Shown: positions 1 to 40,681 of the stretch, piece after piece
Layout of the letters: each line of letters begins with the position of its first letter
Position numbering within the stretch: position 1 is the stretch's first letter
Source: a virus
DNA length: 40,681 nt
Virus record (IMG/VR): IMGVR_UViG_3300031784_003532
Span: 1-40,681 of that record
Direction: 5' to 3' (one strand)
Program-made: the position numbers and the translations under genes
The notes under the pieces: generated by a model
The model's database searches: none
Told to the model about the DNA's origin: nothing
What the model saw: the letters and a program-made list of their open reading frames with translations, nothing else

Positions 1-1696
1 TAGGTACGCGCAAGTTGACAGACGGCGTCTCTAAGATGCGAGCGATGTCCTTACGAACTTCTTCAGTGTACTGCTCTTTAGGCATCGTGATGATAAGTTC
101 TTCGTGTACGCTGCCGATTACTTCATAGCCAGCTTTCATCAAAGCAACGAGGCGCTCTTTCATCAAGTCGGCCGCGGATGACTGGTTTGCGGAGTTAAAA
201 GCCTTGCGAGCATACTCCGGTGGCAGATGCCGGCGACGTCCATAGAGATTACGAACATAGCCGCGTTGACGACACAGCGTCTCAGCCTCTCGCGACGTGA
301 TGCGGAGATTAGGCAACTTAGCGTGATAGGTGTTGTAGATGTCGTTGCCGCGGGCTTCAGCTAAGCGCTTAAACTCGTGCGGGTCAGACGCATTGATGCT
401 CTCGACAACATCAGGGTCGACACTCAATGCGCTGATTAGACGAGCCTTGCCGCCGCCATAACCCATCAAGAAGTTAACAGTCTTTGCAGGTTTGCGCTTG
501 ATGCCGCACAAGTCTGCAACCCACTGATGGTAATCTTGGTCAGGATTCGCGTGGTAGGCTGCAATGGCGTCCGGGTCTCGGATGTAATGCACGATCGTGC
601 GGTACTCAATCTGAGAGTAGTCACATGATAGTAACACGTGTCCTGGACGCGGAACGATGAGAGCTTTGGCCTCTGGCATGAGTTGTTGCATGTTCGGCTT
701 CATGCAACTCATGCGTCCGGTGCGAACGCTCGGGTTGTATGAAGGGTGCAAAACGCCATCAATGTTCAAGTCAAGATACGTAGATAGGAACGTGCCGTTA
801 AATGTTGCAAGTCGACGATACTCGAGCATCAACTTGAGAACCTCAACAGGTGCCCCAGGATACGACATGTACGACTTGAGCGCATGCTTGTCAAAAGAAG
901 GGGCGCCAGATTCGGTGAAAGCGATGACAGGAAGACCGTGCGTATTGCAGAGTACGTCAAAGCAGTCTTCGTCTGAGTTAGCTTTAATGCTAAAGCCAAG
1001 TATGGACTCTAACTCGTCATCAATGTCCGCCATGCGGTGCAATGTCTTGAGTTGAGTTGCCATCGTGTTCATTACGTCGATGTTCATGCCTGACCGTTCC
1101 ATATGATACAGGCACATTGTAATGTTGTCTTCAAGGTCGCACACCAGCTTGCAATCTGGCGGTATGTTATCTTGTAGATAACGATGCAACTTACGAGTGA
1201 CGAACACGTCATCAGTTCCATACGGCGCCATGATGTCAGCTGGTATCCAACCGAAATCTTTGTTGCCTTTGAGATACGGTTTCATTTCCTTTTCGTGATG
1301 GCTGATGTCGTGATTAAGCCAGTCTTTTGATAGGAAGTCAAGACCATACCGCATTCGGTCTGAGTTCAAGATCTTCGCGTGCGACAGCGTGTCGAGTACT
1401 TTGCATTTGACCTCGACACCTAGGTTGTTGCTAAAGACATGCATGTCGTATTTGACGTTGTGATTAACCCACGTACCGCATGTGTTTACAACCTCCTCAA
1501 GCCACTTGTAAACTGGCTCCCAAGGAAGGTTGCCGCCGCGATGATGGCACACGGGGACATACCACGCGTCTGGGCAATCGTCCGCTGTCACGCAGATACC
1601 TGCAATGTAGCAGTTCTTCCAGACATTCAATGAATCCAGCGTGTAGTTGCCGCTTGTTGTTTCAAAGTCAAGGTACAGGTGCTTAGCTCCCGCCAA
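1..1696 (-). CDS. DNA polymerase, family A, with 3'-5' exonuclease (C-terminus outside window)
   Basis: Replicative phage DNA polymerase of the Pol I family; about 565 residues are visible and the C-terminus runs off the left edge. The N-terminus carries a 3'-5' proofreading domain: Exo I (LYLDFETT), Exo II (WVNHNVKYDMHVF) and Exo III (YGTDDVFVTRKL), with acidic residues intact. The polymerase domain shows motif A (CDYSQIEYR), motif B / O-helix (KRKPAKTVNFLMGYGGG, with Phe at the nucleotide-discrimination position) and motif C (VHDELI). It is the last gene of the leftward replication operon and overlaps the end of the dCMP deaminase gene. The start is uncertain: no ATG lies before the Exo I motif. 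TTG at 1696 is the only common start codon but lacks a clear ribosome site; a CTG at 1678 lies 8 nt after GGGAG. The family assignment is secure, the start is not. Confidence 0.96.
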   Translation of the reverse strand, partial: MAGAKHLYLDFETTSGNYTLDSLNVWKNCYIAGICVTADDCPDAWYVPVCHHRGGNLPWEPVYKWLEEVVNTCGTWVNHNVKYDMHVFSNNLGVEVKCKVLDTLSHAKILNSDRMRYGLDFLSKDWLNHDISHHEKEMKPYLKGNKDFGWIPADIMAPYGTDDVFVTRKLHRYLQDNIPPDCKLVCDLEDNITMCLYHMERSGMNIDVMNTMATQLKTLHRMADIDDELESILGFSIKANSDEDCFDVLCNTHGLPVIAFTESGAPSFDKHALKSYMSYPGAPVEVLKLMLEYRRLATFNGTFLSTYLDLNIDGVLHPSYNPSVRTGRMSCMKPNMQQLMPEAKALIVPRPGHVLLSCDYSQIEYRTIVHYIRDPDAIAAYHANPDQDYHQWVADLCGIKRKPAKTVNFLMGYGGGKARLISALSVDPDVVESINASDPHEFKRLAEARGNDIYNTYHAKLPNLRITSREAETLCRQRGYVRNLYGRRRHLPPEYARKAFNSANQSSAADLMKERLVALMKAGYEVIGSVHEELIITMPKEQYTEEVRKDIARILETPSVNLRVP

Positions 1697-2153
1697 ACAT
1701 GGCAGATCGTCGAGCGTCGTACATAGCCTTCCGCCGTTGGATAATCTCATAGTGTGATCCAATCATGTGAAATTTCATAGTGTTACCACCTCTGTACTCT
1801 TTTACGCAGAGGACATCAGTGATGTTAGGTGTGTTAAGTATTAGGCCAGCACAAGCTGCACATGGCGAGTATGTGCTGATCATGTAGCACGGAGTGTTCT
1901 TGTCACTCAGTTTAAGTAGAGCATTCGTTTCAGCGTGAACGCAGCCGCACTGCCCTGGTTCACCGCTGCAAGATGTATTGTCGATGCCGCGTGCTGGGCC
2001 GTTGTAGCCGAAAGCAAGGACTTCAGTCAGCCCATGATCGACTACAACAGCGCCAACTTGCAACCGCTTGCACGTAGATAAGCTAGCGACATCATTTGCA
2101 AACTTGATCATAACTTCAAGTTTCGCATGGTATCGGCCCATTCCGTTATGCAC
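1683..2153 (-). CDS. dCMP deaminase (zinc-dependent)
   Basis: Deoxycytidylate deaminase, converting dCMP to dUMP for dTMP synthesis. The zinc-binding and catalytic motifs are both present: CVHAETNALL (His and proton-shuttling Glu) and YSPCAACAGLI (two Cys ligands). The 156-residue length and the N-terminal KxxxxxxxSxCxRxxVGAVVV pattern fit the family. I use a GTG start at 2153 because AAAGGA lies 7 nt upstream; an ATG at 2141 is possible. It overlaps the kinase gene upstream by about 46 bp and the polymerase downstream, so it is translationally coupled within the leftward operon. In a phage that also carries a hydroxymethylase-like enzyme, deamination would divide dCMP between dTMP and modified-dCMP synthesis (inference). 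Confidence 0.93.
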   Translation of the reverse strand: MHNGMGRYHAKLEVMIKFANDVASLSTCKRLQVGAVVVDHGLTEVLAFGYNGPARGIDNTSCSGEPGQCGCVHAETNALLKLSDKNTPCYMISTYSPCAACAGLILNTPNITDVLCVKEYRGGNTMKFHMIGSHYEIIQRRKAMYDARRSAMFGGS

Positions 2154-2635
2154 TTGCGTTTCCTTTCATAAGCACTGCAGATTCTTTCAACAATGTCATC
2201 AGTGATGTCTGGCCTGTCAGTTGTAACGTGAATCTTGAAGTCAGCGTAGTACAGCATGAGCTTAAACGTCTCATTGACTAAGGACACTTCGTCGTACGTA
2301 AACAACTCACGCTTTTCATCGAATCGATCTCTGATGACTGGGCCATCAGCTGTGATAATGATAGTGAAGGCCAAGTACTTTAGGATCAAAGTCGAGTGTA
2401 GCACCTTGACGTCTTTGATTCTGCAAGACCGGTTCTTGAGCGTTGCAGAGTACGCGACCTCACTAAGGTGATAACGATCTCGGACGGCGTTGATCGAAGC
2501 CAAGTGAATGTAGTCTTCATCGCTCCAAGTATCCGGAAGAGGACCAAGGTGCTGATACACCATGTTGAGCCTCTTGGCTAACTTATGAGCTAGTGTTGTC
2601 TTTCCGACGCAGTCGGTGCCTTCTAAGATAAGCAT
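2108..2635 (-). CDS. P-loop deoxynucleoside monophosphate kinase (thymidylate-kinase-like)
   Basis: A 175-residue P-loop kinase. The N-terminus MLILEGTDCVGKTTLAHKLAK is a Walker A motif of the thymidylate kinase / deoxynucleoside kinase superfamily, and IRDRF (about residue 90) resembles the DRx substrate-binding motif of that group. The open frame extends further upstream, but ATG at 2635 follows CAGGAG by 9 nt and puts the P-loop at the N-terminus, as usual. It overlaps the thymidylate-synthase-fold gene by 53 bp and the deaminase gene by 46 bp. Its position between those two suggests it phosphorylates dTMP and possibly the 5-hydroxymethyl-dCMP made by its neighbour, as the T4 dNMP kinase does; the substrate is inferred only. 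Confidence 0.85.
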   Translation of the reverse strand: MLILEGTDCVGKTTLAHKLAKRLNMVYQHLGPLPDTWSDEDYIHLASINAVRDRYHLSEVAYSATLKNRSCRIKDVKVLHSTLILKYLAFTIIITADGPVIRDRFDEKRELFTYDEVSLVNETFKLMLYYADFKIHVTTDRPDITDDIVERICSAYERKRKCITEWADTMRNLKL

Positions 2636-3494
2636 CTTCCAGTACTCCTGATTGATAAATGGGTAAGTCAAGAACGCAGTTTGCGAGTGCTAGCAACATC
2701 GTGTTTCGTACAGGTGGTGATTTCGCGGGCATGCCGTTTAACCTATATGCGTACTCAAAGGCTAGACACGTGTTCATATCGTCCATGCTACAATCCGTGT
2801 CAGACAGACCCCACACGTCGAGATAACTCCTGCTTGATGTGCAGGCCTCTCTAGCCTGTTTGATGTACTTGTCGTACAGATGCAAGTCGGCAACCTGATG
2901 CTGGTACCAACCCGGCCGAATGCCTAACATGCCAGCTACGAACCGCTGAACGCACGTGTTAACAAAGATGTCGTACGGCATTCCTAGCCATACGTCGTTT
3001 GAACGCATTGTGGCGATCATACACAGTTCGTCGTTTATGATCATGAAGTTCCAAGACAGCGTGCAAGGTGTGTCGTTCACCCAATCAGCTTTCTCTACGT
3101 CTGAACTTCGATAGAGAGGTATCACTGCACGTCTCGTGTTAGGTGACTTGCGAAGAAGATCGACTAAGTCGCTGATCACCAGTCGTATACGAGGACCGTA
3201 CGCGCCGTGTACAACTCCATCGTTTGCGAAATTGACATACTGCGGCGCGTAATGAGATATCATTTCGAGCGAGCCGGCTGAGTTAAAGTACCAGAAGAAC
3301 TCGCCGGCAGCATAACGAGGGTCAAGCCCACGTCTTTCATTCGTCAGCCAAGTCATTGACGTCGACGCTAATCGTGCTGCGTAGCCGTGTAGTGCCACTG
3401 TTCCGCCGATGCGACTTTCCGATTGAGTGCCAAGAGTCAATAAGCTCCCCAGTGCGTGGGTCCACATTGAATCGATATCTTGGAAATGTTTCAT
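2583..3494 (-). CDS. Thymidylate-synthase-fold enzyme with dCMP hydroxymethylase signature
   Basis: A thymidylate synthase / dCMP hydroxymethylase family enzyme of about 303 residues. Visible landmarks are a conserved Glu in AGEFFWYFN, the catalytic Cys in NDTPCTLSWNF, the phosphate-binding Arg in MRSNDVWLGMPYD, and the His and Tyr of ADLHLYDKY. In thymidylate synthases the last position of the LGxPFN motif is Asn (E. coli N177), which reads the pyrimidine. Here it is Asp (LGMPYD), the change that marks dCMP hydroxymethylases such as T4 gp42. I therefore favour dCMP to 5-hydroxymethyl-dCMP. ATG at 3494 has GAGAG 9 nt upstream; TTG at 3500 is less likely. The gene overlaps the upstream methyltransferase by about 158 bp in another frame, unusually long. 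Thymidylate synthase activity cannot be excluded. Confidence 0.85.
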   Translation of the reverse strand: MKHFQDIDSMWTHALGSLLTLGTQSESRIGGTVALHGYAARLASTSMTWLTNERRGLDPRYAAGEFFWYFNSAGSLEMISHYAPQYVNFANDGVVHGAYGPRIRLVISDLVDLLRKSPNTRRAVIPLYRSSDVEKADWVNDTPCTLSWNFMIINDELCMIATMRSNDVWLGMPYDIFVNTCVQRFVAGMLGIRPGWYQHQVADLHLYDKYIKQAREACTSSRSYLDVWGLSDTDCSMDDMNTCLAFEYAYRLNGMPAKSPPVRNTMLLALANCVLDLPIYQSGVLEDAYLRRHRLRRKDNTSS

Positions 3495-4587
3495 CTTCAA
3501 AATCTCTCTGTCGTGTTTGTAGGTAAGCAGTTAAGTTGAACACCTTCTCAGTCTTACCCACTGATGAAGACGTTATCCAGCCATCACGATACTTTGCTTC
3601 CCAGTCTTCGCCGCCCCAAGCATCGTTGAGGTAGTGATATGCCTGTTGAGCAACCCATTCCCCAACGCACGGGCAGACTCCTTTAGCGATCTGCGGTACT
3701 GGATCATTGCCTAATGGAACTATCGGTAGTCCCATTATAGTCGCAAGCTCCTCATGTGTCAATCCTCGATGGTGATCGGGATGAATAAATCTGCCAGCTG
3801 ATGAGAAGATAGTCGGGCACGGCCTCTGCCAGGACAATCGCTTCACGCAGTGCATGCTGAACGGCATACCGCTGTTGCGCATAAGCCAAGTATCTTGCAT
3901 TCGTTCTGGCAGGTTGTCGCAATCATACTGTGCAAGCATGTTGAGATCCCAACCGTTAGGCAGTCGTGCCAAGCAATCTTGTTCGTCTTGAGACAGCTTC
4001 GTCAGTGTCATGTCAGTTCGATCTCGCATATGCCAAATAGCGTCGTACAGCGTTGGAGCATACTCAGGCAAAGTCATAGGCGAGATGTTAAACGGCTTTG
4101 ACCCATCGTAAGCAACGAAAAAGTATCGCTTACGATATTGAGCATTGCCGAGGCTAGCGGCATTCACGAATAGGTGAGCAACGCGATATCCTTGAGCTGC
4201 AACCTTCTCCACTAGCATGTCGATGAGCGGCTTGCCAGTCGAATAGGCTTGCTGAACTGACTCCCAAGCAAAGATCGGGTATCGTCCAGTGCAGTAGTTC
4301 ATGAACTCCCAGATGTCCCGAGTGCACGCGGCAAACGGTCCGTGAATGTTCTCGTCATACCCAGCTGTCACAGTACTAAAGCCTGTGCAACGAGGGTTGC
4401 CGAATGCAAAGTCGGCTGGGACGTCAGGCCATTCGTCCGCCGGCGAGTTGTGAACGTTGACGTTACACATGGCCTTTGCAGTCTCAATGCCGAACCCATG
4501 AACCTCAAGGTGATCAGTGACGTCAGCTACTTGCTGAACGCCGTGCGAAAACCCACCAGCGAATACGTGAATGCCTACAGCTTTCAT
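3337..4587 (-). CDS. DNA C5-cytosine methyltransferase family protein (divergent motifs)
   Basis: A 416-residue C5-cytosine methyltransferase family protein. Motif order is canonical: motif I HVFAGGFSHGVQQ (SAM binding), motif IV FGNPRCTGFS with the catalytic Cys, motif VI AWESVQQ, motif VIII QYRKRYFFVA, motif IX RPCPTIFSS and motif X HPDHHRGLTHEELATIMGLP. Two signature positions differ from the usual form: PRC instead of PPC in motif IV, and ESV instead of ENV in motif VI, so substrate or chemistry may have shifted. ATG at 4587 overlaps the MazG-like stop (ATGA). The C-terminal 50 or so residues, past motif X, are encoded across the start of the next gene. It may modify phage DNA against restriction, or act on a hydroxymethylated or glycosylated background (inference). 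Confidence 0.88.
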   Translation of the reverse strand: MKAVGIHVFAGGFSHGVQQVADVTDHLEVHGFGIETAKAMCNVNVHNSPADEWPDVPADFAFGNPRCTGFSTVTAGYDENIHGPFAACTRDIWEFMNYCTGRYPIFAWESVQQAYSTGKPLIDMLVEKVAAQGYRVAHLFVNAASLGNAQYRKRYFFVAYDGSKPFNISPMTLPEYAPTLYDAIWHMRDRTDMTLTKLSQDEQDCLARLPNGWDLNMLAQYDCDNLPERMQDTWLMRNSGMPFSMHCVKRLSWQRPCPTIFSSAGRFIHPDHHRGLTHEELATIMGLPIVPLGNDPVPQIAKGVCPCVGEWVAQQAYHYLNDAWGGEDWEAKYRDGWITSSSVGKTEKVFNLTAYLQTRQRDFEDETFPRYRFNVDPRTGELIDSWHSIGKSHRRNSGTTRLRSTISVDVNDLADE

Positions 4588-5006
4588 AACAACTTTTCCA
4601 AGTCAGGTGGAACGAACCCGGTCTTATCTGAACAGCGCTGATCAGACGGCCGCTTGGTCATGTTGCTTCGATGAACTTCTTCGAAAGCTTCAGGCAACGG
4701 CAACTCGAAAACAGCAGCGGTTCCCAACGTGACGTACGACAAGTCGGCCAGACCGTCTAGTACGTCTACCTTGTTGCAATGAGCAAGCCCACCGATGACC
4801 TCAGCCAACTCCTCCATCATCAAGTGAGCTCTAAGCCATCGAACGTCCTTTGACTTATTGTACGACTTGAGCGCGTCTTGCGCTTCACCATCCAGCAATA
4901 ACGAGAGCTGTGCCAATGCCGGTTCAGTATCGGTTGGCCAGTCATGTCGAGGCGTGATGTTCATATGCTCGTGAAACTGCTTCACTTGCGCTAATTGCTC
5001 TTTCAA
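4584..5006 (-). CDS. MazG-like nucleotide pyrophosphohydrolase
   Basis: An all-alpha NTP pyrophosphatase of the MazG / phosphoribosyl-ATP pyrophosphohydrolase type, 140 residues. The metal-binding helix pair is visible as MMEELAEVIGGLAH (ExxE) and DVLDGLADLSYVTLG (DxxxD), followed by the frequent HRSNMTK motif near the C-terminus. The start is TTG overlapping the primase stop (TTGA), with GGAG 7 nt upstream; ATGA joins it to the methyltransferase gene. Family members hydrolyse NTP or dNTP to the monophosphate and PPi. Beside a hydroxymethylase-like enzyme, the attractive role is removing unmodified dCTP and returning dCMP for modification, as T4 gp56 does by a different fold. This role is inference. 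Confidence 0.82.
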   Translation of the reverse strand: MKEQLAQVKQFHEHMNITPRHDWPTDTEPALAQLSLLLDGEAQDALKSYNKSKDVRWLRAHLMMEELAEVIGGLAHCNKVDVLDGLADLSYVTLGTAAVFELPLPEAFEEVHRSNMTKRPSDQRCSDKTGFVPPDLEKLL

Positions 5007-7789
5007 AATTCTGCTCCTTCTGGGATGTGATCAGGCCTTTCAGGGATGTCGTCAAGGCCTTTGAGAAACGAAATGAAAGCAGACGTCTTAATGTAGGCAC
5101 GCTGCCTACGTGTCAACGCATGCTTCCGAACAAGTACGCTTAATAGTCCCTGTGCAGCCTGTCTGTCCCAGGCGCACCAGTCTTGAATGTCCTGCAACTC
5201 GATGTACATTCGAGACAAGAGATTTTGAACGAAGTCTTTCGGGAATGGTGTCGTGATGATCGCTCGACGAACAGTGTCAGGATCGCTCAACTTGCTTTGT
5301 GATTCAATCGATTGAGTCAAGTCAAGATAACCGAAAGTGCGGCTTGAGTAAATCTCGTCTAAGAAGTCATGAACGTACTGTACGTGGCATGGTCTGACTA
5401 AGACTGACTCGCCTTGATTTGAGAATGTTCGTATCGCGAGCGATGCTGCAAGACGTGCTAGCTTGTACCTCATCGAGCCGCGGTCTACGATAGGGATAGA
5501 GTCAGTGAACTTGCTACTCATCTTGCTGCTTAGCTCGAGAACTAAGTCAGTGGACTCTTGCTCGAAGATAATGTCAGATGCTGTCCAGCCCCAAAGTATC
5601 AACCGCCGGCAGTCTTCAGCTGTGTAAACTGGATTGCCCATGGGTAACTTGTCGTTGATAAGCGACTGCGACACGTCCTTTGCAGATACGAGCAAGCACG
5701 CATCGAATCGACGCACGTCCTCTAGGCTGCCGATGAGTTCTTTGATCGCGTCAACACCGTAGCTGTAATGATCGATCGGGCTGTCAGACCTGGGGTTGGA
5801 TAGTGCTATGAGGCGTGTACGAGCATGCGTGCGACGTTTCTCAATCTTTGGGATTTCTGCAACACCGCTTGACCGCATATCAGTCAACTTACTAATGACT
5901 TCAGTTGAAGTCCCTTTGAGTTCTTCAAGTATGACGAGTCGCTTGTCGTGCGTAGGTATCACGCCCCAACTAACGAACCATCGCGACCCCATTTGTTGAA
6001 GGCCGCCTAGGAGACCAGCGACAGTCGCGTTCTTGCATTCGACCTTCTCGCCTAAGCCATAGTGCCTTTGGAGGTTTATGGTCGTTTCAGTCTTGCCTTG
6101 AGCTGAGTCGCCAAGGATGAGAACTTCAACCCAACCTTTGATCTTCTTTTGATCGAAGGTAAGGAACAGCGGCGAGTGGTATGCCAGGTCAACCATCAAA
6201 TGGATAGCCCTACGGCCATATATTCGGGTCACGTTGCGCTCTAGATCGTCATATAACGCATCCAACTTTTCCTTGAGACTACTATACGACCAATCCTTCG
6301 GCTGGAACTTATAGAGCGTGTCAAGGTCCTTTAAACGATAGGAACTCAGGGCATCCTGGCTAGTCCTGTACTTGCTGATGAGCAAAGTAGACTGCTGAGT
6401 TTGCGGGTGAGGATACATCCTGCCCATCATCTCGTATGTTTCATTAAGGTCGACGCCTTTGCCAATGCATATTGCCGGCTGCATCGACCTATCGATAGAC
6501 CTATTAGTGATCTCAAGCCGTGGGCTTATGCGTACATCTTCGACGTTATAGTATGCAGTCGGCTCGAACTCGCATATTTGACATCGCTTAGGAATCTCTA
6601 ACTCTTCTTTGAGAGCAGGCGCTTGATTTGCTTTAGGCCTAGCGACCATTTCTAGGATAGCCGGCGACTCAGCGTTTATGGCATACACGTGGGTCTCTTC
6701 ATTAAGGAAGACAGGGCATACAGCGCATTCTTCGATGTCTCGAGTGCACTTGACCTTGACACTAGACGGGATCACGTATGGCGATGTGTCAAGTGTAGAT
6801 ACTGTACACGTCATAACAACACGCTTGCCAGCATTGTCAGCGTTGATGGCGTGAACCAGGTCTACGCGCTTTGGCTTCTCCATGACTTCGTGAGCCTTCT
6901 TAGGGGCTGCAAAGTCAGTCGCTTCTGTATACACTCGATGAAGGTCGCCGCGCATCGCAATGAAGTCATTGATGTCGCCTTTAGGGAACTTAGCTGGGTC
7001 CAACGGCAACAGTGCTGTACGAACCTTCGTGACGCGGGAAAGGTGCTTGCAGGTGTTAACTTGCGATCGCTTGCCTTCTTCGTCAATGTCATAGCATACA
7101 GTCGTAGGCTTGTCTTTGAAGTAGTTCGTTAGACGAGGATCCCAGTTGCTCTCGCCCAATGTCGATGTGACAACACCGATGCCGTGCGGGTTAAGATACC
7201 TTGCAGCTACAATGGCTTTGACTTCGCCACCAACCACTAAGAGTTGGTCATACTTAAGCTGTTCGATCGGGAACAGCCTGACTTTACCACGACCTTTGAG
7301 ATTGCGAAACTTGTCCTTGCCAGGTGCACCGGGCAAGTACAGCCGAAGGTTTACGAAGTAGCCCGACTCGTTCTTGATCGGGATCGTAACGCGGCCATCT
7401 TTGGTGCCAAGACGATACTTGCGTATGTCATCATCAGTGACTCCTCTAGCGTACAGCTCTTGAAGTAACGGCTTAGCAGCCCATATGTCTGAGTGATAGT
7501 CTTCTATGACATCTGCTTTGATAACACGATCGGTGTTGATGTCATAACGAGTGGCAAGATCCTTCTTGATGTCAGCTCGAGTGCTCTTTAGAGCGCCGGC
7601 CAGAAAGGTGATTACATCGCCTTTCGCCCCGCATCCCGCGGTGCAGCATCTGAATCGTTGCTTCTCTACATTAATCGCACAGCTGGGAGTCGCGTCGCTA
7701 TGAAAAGGGCAGAGACAGCGAAGCTCGCTGTCCCCAGCCCAGTTGAAACCCCAGCCGATGCGTTCAAGCTCGGCTATTACATTAATCAT
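5003..7789 (-). CDS. Primase fused to MCM-like AAA+ helicase
   Basis: A 928-residue replication protein. Residues about 20-75 form a CHC2-type zinc finger (CLCPFHSD and the paired Cys of RFRCCTAGCGAKGD). Residues about 185-250 carry TOPRIM elements (VVGGEVKAI with the catalytic Glu, then CYDIDEEG with the acidic pair). A middle section has Cys pairs (CAVC, CQIC) that may bind another metal. The C-terminal half has Walker A GDSAQGKTE, Walker B RLVILEELKG and a sensor 1 region RLIALSNPRSD. The spacing and the segment between Walker A and B resemble MCM-type AAA+ domains more than the RecA-like DnaB helicase of T7 gp4. It overlaps the upstream gene by TAATG and the MazG-like gene by TTGA, so it is coupled. 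A primase-helicase is secure; the MCM-like label rests on motif resemblance. Confidence 0.92.
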   Translation of the reverse strand: MINVIAELERIGWGFNWAGDSELRCLCPFHSDATPSCAINVEKQRFRCCTAGCGAKGDVITFLAGALKSTRADIKKDLATRYDINTDRVIKADVIEDYHSDIWAAKPLLQELYARGVTDDDIRKYRLGTKDGRVTIPIKNESGYFVNLRLYLPGAPGKDKFRNLKGRGKVRLFPIEQLKYDQLLVVGGEVKAIVAARYLNPHGIGVVTSTLGESNWDPRLTNYFKDKPTTVCYDIDEEGKRSQVNTCKHLSRVTKVRTALLPLDPAKFPKGDINDFIAMRGDLHRVYTEATDFAAPKKAHEVMEKPKRVDLVHAINADNAGKRVVMTCTVSTLDTSPYVIPSSVKVKCTRDIEECAVCPVFLNEETHVYAINAESPAILEMVARPKANQAPALKEELEIPKRCQICEFEPTAYYNVEDVRISPRLEITNRSIDRSMQPAICIGKGVDLNETYEMMGRMYPHPQTQQSTLLISKYRTSQDALSSYRLKDLDTLYKFQPKDWSYSSLKEKLDALYDDLERNVTRIYGRRAIHLMVDLAYHSPLFLTFDQKKIKGWVEVLILGDSAQGKTETTINLQRHYGLGEKVECKNATVAGLLGGLQQMGSRWFVSWGVIPTHDKRLVILEELKGTSTEVISKLTDMRSSGVAEIPKIEKRRTHARTRLIALSNPRSDSPIDHYSYGVDAIKELIGSLEDVRRFDACLLVSAKDVSQSLINDKLPMGNPVYTAEDCRRLILWGWTASDIIFEQESTDLVLELSSKMSSKFTDSIPIVDRGSMRYKLARLAASLAIRTFSNQGESVLVRPCHVQYVHDFLDEIYSSRTFGYLDLTQSIESQSKLSDPDTVRRAIITTPFPKDFVQNLLSRMYIELQDIQDWCAWDRQAAQGLLSVLVRKHALTRRQRAYIKTSAFISFLKGLDDIPERPDHIPEGAEF

Positions 7790-8598
7790 TACAGCTCAGT
7801 GTTTTGAACTTGACCTTCAACAATGTCATCAGCTTCGTGATCCACGCGGATAGCACGATCAGCATGTGCAGCCTTCAGTTCTTGGTACTGGTACGTCGTG
7901 TACTCGAAAGTAGGTTTGTCGACGAATGCACCAACCCCCTCAGGCGGGTTTTCGACATCGATGCCATACCATTGCCCCTTGTCGTTCTCGCGATAACGAG
8001 TACGAAACGCAAACTGACATCCGTACATCGGGGCCATGCGCATCTTGATGAGCGCTGCAAAGTTAGAGCCCGAGCGATGTTCAGCTCGCGAGAAAGACAT
8101 GATAGCTGGCAGCATGTTGAGGCCTTCGGAGTGAATCAACACTACGAAGTTCAAATGCTCAACGTAACGCATCTGCTTATCAGGCATCTCAGGGCAAGGC
8201 TCGAAACGTCGCTTCGAGTCACGAGCTTTGATCGCGAGAAGACTGGTAGGATCGTACGATGAATCACGGATCATCGGAAGATTGCCTTTGGCCTCAAGAG
8301 GATTCCACAGGCAGAACTCCGGGAAGAAGAACAGTGGCGTGAAGATAACTCCAGAGCTCTCGTTCTTTGGCCGGCCACGATCGTCGAGATCGAGACCGAT
8401 GATGCGAAGCATCTGTGGTACAAGGACAGCGTCTCCAGGTGAGAACTTGTCTTTGTACTCGCCACGAGATACAGGCTGGACGACCTTGATACGGGGTGGG
8501 ACAATGAACTGTCCCATGTTCTCGGTCCCAGTGTCGACCATCGCGGGCTGGAGGTAATCGGGCAGGTTATCGTTCTTGATGATGAGTGAATTGCTCAT
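7789..8598 (-). CDS. Conserved phage protein, possible replication accessory or ssDNA-binding protein
   Basis: A 269-residue soluble protein with no motif I can name. The N-terminal 30 residues look flexible (LPDYLQPAMVDTGTENMGQ), then a region rich in beta strands and aromatic residues follows (VIFTPLFFFPEFCLWNP), and the C-terminus is acidic (HEADDIVEGQVQNTEL). An acidic tail is a common property of phage single-strand binding proteins. The position, directly upstream of the primase-helicase with a TAATG overlap, would suit such a role. This is inferred from context only. It starts at ATG 8598, which overlaps the stop of the preceding gene (ATGA). Confidence 0.8.
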   Translation of the reverse strand: MSNSLIIKNDNLPDYLQPAMVDTGTENMGQFIVPPRIKVVQPVSRGEYKDKFSPGDAVLVPQMLRIIGLDLDDRGRPKNESSGVIFTPLFFFPEFCLWNPLEAKGNLPMIRDSSYDPTSLLAIKARDSKRRFEPCPEMPDKQMRYVEHLNFVVLIHSEGLNMLPAIMSFSRAEHRSGSNFAALIKMRMAPMYGCQFAFRTRYRENDKGQWYGIDVENPPEGVGAFVDKPTFEYTTYQYQELKAAHADRAIRVDHEADDIVEGQVQNTEL

Positions 8599-9119
8599 TC
8601 TGTTATTCCTTTTCGTTGACGAATTGTGACCCCGTACACGGGGTAAGTTTTGTGTGGGTCAACTCCGGCTGGGAGTGGACGCCCTTGTGTAAGTAGCTCA
8701 GTGACAAAGTCGACTAAGCCAGGCCAGTGAGGACGAACAGCGTCAGACGTTTGCAGCTCCTCATTGATTCCAAGCGCTTTCATTAGCTCTGCATATTCAG
8801 GCGTTCCTTTCTTGGGAATTTGCGCAGCCATTCGGATGCGCGGGGTGATAGTACAGTACGGCGTTCGGATAGGGTCCGAGTCGCCGTTCTGTGCCCACAT
8901 CATACATAGCAGACGTTCTGCTAGTTCGTAGGTGTTTCGTGTCTTCTTCTCAATCTCATCGAAGATCTCTGAGATTTTCTTGAGCGCAAAGGCCATGTCT
9001 GCAAGTTCCTCTAACGACACTTCGTTATGCAGGTCCTTGATGAAGCGATCATGTCTCTCTTTCCATTCGCTTAGGGCTGTCATTGCGTAGTTGAAGTATT
9101 CTCTGCTGTGCTCTTTCAT
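8595..9119 (-). CDS. Hypothetical helical protein in the replication operon
   Basis: About 174 residues and not recognised. The N-terminal half is strongly helical and charged (LEELADMAFALKKISEIFDEIEKKTRNTYE in segments), suggestive of a coiled coil. The C-terminal half has GTPEYAELMKALGI and a Pro-rich end. The longest frame begins at TTG 9125, but ATG 9119 with GAGGG about 10 nt upstream is more credible. It overlaps the previous gene by about 70 bp and the next by 4 bp, so it is translated within the same leftward message. The function is unknown; the position suggests replication or recombination. Confidence 0.8.
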   Translation of the reverse strand: MKEHSREYFNYAMTALSEWKERHDRFIKDLHNEVSLEELADMAFALKKISEIFDEIEKKTRNTYELAERLLCMMWAQNGDSDPIRTPYCTITPRIRMAAQIPKKGTPEYAELMKALGINEELQTSDAVRPHWPGLVDFVTELLTQGRPLPAGVDPHKTYPVYGVTIRQRKGITE

Positions 9120-9423
9120 CTCCAATAACCCTCATTACATAACGTTGATCAGCGGCATGAAAGAACAGTACTTTAAGCCACTGATATTCTTGAACTAGGA
9201 ACGATGTTGCAAGCACCATTGGTACGCCGGTGCCGATGCATAGGAAACTGTCGGTGCGATTATCAAAGCCTAAGGCCTTGATACGCTTCATGAACTCATC
9301 TCGAAAACGTGCGTGATCGAAGATGCTTGGTCTTGCTCCAGTAAAGACTACGGTCAACTTGCCGTAACGAAGTGCGTCAGTGACGTCGTAGTCTGTCGGA
9401 CTGATGATAAATACGCGGCTCAT
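9049..9423 (-). CDS. Hypothetical protein with Rossmann-like strands
   Basis: A 124-residue protein following the SNF2-type ATPase, joined to it by an ATGA overlap. It alternates hydrophobic strands and helices (RVFIISPT, KLTVVFTGARP, SFLCIGTGVPMVLATSFLV, LKVLFFHA), which suggests a small alpha/beta sandwich with a Gly-rich turn of nucleotide-binding type. There is no catalytic motif I can assign. The C-terminus is charged and overlaps the next gene by about 70 bp in a different frame. Expression is expected from the upstream promoter of the leftward operon. Confidence 0.75.
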   Translation of the reverse strand: MSRVFIISPTDYDVTDALRYGKLTVVFTGARPSIFDHARFRDEFMKRIKALGFDNRTDSFLCIGTGVPMVLATSFLVQEYQWLKVLFFHAADQRYVMRVIGDERAQQRILQLRNDSPKRMERET

Positions 9424-11276
9424 ACTTGTGCTAGTACCGATGATCGGAGATCGTTAAGGATGTCTTTGATGTCAAGAGTCGATGCGGCATCGAGTCTCTT
9501 CTTAGCAACACGTGTTGCGATGACGGTGTCAATGGTGTTAGGTACGACTACTTCGGTGATACGAACTGGCACCCGTGTACCGCGTCTGTGGGCACGATCT
9601 TCGCTTTGCTCGCGAAGGATGGCGCTCCAGTTCTGTGATACGTAGATGACGTGCGTGCAGTTCGTGTCGACGCGAGTCGGGTCGTTAGGCGGGTAGCCAA
9701 GGAGGTTCAATCCAGTACCGCCGGCTTGTGGATTGCCAATGAACCAACGGCAGGATGGATCCTCGTTAAAGCGCCTCTCAGCTTCGATACGATCTTCGAA
9801 ACTCGAGCCGCCATAGAATACCACAGGGCTCTCGCCAAGTGCTTCTAGACGCGTTTTGATAGCTTGGATATCCTCTACCCAGTTCGACCAAATGATCGTT
9901 TTGTCGTTTGGACCTTTCTCTTCGACCAAAGAAGCGATGTAGTCAGCTTTGACGTTCGTGTCGAAAGGAATGACGCGTCGCGGCGATGTGACGTCACCGT
10001 TTTCATCGATCACCTGGGGTATGACGCGGAACGAGGATGTGATCTGGCTGAGACGAAGCAACTGCGTCAAGATGTTGTTGACTGCAACCGCTTCGTTTTC
10101 GGTGTTCTCAAGCGTGTTCTCGATCTCAATGACAAGTTCGTCTCTGAGCTTGAGATAAGCTTCGGACTGTGTAGGTGTCATCTCGACTTCAGCTACGTCG
10201 AACAGCTTATCAGGGAGGAATGGCAATGCTTCTTCCTTTGAGATGATGAATGAGTAGCGTGACAGCTTGTCTTTGAGGATCGGCAGGTTCTGCGCCTCTT
10301 CGAACGAAAGGCCGTGCTGTGTCTGACGATACTTGCCAAAGTACTTGCGGAAGCTATCGAAGGTGCGAAAGCCACTCGTGCCAGGACCCATGAACTCGAA
10401 GAGAGTGTACAGGTCGTTGACGTTGTTGGCAATGGGTGTGCCAGTTAGTACGAGGCGCTTTTGAGCATTACGACCAAGCTTTTGAGCGTATTCGTTACGC
10501 TTGGTAGTGTGGGCCTTGATGTAGTGCGCTTCGTCGAGGATGGCATAGTCAAACTCGATGGCAGACAGCGCGTCCCAGGATTGCTGCAAGGTTTCGTAGT
10601 TGCAGATGATGACTGAGACAGGCGATGGTGACTTGATCGCACCGATGATCTGTGTTACGCGAGTGATCTGGCCGCCTCTAAGAATGTGAACGTCGCATTC
10701 AGTTGTTGCGAACTTCTTGAACTCAGATGACCAGTTGACGCGGACGTTAGGCGGGCATACGACGATGGCTCGGTACCTAGGCTTCTTGCGACGCTTGGCA
10801 TCATTGCAGATGGCAGCGATTGCGACTGCTGTCTTGCCAGTGCCTTGCTTCATGAACAGGCCGTACCCGGGGAGGTTAAGAGCATTGACGAGGCCAACTC
10901 GCTGGTATGGCGAGAGGCTACCGAAGTCAATGTCTTCGTTGTCTGGGATGCGACCTTCGAGCTTGAAGCGAGCTACGCATTCAGCTGAGAGGCGTGATTC
11001 GGCGAGTACAGCGACCCAGTAGTTGAAGACGATTTGAGCATCGTCGTCGAACTCGAGCAAGATGCCGTCGTCGCGGTGCTTTAAGAGGCGCTCGACAGTA
11101 ACGTCGCTAGCAGCAGTGCGGACGTAGCCGTCGTCGAGGCGCTTTAGGTCGGGCAGGGTTTGCCACTCGGGTCGAACGAAGTACCGGATGAAGCGTGAAC
11201 CGTCTTCGTGTTGAACAAACTCGCGAAGATGAAAGAACGTGCCATCATCGCTTAACGATACGTGTACAATGTACAT
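9420..11276 (-). CDS. SNF2-family helicase-like ATPase
   Basis: A superfamily 2 ATPase of 618 residues. Motifs occur in order: Walker A (FMKQGTGKTAVAIA), DEAH box (LDEAHYIKAH), motif III (LVLTGTPIANN), motif IV region (TIIWSNWVEDI), motif V (GNPQAGGTGLNLLGY) and motif VI (EDRAHRRGTRVPVRI). The DEAHxIK, LTGTPxxN and QxxDRxHRxG-like patterns are those of SNF2 proteins, which translocate on duplex DNA and remodel protein-DNA complexes. The reading frame is open further upstream to 11372, but ATG 11276 lies 7 nt after AGGAG, so the N-terminal 32 residues of the longer frame are excluded. It probably helps replication, recombination or displacement of host proteins; the precise role is unknown. 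Confidence 0.93.
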   Translation of the reverse strand: MYIVHVSLSDDGTFFHLREFVQHEDGSRFIRYFVRPEWQTLPDLKRLDDGYVRTAASDVTVERLLKHRDDGILLEFDDDAQIVFNYWVAVLAESRLSAECVARFKLEGRIPDNEDIDFGSLSPYQRVGLVNALNLPGYGLFMKQGTGKTAVAIAAICNDAKRRKKPRYRAIVVCPPNVRVNWSSEFKKFATTECDVHILRGGQITRVTQIIGAIKSPSPVSVIICNYETLQQSWDALSAIEFDYAILDEAHYIKAHTTKRNEYAQKLGRNAQKRLVLTGTPIANNVNDLYTLFEFMGPGTSGFRTFDSFRKYFGKYRQTQHGLSFEEAQNLPILKDKLSRYSFIISKEEALPFLPDKLFDVAEVEMTPTQSEAYLKLRDELVIEIENTLENTENEAVAVNNILTQLLRLSQITSSFRVIPQVIDENGDVTSPRRVIPFDTNVKADYIASLVEEKGPNDKTIIWSNWVEDIQAIKTRLEALGESPVVFYGGSSFEDRIEAERRFNEDPSCRWFIGNPQAGGTGLNLLGYPPNDPTRVDTNCTHVIYVSQNWSAILREQSEDRAHRRGTRVPVRITEVVVPNTIDTVIATRVAKKRLDAASTLDIKDILNDLRSSVLAQV

Positions 11277-11302
11277 TGTGTTATCTCCTGTAATGGTTAT
11301 AC

Positions 11303-11572
11303 CTAGTTGCGAGGTCCTTGCGGCAAATGCAAGAATCGTTCGACGCACCACAGCACGTTGCCTGGTGCGCATCCAAAATGCTTTGCGACTATGCGAGCGG
11401 ATTCATTATAGCAATCCTCATACATCTTGTCAACAGGCAACTTGAAAGGGAATCCGTAAGCTGTGCACATCGCATATTCCATCTCGATGGACGCCATGAG
11501 TCGCTTGTACGAATCGAGCCGTGCCATCACTCGCAGTGCTGTGCGAGCGATCAGTTTACTTCGAGGCGTCAT
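11303..11572 (-). CDS. Hypothetical small protein
   Basis: An 89-residue basic protein (N-terminus MTPRSKLIARTALRVMARLDSYKRL) with several Cys residues and predicted helices. The end (VAKHFGCAPGNVLWCVERFL) resembles a short helix-turn-helix-like segment but is not diagnostic. Start ATG 11572 has AAGGAAC about 6 nt upstream and overlaps the end of the 154-residue gene by 17 bp, indicating coupling. The function is not recognised. It lies between the first gene after promoter P1 and the SNF2-type ATPase. Confidence 0.75.
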   Translation of the reverse strand: MTPRSKLIARTALRVMARLDSYKRLMASIEMEYAMCTAYGFPFKLPVDKMYEDCYNESARIVAKHFGCAPGNVLWCVERFLHLPQGPRN

Positions 11573-12020
11573 TATTGAGTTCCTTGATCAAGCGGTTGAG
11601 TTGTCGGAGTTGCTTGCGAAGGTCTGCTTTCTCTTCAGGCAAACCCATGTGGTAGGCTTCGTACAACACGTGGCCTTCTTCTTTGATCTCAGCGACGACT
11701 TCCTCGGCGAGCATCAAGATTTCTTCGACAGTGAAACTTCGAATGTCGCGCGGTTCGTCAGCTGCCCAGTTCTGCATCTTGTACTCAAGTTCTTCAATCT
11801 TGAGCGCGTTGTCGATGAACCGCTGGCGAGGAAGGTCTTTCTTCATCGCTTCGTATTCTTGAAAAGCGACTTCGTCAGCTTCTTTGCAGGCTTGCTGCAA
11901 GGTAGTGTTGAAGCCGTAGCGAATCAGCACGTGCGGTGTGCGGTTGGTGTCGAGGACTTCCCAAGTCCAATTATCATCGTGATCGGGACCGGCGATCTTG
12001 ACGTGCGGGAACTTGACCAT
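11556..12020 (-). CDS. Hypothetical protein, first gene of the leftward replication operon
   Basis: A 154-residue protein, unrecognised. The N-terminus is beta-rich with aromatic residues (VKFPHVKIAGPDHDDNWTWEVLDT); the C-terminal two thirds are long charged helices (FTVEEILMLAEEVVAEIKEE, KADLRKQLRQLNRLIKELNN), probably a coiled coil. The start at 12020 has GGAG 9 nt upstream. It is driven by promoter P1, the leftmost of the promoter series, and no terminator-like hairpin separates it from the genes to its left. P1 therefore probably drives replication functions too. Confidence 0.82.
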   Translation of the reverse strand: MVKFPHVKIAGPDHDDNWTWEVLDTNRTPHVLIRYGFNTTLQQACKEADEVAFQEYEAMKKDLPRQRFIDNALKIEELEYKMQNWAADEPRDIRSFTVEEILMLAEEVVAEIKEEGHVLYEAYHMGLPEEKADLRKQLRQLNRLIKELNNDASK

Positions 12021-12042
12021 CTGTGTTATCTCCTAAGGTTTT

Positions 12043-12103
12043 GTCGATTGCGAAGTGCGATCGACTATGTTAGAATTATCGACTACCAAAGCCAAAATGT
12101 AAA
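12043..12103 (-). promoter_or_regulatory. Promoter P1 with 5'-terminal stem-loop (drives the replication operon)
   Basis: Minus-strand promoter: -35 TTTACA at 12103-12098, a 17-bp spacer, -10 GATAAT at 12080-12075, predicted start A at 12068. An A/T-rich tract precedes the -35. The stem-loop (GTCGATCGC / loop ACTTC / GCAATCGAC, one C.A mismatch) occupies 12065-12043, starting at about +4. A ribosome site and the 154-residue gene follow. Confidence 0.85.
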
Positions 12104-12184
12104 TAGGAAATAACAGTTTTGTGGAAAAAAATTTTGACCGTTATACTATAGCTTTTGGCTGAGGAAACGTGGCCCAAAAATGCA

Positions 12185-12271
12185 CTAGCCTTCATCGGCA
12201 AGAATTTTTTCATTTTTCTTGCATTTGCTATTGACATCCATCTGGTGGACGCTAGAGATCTTAAAATGAAC
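12185..12271 (+). repeat. E element, copy 1
   Basis: Repeated segment of about 87 bp with the conserved core TATTGACATCCAT, TGGTGG and CTAGAGATCTTAAAA. Further copies are at 14783-14869 and 15478-15563, with shorter related forms in the 184-bp tandem repeats at 17.17-17.6 kb. It sits beside an A hairpin each time. TTGACA looks like a -35 box but no good -10 lies 16-18 bp away. The role is unknown. Confidence 0.7.
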
Positions 12272-12570
12272 GCGTCCAAATGCACTTTCGGCAGCAGGTA
12301 CGACTATTATATCGAACTCCTGAGAAGAGTGCATTTTGGTGCATCGTCAATTCCAACCTTGCAGCCGAGGCAGGCCATAAATGGCACGGGAACGCGCTCA
12401 GGACGCGTCGAGATGGCCGGCAGAGGAGCCGTACGATACCAGGAAATTTTGATACATTCGGCTCTCGGGATGCGTTTTGGTGGAGGTCGAAATGAAAAAC
12501 GCGTCCAAACGCACCATCAGGCGAGTACGACCAGTCGATCGTACCCGCCGAGGACTGTGCATTTTGGTGC
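12272..12570 (-). repeat. Intergenic repeat block 1 (hairpin modules B-C-D-A)
   Basis: A 3' block following the stop of the 68-residue gene, read leftward. Module B (about 12570-12507) is a two-stem hairpin: outer CCAAAATGCAC against GTGCGTTTGG, inner GGCGGGTACGA against TCGTACTCGCC. Module C pairs GGACGCGTTTT with AAAACGCATCC. Module D (about 12360-12425) contains small stems (GCCAT/ATGGC, ACGCG/CGCGT). Module A (about 12340-12275) pairs AGTGCATTTTGG-type arms around an inner stem. Four further similar blocks, one B alone, and one diverged inverted block occur nearby. T-runs after B could terminate transcription. This and the E element fill the gap between genes. Confidence 0.85.
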
Positions 12571-12776
12571 TAATCTTCGATCTTGGATGCTGAGATCGAG
12601 CCGAAGAGTTCTTCTTGAAGGATCTCTAGCGCCTGTCGCTCGCCTTGGATCTCCGCTTTACCAAGTCGCATGTCAAAGGACCCTTTGAAGTCTACGCTGT
12701 CGAAGTTGTCGTGTAGCACGAAAAACAGTTCAGAGATCCCGTGCGGTTCATTCATCGTCATGGTCAGCTTTGCCAT
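12570..12776 (-). CDS. Small hypothetical array protein (68 aa)
   Basis: A 68-residue protein with a predicted beta strand / strand / helix pattern (AKLTMTMNEP, SELFFVLHDN, SVDFKGSFDM, then the helix GERQALEILQEELFG). It has its own promoter, P2, immediately upstream. The ATG at 12776 follows AGGAG by 9 nt (AGGAGACGACACAG). The stop codon abuts hairpin module B of repeat block 1. There is no recognisable family. The monocistronic cassette design suggests an independent early function, for example inhibition of a host target; this is inference. Confidence 0.8.
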   Translation of the reverse strand: MAKLTMTMNEPHGISELFFVLHDNFDSVDFKGSFDMRLGKAEIQGERQALEILQEELFGSISASKIED

Positions 12777-12802
12777 CTGTGTCGTCTCCTAAACGAGGTT
12801 TT

Positions 12803-12863
12803 GTCGATTGCGGAGTGCAATCGACTATGTTTTAATTATCGACTACCAAGGCCAAAATGTAAA
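12803..12863 (-). promoter_or_regulatory. Promoter P2 with perfect 5' stem-loop
   Basis: Minus strand: -35 TTTACA at 12863-12858, 17-bp spacer, -10 GATAAT at 12840-12835, predicted start at 12828. The stem-loop at 12825-12803 is a perfect 9-bp stem (GTCGATTGC / GCAATCGAC) with loop ACTCC. It lies directly behind the 84-residue gene with no repeat block, the most compact junction in the array. It drives the 68-residue gene. Confidence 0.85.
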
Positions 12864-12891
12864 CAGGAAATTGTGATTTTTGGGAAAAATT

Positions 12892-13146
12892 TTACGCGTT
12901 TTTGAACGTGTCCAAAAAGCTTACCAGTCGAATTTCCTGGTTAACGATCGTCCATTGGCCGATCCGTGGGTTATCATACTCAAGCATTCGCGCGGTCGTT
13001 AACGTCGCAAACTCAAGCGTTATCATGCCTCTCATCGCGTCTCTTTGGACCTCCCTGCACGGTGTGCCATACGGCGAGTAATACACGCCATCGTTCGTCT
13101 CCCATGGGTGGTATCGGCCGCTTGAATCTTTTTGTGGCTTCGTCAT
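12892..13146 (-). CDS. Small hypothetical array protein (84 aa), downstream of a hammerhead ribozyme
   Basis: An 84-residue protein, unrecognised. The N-terminus MTKPQKDSSGRYHPWETNDG is polar and Tyr-rich; the remainder looks like an alpha/beta fold (GMITLEFATLTTARMLEY, GQWTIVNQEIRLVSFLDTF). It has no promoter of its own. It is the second cistron after P3, separated from the 82-residue gene by hammerhead ribozyme HHR-1. After cleavage its message would begin with the ribozyme stem I hairpin, about 49 nt before the start codon. AGGAG precedes ATG 13146 by 7 nt; an overlapping ATG immediately after AGGAG is out of frame. Promoter P2 begins close behind its stop. Confidence 0.78.
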   Translation of the reverse strand: MTKPQKDSSGRYHPWETNDGVYYSPYGTPCREVQRDAMRGMITLEFATLTTARMLEYDNPRIGQWTIVNQEIRLVSFLDTFKNA

Positions 13147-13166
13147 CTGTCATCTCCTAAGTGAAT

Positions 13167-13217
13167 GGACTCATCAGTGGCAGCACTAACTGCCAGACCG
13201 CCGAAGCGGTTTCGTCC
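13167..13217 (-). ncRNA. Hammerhead ribozyme HHR-1, type II
   Basis: Minus strand, 51 nt, with all invariant core bases. Stem II strand GGAC (13217-13214), GAAA (13213-13210), stem III CCGC/UUCG loop/GCGG (13209-13198), U16.1 (13197), cleavage base C17 (13196, GUC triplet), stem I UGGCAG / loop UUAGUG / CUGCCA (13195-13178), CUGAUGA (13177-13171), then GUCC (13170-13167) closing stem II. Cleavage is predicted between 13196 and 13195. It lies between the 82- and 84-residue cistrons. Confidence 0.95.
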
Positions 13218-13221
13218 TGTG

Positions 13222-13470
13222 CTACGATTCGACGATCACGCTGATGGCAAACTCTTCGGCGAGCTTTTCTATCACAGCGTGTACGTTGGGCCCAACTGCC
13301 AAGCAGCGGCCGCTGTCGTTGAAGACGAACCACAGGGTCTTTTCGTGCTGGATCCAACCCTCAGGGACTTTGTCGAACTGAATGGTGATCAGGCTGCTGT
13401 TGGAGGTTAGGTTACGCGTGCGGTATGCTCTGTGAGGTGTGGTCAAGAGCGCTTTGGTCAAGAGGTCCAT
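13222..13470 (-). CDS. Small hypothetical array protein (82 aa), upstream of a hammerhead ribozyme
   Basis: An 82-residue protein of unknown function. A central WIQHEKTLWFVFNDSGRCLAV section predicts two strands and a turn, followed by a helix (NVHAVIEKLAEEFA) and a final strand (ISVIVES), an alpha/beta layout seen in several array proteins. The frame opens nine bases earlier with ATG ACA CAG, but that ATG touches the AGGAG ribosome site. The second ATG (13470), 9 nt from AGGAG, is the credible start. It is driven by P3. Its stop is 5 nt from HHR-1, so the processed message would end in the ribozyme 5' fragment with a 2',3'-cyclic phosphate. Confidence 0.8.
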   Translation of the reverse strand: MDLLTKALLTTPHRAYRTRNLTSNSSLITIQFDKVPEGWIQHEKTLWFVFNDSGRCLAVGPNVHAVIEKLAEEFAISVIVES

Positions 13471-13496
13471 CTGTGTCATCTCCTAAACGAGGTTTT

Positions 13497-13557
13497 GTCG
13501 ATTGCGAAGTGCGATCGACTATGTTAGAATTATCGACTACCAAAGCCAAAATGTAAA
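13497..13557 (-). promoter_or_regulatory. Promoter P3 with 5' stem-loop
   Basis: Minus strand: -35 TTTACA 13557-13552, 17-bp spacer, -10 GATAAT 13534-13529, predicted start A at 13522, stem-loop 13519-13497 (one C.A mismatch). It drives the bicistronic pair split by HHR-1. Confidence 0.85.
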
Positions 13558-13602
13558 TAGGAAATTGTGATTTTGGGAAAAATTTTGCGAAGAAAATTTC
13601 GT

Positions 13603-13901
13603 GCGTCCAAATGCACTTTCGGCAGCAGGTACGACTATTATATCGAACTCCTGAGAAGAGTGCATTTTGGTGCATCATCCAGTCGAACCTTGCAGCCGAG
13701 GCAGGCCATAAATGGCACAGGAACGCGCTCCGGACGCGTCGAGATGGCTGCAAGAGGAGCCGTACGATACCAAGAAATTTTGATACATTCGGCTCTCGGG
13801 ATGCGTTTTGGTGGAGGTCGAAATGAAAAACGCGTCCAAACGCACCATCAGGCGAGTACGACCAGTCGATCGTACCCGCCGAGGACTGTGCATTTTAGTG
13901 C
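13603..13901 (-). repeat. Intergenic repeat block 2 (modules B-C-D-A)
   Basis: Same order and length as block 1, behind the 82-residue gene's left neighbour (stop at 13905). No E element is present. Module A has the CAGCAGGT / AACTCCTG inner stem, identical to block 1. The D module ends in GGCTGC, which can pair with GCAGCC at its other end to close a multi-branched fold; blocks 1, 4 and 5 do not keep this pairing. No convincing gene lies in the 13558-13904 gap. Confidence 0.85.
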
Positions 13902-13904
13902 GGT

Positions 13905-14150
13905 CTACGTGATCTTAATTGTGCCTATCAGGGCAACCGACTCAAGATCCTCTTCGATGTACTCGAAGTTAGTTCGATGTGCGTTCATCGACATGCTGTA
14001 GTCACCGTTTTTCAGTTGTCGAATTTTCAACCACTCAACGCGGTAGGTGTACTCTGAGCAGAGTTCCAACAACTTAGATAAGTGGTAGTCAGGGACCCGG
14101 CACGTCACCGTGCGGTTGACGATGTCAGTGCGTGATTTCTTAGCGGCCAT
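13905..14150 (-). CDS. Small hypothetical array protein (81 aa), MAAKK family
   Basis: An 81-residue protein beginning MAAKKSRTD. The predicted order is strand (RTVTCRVP), helix (YHLSKLLELCSEY), two strands (YRVEWLKIRQL, GDYSMSMNA) and helix (NFEYIEEDLE), like a ferredoxin-type fold. The gene at 15861-16121 begins MAAKKKS and shows the same arrangement, so the two may be distant paralogues. The start is the second ATG (14150), 9 nt after AGGAG. It is driven by P4. The stop is 4 nt from hairpin module B of block 2. The function is unknown. Confidence 0.8.
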   Translation of the reverse strand: MAAKKSRTDIVNRTVTCRVPDYHLSKLLELCSEYTYRVEWLKIRQLKNGDYSMSMNAHRTNFEYIEEDLESVALIGTIKIT

Positions 14151-14176
14151 CTGTGTCATCTCCTAAACGAGGTTTT

Positions 14177-14237
14177 GTCGATTGCGAAGTGCGATCGACT
14201 ATGTTATAATTATCGACTACCAAAGCCAAAATGTAAA
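14177..14237 (-). promoter_or_regulatory. Promoter P4 with 5' stem-loop
   Basis: Minus strand: -35 TTTACA 14237-14232, 17-bp spacer, -10 GATAAT 14214-14209, predicted start at 14202, stem-loop 14199-14177. The discriminator reads TATAAC here instead of TCTAAC. It drives the 81-residue MAAKK protein. Confidence 0.85.
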
Positions 14238-14280
14238 CAGGAAATTGTGATTTTGGGAAAAATTTTGCGAAGAAAATTAC

Positions 14281-14350
14281 GCGTCCAAATGCACCATCAG
14301 GCGAGTACGACCAGTCGATCGTACCCGCCGAGGAAAGTGCATTTTGGTGC
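14281..14350 (-). repeat. Solitary hairpin module B
   Basis: A single B module behind the 97-residue gene, without C, D or A. The inner stem (GGCGGGTACGA / TCGTACTCGCC) and outer stem (ACCAAAATGCAC / GTGCATTTGG) are complete. It shows that B is a separable unit and the minimum 3' end of a cassette. Confidence 0.8.
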
Positions 14351-14353
14351 GTT

Positions 14354-14650
14354 TTACCTTAGCGTGATGGCATACGCCTCATAGAGGAACCATTTTTCAC
14401 CGGGCGGAATCTTCCCTTCAAGTTCCTTCTTAAACTTCTCCACCTCGACCTGGAATAACCAATCGGCCGTGTCAAAGTTGATTGCGGCCTCCTCGCCTAG
14501 GGTGAAGAACGCCTGTTTCGGCTTTTGAACTAGCCAACGGCCAGTTTTACGACTTTGCCTATCGAATACGAGTACGATCGCCGTGTTAGCTCGATTGTGC
14601 GTTTTAACGCGTTTGCAGAGCCATGGGTGGCAGTGAAAGTCAACGATCAT
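14354..14650 (-). CDS. Small hypothetical array protein (98 aa)
   Basis: A 98-residue protein, unrecognised. The N-terminus MIVDFHCHPWLCKRVKTHNR is His/Cys-rich and could bind metal, although no known motif is evident. A strand-rich middle (AIVLVFDRQ, GRWLVQKPKQAFFTL) and an amphipathic helix (FQVEVEKFKKELEGK) follow. The true start is the second ATG (14650), 9 nt from the ribosome site GGGAG. It is driven by P5. Its 3' end carries a solitary B module. Confidence 0.8.
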   Translation of the reverse strand: MIVDFHCHPWLCKRVKTHNRANTAIVLVFDRQSRKTGRWLVQKPKQAFFTLGEEAAINFDTADWLFQVEVEKFKKELEGKIPPGEKWFLYEAYAITLR

Positions 14651-14676
14651 CTGTGTCATCTCCCAAACGAGGTTTT

Positions 14677-14737
14677 GTCGATTGCGAAGTGCAATCGACT
14701 ATGTTAGAATTATCGACTACCAAAGCCAAAATGTAAA
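14677..14737 (-). promoter_or_regulatory. Promoter P5 with perfect 5' stem-loop
   Basis: Minus strand: -35 TTTACA 14737-14732, 17-bp spacer, -10 GATAAT 14714-14709, predicted start at 14702. The stem-loop 14699-14677 is a perfect 9-bp stem with loop ACTTC. It drives the 98-residue gene. Confidence 0.85.
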
Positions 14738-14782
14738 CAGGAAATTGTGATTTTAGGAAAAATTTTGCGAAGAAAATTACGC

Positions 14783-14869
14783 GCTAGCCTTCATCGGCAA
14801 GAATTTTTTCATTTTCTTGTATTTGCTATTGACATCCATCTGGTGGACGCTAGAGATCTTAAAATGAAT
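14783..14869 (+). repeat. E element, copy 2
   Basis: Second copy of the E element, nearly identical to that at 12185-12271, including TATTGACATCCATCTGGTGG and CTAGAGATCTTAAAA. It lies between promoter P5 and repeat block 3. Confidence 0.7.
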
Positions 14870-15168
14870 GCGTCCAAATGCACTTTCGGCAGCTGGTACG
14901 ACTATTCTATCGACCACCTGAGAAGAGTGCATTTTGGTGCATCGTCCAGTCGAATCTTGCAGCCGAGGCGGGCCATAAATGGCACGGGAACGCACCCCGG
15001 ACGCGTCGAGATGGCTGCAAGAGGAGCCGTACGATACCAGGAAATTTTGATACATTCGGCTCTCGGGATGCGTTTTGGTGGAGGTCGAAATGAAAAACGC
15101 GTCCAAACGCACCATCAGGCGAGTACGACCAGTCGATCGTACCCGCCGAGGACTGTGCATTTTGGTGC
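14870..15168 (-). repeat. Intergenic repeat block 3 (modules B-C-D-A)
   Basis: Follows the 58-residue gene's stop at 15169. Module A here has CAGCTGGT / ACCACCTG in the inner stem. Relative to blocks 1 and 2 an A-T pair has become T-A and a G.A mismatch has become G-C, a compensatory change that keeps the stem. Module D can close with GCAGCC/GGCTGC as in block 2. Confidence 0.85.
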
Positions 15169-15345
15169 TTAGTAGTCGAGGCCAAGTACTTTCTTGATCG
15201 CTTTGGTGCGGTAGTGTGCAACTTCACTACGGTGCAGCCCTGTGATCCATGGGCGGCCGTCAATGAAGACTGCCCAGGAATACGCGTCGTCTCCGCCATA
15301 CTTGCGAGCGGTCACTCGGCGGTGGGTTTTTGGAATGTTGTCCAT
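15169..15345 (-). CDS. Small hypothetical array protein (58 aa)
   Basis: A 58-residue basic protein (MDNIPKTHRRVTARKYGG, then YSWAVFIDGRPWITG, then the helix HYRTKAIKKVLGL). The strand-turn-strand-helix outline resembles a small RNA- or DNA-binding or host-factor-binding protein, but I recognise no family. The start is the second ATG (15345), 9 nt after AGGAG. It is driven by P6 as a monocistronic cassette and its stop touches module B of block 3. Confidence 0.78.
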   Translation of the reverse strand: MDNIPKTHRRVTARKYGGDDAYSWAVFIDGRPWITGLHRSEVAHYRTKAIKKVLGLDY

Positions 15346-15370
15346 CTGTGTCATCTCCTAAACGAGGTTT

Positions 15371-15431
15371 GTCGATTGCGAAGTGCGATCGACTATGTTA
15401 GAATTATCGACTACCAAAGCCAAAATGTAAA
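15371..15431 (-). promoter_or_regulatory. Promoter P6 with 5' stem-loop
   Basis: Minus strand: -35 TTTACA 15431-15426, 17-bp spacer, -10 GATAAT 15408-15403, predicted start at 15396, stem-loop 15393-15371. It drives the 58-residue gene. Confidence 0.85.
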
Positions 15432-15477
15432 TAGGAAATTGTGATTTTAGGAAAAATTTTGCGAAGAAAATTACGCG

Positions 15478-15563
15478 CTAGCCTTCATCGGCAAGAATTT
15501 TTCATTTTTCTTGCATTTGCTATTGACATCCATCCGGTGGACGCTAGAGATCTTAAAATGAAT
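15478..15563 (+). repeat. E element, copy 3
   Basis: Third full E copy, differing from copy 2 by a few bases (CATCCGGTGG instead of CATCTGGTGG). It lies between P6 and repeat block 4. Confidence 0.7.
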
Positions 15564-15857
15564 GCGTCCAAATGCACTTTCGGCAGCTGGTACGACTATT
15601 CTATCGACCACCTGTGAAGAGTGCATTTTGGTGCATCGTCAAGTCGAACCTTGCAGCCGAGGCGGGCCATAAATGGCACGGGAACGCGCTCCGGACGCGT
15701 CGAGATGGCCGGCAGAGGAGCCGTACGATACCAAGAAATTTTGATACATTCGGCTCCCGGGATGCGTTTTGATGGAGGTCGAAATGAAAAACGCGTCCAA
15801 ACGCACCATCAGGCGAGTACGACCAGTCGATCGTACCCGCCGAGGAAAGTGCATTTA
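15564..15857 (-). repeat. Intergenic repeat block 4 (modules B-C-D-A)
   Basis: Behind the 86-residue gene (stop at 15861). The A module has the T-A version of the inner stem. Module B ends in GTGCATTTAAA instead of GTGCATTTTGGTGC, shortening its outer stem. The right end of D reads GGCCGGC, as in block 1. Confidence 0.85.
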
Positions 15858-15860
15858 AAG

Positions 15861-16121
15861 TCAGACCAGGTAGTCTTCCATCAATTCGTCAATGCCAGGG
15901 TAAAGTCGATCGAAGATGACCTGGCAGTGGCGCCGTTGACCTTTCACCTTGAGGATAGGGTAGGTGCCTTTCTGGGCTGGTATGAGTGTGATCTTGCATT
16001 CCATCGCGTGATCGATCTCCGAAATGATTCTTAACGCTTCATCTGGTTCGCAAACGTCGATCTCAAATTTTACAATCTTGGTGTGAATACGTGGGCAATG
16101 CGACTTCTTCTTAGCGGCCAT
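15861..16121 (-). CDS. Small hypothetical array protein (86 aa), MAAKK family
   Basis: An 86-residue protein beginning MAAKKKSHCPR. The predicted order is strand (TKIVKFEIDV), helix (PDEALRIISEIDHAM), strands (CKITLIPAQK, YPILKVKG) and helix (CQVIFDRLYPGIDEL), matching the outline of the protein at 13905-14150. With the shared N-terminus this suggests an old duplication of a cassette. The start is the second ATG (16121), 9 nt after AGGAG. It is driven by P7. The function is unknown. Confidence 0.8.
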   Translation of the reverse strand: MAAKKKSHCPRIHTKIVKFEIDVCEPDEALRIISEIDHAMECKITLIPAQKGTYPILKVKGQRRHCQVIFDRLYPGIDELMEDYLV

Positions 16122-16147
16122 CTGTGTCATCTCCTAAACGAGGTTTT

Positions 16148-16208
16148 GTCGATTGCGAAGTGCGATCGACTATGTTAGAATTATCGACTACCAAGGCCAA
16201 AATGTAAA
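16148..16208 (-). promoter_or_regulatory. Promoter P7 with 5' stem-loop
   Basis: Minus strand: -35 TTTACA 16208-16203, 17-bp spacer, -10 GATAAT 16185-16180, predicted start at 16173, stem-loop 16170-16148. It drives the 86-residue gene. Confidence 0.85.
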
Positions 16209-16253
16209 TAGGAATTTGTGATTTTGGGAAAAATTTTGCGAAGAAAATTTTGT

Positions 16254-16548
16254 GCGTCCAAATGCACTTTCGGCAGCTGGTACGACTATTCTATCGACCA
16301 CCTGAGAAGAGTGCATTTTGGTGCATCATCCAGTCGAACCTTGCAGCTGAGGCAGGCCATAAATGGCACAGGAACGCGCTCCGGACGCGTCGAGATGGCC
16401 GACAGAGGAGCCGTACGATACCAGGAAATTTTGATACATTCGACTCCCGGGATGCGTTTTGGTGGAGGTCGAAATGAAAAAATGCGTCCAAACGCACCAT
16501 CAGGCGAGTACGACCAGTCGATCGTACCCGCCGAGGAAAGTGCATTTA
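16254..16548 (-). repeat. Intergenic repeat block 5 (modules B-C-D-A)
   Basis: Between P7 and the terminator-like hairpin behind the acidic protein gene. The order is unchanged and the A module has the T-A inner stem. It is the rightmost leftward-facing block, next to the divergence core. Confidence 0.85.
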
Positions 16549-16552
16549 AAGG

Positions 16553-16593
16553 AACCCAGGGGCGAGTAGAACGACCACCCGCCCCCGGGTAAC
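16553..16593 (-). terminator. G/C-rich hairpin behind the acidic protein gene
   Basis: Read leftward, ACCCGGGGGCGGG pairs with the CTCGCCCCTGGGT arm across an approximately 12-nt loop, followed by TTCCTTT. The stem is long and G/C-rich with few mismatches. It directly follows the 91-residue gene, about 10 nt after its stop, and looks like an intrinsic terminator. It is unrelated in sequence to module B, which follows it. Confidence 0.6.
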
Positions 16594-16603
16594 CTCGTTT
16601 GGC

Positions 16604-16879
16604 TTAACGTGCGGCGTCCCAGGCCGTCTTGGTGCCATATCCGAGTTGGCAACCTTCCACGATGTAGAAGACTGCCGGATGGAGGACGATTTCTTCGTCT
16701 TCTTCGTCTTCTTCTTCGTCTTCTTCTTCGTCTTCGTCGTCGATATCTTCCTGGGTGCAGGTGCCATAGATTGTATTTTCAAATGGCCAGTTCTGCTGGG
16801 TCATCAGTCGAACCTCGGTGTCACCTCCAAAGGTGTCCTTGGCTTCTTCAAGTCTTTCGATGAGTTCGTCGATCGTCAT
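16604..16879 (-). CDS. Small acidic array protein (91 aa)
   Basis: A 91-residue protein with a long acidic run in its middle (about residues 43-63, nearly all Asp/Glu), encoded by repeated CTT/CTC trinucleotides on the plus strand. The N-terminus MTIDELIERLEEAKDTFGGD resembles many small phage proteins that begin with a DELIERL helix. The C-terminus is hydrophobic and aromatic (VFYIVEGCQLGYGTK). The start at 16879 follows GGGAG by 9 nt. It is driven by P8, the first leftward promoter from the divergence core, so it should be among the earliest genes. DNA mimicry is a possible role for such an acidic protein, but that is speculative. Confidence 0.8.
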   Translation of the reverse strand: MTIDELIERLEEAKDTFGGDTEVRLMTQQNWPFENTIYGTCTQEDIDDEDEEEDEEEDEEDEEIVLHPAVFYIVEGCQLGYGTKTAWDAAR

Positions 16880-16906
16880 TTGTGTTATCTCCCAAACAAG
16901 GTTTTT

Positions 16907-16967
16907 GTCGATTGCGAAGTGCGATCGACTATGTTAGAATTATCGACTATCTATGGGAAAAAGTAAA
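16907..16967 (-). promoter_or_regulatory. Promoter P8 with 5' stem-loop (first leftward promoter)
   Basis: Minus strand: -35 TTTACT 16967-16962, 17-bp spacer, -10 GATAAT 16944-16939, predicted start at 16932, stem-loop 16929-16907. The spacer differs from P1-P7 (CCCATAGATAGTC end) and resembles that of P9. An upstream GACCGTTATATTA segment is shared with the region upstream of P1. Confidence 0.85.
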
Positions 16968-17160
16968 TAGCAATTTGTGTTTTGGGACAATTTTTGTGAA
17001 AAAATTTTGACCGTTATATTAGCGCACAAAAATGGTCGTTTTTGGCTCTGCAATGCGGTCGATCGGTTGTTCGATACAATAGTCGTACCTCGGTGTGAAA
17101 GTGCATTCGGATGGACGATTTTAAGCTACGAAACACGAGGATAGAGCCATTTTTCACTAT

Positions 17161-17600
17161 TTTTCATTTTCTTGAATTTTCCTATTGACATCCATTTGGT
17201 GGCATCTAGAGATCTTAAAAGACGATGCACAGCAATGCACTTTCACCGGGCGGTACGACTATTGTATCGAAAAAGTGTGAAGAGTGCATTTGGATGCGTC
17301 AATTTTAAGGACTCTAGTAGCCATCTAGATGACTTCCAAAGAATTTTTCATTTTCTTGAATTTTCCTATTGACATCCATTTGGTGGCATCTAGAGATCTT
17401 AAAAGACGATGCACAGCAATGCACTTTCACCGGGCGGTACGACTATTGTATCGAAAAAGTGTGAAGAGTGCATTTGGATGCGTCAATTTTAAGGACTCTA
17501 GCAGCCATCTAGATGACTTCCAAAGAATTTTTCATTTTCTTCATTTCCCTATTGACATCCATTTGGTGGCATCTAGAGATCTTAAAATGTGTCTACAAAA
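17161..17600 (+). repeat. 184-bp tandem repeat, about 2.4 copies
   Basis: Unit 1 spans 17161-17344, unit 2 17345-17528, and a diverging third starts at 17529. Units 1 and 2 differ at about one position (TAGTAGCC against TAGCAGCC). Each unit holds an E-type core (TATTGACATCCATTTGGTGG, CTAGAGATCTTAAAA), an A-type hairpin whose arms differ from the array version yet still pair (TTCAC / GTGAA), and a palindrome CATCTAGATG. The near-identity implies recent duplication. Confidence 0.9.
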
Positions 17601-17739
17601 TGCACAGCAATGCACAAGTGAATGATGGTACGACTACGTGAAAGAGTTGATTCGTATCGTCATTCCGATGCGTTAGAATGAAGATTTGAAGCCCAGGTCG
17701 ATTTCACTTTTGTTCCAATATATCGACAGGGAGCAGAAA

Positions 17740-17808
17740 ATGGGCCGCTATTCGTCATTTAAGATACCTGGCTGCCACCAGGTTTCATCTGGCTGCCGTA
17801 GTCGATAA
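17740..17808 (+). CDS. Possible 22-residue peptide (uncertain)
   Basis: A tiny open frame (MGRYSSFKIPGCHQVSSGCRSR) with a good ribosome site, AGGGAG 6 nt before the ATG. It lies in the divergence core, upstream of promoter P9. An inverted repeat (ACCTGG / CCAGGT) lies inside it. It could be a leader peptide or a chance frame. No promoter was identified upstream, so I hold it as a candidate only. Confidence 0.25.
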   Translation: MGRYSSFKIPGCHQVSSGCRSR

Positions 17809-17888
17809 ATAATATCGGTCACAATTTGAGAGCGTTAAAACGCACTAGAAAAACTTTCACAAAATTTTCGCAAAATCTTGATTGCCTA

Positions 17889-17949
17889 TTTACTTTTCTT
17901 CATCGATAGTCGATAATTCTAACATAGTTGATTGCACTTCGCAATCGAC
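17889..17949 (+). promoter_or_regulatory. Promoter P9 with 5' stem-loop (first rightward promoter)
   Basis: Plus strand: -35 TTTACT 17889-17894, 17-bp spacer, -10 GATAAT 17912-17917, predicted start A at 17924. Stem-loop 17927-17949 (GTTGATTGC / loop ACTTC / GCAATCGAC). The C to T change at its third base turns a C-G pair into U.G in RNA, so pairing is kept. It drives the 58- and 143-residue genes separated by HHR-2. Confidence 0.87.
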
Positions 17950-17975
17950 AAAACCTCGTTTGGGAGATGACTAGC

Positions 17976-18152
17976 ATGGAATACTCGACACGGTTCATCG
18001 CAACCTTGCAGAACTTCGTCAAGGCCTGTGAAAAGGCCGGCATTGTAGTTTGGGTTCGAAGTTCACGACAAAAGTACATCGTTTCGCTCGACAATAAACG
18101 CGACACGAAGCGAGCAAATGAAATTGCTTTAATGAACGATATGGAATTTTAG
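17976..18152 (+). CDS. Small hypothetical array protein (58 aa), first rightward gene
   Basis: A 58-residue basic protein (MEYSTRFIATLQNFVKACEK, GIVVWVRSSRQKYIVSLDN, then a charged helix). A helix-strand-strand-helix outline is likely and I recognise no family. The frame opens at 17928, but that ATG lies inside the 5' stem-loop. ATG 17976 has GGGAG 9 nt upstream, so the shorter form is chosen. It is driven by P9. Its stop lies 14 nt before hammerhead ribozyme HHR-2. Confidence 0.78.
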   Translation: MEYSTRFIATLQNFVKACEKAGIVVWVRSSRQKYIVSLDNKRDTKRANEIALMNDMEF

Positions 18153-18166
18153 CCTATTGACACACA

Positions 18167-18223
18167 GGACGAAACAGGGTAGAATTACTCTGTATGGCAG
18201 TTGGTGCTGCCACTGATGAGTCC
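18167..18223 (+). ncRNA. Hammerhead ribozyme HHR-2, type II
   Basis: Plus strand, 57 nt. GGAC (18167-18170), GAAA (18171-18174), stem III CAGGGUA / GAAU loop / UACUCUG (18175-18192, one G.U pair), U16.1 (18193), cleavage base A17 (18194, GUA triplet), stem I UGGCAG / UUGGUG / CUGCCA (18195-18212), CUGAUGA (18213-18219), GUCC (18220-18223). Cleavage is predicted between 18194 and 18195. Stem III is wholly different from HHR-1 and HHR-3 yet fully paired. Confidence 0.94.
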
Positions 18224-18259
18224 AATTTTTCCACTGTTCCTGTTTAGGAGTACACTGTT

Positions 18260-18691
18260 ATGTCGAATGCGATTGCACCAAAGAAGCCCGTTCCACCACC
18301 TGCTGCTGTTGGAGCACCTGCCGCTGGCAAGGCTGAAAAGCCCGCCAAGGTCAAGAAAATTGATTTCCCTGGCCTCTTCGTTGGTGAAGGTGAAAACCGC
18401 GACTACCAAAAGTTGGAATCGATGCCCGTTGGCTTCGATGCCAAGAAGCACAAGCCGCTCCGCAAGAAAGACTTCAAGGACGAACCACTGTTCCTTGAAT
18501 ACCAAGCGTCGCTGCTCGATGCCAAAGCCGCTAACCTCCGCGCCCACGCTGAAAAGCTCCGCACCGTTGGTTCCTCTGCCTCCTCTGCCAAGGCCAAAAC
18601 CCTGGTCAAGATGCAAGCACGGATGGCCGAACTCATGGCTGCACTCAAGGCCGAAGGCATGGACGTCGAAGCACTGCTTGGCTCCAAGTAG
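18260..18691 (+). CDS. Pro/Ala/Lys-rich basic protein (143 aa), downstream of HHR-2
   Basis: A 143-residue protein with a low-complexity N-terminus (Ala, Pro and Lys-rich, about residues 5-32), then a conserved-looking core (IDFPGLFVGEGENRDYQKLE) and a long basic helical C-terminus (LVKMQARMAELMAALKAEGMDVEALLG). The composition would suit a nucleic-acid-associated protein, but this is inferred. AGGAG lies 9 nt before ATG 18260. It is the second cistron after P9 and would be freed by HHR-2 cleavage with the stem I hairpin at its 5' end. Codon choice looks regular, with many GCC and AAG codons, suggesting high expression. It is followed by an inverted copy of the hairpin repeat block. Confidence 0.85.
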   Translation: MSNAIAPKKPVPPPAAVGAPAAGKAEKPAKVKKIDFPGLFVGEGENRDYQKLESMPVGFDAKKHKPLRKKDFKDEPLFLEYQASLLDAKAANLRAHAEKLRTVGSSASSAKAKTLVKMQARMAELMAALKAEGMDVEALLGSK

Positions 18692-18705
18692 TATCGACTA
18701 GCATC

Positions 18706-19013
18706 CATCGAAATGCATCACAGACCGCTGGTACGATCGACTGGTCGTACCTGCTGTCTTGTGCATTTGGAAGCATCTTCTCGGGAAATCCGCGTTTAAA
18801 CGCACAGGCCGAGCCTAATTTATCAAAATTTCCTGGTATCGTATAGCTCCTCTGCCGGCCATCTCGACGCATCCTGATCGCATTGGATGTCTTTTAAGAA
18901 AACTTTGGGTTGCACGTTGAAAAACAAGTGCACCAAAACGCATCCCGCGTCGGGATCGACTATTCTATCGACTGTCACCTGAAAGTGCATTCTAGTGCAT
19001 TTTAGAAACCCGA
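18706..19013 (+). repeat. Intergenic repeat block 6, inverted and diverged (B-C-D-A)
   Basis: The same order of modules as in the left arm but on the plus strand, behind a rightward gene. Sequence identity is much lower. B keeps its inner stem as GGTACGA / TCGTACC, extended by a different CAG / CTG pairing. D shares the segment around 18825-18885 (CCTGGTATCGTA and CTCCTCTGCCGGCC). A is represented by TCGACTATTCTATCGA near 18957. Conservation of order and folding with loss of sequence supports an RNA-level role. It fills the gap between 18692 and promoter P10. Confidence 0.75.
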
Positions 19014-19053
19014 AAAACTTTCCAAATTTTTGTCCCAAAATGCCAAAATGCTA

Positions 19054-19114
19054 TTTACATTCGACATTCTATAGTCGATAATTCTAGCATAGTTGATTGC
19101 ACTTCGCAATCGAC
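19054..19114 (+). promoter_or_regulatory. Promoter P10 with 5' stem-loop (rightward operon)
   Basis: Plus strand: -35 TTTACA 19054-19059, 17-bp spacer, -10 GATAAT 19077-19082, predicted start A at 19089, stem-loop 19092-19114 with a U.G pair as in P9. It drives the 83-residue gene and, past HHR-3, the remainder of the early right arm. Confidence 0.87.
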
Positions 19115-19136
19115 AAAACCTTAGGAGATAACACAA

Positions 19137-19388
19137 ATGACTGTAGCCACCCTCTTGGACCTAGACTGCGTCAAGCGCTGCATCGCTGCAATTCGTAACG
19201 ACAAGATCGTTGGTGCATATGATTCGATGCACACCAACACCTTCACTGACGAAGAACTTGTCGACCATTACATCGCTGCTGACCTAAGCGCGACTGGGCA
19301 CTGCCCGACACCTAATCAGATTGTTGCTCGGGCCCGACGCCTCGAAAAGATCTGGAAGGACCGATCCGAAGACATTCGCAATGCATAG
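19137..19388 (+). CDS. Small hypothetical protein (83 aa), upstream of HHR-3
   Basis: An 83-residue mainly helical protein (ATLLDLDCVKRCIAAIRND, TDEELVDHYIAADLS, NQIVARARRLEKIWKDRSED). The PTPNQIVARARRLEKIW segment could be a helix-turn-helix, so DNA binding is possible, but no family is recognised. The ATG at 19137 has AGGAG 9 nt upstream. It is the first gene after P10. The last base of its stop codon is the first base of HHR-3. Confidence 0.83.
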   Translation: MTVATLLDLDCVKRCIAAIRNDKIVGAYDSMHTNTFTDEELVDHYIAADLSATGHCPTPNQIVARARRLEKIWKDRSEDIRNA

Positions 19389-19437
19389 GACGAAACCGCT
19401 TCGGCGGTCTGGCAGTCGTGCTGCCACTGATGAGTCC
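19388..19437 (+). ncRNA. Hammerhead ribozyme HHR-3, type II
   Basis: Plus strand, 50 nt. GGAC (19388-19391), GAAA (19392-19395), stem III CCGC/UUCG/GCGG (19396-19407), U16.1 (19408), cleavage base C17 (19409, GUC), stem I UGGCAG / UCGUG / CUGCCA (19410-19426), CUGAUGA (19427-19433), GUCC (19434-19437). Cleavage is predicted between 19409 and 19410. It overlaps the stop codon of the upstream gene by one base. Confidence 0.96.
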
Positions 19438-19486
19438 GGGTATAGCTGTTGGTCTTTACACCGACACAACCCAATAGGAGCGTAAC

Positions 19487-19681
19487 ATGGGACACCTCGT
19501 CCAAACCACTTACAACGATGTTGACACGGGAGCACTCGACACGGGAGCGATCTTCGCTGCCGGCGGGTTCGTTCGTTTCGACAGCGACACGCAGGTCACT
19601 GTCTGCTGCACCTCTGATCAGGAAGAAACTGTTCGTAACATCATCCTCGCCAAGCCGGCAGACGAGCCTGTCGAGGATTAA
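19487..19681 (+). CDS. Small acidic protein (64 aa), downstream of HHR-3
   Basis: A 64-residue acidic protein (MGHLVQTTYNDVDTGALDTG, then GFVRFDSDTQVTVCCTSDQ) with a probable compact beta fold and an acidic tail (ADEPVED). The family is unknown. AGGAG lies 6 nt before ATG 19487. It has no promoter of its own; HHR-3 cleavage 78 nt before the start would give its message a 5'-OH end with the stem I hairpin. The genes that follow have no further hairpins, so this processed message may extend rightward. Confidence 0.8.
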   Translation: MGHLVQTTYNDVDTGALDTGAIFAAGGFVRFDSDTQVTVCCTSDQEETVRNIILAKPADEPVED

Positions 19682-19699
19682 GCACCAAGGAGATTAGGG

Positions 19700-20023
19700 A
19701 TGACCCCTACAGAATACCAAGACGAAGAACGCCGCCTCGTTGCACTCATACGGGCCTTACAAGCTGACATAGCTAGCCCCGTAACTCTTCAAGAGCGCAT
19801 CGCTCGCGATGAGGCGGCCATACTCGCGATGCAGCAAAACATCGCCGCCGCTAAAGAGCGCCAAGCTCGACTGCCTGAGATTCTTCTTTCCACTCAGGCA
19901 CGTCTCAAAGAACACCGTGCTAAGAAGCCTAGCACGAACGCTAAGGTTGAACGTTTACTCAAGCTCAAGGAGATGATGGATGAGCTGCTCAAAGAAGTTG
20001 GAGCGTGCGGTCAGGATAGCTGA
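19700..20023 (+). CDS. Coiled-coil hypothetical protein
   Basis: A 107-residue protein that is almost wholly alpha-helical with heptad patterning (EERRLVALIRALQADI, RIARDEAAILAMQQNIAAAKERQARL, VERLLKLKEMMDELLKEVG), rich in Ala, Arg, Glu and Gln. This suggests a coiled coil for oligomerisation or scaffolding. The start ATG 19700 follows AAGGAG by 11 nt. It overlaps the next gene by 44 bp. There is no known family and no catalytic motif. Confidence 0.8.
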   Translation: MTPTEYQDEERRLVALIRALQADIASPVTLQERIARDEAAILAMQQNIAAAKERQARLPEILLSTQARLKEHRAKKPSTNAKVERLLKLKEMMDELLKEVGACGQDS

Positions 20024-20258
20024 GGTCTTCTCTGACCTCGTTCGCGGCGACCGTCCGCGTCCTGACATTCGCATCACAGACCGTGCCGGCCACCATACGA
20101 TTGGAGCGCGTCATATCGAGCTCCAATCAGCACTGGCCGAGGAGTACGGTCAATTATACGACTACAAGATTGCAGAGCTGGTAGAAGCGTTCTATCAGCT
20201 GCCGTTTCACACCCTAGGTTTTCCGGAGTTTAAGCATGGCACTTCCAAAATGGGCTGA
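19980..20258 (+). CDS. Hypothetical protein
   Basis: A 92-residue protein with a basic N-terminus (SKKLERAVRIAEVFSDLVRGDRPRPDIRI) and a C-terminal LYDYKIAELVEAFYQLPFHTLGFPEF segment. It overlaps both neighbours in other frames. The ATG at 19980 is preceded by an AAGGAGATGATGG segment suitable as a ribosome site. An alternative TTG at 19998 would remove the first residues. The function is unknown; it probably belongs to the early rightward operon. Confidence 0.65.
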   Translation: MSCSKKLERAVRIAEVFSDLVRGDRPRPDIRITDRAGHHTIGARHIELQSALAEEYGQLYDYKIAELVEAFYQLPFHTLGFPEFKHGTSKMG

Positions 20259-20424
20259 GTCCCAACTTGACACGCAAGAGAAAGAGATCGAGCGACTTAA
20301 GCGTCGCATCACGCAGCTCGTTGACGAGAAAGCATTGCTTGCGCGTCAGCTCGAGATCGCACAGACTGGCTGGACTGACGAAGCAATCGACGGCTGCCGC
20401 AAAGCTGCTGGTGCCGGCCAATGA
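20236..20424 (+). CDS. Small coiled-coil protein (62 aa)
   Basis: A 62-residue protein with a clear heptad-rich helix (DTQEKEIERLKRRITQLVDEKALLARQLEIAQ) followed by a short Trp-containing tail. GGAG lies about 7 nt before ATG 20236. It overlaps the upstream gene by 23 bp and the next by an ATGA junction, indicating coupling. The function is unknown. Confidence 0.72.
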   Translation: MALPKWAESQLDTQEKEIERLKRRITQLVDEKALLARQLEIAQTGWTDEAIDGCRKAAGAGQ

Positions 20425-20834
20425 ACGTGTTCGTTCCTTTCACAGAGTTTGATCGCTGTGCAGCCTTCCTCGACGATGCTCGTCTCAACAAGCAGCTCGC
20501 TGAAGGCGCACAGATCATGCGGCAGATCGACATCTGGCCGCACGGGGCGTGGTCGCATCATCCTGCAATCATGTCCTGGGTTGGTCACCTTGACGCGCTC
20601 TTCGCGTACTTACACGCCGTTGAGCTCGAGCGCCACATCCGCGGGTTTCGTACACATCGCGAGTGGCTTAACATCCTCGACAAGTTCGTCGAGTTCGAAG
20701 TTGGAATGCCGTTCGACTACCCTACTTGGTGGGGTGAGCCGGCGGTTCACAAGTCTCATTATGACAACCTATTACTCAAGTTCGCGGGTCACCCGCATGG
20801 AGATTACGTATGGCCTGTAAGTATTTCGAAGTAA
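20421..20834 (+). CDS. Pyrimidine-dimer DNA glycosylase-like protein (MSMEG_6728-type)
   Basis: A 137-residue protein whose N-terminus (MNVFVPFTEFDRCAAFLDDARLNKQLAEGAQIM) and middle (GAWSHHPAIMSWVGHLDALFAYLHA) resemble the small family annotated as MSMEG_6728 / pyrimidine dimer DNA glycosylase. Typical members have a LDxKRLxKQxxE motif followed by HHPAVxMW. The activity is poorly established for this subgroup; if correct it would repair UV damage in phage DNA or take part in nucleic-acid processing. ATG overlaps the previous stop (ATGA). Its neighbour further right is a DNA ligase, which fits a repair set. Confidence 0.75.
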   Translation: MNVFVPFTEFDRCAAFLDDARLNKQLAEGAQIMRQIDIWPHGAWSHHPAIMSWVGHLDALFAYLHAVELERHIRGFRTHREWLNILDKFVEFEVGMPFDYPTWWGEPAVHKSHYDNLLLKFAGHPHGDYVWPVSISK

Positions 20835-21121
20835 GAGACTGCGGCACTAACATCCCTGTCGTCGCAGTGGAGCTAGAGTGCCACCCAATTGCAGCACGCG
20901 CTGGGTTTCGCCCAGGTGTTAACAAGCACGTGTTGGTGACAGCGCTGTCTTCGCTCAAGACTTATCACTGTAGCAGCTTTATCGAAGGCCGCACGATGCG
21001 CACTGCTTGCGATCACATCGGCGCAAACTTTGGAGATCTGCAATGCGGATCTGTCATTGACGTTGAGTTCATTCTTGGTGAAACGAAAGAACCGAAGGTG
21101 GCCGAATGCGTCCGACGATGA
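20810..21121 (+). CDS. Hypothetical protein (103 aa)
   Basis: A 103-residue protein with six Cys (MACKYFEVRDCG, VELECHP, YHCSSF, TACDHIG, LQCGSV) and strand-rich stretches (IPVVAVELE, SVIDVEFILGET). The Cys are not arranged in a standard zinc motif. GGAG lies 7 nt before ATG 20810. It overlaps its neighbours by 25 and 16 bp. The function is unknown. Confidence 0.72.
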   Translation: MACKYFEVRDCGTNIPVVAVELECHPIAARAGFRPGVNKHVLVTALSSLKTYHCSSFIEGRTMRTACDHIGANFGDLQCGSVIDVEFILGETKEPKVAECVRR

Positions 21122-21915
21122 AACTTTATAAGCTCGGTGAGCCGGCCAACTTTGCTCATGTAAAGCTTGACGGCCATTACCTTGAGGTCACTAAGGACGA
21201 CTTCGGTCGTGTGACCTGCGTAACCCGTCATGGCACGGCTCTCGACTTAACATGGGTGCCTACGCTTAAGAATGCTTGGCTGCGCATGCCGCCTTGCACT
21301 GCGTTAGGAGAGCTCTGGTATCCTGGGCAGCCTGCGTCATACGTCAAGACAGCGATCAAGAACCAAGACCCTCAGTTGCGGTTCTCGGTCTTCGCAGTCG
21401 ATGCTTGTAAGTCATTCTTAGAGTGTAGCATCTGGTGCATCAAGCACGGCTTCGAGATGACTCCTTATTACTCGAAGCTTGAAAAGAATTGGCCCGACGC
21501 GAATTGCTTAGGCGACTTTGACGTCTACAACTTGCCGGCCACTGAACATGAAGGCTTCGTCATGAAGGACGAACTGTGGAATGGTTGGCGTAAGCACAAG
21601 CCCTTCAAGACAATCGATCTTATCGTTGACGAGGTGACTGAAGGCCGTGGCCAGTTCATTGGCCTGGTCGGGTCGCTCGTGTGCAAGACAACTGAAGGCC
21701 ATGTGGTCGCGAACGTCTCTGGGTTCACCTATGACGAACGGGTAGAACTAAGTGAAGCCGATGTTGGCCGCGTCGTCGAGGTCAAGTATCAGTATGTCGG
21801 TTCACAGGGCCGCTTGCGTCACCCTACGTTCGTTCGCTTCAGGGACGACAAGCTGCCAGTCGAATGTACTCTTGATCAAGATGAGGATTTGCGATGCAAG
21901 TACAGCTCCAAGTAA
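21106..21915 (+). CDS. ATP-dependent DNA ligase (small phage type)
   Basis: A 269-residue nucleotidyltransferase of the ATP-dependent ligase superfamily. Motif I is FAHVKLDGHYLEV (adenylated Lys), motif III GELWYPG, motif IV HEGFVMKDE, motif V region LIVDEVTEG. The C-terminal OB-fold ends with RLRHPTFVRFRDDK, resembling motif VI of small phage ligases. It seals nicks during replication or repair. AAGG lies 7 nt before ATG 21106. It has no N-terminal DNA-binding domain, consistent with the compact T7-like or virus type. It lies in the early rightward operon beside the glycosylase-like protein. Confidence 0.88.
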   Translation: MRPTMKLYKLGEPANFAHVKLDGHYLEVTKDDFGRVTCVTRHGTALDLTWVPTLKNAWLRMPPCTALGELWYPGQPASYVKTAIKNQDPQLRFSVFAVDACKSFLECSIWCIKHGFEMTPYYSKLEKNWPDANCLGDFDVYNLPATEHEGFVMKDELWNGWRKHKPFKTIDLIVDEVTEGRGQFIGLVGSLVCKTTEGHVVANVSGFTYDERVELSEADVGRVVEVKYQYVGSQGRLRHPTFVRFRDDKLPVECTLDQDEDLRCKYSSK

Positions 21916-22115
21916 AGACCGCCGCAAGGTGGGAACCGTTCTGCAATCGCGAGTTCCCTAACATGGACGACGCTTGCGAATGGTTCAACAGCATACGATC
22001 GAAGTTCGAGACGAGGATGGTACCTCGTCACTCAAGCCGCTGGGTTAGTGGCATTACCATTGAAGAAAGGACCTGGGAAATTGTCAGGAAAAGCAAAAGA
22101 CCCCGAAAAGCTTAG
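21894..22115 (+). CDS. Hypothetical protein (73 aa)
   Basis: A 73-residue basic protein (MQVQLQVKTAARWEPFCNREF, DACEWFNSIRSKF, ending EIVRKSKRPRKA). The start ATG 21894 follows GAGG by 7 nt and overlaps the ligase gene by 22 bp. The strand followed by a helix with Trp and Phe recalls small alpha/beta proteins, and it may act with the ligase; this is context only. Confidence 0.7.
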   Translation: MQVQLQVKTAARWEPFCNREFPNMDDACEWFNSIRSKFETRMVPRHSSRWVSGITIEERTWEIVRKSKRPRKA

Positions 22116-22752
22116 GCACGACTTCTGGGCACGTAACCGCTGGTGCGCGCCGAAGTTCTTTGTGTGGGAGGATGGCTACACGCACTACTCCTACATAAGC
22201 GGCTATCACCCGTCACGCATCGGCCAGATGGTGTGGAAGGCCCTCGAGCACCTTTGGGGAAATCCAGAGACGAAGGTGAAGACCGAGTCGTATCTCAAGT
22301 ATATGAAGGACAAGATGCCGGCGGACGAGCTCGATCTTGTTGAGTCGAATCTTATCAGCCTTCATGCTGCGAACGAAGTCGTCGGCGACTGCACACTCGA
22401 GAACATTATCGTAAGCGATGGCCGCGTGTACTTCATCGACCCTGGACACTCGCGCGGCCTCAAGTGTCGAGAGCTCGATCTTGCTAAGATCTTGCAGTCG
22501 ATGCGAGGCTGGGAGAATGTCAAGCGACCCAAGGTCTTTGCACCAAGGGAACCTGATCACCTGGGTATGTACACCCGGGAGACCGTTGCACTTTATATCA
22601 CTCACTTATACAGGCTACTTAAGCATGAGCACCCAAAGCAATGCCACGAATGGGCACGATCCGAAATACAACTCGCGAAAGAAAACTTACTTCATCGACA
22701 TCGACGGGACCCTGTTGATGAAGCCGGCGGCTGGCGCCCAGCACTGGTCTGA
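22081..22752 (+). CDS. Protein-kinase-fold / sugar-kinase-like phosphotransferase
   Basis: About 223 residues with the C-lobe features of the kinase / aminoglycoside phosphotransferase fold. VGDCTLENIIV corresponds to the catalytic loop (HGDxxxxNI, with the His replaced by Val), VYFIDPG to the metal-binding D-x-G segment, and RELDLAKILQS to the following conserved Asp/Lys helix. Similar small kinase-like proteins occur in capsule and sugar-phosphate clusters, which fits the HAD and nucleotidyltransferase genes directly behind it. TTG 22081 with AAAGGA 9 nt upstream is the better start; GTG 22048 has no ribosome site. The substrate (sugar or amino alcohol) is unknown, and the missing catalytic-loop His might mean altered activity. 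Confidence 0.72.
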   Translation: MSGKAKDPEKLRHDFWARNRWCAPKFFVWEDGYTHYSYISGYHPSRIGQMVWKALEHLWGNPETKVKTESYLKYMKDKMPADELDLVESNLISLHAANEVVGDCTLENIIVSDGRVYFIDPGHSRGLKCRELDLAKILQSMRGWENVKRPKVFAPREPDHLGMYTRETVALYITHLYRLLKHEHPKQCHEWARSEIQLAKENLLHRHRRDPVDEAGGWRPALV

Positions 22753-22993
22753 CATGGTCAGCGCTGTGCCTGGGATGCTGAGCTGGGTAAACAGTCTTGA
22801 GCGGGACGGCCACGTGATCGTGTTGACGACCGCGCGTAAGGAAAGCCACCGCGCTGAGACTGAGCGTATGCTGAGGCTTAATGGCTTCTGCTGGGATCTT
22901 TTGATCATGGGCCTAACGAACGGAGAGCGCGTCGTCGTCAACGACGGCCCGTGCTCCGCTGTTGAACTTAAGACGAACGGAGGAATGCAATGA
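22625..22993 (+). CDS. HAD-superfamily phosphatase
   Basis: A 122-residue HAD-type hydrolase. Motif I is YFIDIDGTLL (nucleophile Asp and general acid Asp), motif II is HVIVLTTARKES (Thr), and VVVNDGPCSAVEL near the end takes the place of motif III/IV. The small size without a large cap is typical of the HAD proteins found in capsule and nucleotide-sugar clusters. The frame opens at 22418 within the kinase gene, but ATG 22625 precedes the HAD core by 19 residues and is preferred. It overlaps the kinase-like gene by 128 bp. It is joined to the nucleotidyltransferase by an ATGA overlap. The likely role is sugar-phosphate dephosphorylation in the same pathway. Confidence 0.83.
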   Translation: MSTQSNATNGHDPKYNSRKKTYFIDIDGTLLMKPAAGAQHWSDMVSAVPGMLSWVNSLERDGHVIVLTTARKESHRAETERMLRLNGFCWDLLIMGLTNGERVVVNDGPCSAVELKTNGGMQ

Positions 22994-23559
22994 TAGGAGT
23001 TGTTCTTGCTGCCGGCGATGCGACGCGTATGCCTAACAAGCTTATGCTTCATACGCCGCGGAATCACCCGCTTCTGTACGGCGCTCTCGAGTACGTGATG
23101 CGACAATGTTCTTACGTGGTAGTAGTGACCAAGAAGGACTCGATCGTCGAAACGTATTTGAAGCAGCTACGTTTTAAGCTAGATATACGCTTCCAAACGC
23201 ACGCGAATGGAGTTGTCGATGCTATATCGATTGCCAACTCGAAACGCGTTTTGGTGGCATTCGGAGACTGCTACGGGTACGATATGCTACCAAATGTCTA
23301 TACCAACCACGCGACCGTCGTAAAAGGCCGCGAGACTGGGATGGACGGTTGGGACGCGATAAACTCTAAGTGGGTTACACGAAGCGCCAGGTCTCGCTCG
23401 CATTCGTTCATCGGCGCGTTCTGCTGCCCGAGATGGAACCCGTCGTCTGGCAACCTCATCAAAGAGTTCAACGATCATAGCATCGTGCCTCAAGTTACTA
23501 TGACCGATATTCAAGACTGTGGAACACCGGAAGGATACCTTAAGATATGGCAACGATAG
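22990..23559 (+). CDS. Sugar-nucleotide transferase (NTP transferase)
   Basis: A 189-residue nucleotidyltransferase of the GT-A / NTP transferase fold. The N-terminus GVVLAAGDATRMPNKLML is the signature Gly-rich loop with RM and Lys, and VLVAFGDCYGYD supplies the metal-binding Asp. Such enzymes activate a sugar-1-phosphate or choline-phosphate with CTP, UTP or dTTP. Its place between HAD phosphatase and glycosyltransferase genes, with overlaps on both sides (ATGA upstream, 13 bp downstream), argues for a coupled pathway making an activated sugar. The identity of the sugar cannot be told from the sequence. Confidence 0.85.
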   Translation: MIGVVLAAGDATRMPNKLMLHTPRNHPLLYGALEYVMRQCSYVVVVTKKDSIVETYLKQLRFKLDIRFQTHANGVVDAISIANSKRVLVAFGDCYGYDMLPNVYTNHATVVKGRETGMDGWDAINSKWVTRSARSRSHSFIGAFCCPRWNPSSGNLIKEFNDHSIVPQVTMTDIQDCGTPEGYLKIWQR

Positions 23560-24599
23560 TGGTAAGTAAGTATGGGATGAAGTTCTATTCGCGTGACTGC
23601 ACGAAGAATGCGATCGGCGAGCAAGGCGAGACAGAAGGCGTACTCCGTCATCTTGTCAGTGCCGGCCACCGCGTGCTGTACTTTGGCAAGCATGAGGGCG
23701 AGATCCCAGGCGTCACGTTCCTTGAGCCGCATCTGACTGATCTCGACGACATGAGCACTGCCGCTCATCAAGAGTACTTGTGGTCGCTTGACACGCAGAT
23801 GGTCGGCGATCACAAGCCTGACCTAGCATTGCAGATCAACGGCATGGCACCTACGTTCTCATGGATTGACAATCCACGCGGCGCAAGGCTGCAAAGCTTT
23901 GCTGTCCGTATGTGCGCACCTTGGCTTAACATTCTGCAGTCGCTCAAACTAAAGCGCACGTGCATCAATAACGATCCGCGGTCTTATCCGCGTGATCAGG
24001 AGATGTCATATGGTTGGGACTATGTTCGCCCGAGCGCCTTGCTTGACCAATGCGCCACTGTTAAGCCCATGACAGTTGGAGGCAAGCAGTACTCTCGCGT
24101 AAGCATGTACGCCAAGGCTGAATCGTTCGGCTGGCTGCCTCCTCGCGAGAACAAGAAGCTGCGGGACGTAGTGATCGTAGCGCACAGTCACTTCGATGAT
24201 AGCTTAGGATCGAAGGCCACTTGGCCTGACCTCGAGAAGCTACTGGCGGAGACCGACTGCGTGGTGTACGGCAAAGGTTGGGAGGAGACCGAATGGCATG
24301 AGCGCTGGCCTGAGAAGTTCTTGGGTCCAGTGAAGCCGCTAGAGGTTCTCGACATCGTCAATACTGCAAAGGCTTCGTACGTCTGTGACCATACACCTGG
24401 CTTCAAGACTGGCAAGCCGTACGTCTTGACATCGCAGGGCTGCGTGCCGTGTTGGAGCTATAACGACGTTATGAACGCGATCAAGCATTATGATGAAAAC
24501 ATCGAGTGGGCTAAGATGTCGTTCCAGCCCGACTTCCGCGTACTTGATCGCGTGATTGAAGATCCTAACTTTGATGGGGGTGGCTATGAGCCGCGGTAA
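23547..24599 (+). CDS. GT-B-like glycosyltransferase
   Basis: A 350-residue protein with the outline of a GT-B glycosyltransferase: a first Rossmann-like half (IVVSKYGMKFYSRDC, GHRVLYFGKHEGE, LALQINGMAP), a linker, and a second half starting KLRDVVIVAHSHFDD with CVVYGKGWEE, FLGPVKPLEVLDIVNTAKASYVCD and KPYVLTSQGCVPC, the donor-binding pattern of this fold. It would use the activated sugar made by the preceding genes. The target may be the hydroxymethylated base in phage DNA or a virion protein. The GT-B assignment is from outline and motif spacing, not from a unique catalytic signature. Confidence 0.72.
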   Translation: MATIVVSKYGMKFYSRDCTKNAIGEQGETEGVLRHLVSAGHRVLYFGKHEGEIPGVTFLEPHLTDLDDMSTAAHQEYLWSLDTQMVGDHKPDLALQINGMAPTFSWIDNPRGARLQSFAVRMCAPWLNILQSLKLKRTCINNDPRSYPRDQEMSYGWDYVRPSALLDQCATVKPMTVGGKQYSRVSMYAKAESFGWLPPRENKKLRDVVIVAHSHFDDSLGSKATWPDLEKLLAETDCVVYGKGWEETEWHERWPEKFLGPVKPLEVLDIVNTAKASYVCDHTPGFKTGKPYVLTSQGCVPCWSYNDVMNAIKHYDENIEWAKMSFQPDFRVLDRVIEDPNFDGGGYEPR

Positions 24600-24882
24600 G
24601 GTTGTTAAGTTGAAGAAAGGCCAACTTGCGTTCATTGGCGGGATGGCTGTTCACGTTCGAGATGGTAAGGCCGAGATGTATGTGTACGGCGATGGTGAGA
24701 TCATTGTCCCTACGATTACACGGGAGCACGGACCGTTCGACACGATAGACTCTATTGATAAAGTTTGGAGAGAAGTGAATGGAAATCAAGTGGACGAAGA
24801 AGATATGCAAGGACCTAGAGGCCTGCGGCGCGATGATCTTTCCGATCGTGGCGAGCAGGATGCAACCTCCGGGCTGGCCTGA
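24586..24882 (+). CDS. Hypothetical small protein (98 aa)
   Basis: About 98 residues; strand-rich N-terminal half (GKVVKLKKGQLAFIGGMAVHVRDGKAEMYVYGDGEIIVPT) like a small beta barrel, with an acidic, Gly-rich C-terminus overlapping the next gene by 104 bp. ATG 24586 lies 5-6 nt after GGGGG and overlaps the glycosyltransferase stop; the open frame begins at 24556. The function is unknown. Confidence 0.65.
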   Translation: MSRGKVVKLKKGQLAFIGGMAVHVRDGKAEMYVYGDGEIIVPTITREHGPFDTIDSIDKVWREVNGNQVDEEDMQGPRGLRRDDLSDRGEQDATSGLA

Positions 24883-25111
24883 TAGGATCATAGTGCATAA
24901 GCATTGGACAGGCTTCATCGAGTTCAAGGGCGAAGGCACTGCGGTTCGCCCAGTGCAGGTCGTAGTGCTTCGCAACTTGAGAAAGCGAGGTAAGGTCGCC
25001 TATCTTGCACGTGAGCCTGGCATCCTGTACGACCCGCTCGATTATCGTGAGGTGGGAAACTTCAGTTGCGGTGCGGAACTCCTGGACCTCATACTGCAAG
25101 ACCTGAGATAA
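24779..25111 (+). CDS. VRR-NUC domain nuclease
   Basis: A 110-residue PD-(D/E)xK-like nuclease of the VRR-NUC type. The catalytic region reads PPGWPDRIIVHKHWTGFIEFKGEGTAVRPVQ, giving the Asp, the E-x-K pair and the conserved RPVQ; a following segment GKVAYLAREP matches the third core strand. Stand-alone VRR-NUC proteins are common in phages and are thought to process branched or damaged DNA. GGAGAG lies 6 nt before ATG 24779. It is the last gene before the inverted-repeat region; its stop codon lies inside the first 17-bp inverted repeat arm. Confidence 0.87.
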   Translation: MEIKWTKKICKDLEACGAMIFPIVASRMQPPGWPDRIIVHKHWTGFIEFKGEGTAVRPVQVVVLRNLRKRGKVAYLAREPGILYDPLDYREVGNFSCGAELLDLILQDLR

Positions 25112-25314
25112 CTGATCAGCCTAGTGCATTAGTTCTAGAGATTTTACTAATCAGTTTTTTGAAATGCATTCTTATCTGTATCAATTTGATATAGATAGAT
25201 AGAGATTACTTGGCTTTAGGTGAAATATACAATAAATATATGACAATTACAACTCACAAAAATTGACGGTGTTACCTGGCGGTCAGGACATGCAGTTGGC
25301 TGATCAGTTATCTC
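25105..25314. repeat. Perfect 17-bp inverted repeats enclosing about 176 bp
   Basis: GAGATAACTGATCAGCC at 25105-25121 and its exact reverse complement at 25298-25314. The enclosed DNA is A/T-rich, with TATAGATAGATAGAGA-type short repeats and TATCAATTTGATA. The left arm overlaps the stop of the VRR-NUC gene. The palindrome CTGATCAG is the shared core, also present twice more at 25388-25418. It is probably a binding site for a dimeric regulator or a structural switch; this is inference. Confidence 0.85.
25110..25160 (+). terminator. Possible intrinsic terminator behind the VRR-NUC gene
   Basis: AACTGA (25110-25115) can pair with TCAGTT (25151-25156), and inner TTAGT with ACTAA, followed by a T6 run (25155-25160). 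It would end the early right-arm operon. The stem is A/T-rich and imperfect, so the assignment is tentative. Confidence 0.4.
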
Positions 25315-25380
25315 TAGGTGTGAAATGCTGTCGGATAGAGCTGAAACTGTCGTATACTGTGTAAATCTGGGTACTTACAT

Positions 25381-25425
25381 AATATAACTGATCAGATCGC
25401 TTGCAGATGGCTGATCAGTTATATT
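25381..25425 (+). promoter_or_regulatory. Perfect 15-bp inverted repeat before the sigma-factor operon
   Basis: AATATAACTGATCAG (25381-25395) and CTGATCAGTTATATT (25411-25425) with a 15-nt loop. It ends a single nucleotide before GGGAG of the 66-residue gene, so the RNA hairpin could expose or hide the ribosome site, or the DNA could be an operator. No convincing promoter was found in 25161-25380; TATACT at about 25355 lacks a matching -35. Confidence 0.65.
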
Positions 25426-25436
25426 GGGAGATGACG

Positions 25437-25637
25437 ATGGAGCAACGAGAGAGAAGACAAAACAGAAGACTTGCAGCCCTACCCGCTGATAGGCGCTGCC
25501 CATGCTGTAACAAAACTGTTCTTAAGAGTAGAAGTTGGGTGATCAAAGATGGATGGGTCTCATGCAGAGGATGTTACTACGAAAGCTTTCAGATATGCCC
25601 TAGAGAACGAAAAGAGGATCAAGAGCATGCTCCTTAA
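25437..25637 (+). CDS. Small zinc-ribbon protein (66 aa)
   Basis: A 66-residue basic protein with four paired Cys in the pattern RRCPCCNKT and CRGCYYES (zinc ribbon), preceded by an Arg-rich N-terminus (MEQRERRQNRRLAALPADRR). ATG 25437 lies 6 nt after GGGAG; earlier ATGs touch the ribosome site or lie inside the inverted repeat. It precedes and overlaps the sigma-like gene by 89 bp. It may be a small DNA- or RNA-polymerase-binding protein; there is no known family. Confidence 0.75.
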   Translation: MEQRERRQNRRLAALPADRRCPCCNKTVLKSRSWVIKDGWVSCRGCYYESFQICPRERKEDQEHAP

Positions 25638-26076
25638 GAGCGCTAGAGGCGATCGTAACCTTGCAGAGGAAATGTTTAGCGACGTAGCGTTAGAGAGGCT
25701 GCCCAGGCTCTTCGAACTTTATGACGAGAGCCGACCCATCGATAACTACATGCTTCACAACATACGCTGGTATGCCTTCAAGTATATGAACAGGCGTAAG
25801 CACTACTCAGAGCTTGAGCATACCGGCATTAGAGACAAGCACAGTCATCTCGACGCGCTTGACTCGCTGAATGAACTTGACCGTTACTTGATCGAAGCTA
25901 ACGTGCTGTATGGCATGACCTACACAGAGATAGCTGCTGATCTTAACTGGCCTTCGTACCTTGTGAGTAGAGCTGTGAAGACGGCTAAAGACCGTCTTGC
26001 AGAGTGCTACGATGAGAACCGTGATTGGGTGTTTGTTAAACGTGTTATAAGGATACTATGCAATGCAGTGGAATGA
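25549..26076 (+). CDS. Sigma-70-like transcription factor
   Basis: A 175-residue protein with two sigma-like regions. Region 2-like: LAEEMFSDVALERLPRLFELYDES and NYMLHNIRWYAFKYMNRRK (core binding and -10 recognition helices). Region 4-like helix-turn-helix: LNELDRYLIEANVLYGMTYTEIAADLN followed by WPSYLVSRAVKTAKDRLAE. It resembles small phage sigma factors that direct middle or late transcription. Its position immediately before the small terminase and head genes, and behind the inverted-repeat region, suggests it switches on virion genes. The start at ATG 25549 has only a weak ribosome site and overlaps the zinc-ribbon gene. Target promoters were not identified. Confidence 0.82.
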   Translation: MDGSHAEDVTTKAFRYALENEKRIKSMLLKSARGDRNLAEEMFSDVALERLPRLFELYDESRPIDNYMLHNIRWYAFKYMNRRKHYSELEHTGIRDKHSHLDALDSLNELDRYLIEANVLYGMTYTEIAADLNWPSYLVSRAVKTAKDRLAECYDENRDWVFVKRVIRILCNAVE

Positions 26077-26182
26077 TGACGATGGTGAATGGGTTGGCGA
26101 CGATTACTTAGACCGTCTCTTCATGTTAGGGGCGCTCATCATGATTCTTCTATTCACTATTATGGCGATCGACCTATGGTAG
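26063..26182 (+). CDS. Small membrane protein (39 aa)
   Basis: Thirty-nine residues: an acidic N-terminus (MQWNDDDGEWVGDDYLDRL) followed by one hydrophobic span (FMLGALIMILLFTIMAIDLW). AAGGA lies 9 nt before ATG 26063. It overlaps the sigma-like stop and the next start, filling the gap exactly. An N-terminal acidic, single-span topology is seen in small phage lysis or membrane-remodelling proteins, but the position does not prove that. Confidence 0.6.
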   Translation: MQWNDDDGEWVGDDYLDRLFMLGALIMILLFTIMAIDLW

Positions 26183-26382
26183 AAGAATTCGTTATTCTTG
26201 CAGTTAAGGGCAATGAGTCTGAGCTTCTTCGTAAAGGGGACGTGATGACCATTGCCCAGGCCGCAAGTCGTGAAGCGTACAAGAAGCCTGGCCCTGAGTG
26301 GGCTGTGCTGGTAATGTCATACCCTCGTTACTTGGAGTTCAAAGATGCCAGTGGACCCACTGCCTGCGGGCAAGGGCGGTAA
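26176..26382 (+). CDS. Hypothetical protein (68 aa)
   Basis: A 68-residue protein with a strand-rich N-terminus (EEFVILAVKGNESELLRKGDVM) and a helix (TIAQAASREAYK). ATG 26176 overlaps the stop of the 39-residue gene. It overlaps the terminase small subunit gene by 38 bp. No family is recognised. The frame is open upstream to 26089, but that segment is out of context. Confidence 0.6.
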   Translation: MVEEFVILAVKGNESELLRKGDVMTIAQAASREAYKKPGPEWAVLVMSYPRYLEFKDASGPTACGQGR

Positions 26383-27007
26383 GCCGCCTTACGACCACGA
26401 GCGTCGATGCAAAGCTACTCGCCGCTGCGGCCTGCGTTGTGAACGATGGGCACTAAGGGGTAGTAACTATTGTCAGTTTCACGGTGGACGACGTAAAGGT
26501 CAAGGCAAGTACTGGACACAAGCTGTGGCGCGGTTTTACAAGAGAGCATTAACTGAATCGCTAGAGGCGGTTGTCGCTGAGCATCTGGAAATGAAGCCAG
26601 ACGATCAGCTCACCCTCTTCGAGGAGCTTGCTCTCGTTCGCGAGGCAGCAGCCGGTCACGTCAAGATCTACGCCGCCGCCATTGAGACTGGAAAGCAGGA
26701 AACCATTATGGCTGCCGGCGAGCTCATGGCCCTCGCGATGCAACGCGTCGCTGAGATGTGCAAGGCAGCATCAGCGGTGAACAGCACCCAAAAGGATAAG
26801 TTCAGCGCCCATGATCTCAACTACATTATTGAGCAGATCATACGCATCAGCTATGATTGCTTTAAGGACAATGATCTCGTTAACGTATTCGCCTCCCGCA
26901 TACGCAGCGAGCTTCAGCTCAGTGAAAAAGACCGGGGTACGTCCATCACTCCGGATCAGGAAGTTCTAGAGATGGACAAACTTACTTTAGGAGAACCTCC
27001 ACAATGA
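26345..27007 (+). CDS. Probable terminase small subunit with HGG zinc motif
   Basis: A 220-residue protein. The N-terminus has the CKATRRCGLRCERWAL and SNYCQFHGGRRKG pattern (three Cys and one His with the HGG signature) common in proteins encoded just before large terminases. The rest is helical (ALTESLEAVVAEHLEMK, ELALVREAAAGHVKIYAAAIE). It would bind DNA for packaging initiation. It is 885 bp upstream of the large terminase, separated by a secreted protein and a glycosyltransferase, an unusual interruption. Confidence 0.72.
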   Translation: MPVDPLPAGKGGKPPYDHERRCKATRRCGLRCERWALRGSNYCQFHGGRRKGQGKYWTQAVARFYKRALTESLEAVVAEHLEMKPDDQLTLFEELALVREAAAGHVKIYAAAIETGKQETIMAAGELMALAMQRVAEMCKAASAVNSTQKDKFSAHDLNYIIEQIIRISYDCFKDNDLVNVFASRIRSELQLSEKDRGTSITPDQEVLEMDKLTLGEPPQ

Positions 27008-27189
27008 GGACGATCATCGCTTCTTTGTTCCTAGCCTTGTGCTGCACCGTCGTTTACGGGGCTGACGTGACCTGTGCCAACGGCGTGTGCACCAAGGCGA
27101 AGAACACCGTGACCGCTGCTGGCAGCGCTACGCGAAACGTCGCTAAGAAAGCGACCTACCCGATCCGTCGAATCTTCCGAGGACGCTAA
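27004..27189 (+). CDS. Small exported protein with signal peptide (61 aa)
   Basis: Sixty-one residues with a Sec signal peptide (MRTIIASLFLALCCTVVYG, cleavage probably before ADV) followed by a mature part of about 42 residues: TCANGVCTK, with a Cys pair, and a basic tail ending YPIRRIFRGR. It is encoded between the terminase subunits, an odd location. ATGA joins it to the small terminase. The Cys-x4-Cys and basic Arg-rich mature region weakly resembles small secreted Planctomycetota proteins. The function is unknown. Confidence 0.78.
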   Translation: MRTIIASLFLALCCTVVYGADVTCANGVCTKAKNTVTAAGSATRNVAKKATYPIRRIFRGR

Positions 27190-27908
27190 TGTTTGACTGG
27201 CTCTACCTGTGCTGCAATCAATGGATGCTGGATCTCTTCCTCGAGACCCTGCCTCCCATCGATAACCTACGACAAGTCGTCGTCGTCGCTAACGCTCCCG
27301 GCATTAGCACAGACGACCCTCGCTGTCGCGTGGTGCAGTACGACGGGCCAGCTCATTCATATAGCCTCTACGTAAAGCTCGACCTTTGTCGTTTCACAGA
27401 CATCGACTTCTTGTACAGCGACGACGATGTCATCTGCCTGCGTAACCCATCCTACCTGGGCAACGCATGGTGCACTGGCAGCCATCTTGACAGACTTGGC
27501 ACGTCAGCTAGAGACTTCGGCTTATGCCAGATGATAAGCGATGTCTGTGAATACGACTTCACTCCCATGGATGTTGGCTGCGACGCTGGCATCTATTACA
27601 TGCGTCACGAATTAAAGGACGCGTTCAACAGCTGCGTTGAAAGGTTCTTCGCCCACCCGCTGTTCAACCTCGTCTTCGAGAACCCGAGCACCAACTGGTA
27701 CCGCACCATCGATCAACGAATCATGAGCGGGTTCTTCAATCGTCATGGCTATAACTTCATCAAGTCGACGCAGGACATCAAAGTCATCTACTCCATGCAG
27801 AGCACGATCATCAAGCGTCGAGCTCCAACCTTCTACCACTACGGCTGCTCGTCCCATAAGAAGGAAGCCTGGCAGCTATTGAGAGATACATATGTGGAGT
27901 CAACTTAA
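27189..27908 (+). CDS. GT8-like glycosyltransferase (GT-A fold)
   Basis: A 239-residue protein with GT-A features: a strand VVVVANAPG, the segment YSLYVKLDLCRFTDIDFLYSDDDVICLRNP with a D-x-D-type metal site, and DVGCDAGIYYMRHEL, matching the NxGI motif seen in GT8 and related families. It overlaps its neighbours by 1 and 17 bp, and sits inside the packaging operon. It may glycosylate a virion protein or the DNA base; the second glycosyltransferase of the window (23547-24599) uses a different fold. The acceptor is unknown. Confidence 0.75.
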   Translation: MFDWLYLCCNQWMLDLFLETLPPIDNLRQVVVVANAPGISTDDPRCRVVQYDGPAHSYSLYVKLDLCRFTDIDFLYSDDDVICLRNPSYLGNAWCTGSHLDRLGTSARDFGLCQMISDVCEYDFTPMDVGCDAGIYYMRHELKDAFNSCVERFFAHPLFNLVFENPSTNWYRTIDQRIMSGFFNRHGYNFIKSTQDIKVIYSMQSTIIKRRAPTFYHYGCSSHKKEAWQLLRDTYVEST

Positions 27909-29166
27909 CCACCACGACATTCAGCATAAGCTGTGGCGCACTAAGAAGCGCTTCGCGTTGGTGGCAGCTGGCCGAGGAAGCGGCAAGACAGAGCTGGCAC
28001 GTCGCCGCATCGTTCGGTATCTTCCGATCAAGAAGCCTTGGTCGAACCCGATGTACTTCTACGCGCTGCCCACGTATGGTCAAGCTAAGCGCGTTGCCTG
28101 GGAAGAGATCAAGAAGCTAGTGCCTAAGCATTGGATTCTCGGCGAACCCAAGGACGGTGAGATGGTAATCAAGACGATCTTTGGCAGTAGCCTCTACGTC
28201 GTAGGTCTCGACAAGCCTCAGCGTATCGAAGGAAACCAGTGGGACGGCGGGATCATCGATGAGTTCAGCGATCAGCGGCCCGGCGTGTTCGACAAGTCCG
28301 TTCGTCCAGCGCTGTCTCACAAGACCGGCTGGTGTTGGATGATCGGCGTCCCTAAGCGCTTCGGCATTGGCGCCGTTGAGTTCAAGGACAAGTTCTACAA
28401 GTACATGGACGAGGCAGCTGACCCTGACTTTCAGTCCTTCACGTGGTCCAGCGAGGACATCCTTAGTGCTAGCGAGCTCGAGAGCGCTCGTCGTAACCTG
28501 TCGTCTGAGGACTACGACGAACAGTTCCGCGCGTCATGGGTTAGCATTCGTGGTGCAGTGTATCACGCGTTCGACGAGGTCTTCAATGTTGTGTCAGAGG
28601 CTACATACAAAGCCGACGTTCCTATCGTCGTAGGCCAAGACTTCAACGTCGACCCGATGTCGTGGGTTCTCTGCCACGTTGCAGCTAATGGCCTCGTTGC
28701 GTTCGATGAACTGCGCATCAACAACACGAACACGCAGGCATCGCTCGACATACTTCATCAAAAGTACGGTCACCATAAAGCTGGCTGGATCTTCATCGGC
28801 GACGCGAGCGGCCGAGCACGTAAGACCAGCGCTACATCAACGGATTACGTCATCATTAAGAATGATCCTAGGTTCCCTAACAAGACGATGTCGTACACCA
28901 AAGCAAACCCTGCAGTCGAGGACCGCAATGCGTCAGTTAACGCGCTCCTCTGCAACGCGAATAAGGATCGCCGGCTGTTCGTTAACCCTCGCTGCAAGTG
29001 GCTCATTCGCGACTTGACATCGCTCTCTTATAAGCCTAACACGCGAGAGATACAGCTCGGCCCAGGGCTAGGCCACATGAGCGATGCGCTTGGGTATATC
29101 GTCTACAGGTTATTCCCATTGAGAACTGATCACAAAATAACATCATCGTTGGTGACGCGTGGTTAA
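27892..29166 (+). CDS. Terminase large subunit
   Basis: A 424-residue packaging ATPase-nuclease. Walker A is FALVAAGRGSGKTELARR, Walker B GGIIDEFSD, and the C-terminal nuclease begins VVGQDFNVDPMSWVL (metal-binding Asp), with further acidic residues in FIGDASGRAR. It works with the small subunit to cut and translocate DNA into the prohead through the portal that follows. It begins 17 bp inside the glycosyltransferase gene and overlaps the portal start by 8 bp. It seems full length for this class. Confidence 0.95.
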   Translation: MWSQLNHHDIQHKLWRTKKRFALVAAGRGSGKTELARRRIVRYLPIKKPWSNPMYFYALPTYGQAKRVAWEEIKKLVPKHWILGEPKDGEMVIKTIFGSSLYVVGLDKPQRIEGNQWDGGIIDEFSDQRPGVFDKSVRPALSHKTGWCWMIGVPKRFGIGAVEFKDKFYKYMDEAADPDFQSFTWSSEDILSASELESARRNLSSEDYDEQFRASWVSIRGAVYHAFDEVFNVVSEATYKADVPIVVGQDFNVDPMSWVLCHVAANGLVAFDELRINNTNTQASLDILHQKYGHHKAGWIFIGDASGRARKTSATSTDYVIIKNDPRFPNKTMSYTKANPAVEDRNASVNALLCNANKDRRLFVNPRCKWLIRDLTSLSYKPNTREIQLGPGLGHMSDALGYIVYRLFPLRTDHKITSSLVTRG

Positions 29167-30373
29167 ACAGCTGACCTCTAACATTATCGTCAACGAGAGC
29201 GATAACGTACTGGCCCAGGCGCCAGGATCGATCAAGTACGATAAGATACGCTTGATGCGCAAAGACCCAACCATCTTCCTCGCGAGGTTGATGATACGGT
29301 CTCCTATCATCGCATCGTCGTGGACCATCGAGCGAGACGACGCTGAGTTGCAGGTCATCGCTGACGAAGTGAGCGCTCAGCTCATGCCGCTGCGTTTTCG
29401 GTTCCTTGAAGCTGCTTCACAAGGGCTCATCGACTTCGGGTGGCAAGCTTTTGAAAAGGTCTGGGTCGTTGAGAACGGGCGCTACACCATCAAGAAGCTA
29501 AAGCCTTTAATTCAGGATATCACTGACGTCCTAGTTGACCTTGAGACTGGTGACTACATCGGCATAAGGAACGGTACTGACGAGGATGAAGTAGAGCTGG
29601 AGGTCTTTGACTCGCTGCTGCTCAACGTCAACGTCGAGTGCGATTATCACTATGGTCATTCATACATGGCTAACGCTGAACGATCCTACGACGCGTCGAT
29701 CAACGTATCGCGCAGCGCTGACATCTACGACAAGAAGATCGCAGGCGCTCACTGGCTTATTCGTTTCCCTGATGGAGGCGAGAGTTTGCATAACGGCGTG
29801 ATGACTCCTAACGATGTCATAGCCAAGAGCCTGCTTACTGCACTCGAAAGCAGCGGTTCGTTTGCCATACCTCACAGGATCCTCGATACACTAGAGCAGC
29901 TCTCAGGTACTACACCGCAAGCCTGGCAGATCGAGCTCATCGAATCATCTGGCAGTGGTGCTAACTTCGAAGAGCGACTACTTCGATGTGACCGTGAAAA
30001 GGTTAGAGCGTTCGGCGTACCCGAGCGTTCCATACTTGAAGGTCAGTTCGGCACTAAGGCCGAAGCTGATTCACACGGTGACTTCGCTCTGCTTGGCATT
30101 GACCTCTTAAATCAAAGTATCGTCGAGCAGCTTAATACTCAGCTCGTGAATCAGATTCTCGAGCTGAACTATGGCGCGCAGTTCAAGAGCCGCGTGTATC
30201 TCAAAGCTCAGCCTTTGAGCGACTCATCTGTGTCGTACCTGCGTCAGCTCTACAGTACGATCATGTCGAACAGCGATGGATTCATTTCAGAGTTCGCATC
30301 GTTGGACATCGACGCAATTCGAGACCGCTTGCAGATCCCATACGTTGAGGTGCCAGATGCCTTTGGACCGTAA
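29159..30373 (+). CDS. Portal protein (Mu gp29 / DUF935-like)
   Basis: A 404-residue portal of the Mu gp29 type. Landmarks are PIIASSWTIE, the DFGWQAFEKVW segment, the IQDITDVLVDLETGDYIGI beta region and the C-terminal helix HGDFALLGIDLLNQSIVEQLNTQLVNQILELNYG with SLDIDAIRDRLQIP. It forms the dodecameric DNA channel at the head vertex. The start is GTG 29159, overlapping the terminase stop. Its neighbours (gp36-like, gpF-like, gpI-like) repeat the Mu-type arrangement. Confidence 0.9.
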   Translation: MVKQLTSNIIVNESDNVLAQAPGSIKYDKIRLMRKDPTIFLARLMIRSPIIASSWTIERDDAELQVIADEVSAQLMPLRFRFLEAASQGLIDFGWQAFEKVWVVENGRYTIKKLKPLIQDITDVLVDLETGDYIGIRNGTDEDEVELEVFDSLLLNVNVECDYHYGHSYMANAERSYDASINVSRSADIYDKKIAGAHWLIRFPDGGESLHNGVMTPNDVIAKSLLTALESSGSFAIPHRILDTLEQLSGTTPQAWQIELIESSGSGANFEERLLRCDREKVRAFGVPERSILEGQFGTKAEADSHGDFALLGIDLLNQSIVEQLNTQLVNQILELNYGAQFKSRVYLKAQPLSDSSVSYLRQLYSTIMSNSDGFISEFASLDIDAIRDRLQIPYVEVPDAFGP

Positions 30374-30713
30374 CACACTAGAGCTGACTGTTGGCCGCGC
30401 TAACGTAACTAAGTGGGCTGACATGGATAACGACGGTGACGAAGCGGACATCGAGCGTCGCATCGATCACGCAATCGAATGGGCTACCACGCACTTCAAT
30501 TCCTTAGTGCAAGATCCGCCTGATAACACTGTCGTTAACGATGTCATATTGAAGTTTGCTGCAATATGGCTGTACGAATCACGTGGCATTGCAGAAGAAG
30601 ACGCTACGCGTAGCCCAGTGGCTCACCTTCGCAAGTACTGTCACACGTGGGTTGACGCGTTTAACAAGTCCACGATTCGTTTCACGCCGCATACGGCACC
30701 GAGCATAATATGA
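30357..30713 (+). CDS. Mu gp36-like head-tail connector protein
   Basis: A 118-residue protein in the position of Mu gp36 (DUF1320). It starts MPLDRNTLELTVGRANVTKWADMDNDG and contains DADIERRIDHAIEWATTHFNSLV-like helices and ILKFAAIWLYESRG, similar to the four-helix connector outline. ATG 30357 lies 6 nt after GAGG; the longer frame from 30276 runs inside the portal gene and is rejected. It overlaps its neighbours by 17 and 4 bp. Confidence 0.7.
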   Translation: MPLDRNTLELTVGRANVTKWADMDNDGDEADIERRIDHAIEWATTHFNSLVQDPPDNTVVNDVILKFAAIWLYESRGIAEEDATRSPVAHLRKYCHTWVDAFNKSTIRFTPHTAPSII

Positions 30714-31054
30714 GCGCTGATCGCCTTTACTGGTATCGTCTTAAGATCCTTCGTATCGTCGACGCTGACACGTTCGAAGTGACGCTCGATAAGGGTCATA
30801 AAGATTACGCTGAGAGACGCATTCGTCTTTATGGCGTTGACGCATTTGAGAAGAACACACTTCTAGGTCAAGCTGCCATCAAGCTAGTGCAGGGACTACT
30901 TAAGCCTGATACTTGGTATGAGGCGAAGTCGCATTATGATAAAGTCGATTCATTCGGCCGGTACCTCTATGAAATCTTTCTTGACGAAGACGCTCAGCTG
31001 TCGCTCGGTCAGCGCTTGATTGATGAAGGCTTCGCAAACCCAATGGTGCGCTAA
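30710..31054 (+). CDS. Thermonuclease (SNase)-like protein
   Basis: A 114-residue staphylococcal-nuclease-like protein. The catalytic pattern is retained: IVDADTFEVTL (Asp), RRIRLYGVDAFEKN (Arg, Asp and Glu), and VDSFGRYLYEIFL (second Arg), followed by LGQRLIDEGFANP. It is located inside the head gene cluster, between connector and minor head genes, joined by ATGA and single-base overlaps. A Ca-dependent nuclease in a morphogenesis operon may act on host DNA after entry, or be packaged; this is inference. Confidence 0.88.
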   Translation: MSADRLYWYRLKILRIVDADTFEVTLDKGHKDYAERRIRLYGVDAFEKNTLLGQAAIKLVQGLLKPDTWYEAKSHYDKVDSFGRYLYEIFLDEDAQLSLGQRLIDEGFANPMVR

Positions 31055-31827
31055 TGGCGAATCTTACAGCCCTACAAACACGTGAGCTTATACGCGTAGA
31101 GAACGCGATGGCGCTCGAGATACGAAAGGTAATGTCGACGTTCAAGCTCGTCGCTATTCGTAGAGCGATGCGAGGCGACACTAGCATAATAACTCAAAAA
31201 GAAATCGAACGGCTAGTTCGGGTTATAGCTGCCGGGATGGCTGCTGCCTCGTCATTTGGGCGACGTAGAGCGCGTTTAAACGCACGCGTGGTGAAGGCTA
31301 GTATTATCGATCAGTTCGAAGATGACATGTCGTATATGCCACAGTCATTGCAACTAGTGACCGACTTTACAACGTCCATTAACTATGAGTTGAATCAGTT
31401 CACTCGTGATCTCATCTCCGAGAACCTTCCCGTCGCCAGCATGAAGCGCAAACTAGCGGAGCGCTTTGCAGCATTAGGCGTAAGCCCTACGAACTCCTAT
31501 CAGCTAGAGAACATTGCTCGCACACAAGCTCAGATCACCTACAATGCCGCCAAGTACCGCGAAGAGCAAGAGGACTACATTCAGGACATCCTGTGGGGCT
31601 ACAAGTATGTGACCACCGGTGATGAGCGCGTAAGACCAGAGCACGCTGTGCTCGAAGGAGTAATGCTGCCGAAAGATGATCCATTCTGGAAGCGGTATTA
31701 TCCACCGAATGGCTGGTCTTGCAGATGCCAAGTGATTCCTATCTTTGAGAAGCAAAAGATCAAGAGACCACCGAAAGACGTTCCACCACCCGACCCTAAG
31801 TTCGCTAACACACCGGATCGCATATGA
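31054..31827 (+). CDS. Minor head protein (Mu gpF-like, SPP1 gp7 superfamily)
   Basis: A 257-residue protein. The C-terminal half contains the hallmark sequence IARTQAQITYNAAKYREEQ, YVTTGDERVRPEHAVLEGV and NGWSCRCQVIP (Asp/Glu, His and the C-R-C end), which defines the Mu gpF / SPP1 gp7 morphogenesis domain. The N-terminal half is helical. It is usually required for efficient head assembly or DNA delivery and associates with the portal. Confidence 0.9.
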   Translation: MANLTALQTRELIRVENAMALEIRKVMSTFKLVAIRRAMRGDTSIITQKEIERLVRVIAAGMAAASSFGRRRARLNARVVKASIIDQFEDDMSYMPQSLQLVTDFTTSINYELNQFTRDLISENLPVASMKRKLAERFAALGVSPTNSYQLENIARTQAQITYNAAKYREEQEDYIQDILWGYKYVTTGDERVRPEHAVLEGVMLPKDDPFWKRYYPPNGWSCRCQVIPIFEKQKIKRPPKDVPPPDPKFANTPDRI

Positions 31828-32759
31828 TACTCGATGCACTTTACTTGACGCTCTCTGCTGAAGGCGATGTCTCTGGTGACGGCTTAGTGTTCGAGAAAGA
31901 AGTAATCTACGTCGGAACCTTTACGAAAGGCGACGTTGAGTTTCACGTCACTGAGAAACTTATTGACCACTGGGTCAAAGAGTTCGAAGCGATGTCTCAA
32001 CACGGGTTCAAAGTCAAGCTTCCTGTTGAGCATACGTTTGATCCTGAGAAGAATCGCGGCCATGCTATTGCGTTCTCTAAAAAGCTCGACTCTAAAGGGC
32101 GCATCGGCTTGTTCGCTAAGCTTGAGTTCTTAGATGCCGAAGCAGCAAAGCTCGCTCATTCCACAGATGTAAGCATCTATTCGCCTCCTACATATCAGAT
32201 GGGGAATGGGTATACTGCGAATAGACCGATAACGCATGTTGCGTTGACTGATTATCCTGTCGTTCCTGGCCTCGATCCGTTTGAGACGTTGGCCGCTTCA
32301 CTTAAAGAGGTGATGGAGATGTCAATGAAAGACTTAGCTGAGAAGCTGAGCATGTCGATTCCGGCCGAAGTTACAGACGACGCTGGAATCGCCGATCTTA
32401 TCGTCGCTGAGATGGCGCGACTCAAAGCCGCCGCAGCCGATGCAACCAAGCCCAGCGATAAGACCGCTGTCATGGAAGCATCGATGACGAAGATGATGAA
32501 GGAACTTCGAGCCGCTAAGATCGACTCGTTGGTGACAGCCTGTAAGCTGACTCCAGCCGAGGCGACTCAGTGGAAGAAGACGTACGCCGAAGCTGACGCC
32601 ATCAGCTTTAGCGTTAACGACGGCTTCGACGCCGCGTTCAGCCTTGCTGTACACCGAGCTCCTATCACCACCCTTGGTGAGAAGACTCCGTCGCAGCATA
32701 AGTTTGATCCCAACAACAATCCTCTGATTGCAGACGCTAAGCGTCGGACTGGAGCGTAA
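31824..32759 (+). CDS. Prohead protease with scaffold tail (Mu gpI-like)
   Basis: A 311-residue protein. The N-terminal 150 residues match the Mu gpI protease outline (FTKGDVEFHVTEKLIDHWVKEFE, LPVEHTFDPEKNRGHAIAF, TDVSIYSPPTYQM with the probable catalytic His and Ser, THVALTDYPVVPGLDPF). The C-terminal half is helical and Ala/Lys-rich (AEMARLKAAAADATKPSDK), typical of a scaffold removed during maturation. It overlaps its neighbour upstream by ATGA. Its place directly before the decoration and capsid genes is standard. Confidence 0.85.
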   Translation: MILDALYLTLSAEGDVSGDGLVFEKEVIYVGTFTKGDVEFHVTEKLIDHWVKEFEAMSQHGFKVKLPVEHTFDPEKNRGHAIAFSKKLDSKGRIGLFAKLEFLDAEAAKLAHSTDVSIYSPPTYQMGNGYTANRPITHVALTDYPVVPGLDPFETLAASLKEVMEMSMKDLAEKLSMSIPAEVTDDAGIADLIVAEMARLKAAAADATKPSDKTAVMEASMTKMMKELRAAKIDSLVTACKLTPAEATQWKKTYAEADAISFSVNDGFDAAFSLAVHRAPITTLGEKTPSQHKFDPNNNPLIADAKRRTGA

Positions 32760-32762
32760 CCC

Positions 32763-33197
32763 TTGCCTAGTACAAGCGAAAAGAATTACATTGGCGACCT
32801 CGTTCGACATGAGTTCAACGAGGCGTACAATTTCGAAGCACTCGTGTTGGCCGCGGCTACCACAGTGCCAGTGAACTCCGATCTTCTTGGGTACCCAGTT
32901 GTGGTGTCTGGCACGACCGCCACCATCCAAACTGCGGCTCAAGTAACCGCGTTCACCGCCACGTCGTCCTGCAATGTCATTGCAGATGACACTCCGGCTG
33001 TTGCAGCTTTCTCTGCAACTCCTTCGACCGCCAAGTATCGCGTCTTGCGACGTGGTCCTGCAGTCGTCCATCGTCAAGGTCTCAAGACGGCTGATCCCGC
33101 AGCAGCCAACTACGATATGACCAAGTACATCGCTGCGCTCCTCGTCGCTGGAATCGTTGTCGTTAACGAAACCGGTTTGACTAACACCATCTCCTAA
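32763..33197 (+). CDS. Head decoration protein (lambda gpD-like)
   Basis: A 144-residue protein. The N-terminus NYIGDLVRHEFNEAYNFEALVLAA and C-terminus YRVLRRGPAVVHRQGLKTAD, KYIAALLVAGIVVVNE resemble the decoration-protein family encoded before lambda-type capsids. A Thr/Ala-rich section in the middle may be a surface insertion. The start is TTG at 32763 with GGAG 8 nt upstream. It would stabilise the expanded head. Confidence 0.8.
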   Translation: MPSTSEKNYIGDLVRHEFNEAYNFEALVLAAATTVPVNSDLLGYPVVVSGTTATIQTAAQVTAFTATSSCNVIADDTPAVAAFSATPSTAKYRVLRRGPAVVHRQGLKTADPAAANYDMTKYIAALLVAGIVVVNETGLTNTIS

Positions 33198-33207
33198 GGA
33201 GGCTGCT

Positions 33208-34197
33208 TTGTTAGACATCTTCACCACTGACGCGTTCAACCTGGTCTCATTGACATCTTCGATGGAGATCCTTCCCGTGATGCCAACTCGGCTCACGCAG
33301 TTGGGACTCTTCTCCGAAGAAGGAGTGAGCACCACGACCGTTGGCGTCGAGTTCCGGAACGGTTCGCTGTCGCTCATCCCGACCCAACCTCGAGGCACGA
33401 TGCCAGAGTATGGTCGGTCTGAGAAGCGAATCATTCGATCCTTCAGCATCCCGCACATTCCGAAGAATGACTCGATCCGAGCTGAAGAGGTGCAAAACCT
33501 CCGAGCCTTTGGAAGCAACGACTCGGCTCAAGCGGTGTCTGCTGTTGTGAACACCAAGTTGACTGCGTTGAAGCAGGATCATGAGTTCACCGCTGAATGG
33601 CACAAGATGGGCGCACTCCGCGGCGTGCTGTTGGATGCTGACGGCTCGTCGGTGCTGTACAACTTCTTCACGGAGTTTGGCATCAGCGAGACGAACGTCA
33701 ACTTCCCAATGGCGACCGCTAACGGTGTTGCAGCTGCAGCCCGTAGCGTAACGCGTCAAATGGAAACTGCGCTCGGTTCGCTGACTTACCGGTCGATTCG
33801 CGCACTTTGCAACCCGACGTTCTTTGAGTCGTTCATCAATAGCACTGACGTTAAAGCTGCTTACGACAAGTGGCAAGACGGCCAGTTCTTCCGTGATGAT
33901 CAACGACGCGGATTCTTGTACCAAGGCATCTACTGGGAGGAGTTCAACGCTTCTCTCGGTGCGACTCCTTTCATCCCTGCGAGCACCTGCCGCTTCATTG
34001 CTGAAGGCGTTCCTGGGTTGTTCAAGCGGTACAACGCGCCAGCTGACTTCATGGAGACAGTGAACACCGTTGGGAAGACTTACTACGCGAAGCAAGAAAT
34101 GCAACGCTTTGGTAAGGGCGTCGATCTGCACACGCAATCGAACCCGCTTCACATCTGCTTGCGACCTCAAACCCTCATCAAGGGTACTGCAACCTAA
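33208..34197 (+). CDS. Major capsid protein (lambda gpE-like)
   Basis: A 329-residue capsid protein of the gpE-like family: N-terminus LDIFTTDAFNLVSLTSSMEILPVMPTRLTQLGLF, then VEFRNGSLSLIPTQPRGT, and C-terminal VPGLFKRYNAPADFMETVNTVGKTYYAKQE, characteristic of this family. The start is TTG 33208 behind a near-perfect ribosome site (AAGGAGG, 33197-33203), one of the strongest in the window, as expected for the most abundant protein. TTG despite this strength is notable. It directly follows the decoration gene. Confidence 0.93.
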   Translation: MLDIFTTDAFNLVSLTSSMEILPVMPTRLTQLGLFSEEGVSTTTVGVEFRNGSLSLIPTQPRGTMPEYGRSEKRIIRSFSIPHIPKNDSIRAEEVQNLRAFGSNDSAQAVSAVVNTKLTALKQDHEFTAEWHKMGALRGVLLDADGSSVLYNFFTEFGISETNVNFPMATANGVAAAARSVTRQMETALGSLTYRSIRALCNPTFFESFINSTDVKAAYDKWQDGQFFRDDQRRGFLYQGIYWEEFNASLGATPFIPASTCRFIAEGVPGLFKRYNAPADFMETVNTVGKTYYAKQEMQRFGKGVDLHTQSNPLHICLRPQTLIKGTAT

Positions 34198-34706
34198 TGA
34201 TTGAGACGAATGTCACAATCTCACTAGACAAACTTAAGCTGTGGCGGAAGTCAATTCGGTCACAGCTTAAGCAGTCTAGCTCTGGGGACCTCACTGTCGT
34301 CTTTAAGCAGTGGGCTGTTCGTTACCGATCGTTTGCTCAAGACCGCTTTGACAGGGCGAGCAAAGGCGACGGTACATGGGAACGGTTGTCTCCCGTCACT
34401 ATTGCACGACGTCGAAAAGGCTCTTCGACGATTCTTCGAGACACTGGCACGCTGTTCGCAGCACTAGCGCCGACGTGGTCAGCTCCGCCTGGCAGCATAA
34501 ACGAACTCATCGATGGCGGCGTGCGAGTCGGGTTCGGCGGGTCAGCCTCGCACCCAGAAGGATTCGCGACGATAGCACAGATCGCAAGCTACCACCAAGT
34601 AGGTGGCGGCCGATTGCCTAGACGCGAGATCATTGTGCAACCTACTTCAAATGTCATTGACGCATTCGCGTCCGATCTTGAGAGGGCTTTAAAGAATGCT
34701 GAATGA
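34197..34706 (+). CDS. Mu gpG-like virion morphogenesis protein
   Basis: A 169-residue protein with RFDRASKGDGTWERLSPVTIARRRKGSSTILRDTGTLFAALAPTW and the later RVGFGGS, ASYHQVGGGRLPRREIIV, the signature of Mu gpG / tail completion protein S. It takes part in joining head and tail. It shares one base with the capsid stop and overlaps the next gene by 11 bp. Confidence 0.85.
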   Translation: MIETNVTISLDKLKLWRKSIRSQLKQSSSGDLTVVFKQWAVRYRSFAQDRFDRASKGDGTWERLSPVTIARRRKGSSTILRDTGTLFAALAPTWSAPPGSINELIDGGVRVGFGGSASHPEGFATIAQIASYHQVGGGRLPRREIIVQPTSNVIDAFASDLERALKNAE

Positions 34707-35190
34707 AATTTACAACTTCATATTCGATCACTTGAAGCGCAACGCGCCTGATGTTGTTAGAGATGGCAACATGCGCTCAATGACCGGCTCTAACTTCTCC
34801 GTAAAGAGAGCCGTATCGAACGCTGACTTCCCTGAGATCCAAATGGGTCTCAATCGTGTCCTAGGGCCGCTGTCTTCTACGTCGTCGCACTCTAAGTTCG
34901 AGTTGGAGTATGACATTAAGATCGCGTCTGGTGAGATGACACAGGACGTCATTAATGAATTGATGTGGTGGCTGCTGACTCGTGTTCAGTGGCTTAATAT
35001 GAACAGGGGTATATTCGACTATAAGAGTTCCCAGCCTATCACGTCCGTTACGTTTTCGGACAGTTCGGTAGGTTTAACAGTTGAAGATATCGGACGAAAT
35101 GTCGTCGGGTTTACTTCGCTGTCCAAGATAAGGGTTTTAGTCAATGTACCGCATTCTCTGTTCATTCCTACTGCTTGTGACAATGTCTAG
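34696..35190 (+). CDS. Hypothetical virion protein (164 aa)
   Basis: A 164-residue protein with helices at the N-terminus (NEIYNFIFDHLKRNAPDVV) and strand-rich remainder (KFELEYDIKIASGEMTQDVINELMWWLL, SVTFSDSSVGLTVEDIG). The position behind gpG suggests a tail terminator or neck protein. I cannot assign a family. Its C-terminus overlaps the next gene by 47 bp. Confidence 0.7.
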   Translation: MLNEIYNFIFDHLKRNAPDVVRDGNMRSMTGSNFSVKRAVSNADFPEIQMGLNRVLGPLSSTSSHSKFELEYDIKIASGEMTQDVINELMWWLLTRVQWLNMNRGIFDYKSSQPITSVTFSDSSVGLTVEDIGRNVVGFTSLSKIRVLVNVPHSLFIPTACDNV

Positions 35191-35524
35191 CGTGCTTCAC
35201 GCGCAAGACAAGCTCCCGCAGGTTGTGTCCCAAGAAGAGGCTCCACAACAATCTCTACTTTCATTTCGCCGCTCTCTGATCAAAGCGGCTGAAGAAGCGC
35301 ATCGCGACGGCGAGATCACTCGCGGCGAGCTCTTCAAGATCCGCATCGCGTCGCTTAGCCAGCCTTCGCTACGCAAGATGCAGCAGTCGATCGTCGAGCA
35401 AGCGACCTTTGAAGGAAAGATCGTCGCTGGTACACCGGTTGGCGCGATTGACTGGAACGCGTTGCTCCAGTTCATTAAAGAAGCGCTTCCTGTCATTCTC
35501 GAGATCATCAAGCTCCTTGCCTAA
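35144..35524 (+). CDS. Exported protein with signal peptide (126 aa)
   Basis: A 126-residue protein with a Sec signal peptide (MYRILCSFLLLVTMSSVLHA, cleavage before QDK). The mature region is helical and charged (LSFRRSLIKAAEEAHRDGEITRGELFKIRIA, ALLQFIKEALPVILEIIKLLA) with a hydrophobic C-terminal helix. It overlaps the upstream gene by 47 bp. One of three predicted exported proteins among the virion genes. The amphipathic C-terminal helix might interact with a membrane. The function is unknown. Confidence 0.78.
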   Translation: MYRILCSFLLLVTMSSVLHAQDKLPQVVSQEEAPQQSLLSFRRSLIKAAEEAHRDGEITRGELFKIRIASLSQPSLRKMQQSIVEQATFEGKIVAGTPVGAIDWNALLQFIKEALPVILEIIKLLA

Positions 35525-35526
35525 TC

Positions 35527-36225
35527 ATGCGATCACTGCTCCTACTCCTAACTTTGACGTCGTCGGCATTTGCACAGATCGAGACTTCGGTCTCTAAAGT
35601 GAAAGTGTTCGACGGCGTCGTCGGTGCTCGGCCAGTCGGAAGTCTTCTCTTCATCGACGCGGCGAGCGAACCTAAACTTGTTGATGCTGCCATCATCAAG
35701 ATTGTCACTCCAGCGAAGTTCGTTAGGGTGCGCGCCCGATCAAAAGGCACGTTTGACCTTACTCCGCTACAGAAGATAAGTGAGACAGAGCATGCACTTA
35801 TTGGGCAAGGCCGTTTCGCTGTCGAGATCACGACGTTCGATCCTTCGCTTGGTATTGACGACGCTGTTGTTGATGTGGAACTGCAAGAGCCTAAGCCAAA
35901 CGGCCCTGATGGTGATAAGTTTGATCGCCTTGCAGCTCGTGTGGCGACTTGGACGAAAGGTCTTACAAAGAACAAAGAACTAGCGGCCTGCTATTCCGAC
36001 GCGTCACGTCGTCTACTAGAAGAGCCCGCAACTACAATCAACATTGCGGCTGATCAAATAGTCGTCTGTCGAAACAAAGTGCTGCAAAATGGCATCCAGA
36101 GCTATACAAAGTTCATCGAAGAGCTAAATGCGGACATCAAATTGCGTTGGGGTTCGGCCCCGTTCACGAAAGCCGTAATGGCAGAGTACTATCAAGAAGT
36201 CGTAAGAGGCCTAGCATATGAATGA
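35527..36225 (+). CDS. Exported protein with signal peptide (232 aa)
   Basis: A 232-residue protein with a signal peptide (MRSLLLLLTLTSSAFA, cleavage before QIE). The mature part has a strand-rich N-terminal region (SKVKVFDGVVGARPVGSLLFID, VRVRARSKGTFDL) and a helical C-terminus (EPATTINIAADQIVV, SYTKFIEELNADI). It lies 2 bp behind the preceding exported protein and overlaps the peptidase gene by 8 bp. It might be periplasmic or envelope-associated during lysis or host takeover. No family is recognised. Confidence 0.78.
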   Translation: MRSLLLLLTLTSSAFAQIETSVSKVKVFDGVVGARPVGSLLFIDAASEPKLVDAAIIKIVTPAKFVRVRARSKGTFDLTPLQKISETEHALIGQGRFAVEITTFDPSLGIDDAVVDVELQEPKPNGPDGDKFDRLAARVATWTKGLTKNKELAACYSDASRRLLEEPATTINIAADQIVVCRNKVLQNGIQSYTKFIEELNADIKLRWGSAPFTKAVMAEYYQEVVRGLAYE

Positions 36226-37219
36226 GTTGCACGGCTGGGGACCCAGAGACAACACGTCCATCGAAGATCGACTCATGCACGAGCGTCGAGGCTTTGATCG
36301 TCTGTACAGCGACATGCCAGTGTTAGCTGCACAGCGGTCTGAAGCACCGCTAACGAACCTAATGGCTGAAAGGTGGGAGCAGTTTCAGTCAGACAAAGGG
36401 AGGGGCGCTGGTTCGTACGACTTGACGCTCGTGCAAGAGTTCGTATGGGGCAAGGCGTTTGACTGGCTGCCGCAGATCATCGGCAGCTGTGTCCTCAGCA
36501 ACACGCTTCGTCCTTGGGTGACTCGATCGTCGTATCAGATTGGCATGCGTGGCGACGGCAATGAGTTCCTTGGGCGTAATGAGTTCACACCGTACAACCT
36601 TTCCTTCTACGCACCGTTCTCGTATGGAGAAGCAAGACGCCGAGCGAAGATGAAAGGCAGCGATGGTCTCTACTGCGAGGCTGCTTATGACTCACTCACC
36701 AAGTGCGGTGTTCTGCCATGCAGCGTCCCAGCCCTGATGGACCTCTTGAAGAAGCTGAATGTCGCGTCTGACAAGGACTACCCTGAACCTCAGAGCAAGA
36801 CCGTGTATCGAGCCTTTGGCGACTGGCAGTACATTGATGAGCTAACCAAGTACTGTGACTTCAGGCTTTTGGAAACGAAAAGCGTTACCACACTCGACGC
36901 TCTTTTAGCCGCTCACAAGGAGTTCAAGCCAGCGTCCGTATGCAGCGCGGTTGCCATCCGCAAGATTGGCACTCATAAAGATGGCTTTGATATTCACGCC
37001 CGCAACCCTAATGACGTGTGGATGCACAACATGAGTTTCGAAGGCTTTTTCTTGTCGTCTGACGGGAAGCTGTTCGTGAAACTCTCCAACAAGTCATGGG
37101 GCCCGAATGCCGTTTACAACTTGCCTGTCGAAGAAGTTGACGGGTGGTTTAAGCGCAACATGCTGACGGTGCAAACCATCGGCGAGATCGATCTTCCCAA
37201 GTCAGTACCGTTCACTTAA
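36218..37219 (+). CDS. Papain-like (C1) cysteine peptidase
   Basis: A 333-residue protein with the papain-like triad pattern: QIIGSCVLSNTLRPW (Cys in the helix after a Gly-Ser), VWMHNMSFEGFF (His) and KLSNKSWGPNAVYNLP (Asn-Lys-Ser-Trp-Gly, the typical N-S-W-G end). The C-terminus VDGWFKRNML fits. It may act in virion maturation, in host envelope degradation, or as a lysin partner of the holin-like gene directly downstream. No signal peptide is evident, so export would need a holin or another route. Confidence 0.82.
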   Translation: MNELHGWGPRDNTSIEDRLMHERRGFDRLYSDMPVLAAQRSEAPLTNLMAERWEQFQSDKGRGAGSYDLTLVQEFVWGKAFDWLPQIIGSCVLSNTLRPWVTRSSYQIGMRGDGNEFLGRNEFTPYNLSFYAPFSYGEARRRAKMKGSDGLYCEAAYDSLTKCGVLPCSVPALMDLLKKLNVASDKDYPEPQSKTVYRAFGDWQYIDELTKYCDFRLLETKSVTTLDALLAAHKEFKPASVCSAVAIRKIGTHKDGFDIHARNPNDVWMHNMSFEGFFLSSDGKLFVKLSNKSWGPNAVYNLPVEEVDGWFKRNMLTVQTIGEIDLPKSVPFT

Positions 37220-37548
37220 TGGAGAGCGTGGTGGATGTTAGAACAGGAATTGTCTTCTACGCAGCAGTATGGCTCATCGGATTCACGACGGCATTTGTTC
37301 GTGTATTGCGGGATGACGCTTATAAATCTTTTGTGCACTGCGTTAGTGTCAGTAGTGCATCTGGATTTTTCTGCTTCGCAGTCGTTAGCATTGTTAGCGG
37401 TGATAACGCTGATGGTATCAGTGGAAGCTGGTATTGGTTGGGTGTTGCAGCACTTATCGGTCTAGCAGTCAAAGAGCAGGACGCCATCGCGCGAGCATTA
37501 CTCTCCAAGATCTTGAAGGTGTTCACAGATGACGACATTAGGTCCTAA
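37219..37548 (+). CDS. Holin-like membrane protein (3 membrane spans)
   Basis: A 109-residue protein with three hydrophobic spans (IVFYAAVWLIGFTTAFV, SSASGFFCFAVVSIVS, WYWLGVAALIGLAVK) and a charged C-terminus (KVFTDDDIRS). Size and topology fit a class I holin, and the adjacent peptidase could be its lysis partner. The start overlaps the peptidase stop; GTGs at residues 4 and 5 are alternatives. Without a recognised endolysin in the window, the lysis role is provisional. Confidence 0.6.
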   Translation: MESVVDVRTGIVFYAAVWLIGFTTAFVRVLRDDAYKSFVHCVSVSSASGFFCFAVVSIVSGDNADGISGSWYWLGVAALIGLAVKEQDAIARALLSKILKVFTDDDIRS

Positions 37549-37894
37549 GCCAAAACGACTCGACCTGTACGTAACCCGAGGCCTGACGTGGGCAAAGGGC
37601 TTACAGATCAAAAATGCCGATGGGACCTATCTTGATCTCACCGGCCATGCCTTCGTAGGAGGGATTCGCAAGACCTCTTCGTCTGCCGCGTTTTATGCGT
37701 TCTCATTTACGCAGCTTTCAACTAACACCTTTGAATGGTCGCTGCCTGACAGCGTATCGTCGGCGATGCCTGTTGGGTGCAACGATTCTGATCCTGCTTC
37801 AAAGTATGTGTACGACGTACTTTGGACACGCCCAGGCAATGATCCTGTCTGCATTATGAAAGGCGTGGTTACACTTAACCCGAAAGTGACATGA
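37529..37894 (+). CDS. Tail or baseplate-associated protein (Ig/BppU-like)
   Basis: A 121-residue beta-rich protein. It has the pattern RGLTWAKGLQIKNADGTYLDLTGHAFVGGIRKT, FEWSLPDSVSS and YVYDVLWTRPGNDPVCIMKGVVTLNPKVT, often seen in small phage proteins near baseplate or fibre genes. It probably folds as a beta sandwich. The function is unproven. Confidence 0.65.
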   Translation: MTTLGPKPKRLDLYVTRGLTWAKGLQIKNADGTYLDLTGHAFVGGIRKTSSSAAFYAFSFTQLSTNTFEWSLPDSVSSAMPVGCNDSDPASKYVYDVLWTRPGNDPVCIMKGVVTLNPKVT

Positions 37895-38268
37895 GCGACA
37901 TCGTAGACGTAGAGATCATCGACGATTATGACATCGTCTTAGAGATACTGCAAGGTGTAGTGACGATCAGCTCCGGCGATACCGGTGCATTCGTCAGCTA
38001 CGGCCAAGAACAGCAGCTCTCATTGGCGCAGTATCGACAAGCGAGACGCAACCTCAACACTGGGTCTGGACCTACTTTAACATATAACATCGATGGTCGT
38101 TTGACGTCGATACTGTACTCAGACGGCTCATCAAAAACGTTCACGTACGACGGCGCCGGGCTGTTAACCTCCGTGCAGTTCACCGCAGGGCCACGTGTGT
38201 ACACGAAGACGTTGGCTTATTCGAGTGGAAAGCTCGTTAGTGTAACAGAATCCATAACGGGGGTATAG
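37891..38268 (+). CDS. Small virion protein with YD-repeat-like motif
   Basis: A 125-residue protein. After an acidic N-terminus (DIVDVEIIDDYDIVLE), residues about 60-100 read TYNIDGRLTSILYSDGSSKTFTYDGAGLLTSVQF, two copies of the Tyr-Asp repeat pattern seen in RHS proteins. The C-terminus is beta-rich. In the fibre region it may be an adhesion or trimer module. Confidence 0.65.
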   Translation: MSDIVDVEIIDDYDIVLEILQGVVTISSGDTGAFVSYGQEQQLSLAQYRQARRNLNTGSGPTLTYNIDGRLTSILYSDGSSKTFTYDGAGLLTSVQFTAGPRVYTKTLAYSSGKLVSVTESITGV

Positions 38269-38274
38269 TGCATT

Positions 38275-38490
38275 ATGGTAGACGTGACATTGCCCGTTGG
38301 GTTGAAGGCATTAGACATCGTAAGAGGCGCGCCCGAGTACGTCGTAGCCGTACCATTCGTCGTCACTAGTATGCTAGACTTTGTCTTGTGCTGTAGACGC
38401 GATGAAGTGCTAAGCCCAGCTTGCGCGTTCTTGAGTGCCACGGTCCTTGGATTAGACATCACGGAGACAGCAAATGAAATCAGCGATTGA
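38275..38490 (+). CDS. Hypothetical small protein (71 aa)
   Basis: A 71-residue mostly hydrophobic protein (DVTLPVGLKALDIVRGAPEYVVAVPFVVTSMLDFVLCC, then LSPACAFLSATVLGL). It lies between the YD-repeat protein and the large fibre gene on the same strand and overlaps the latter by 17 bp. The ribosome site is not convincing. Unrecognised. Confidence 0.5.
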   Translation: MVDVTLPVGLKALDIVRGAPEYVVAVPFVVTSMLDFVLCCRRDEVLSPACAFLSATVLGLDITETANEISD

Positions 38491-40621
38491 GCAAGTGTTC
38501 AATGGCTCATTAGCCCAAGTAGCAGTCGGCGGTGCGTATGACCCGACGAAGATCAACAGAGGCAAGCATACAGGCCAGTTCAATCTGGGCGCAGGCGATG
38601 CAGACAAGTTCATTGGCCCAGCGCCGCTAAGCGTCGGCAATCTCGCAGAGTCATCGCTAGGCATCCCTAGCGGGTTCTTGCATCCGATAAAAATAACTGA
38701 CGACCTCTTTTGGGTTTTCGGCATGGATAGTGCTACATCGGCGGCTACTCGACGCGTCCAGCTGTGGACGTTCGTACCATCAACCTGCACTTATACGTTT
38801 GTAGGCGCTATCACACTAACTTTCCCGACGGCCACAGGCCATAATGTTCGCGGTATGCGCGTCGTACTAACGAATCATACCACGGGAACCGTTTCCGTGA
38901 CAGGGTCTAGCGTTATTGGCGCTGGGACGTCTTGGCTGACAGGCTTAAGCGTAGGCTCAAGGATAGGCTTCGGGTCAACTAATCCCAACCAAATAACCAC
39001 TTGGTACCAGATCTCTAGCTTCGTGTCTGACACATCGCTGTCCTTAACAGCCAACGCAGGTAACATTGCAGCTGGAACACCGTATGTGATTCAAGACTTG
39101 ATGGTCGTGCACGCTACGACGAATGCGACTTCGACTAACGGCGGCTTGTTCGTGGCCAAAGGTCTTCGGTTTGAAGACTTCACGAATCCATCGACAACCA
39201 TCCCTGCGGCGACGACTATCGATAAGATTAAAGCCGTGTATTGGCTCAAAGACGCAGCGACTGTAGTGAATACCATCATTGGCGGTTGCGCACTGGGTGA
39301 TCTTGATTCGTTGACGCAGCAGTATGTGTATTCCACTAACGGCACCTCAACGATTCAGATCTTCAGGTATAACATACGAGCGCCGCTAACGCTGACCGCA
39401 GGGGCGGCTGTGTTAACTGGGTCTGACATGGTAGTAACTGGCGGCCAGGCCGTCACCGGCGCGCTGTCTCAACTTAATAACGGGAGAGTGGCAACACTAC
39501 AACACGGGCCAGGATCCGGGGTGCCATCGCTGTACTTACTCACTGCCACTAGAATACTAAGAGCGCCTCTAAGCAATATCACCGCCGGCAACGTATCATG
39601 GATCGCAGACTCGATGGCTGAGTCCGTTCCCGGCGGCACGAATACTAACGTGTCCGGTGGGTCGACCGTGTTTCATACGTTTGATGTAGCTAGTGGTCTT
39701 GACAAGATAGTGCTCGGAGTGCTTAACACCGTAGCAACTGGGTCGATTTACATTACAGACTATAACACGACAGGCGCGCAGTTCGATAGGCGAGCATCAT
39801 GTTTAACGAGTCAACTGCCGTCATCCTTACGCGACCTAGATAGCCCCATACACTTACATTACGTTTCAGGCAGTGCCCCTACGTTATGGGTGGAAGATGG
39901 TTGGATGTTTTGGGTGTACAACTCTGCCACCACGACAACTCAAAACGCATTCACAGCCTATCCTTTAGGCGCTGATATGATGTACGAGGCTGAGGCTCCA
40001 AATAGAATCATATGTCCGAAGATGTCGTTAGGGTCGATACCGTCAAAGCTGTATCGCGTCGCAGTTAACTCCGTGCAGACGCTAGGAAGCGCGCTCTACG
40101 GCGTCGCGCCTGACATGTACAAGGCCTATGTTCGTACGTCTGGCATTGACACTAACACTGGAGTATGGGTTGAAGTCCCTCCAAACGGCGATTTGAGCGG
40201 CCTTGATGCTAATGGTGACATTCAATTTTCATTCACGTTCCGCACCGCCGGCACGATAATGTTGCCTGCGCGTGTCCAGTCTCTTGCATTGATTTATGAG
40301 ACTGAGGATTCGCTGCCAAGTCAGTACCGCTGGAACTTTGGAGACTTTAACCAGACGACTGGCACGTTTGCATTTAAGCAGGCTGAGCTGTTTAGCGGCA
40401 TCGTACCGCTTCACACGATTAACATTTATCGAGCCGACACTAATGCACTAGTGCTAACGCAGACGAGTGCAGAAACGACTAATGGAACTTTCGAATACTT
40501 TAATGGGTCAGCCTGGGTTGTAGGTCTCGGGTCGGATGTCATCGGCACACGCCGTAGATTCGTCCCAACTGGATCACTTCCCGGCGGTGTTGACCTTTAT
40601 GCGAAGTTAACGGTGGCGTAA
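38474..40621 (+). CDS. Large tail/fibre protein
   Basis: A 715-residue protein, beta-rich and abundant in Thr, Ser, Gly and Asn throughout, typical of tail fibre, appendage or spike proteins. The N-terminal part (IEQVFNGSLAQVAVGGAYDPTKINRGKHTG) could be the attachment domain, and residues about 120-190 (GTVSVTGSSVIGAGTSWLTGLSVGSRIGFGS) have a structure like tail fibre beta modules. The next gene starts in the stop codon (TAATG). It is probably part of receptor binding. No enzymatic motif was recognised. Confidence 0.75.
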   Translation: MKSAIEQVFNGSLAQVAVGGAYDPTKINRGKHTGQFNLGAGDADKFIGPAPLSVGNLAESSLGIPSGFLHPIKITDDLFWVFGMDSATSAATRRVQLWTFVPSTCTYTFVGAITLTFPTATGHNVRGMRVVLTNHTTGTVSVTGSSVIGAGTSWLTGLSVGSRIGFGSTNPNQITTWYQISSFVSDTSLSLTANAGNIAAGTPYVIQDLMVVHATTNATSTNGGLFVAKGLRFEDFTNPSTTIPAATTIDKIKAVYWLKDAATVVNTIIGGCALGDLDSLTQQYVYSTNGTSTIQIFRYNIRAPLTLTAGAAVLTGSDMVVTGGQAVTGALSQLNNGRVATLQHGPGSGVPSLYLLTATRILRAPLSNITAGNVSWIADSMAESVPGGTNTNVSGGSTVFHTFDVASGLDKIVLGVLNTVATGSIYITDYNTTGAQFDRRASCLTSQLPSSLRDLDSPIHLHYVSGSAPTLWVEDGWMFWVYNSATTTTQNAFTAYPLGADMMYEAEAPNRIICPKMSLGSIPSKLYRVAVNSVQTLGSALYGVAPDMYKAYVRTSGIDTNTGVWVEVPPNGDLSGLDANGDIQFSFTFRTAGTIMLPARVQSLALIYETEDSLPSQYRWNFGDFNQTTGTFAFKQAELFSGIVPLHTINIYRADTNALVLTQTSAETTNGTFEYFNGSAWVVGLGSDVIGTRRRFVPTGSLPGGVDLYAKLTVA

Positions 40622-40681
40622 TGGCATTAGAAGCAGCCGGCGGAGTTGTCTTAATAAGAATAGACGACATGCCCGGCATCG
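40621..40681 (+). CDS. Start of a further gene (cut by the window end)
   Basis: ATG at 40621 overlaps the stop of the fibre gene (TAATG) and opens a frame MALEAAGGVVLIRIDDMPG that runs off the right end. Only 20 residues are visible, so nothing can be said about function. Confidence 0.55.
   Translation, partial: MALEAAGGVVLIRIDDMPGI

Follow-up and report, generated by a model that had tools for sequence, protein, structure and literature searches.

A predicted dCMP hydroxymethylase and a candidate DNA-glycosylating cassette in an uncultured siphovirus

Described systems for modified cytosine and the present locus

The hydroxymethylase (HMase) of phage T4, gp42, belongs to the thymidylate synthase (TS) superfamily, and its ternary structure has led to a proposed signature for hydroxymethylation, an Asp three residues before the catalytic Cys together with a Ser or Thr two residues before a Tyr (PMC6400193). 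The D179N change abolishes the activity of T4 gp42, and the S94A mutant retains about 25%. The DNA of RB69 carries arabinosyl-hydroxymethylcytosine (arabinosyl-hmC) and this phage has a fused nucleotidyltransferase/kinase protein near its HMase; Thanatos, with deoxypentose-C, encodes a protein related to the fused one and a UDP-xylose pyrophosphorylase. In Enterococcus phage 9183 the order is kinase, HMase, dUTPase, HAD and a fused nucleotidyltransferase/kinase-like protein. The domains PF00303, PF01503, PF00383 and PF14437 and those of DNA ligase co-occur in contigs enzymatically selected for modified cytosine in the MetaGPA study, where PF14743 is among the domains associated with modified contigs (PMC8670742).

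The DNA considered here, called the window in its whole length, is a 40,681-base IMG/VR virus record from an uncultured bacterial virus. Terminase, portal and major capsid genes lie in its right part and replication and nucleotide genes in its left part, and unlike T4 the phage is a siphovirus with a family A polymerase. At the nucleotide level, the left half of the window matched none of the phage records. A preliminary description had proposed a TS-fold gene for a dCMP hydroxymethylase, accompanied by genes for a MazG-like protein, a dNMP kinase, a C5-methyltransferase and a dCMP deaminase. The gene lies where it had been placed, on the minus strand, and all four partners are found with it in one minus-strand run (Table 1). 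With the predicted HMase, an enzyme kind already known gains a new member, in a new siphovirus group.

In our reading, to which we give a probability of about two in three, the HMase leads to hmC in the DNA, a separate cassette makes an activated sugar and a GT-B glycosyltransferase (GT) transfers it. Cys144 of the HMase would attack C6 of dCMP while Asp175 would bind and protonate the cytosine N3; methylene-THF would be the source of the carbon, and a water molecule that Asp141 activates would give 5-hydroxymethyl-dCMP. The adjacent kinase and host NDP kinase could then convert this product into the triphosphate for incorporation of hydroxymethylcytosine by the phage polymerase, with dCTP lowered by the MazG-like protein. 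The kinase, HAD phosphatase and nucleotidyltransferase of the cassette may together supply a nucleotide sugar, from which the GT-B enzyme would place the sugar onto 5hmC in DNA. The sequences themselves show which genes are present, the residues of the active site, an operon order that is conserved, the joint occurrence of cassette and HMase and, by prediction, the GT-B fold; the substrates and the product, which sugar is used and the role of DNA as acceptor of the GT are what we infer in this scheme. Judged from its sequence, the protein is very probably a dCMP 5-hydroxymethylase; there is good reason to expect hmC in the phage DNA, and for hmC that is also glycosylated the balance is modestly favourable. 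Such changes would probably hide the phage DNA chemically from the defences of the host.

The whole package outweighs the HMase alone, with its new GT family and its divergent, HMase-linked family of C5-methyltransferase-like (C5-MTase-like) proteins. Both families are compact, expressible and testable, and their study may bring to light new base decorations of DNA that protect against restriction and CRISPR, as well as new reagents for tagging 5hmC.

Table 1. Positions in the window of the genes and motifs discussed, with the assignment and supporting match for each
Feature	Position	Strand	Evidence or remark
Family A DNA polymerase, cut off by contig end	2-1762	-	PHROG DNA polymerase 1e-101
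dCMP deaminase	1683-2153	-	PF00383 3e-15; PHROG dCMP deaminase 3e-26
P-loop dNMP kinase, probable hydroxymethyl-dCMP kinase	2108-2671	-	weak TMK/dNK Pfam; PHROG thymidylate kinase 3e-8
Predicted dCMP hydroxymethylase (HMase), TS superfamily, 303 aa	2583-3494	-	PF00303 E 9e-20
LGMPYD motif, residues 170-175	2970-2987	-	Asp175 codon GAC 2970-2972
DTPCT	3060-3074	-	Asp141 3072-3074; nucleophile Cys144 3063-3065; Thr145
C5-cytosine-methyltransferase-like protein	3337-4587	-	PF00145 4e-10; overlaps HMase by 158 nt
MazG/PRA-PH-like nucleotide pyrophosphohydrolase, candidate dCTPase	4584-5006	-	PF01503 9e-12
Primase-helicase	5003-7789	-	DnaG zinc ribbon and weak MCM P-loop match
ATP-dependent DNA ligase	21106-21915	+	PF14743 2e-14
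APH/choline-kinase-like small-molecule kinase	22048-22752	+	conserved GDCTxEN...IDPG; start uncertain
HAD-family phosphatase	22625-22993	+	Acid_phosphat_B 6e-7
MobA/GlmU-like nucleotidyltransferase (LAAGxATRMPNK)	22990-23559	+	PF12804 2e-6
Predicted GT-B-fold glycosyltransferase, candidate 5hmC-DNA glycosyltransferase	23547-24599	+	AF2 pLDDT 70, pTM 0.74

The predicted sugar cassette and its possible acceptor

The DNA ligase gene is followed on its right by a cassette of four genes, encoding the kinase, the HAD phosphatase, the sugar nucleotidyltransferase and the GT, and with these predicted functions the "derivative" of hmC that the preliminary description had allowed for can be made specific. 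The kinase matches a Bud32-type kinase model of NCBIfam (5e-6), and its counterpart in the relative L118 matches Choline_kinase (1.5e-4). Since its AF2 model is too weak (pLDDT 59; top Foldseek matches to APH enzymes, E 0.014), this assignment rests on motifs and profiles. The nucleotidyltransferase matches NCBIfam sugar-1-phosphate nucleotidylyltransferases (to 8e-6). The order of the cassette is kept in diverged GT relatives, even where identity falls to about 35%, and such relatives add genes for a mannose-6-phosphate-isomerase-like cupin, a cytidylyltransferase and radical-SAM and O-methyltransferase-like proteins, which, as expected, fit sugar tailoring. Four GT relatives (L117, L121, L122 and L123) share a conserved protein of 280-315 aa, whose L117 copy matches no Pfam family, and also have cupin/isomerase, radical-SAM/SPASM and methyltransferase genes, probably for further sugar tailoring. 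A sigma-factor-like protein (25549-26076) is conserved directly downstream of the cassette in relatives.

The sequence of the GT has no match in Pfam, PHROGs, NCBIfam or 50,697 phage records, and that of its relative L122 likewise has none; tblastn against phages with the GT and the nucleotidyltransferase gave no match, and homology to the T4 beta-GT family was found neither by Pfam nor by the GT profile nor by phmmer. The only PDB entries matched by sequence, of armadillo-repeat proteins, were rejected as spurious. Foldseek relates the predicted structure to BshA (3.5e-8) and the GT of phage HY126 (PDB 9ir0, 5e-6), and its best viral match (2e-10) is a protein annotated as a DNA beta-glucosyltransferase. 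The GT family is absent from phage isolate records, Pfam and PHROGs, and is accompanied by its own predicted sugar-activation genes. By comparison, the tailoring enzyme characterised in the MetaGPA study is a carbamoyltransferase (PMC8670742), whereas the candidate in the window is a GT-B enzyme that comes with genes predicted to activate its sugar.

The window resembles RB69, Thanatos and phage 9183 in combining an HMase with a phage nucleotidyltransferase and an APH-type kinase, to which 9183 adds a HAD alongside, and a GT-B transferase occurs both in the window and, as a candidate, in RB69. However, kinase and nucleotidyltransferase are separate genes in the window and fused in the RB69, Thanatos and 9183 modules, and the GTs are unrelated in sequence. 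When profiles of the window families were compared with RB69 and 9183 proteins (Z=1e4, 2,000 shuffled decoys, best decoys 0.6-4), the kinase profile matched RB69 ORF052c (E 3e-4, best decoy 4), the HAD profile the HAD beside the 9183 HMase (8e-7), and the nucleotidyltransferase profile the 9183 protein (0.009, best decoy 0.6) and, weakly, RB69 ORF053c (E 0.16). No match in the window was found to the GutQ-like sugar-phosphate isomerase RB69 ORF055c; some relatives have a cupin/mannose-6-P-isomerase-like gene. These profile matches suggest that the cassette resembles an unfused cousin of the RB69/9183 module with an unrelated transferase. It would work in the manner of these systems, but we do not class it as a member of the RB69 type, because its GT shows no sequence homology to the DNA GTs with which it was compared and no isomerase accompanies it.

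The first alternative to be weighed is that the phage DNA contains hmC without glycosylation, and that the cassette modifies the cell surface or some other acceptor. Lacking a sequence match to known DNA glycosyltransferases, the GT could indeed have another acceptor; its model best matches, among PDB folds, GTs for small molecules and the envelope (BshA, WaaG), some 18 kb separate the cassette from the HMase operon, and the GT is carried by five of 25 HMase phages and missing from the other 20. Against this, a scan with the GT only gave 14 contigs, and a D-type HMase is present in all seven that are longer than 30 kb, and in the 25.6-kb G008 as well, while the six without HMase are fragments of 10-26 kb, among them G007 with a canonical ThyA. 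Beside the cassette there are also the DNA ligase gene and one for an endonuclease-like protein (24779-25111, PHROG 93), the closest viral fold is annotated as acting on DNA, and in RB69 and 9183 enzymes of these types are likewise encoded next to the HMase. With these observations we regard a cassette directed away from DNA as rather unlikely.

Active site and conservation of the predicted hydroxymethylase

The HMase reading frame extends from an ATG at 3494 to a stop at 2583, an alternative TTG at 3500 adding two residues. Its PHROG profile matches are thymidylate synthases (down to 2e-32), and its best PDB sequence relatives are entries of the CMP 5-hydroxymethylase MilA (5b6d, 1.8e-21). 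The catalytic Cys and the substrate ligands are all present (C144, R121, R164, S165, H205, Y207), along with R122 next to R121, Y99 and E65. The protein shares with T4 gp42 not only the superfamily but also D175, D141, C144, S165, R121, H205, Y207 and Thr145, and thereby the set of Cys, Asp177, Asp(-3) and Thr147, and similar partners surround the two (kinase, candidate dCTPase and dCMP deaminase). They are nevertheless very distant (phmmer E 2e-4), the window protein being longer and having Gly for Ser94. TS-family genes of the MetaGPA study likewise combine Asp177 and a changed residue 147 with PF01503, PF00383/PF14437 and DNA ligase, as in the window, and the domain set of the window operon agrees with that of the modified contigs (PMC8670742).

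Alignments with T4 gp42, SPO1 gp29 and canonical ThyA place Asp175 opposite T4 Asp179 and EcTS Asn177, as the preliminary description had read the LGMPYD motif. It had taken this Asp to be diagnostic for dCMP hydroxymethylase, which holds for the preference of cytosine over uracil and fails for hydroxymethylation, since a TS with the N177D change makes 5-methyl-dCMP (PMC8670742). Asp175 alone is a mark of cytosine over uracil and no proof of hydroxymethylation. The same follows from a TS-like protein of Xanthomonas phage DoCa10 (L164, 2947-3831), which has Asp at 177 and Asn at -3, with Pro after the Cys; it could be a candidate dCMP methylase of the Xp12 type, and its gene adjoins a HAD hydrolase. 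The reading as a dCMP hydroxymethylase itself gains support from a residue that the preliminary description did not mention, Asp141, which sits three residues before Cys144 at the position of the water-activating Asp145 of T4 and points to hydroxymethylation. What counts against it is the T4 Ser94 position two residues before the Tyr, part of the proposed signature, which is Gly97 here and Gly in the whole clade rather than Ser or Thr. SPO1 gp29, an annotated dUMP hydroxymethylase, has Asp at -3, Ala at the T4 94 position and Asn at 177, a pattern consistent with a division in which the -3 Asp would specify hydroxymethylation and residue 177 the base, with position 94 being flexible.

It is in this light that a dCMP methyltransferase of the Xp12 type, transferring a methyl group and giving DNA with 5-methylcytosine, has to be considered. 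The product of the N177D synthase and the Gly in place of T4 Ser94 would both agree with it, but the -3 Asp141 is common to T4 gp42, MilA and SPO1 gp29, Thr145 is as in T4, and the DoCa10 enzyme, with Asp177 and without the -3 Asp, looks different around its Cys. We consider such a methyltransferase very unlikely.

As Asn to Asp takes a single base change, conservation was needed as a test. An alignment-based scan of IMG/VR for the HMase gave 421 relatives, and Asp is at the 175 position in all of the best 80, which were compared; the scan patterns, MRSND[VA]W and GWY[QV]HQV, do not include this residue. In a second scan, with the C5-MTase-like protein as the only bait, an HMase of the D type was found in 29 of 30 loci, the remaining locus being a 4.7-kb contig, and Asp was present in 29 of 29; the two sets overlap in some contigs. 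The Asp is also kept in four close IMG/VR relatives (57-60% identity, among the best 80) and in MW202657 (42%), and the -3 Asp is invariant across the clade in both sets. With 80 of 80 and 29 of 29 relatives retaining it, Asp175 is neither chance nor error.

An ordinary thymidylate synthase, converting dUMP to dTMP and carrying a neutral Asp, would have the same fold, would find its dUMP supplied by the dCMP deaminase of the operon, and would account for a window in which neither ThyX nor a second TS was found. This is highly improbable, however, given the invariance of both Asp residues and the loss of both marks of ThyA, with Thr145 replacing EcTS His147 and Asp175 replacing Asn177; the canonical ThyA of the related contig G007, by comparison, has Leu at -3, His147 and Asn177. 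The best NCBIfam TS model reaches 64 bits, where all cut-offs are at least 108 bits, and some related D-type HMase phages (G014, G024, G010 and L120, at 5858-6736 in the last) encode a separate ThyX, so that dTMP synthesis is separate from the HMase there. A CMP (ribonucleotide) hydroxymethylase is scarcely credible in spite of MilA being the best PDB sequence match, as the ribose determinants of MilA, Ala176 and Lys133, are replaced by Ser165 and Arg121, which occur in dCMP/dUMP enzymes and would predict dCMP rather than CMP as substrate, and the genomic setting is one of DNA replication.

The operon and its methyltransferase-like neighbour

The gene order primase, MazG-like, C5-MTase-like, HMase, kinase, dCMP deaminase and polymerase recurs in many diverged contigs, some diverged loci being without one or two of these genes. 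The dNMP kinase matches the kinase beside the HMase of phage 9183 (1.8e-6), and in 61 of 76 loci a homologue is found no more than 400 nt away from the HMase. By analogy with T4 gp1 and gp56, the kinase would phosphorylate hydroxymethyl-dCMP and the MazG-like protein, which the window has in place of gp56, would lower dCTP; the dCMP deaminase, the counterpart of T4 cd, would feed dTMP synthesis. The C5-MTase-like neighbour is a further difference from T4. The closest deposited HMase (42%), annotated as a pyrimidine HMase, is that of the Siphoviridae isolate ctIqW946 (MW202657, Manatee Spring), where the order MazG, HMase, X, kinase, dCMP deaminase and polymerase is as in the window; this isolate, however, has no GT of the window family, and its C5-MTase-like gene is elsewhere in the genome and of the PPC type. 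Large overlaps join the C5-MTase-like gene to the HMase gene (3337-3494) and the latter to the kinase gene (up to 89 nt, 2583-2671, the kinase start being unsure), and are also seen in close relatives. The primase-helicase (928 aa; phrog_18685, of unknown function) combines the DnaG-type zinc ribbon and the weak MCM P-loop match in one protein.

Canonical C5-MTases have the motifs PPC, ENV and FxGxG. The window protein shares with C5 DNA methyltransferases of the M.HaeIII type the fold, most motifs and, by alignment, the catalytic Cys and QxRxR, but it has GNPRC for PPC, ESV for ENV and an SAM motif I (FAGGFS) that is two residues short, so that it departs from the canonical set, and its family is found almost exclusively beside phage HMases. 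No member of this family turned up in a scan of 84,980 cellular genomes. The gene is odd where all cytosines would be 5-substituted, which counts against our reading of the locus. As a fully hydroxymethylated genome has no C5-H cytosine, the protein would imply partial replacement, action before replacement or another chemistry. In vitro, C5-MTases are able to attach thiols to 5hmC (PMC7176277). It is conceivable, if quite unlikely, that the GNPRC/ESV protein is no cytosine methylase and acts on 5hmC in DNA; in that event a covalent C6 adduct might expel the hydroxyl, and another nucleophile or a sugar-bearing group might become attached.

Compared with the relatives L003-L005, the HMase has changed faster than any other protein of the operon (57-60% identity, dN about 0.35), while the primase, the C5-MTase-like protein and the polymerase are at 80-95% identity (dN 0.05-0.13); L005 entered the dN/dS comparison in part, and the L004 kinase row is misframed. 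Recombination of the HMase gene was considered and rejected. With synonymous divergence near saturation across the operon and the dN/dS of the HMase still at 0.2, fast evolution of the protein is the simpler reading. In the HMase tree the branches of T4 gp42, PEi20 and ThyA are so long that the tree does not separate a single origin of Asp177 from several. A pyrimidine-dimer DNA glycosylase (Pyr_excise, 5e-13) is encoded at 20421-20834 of the window.
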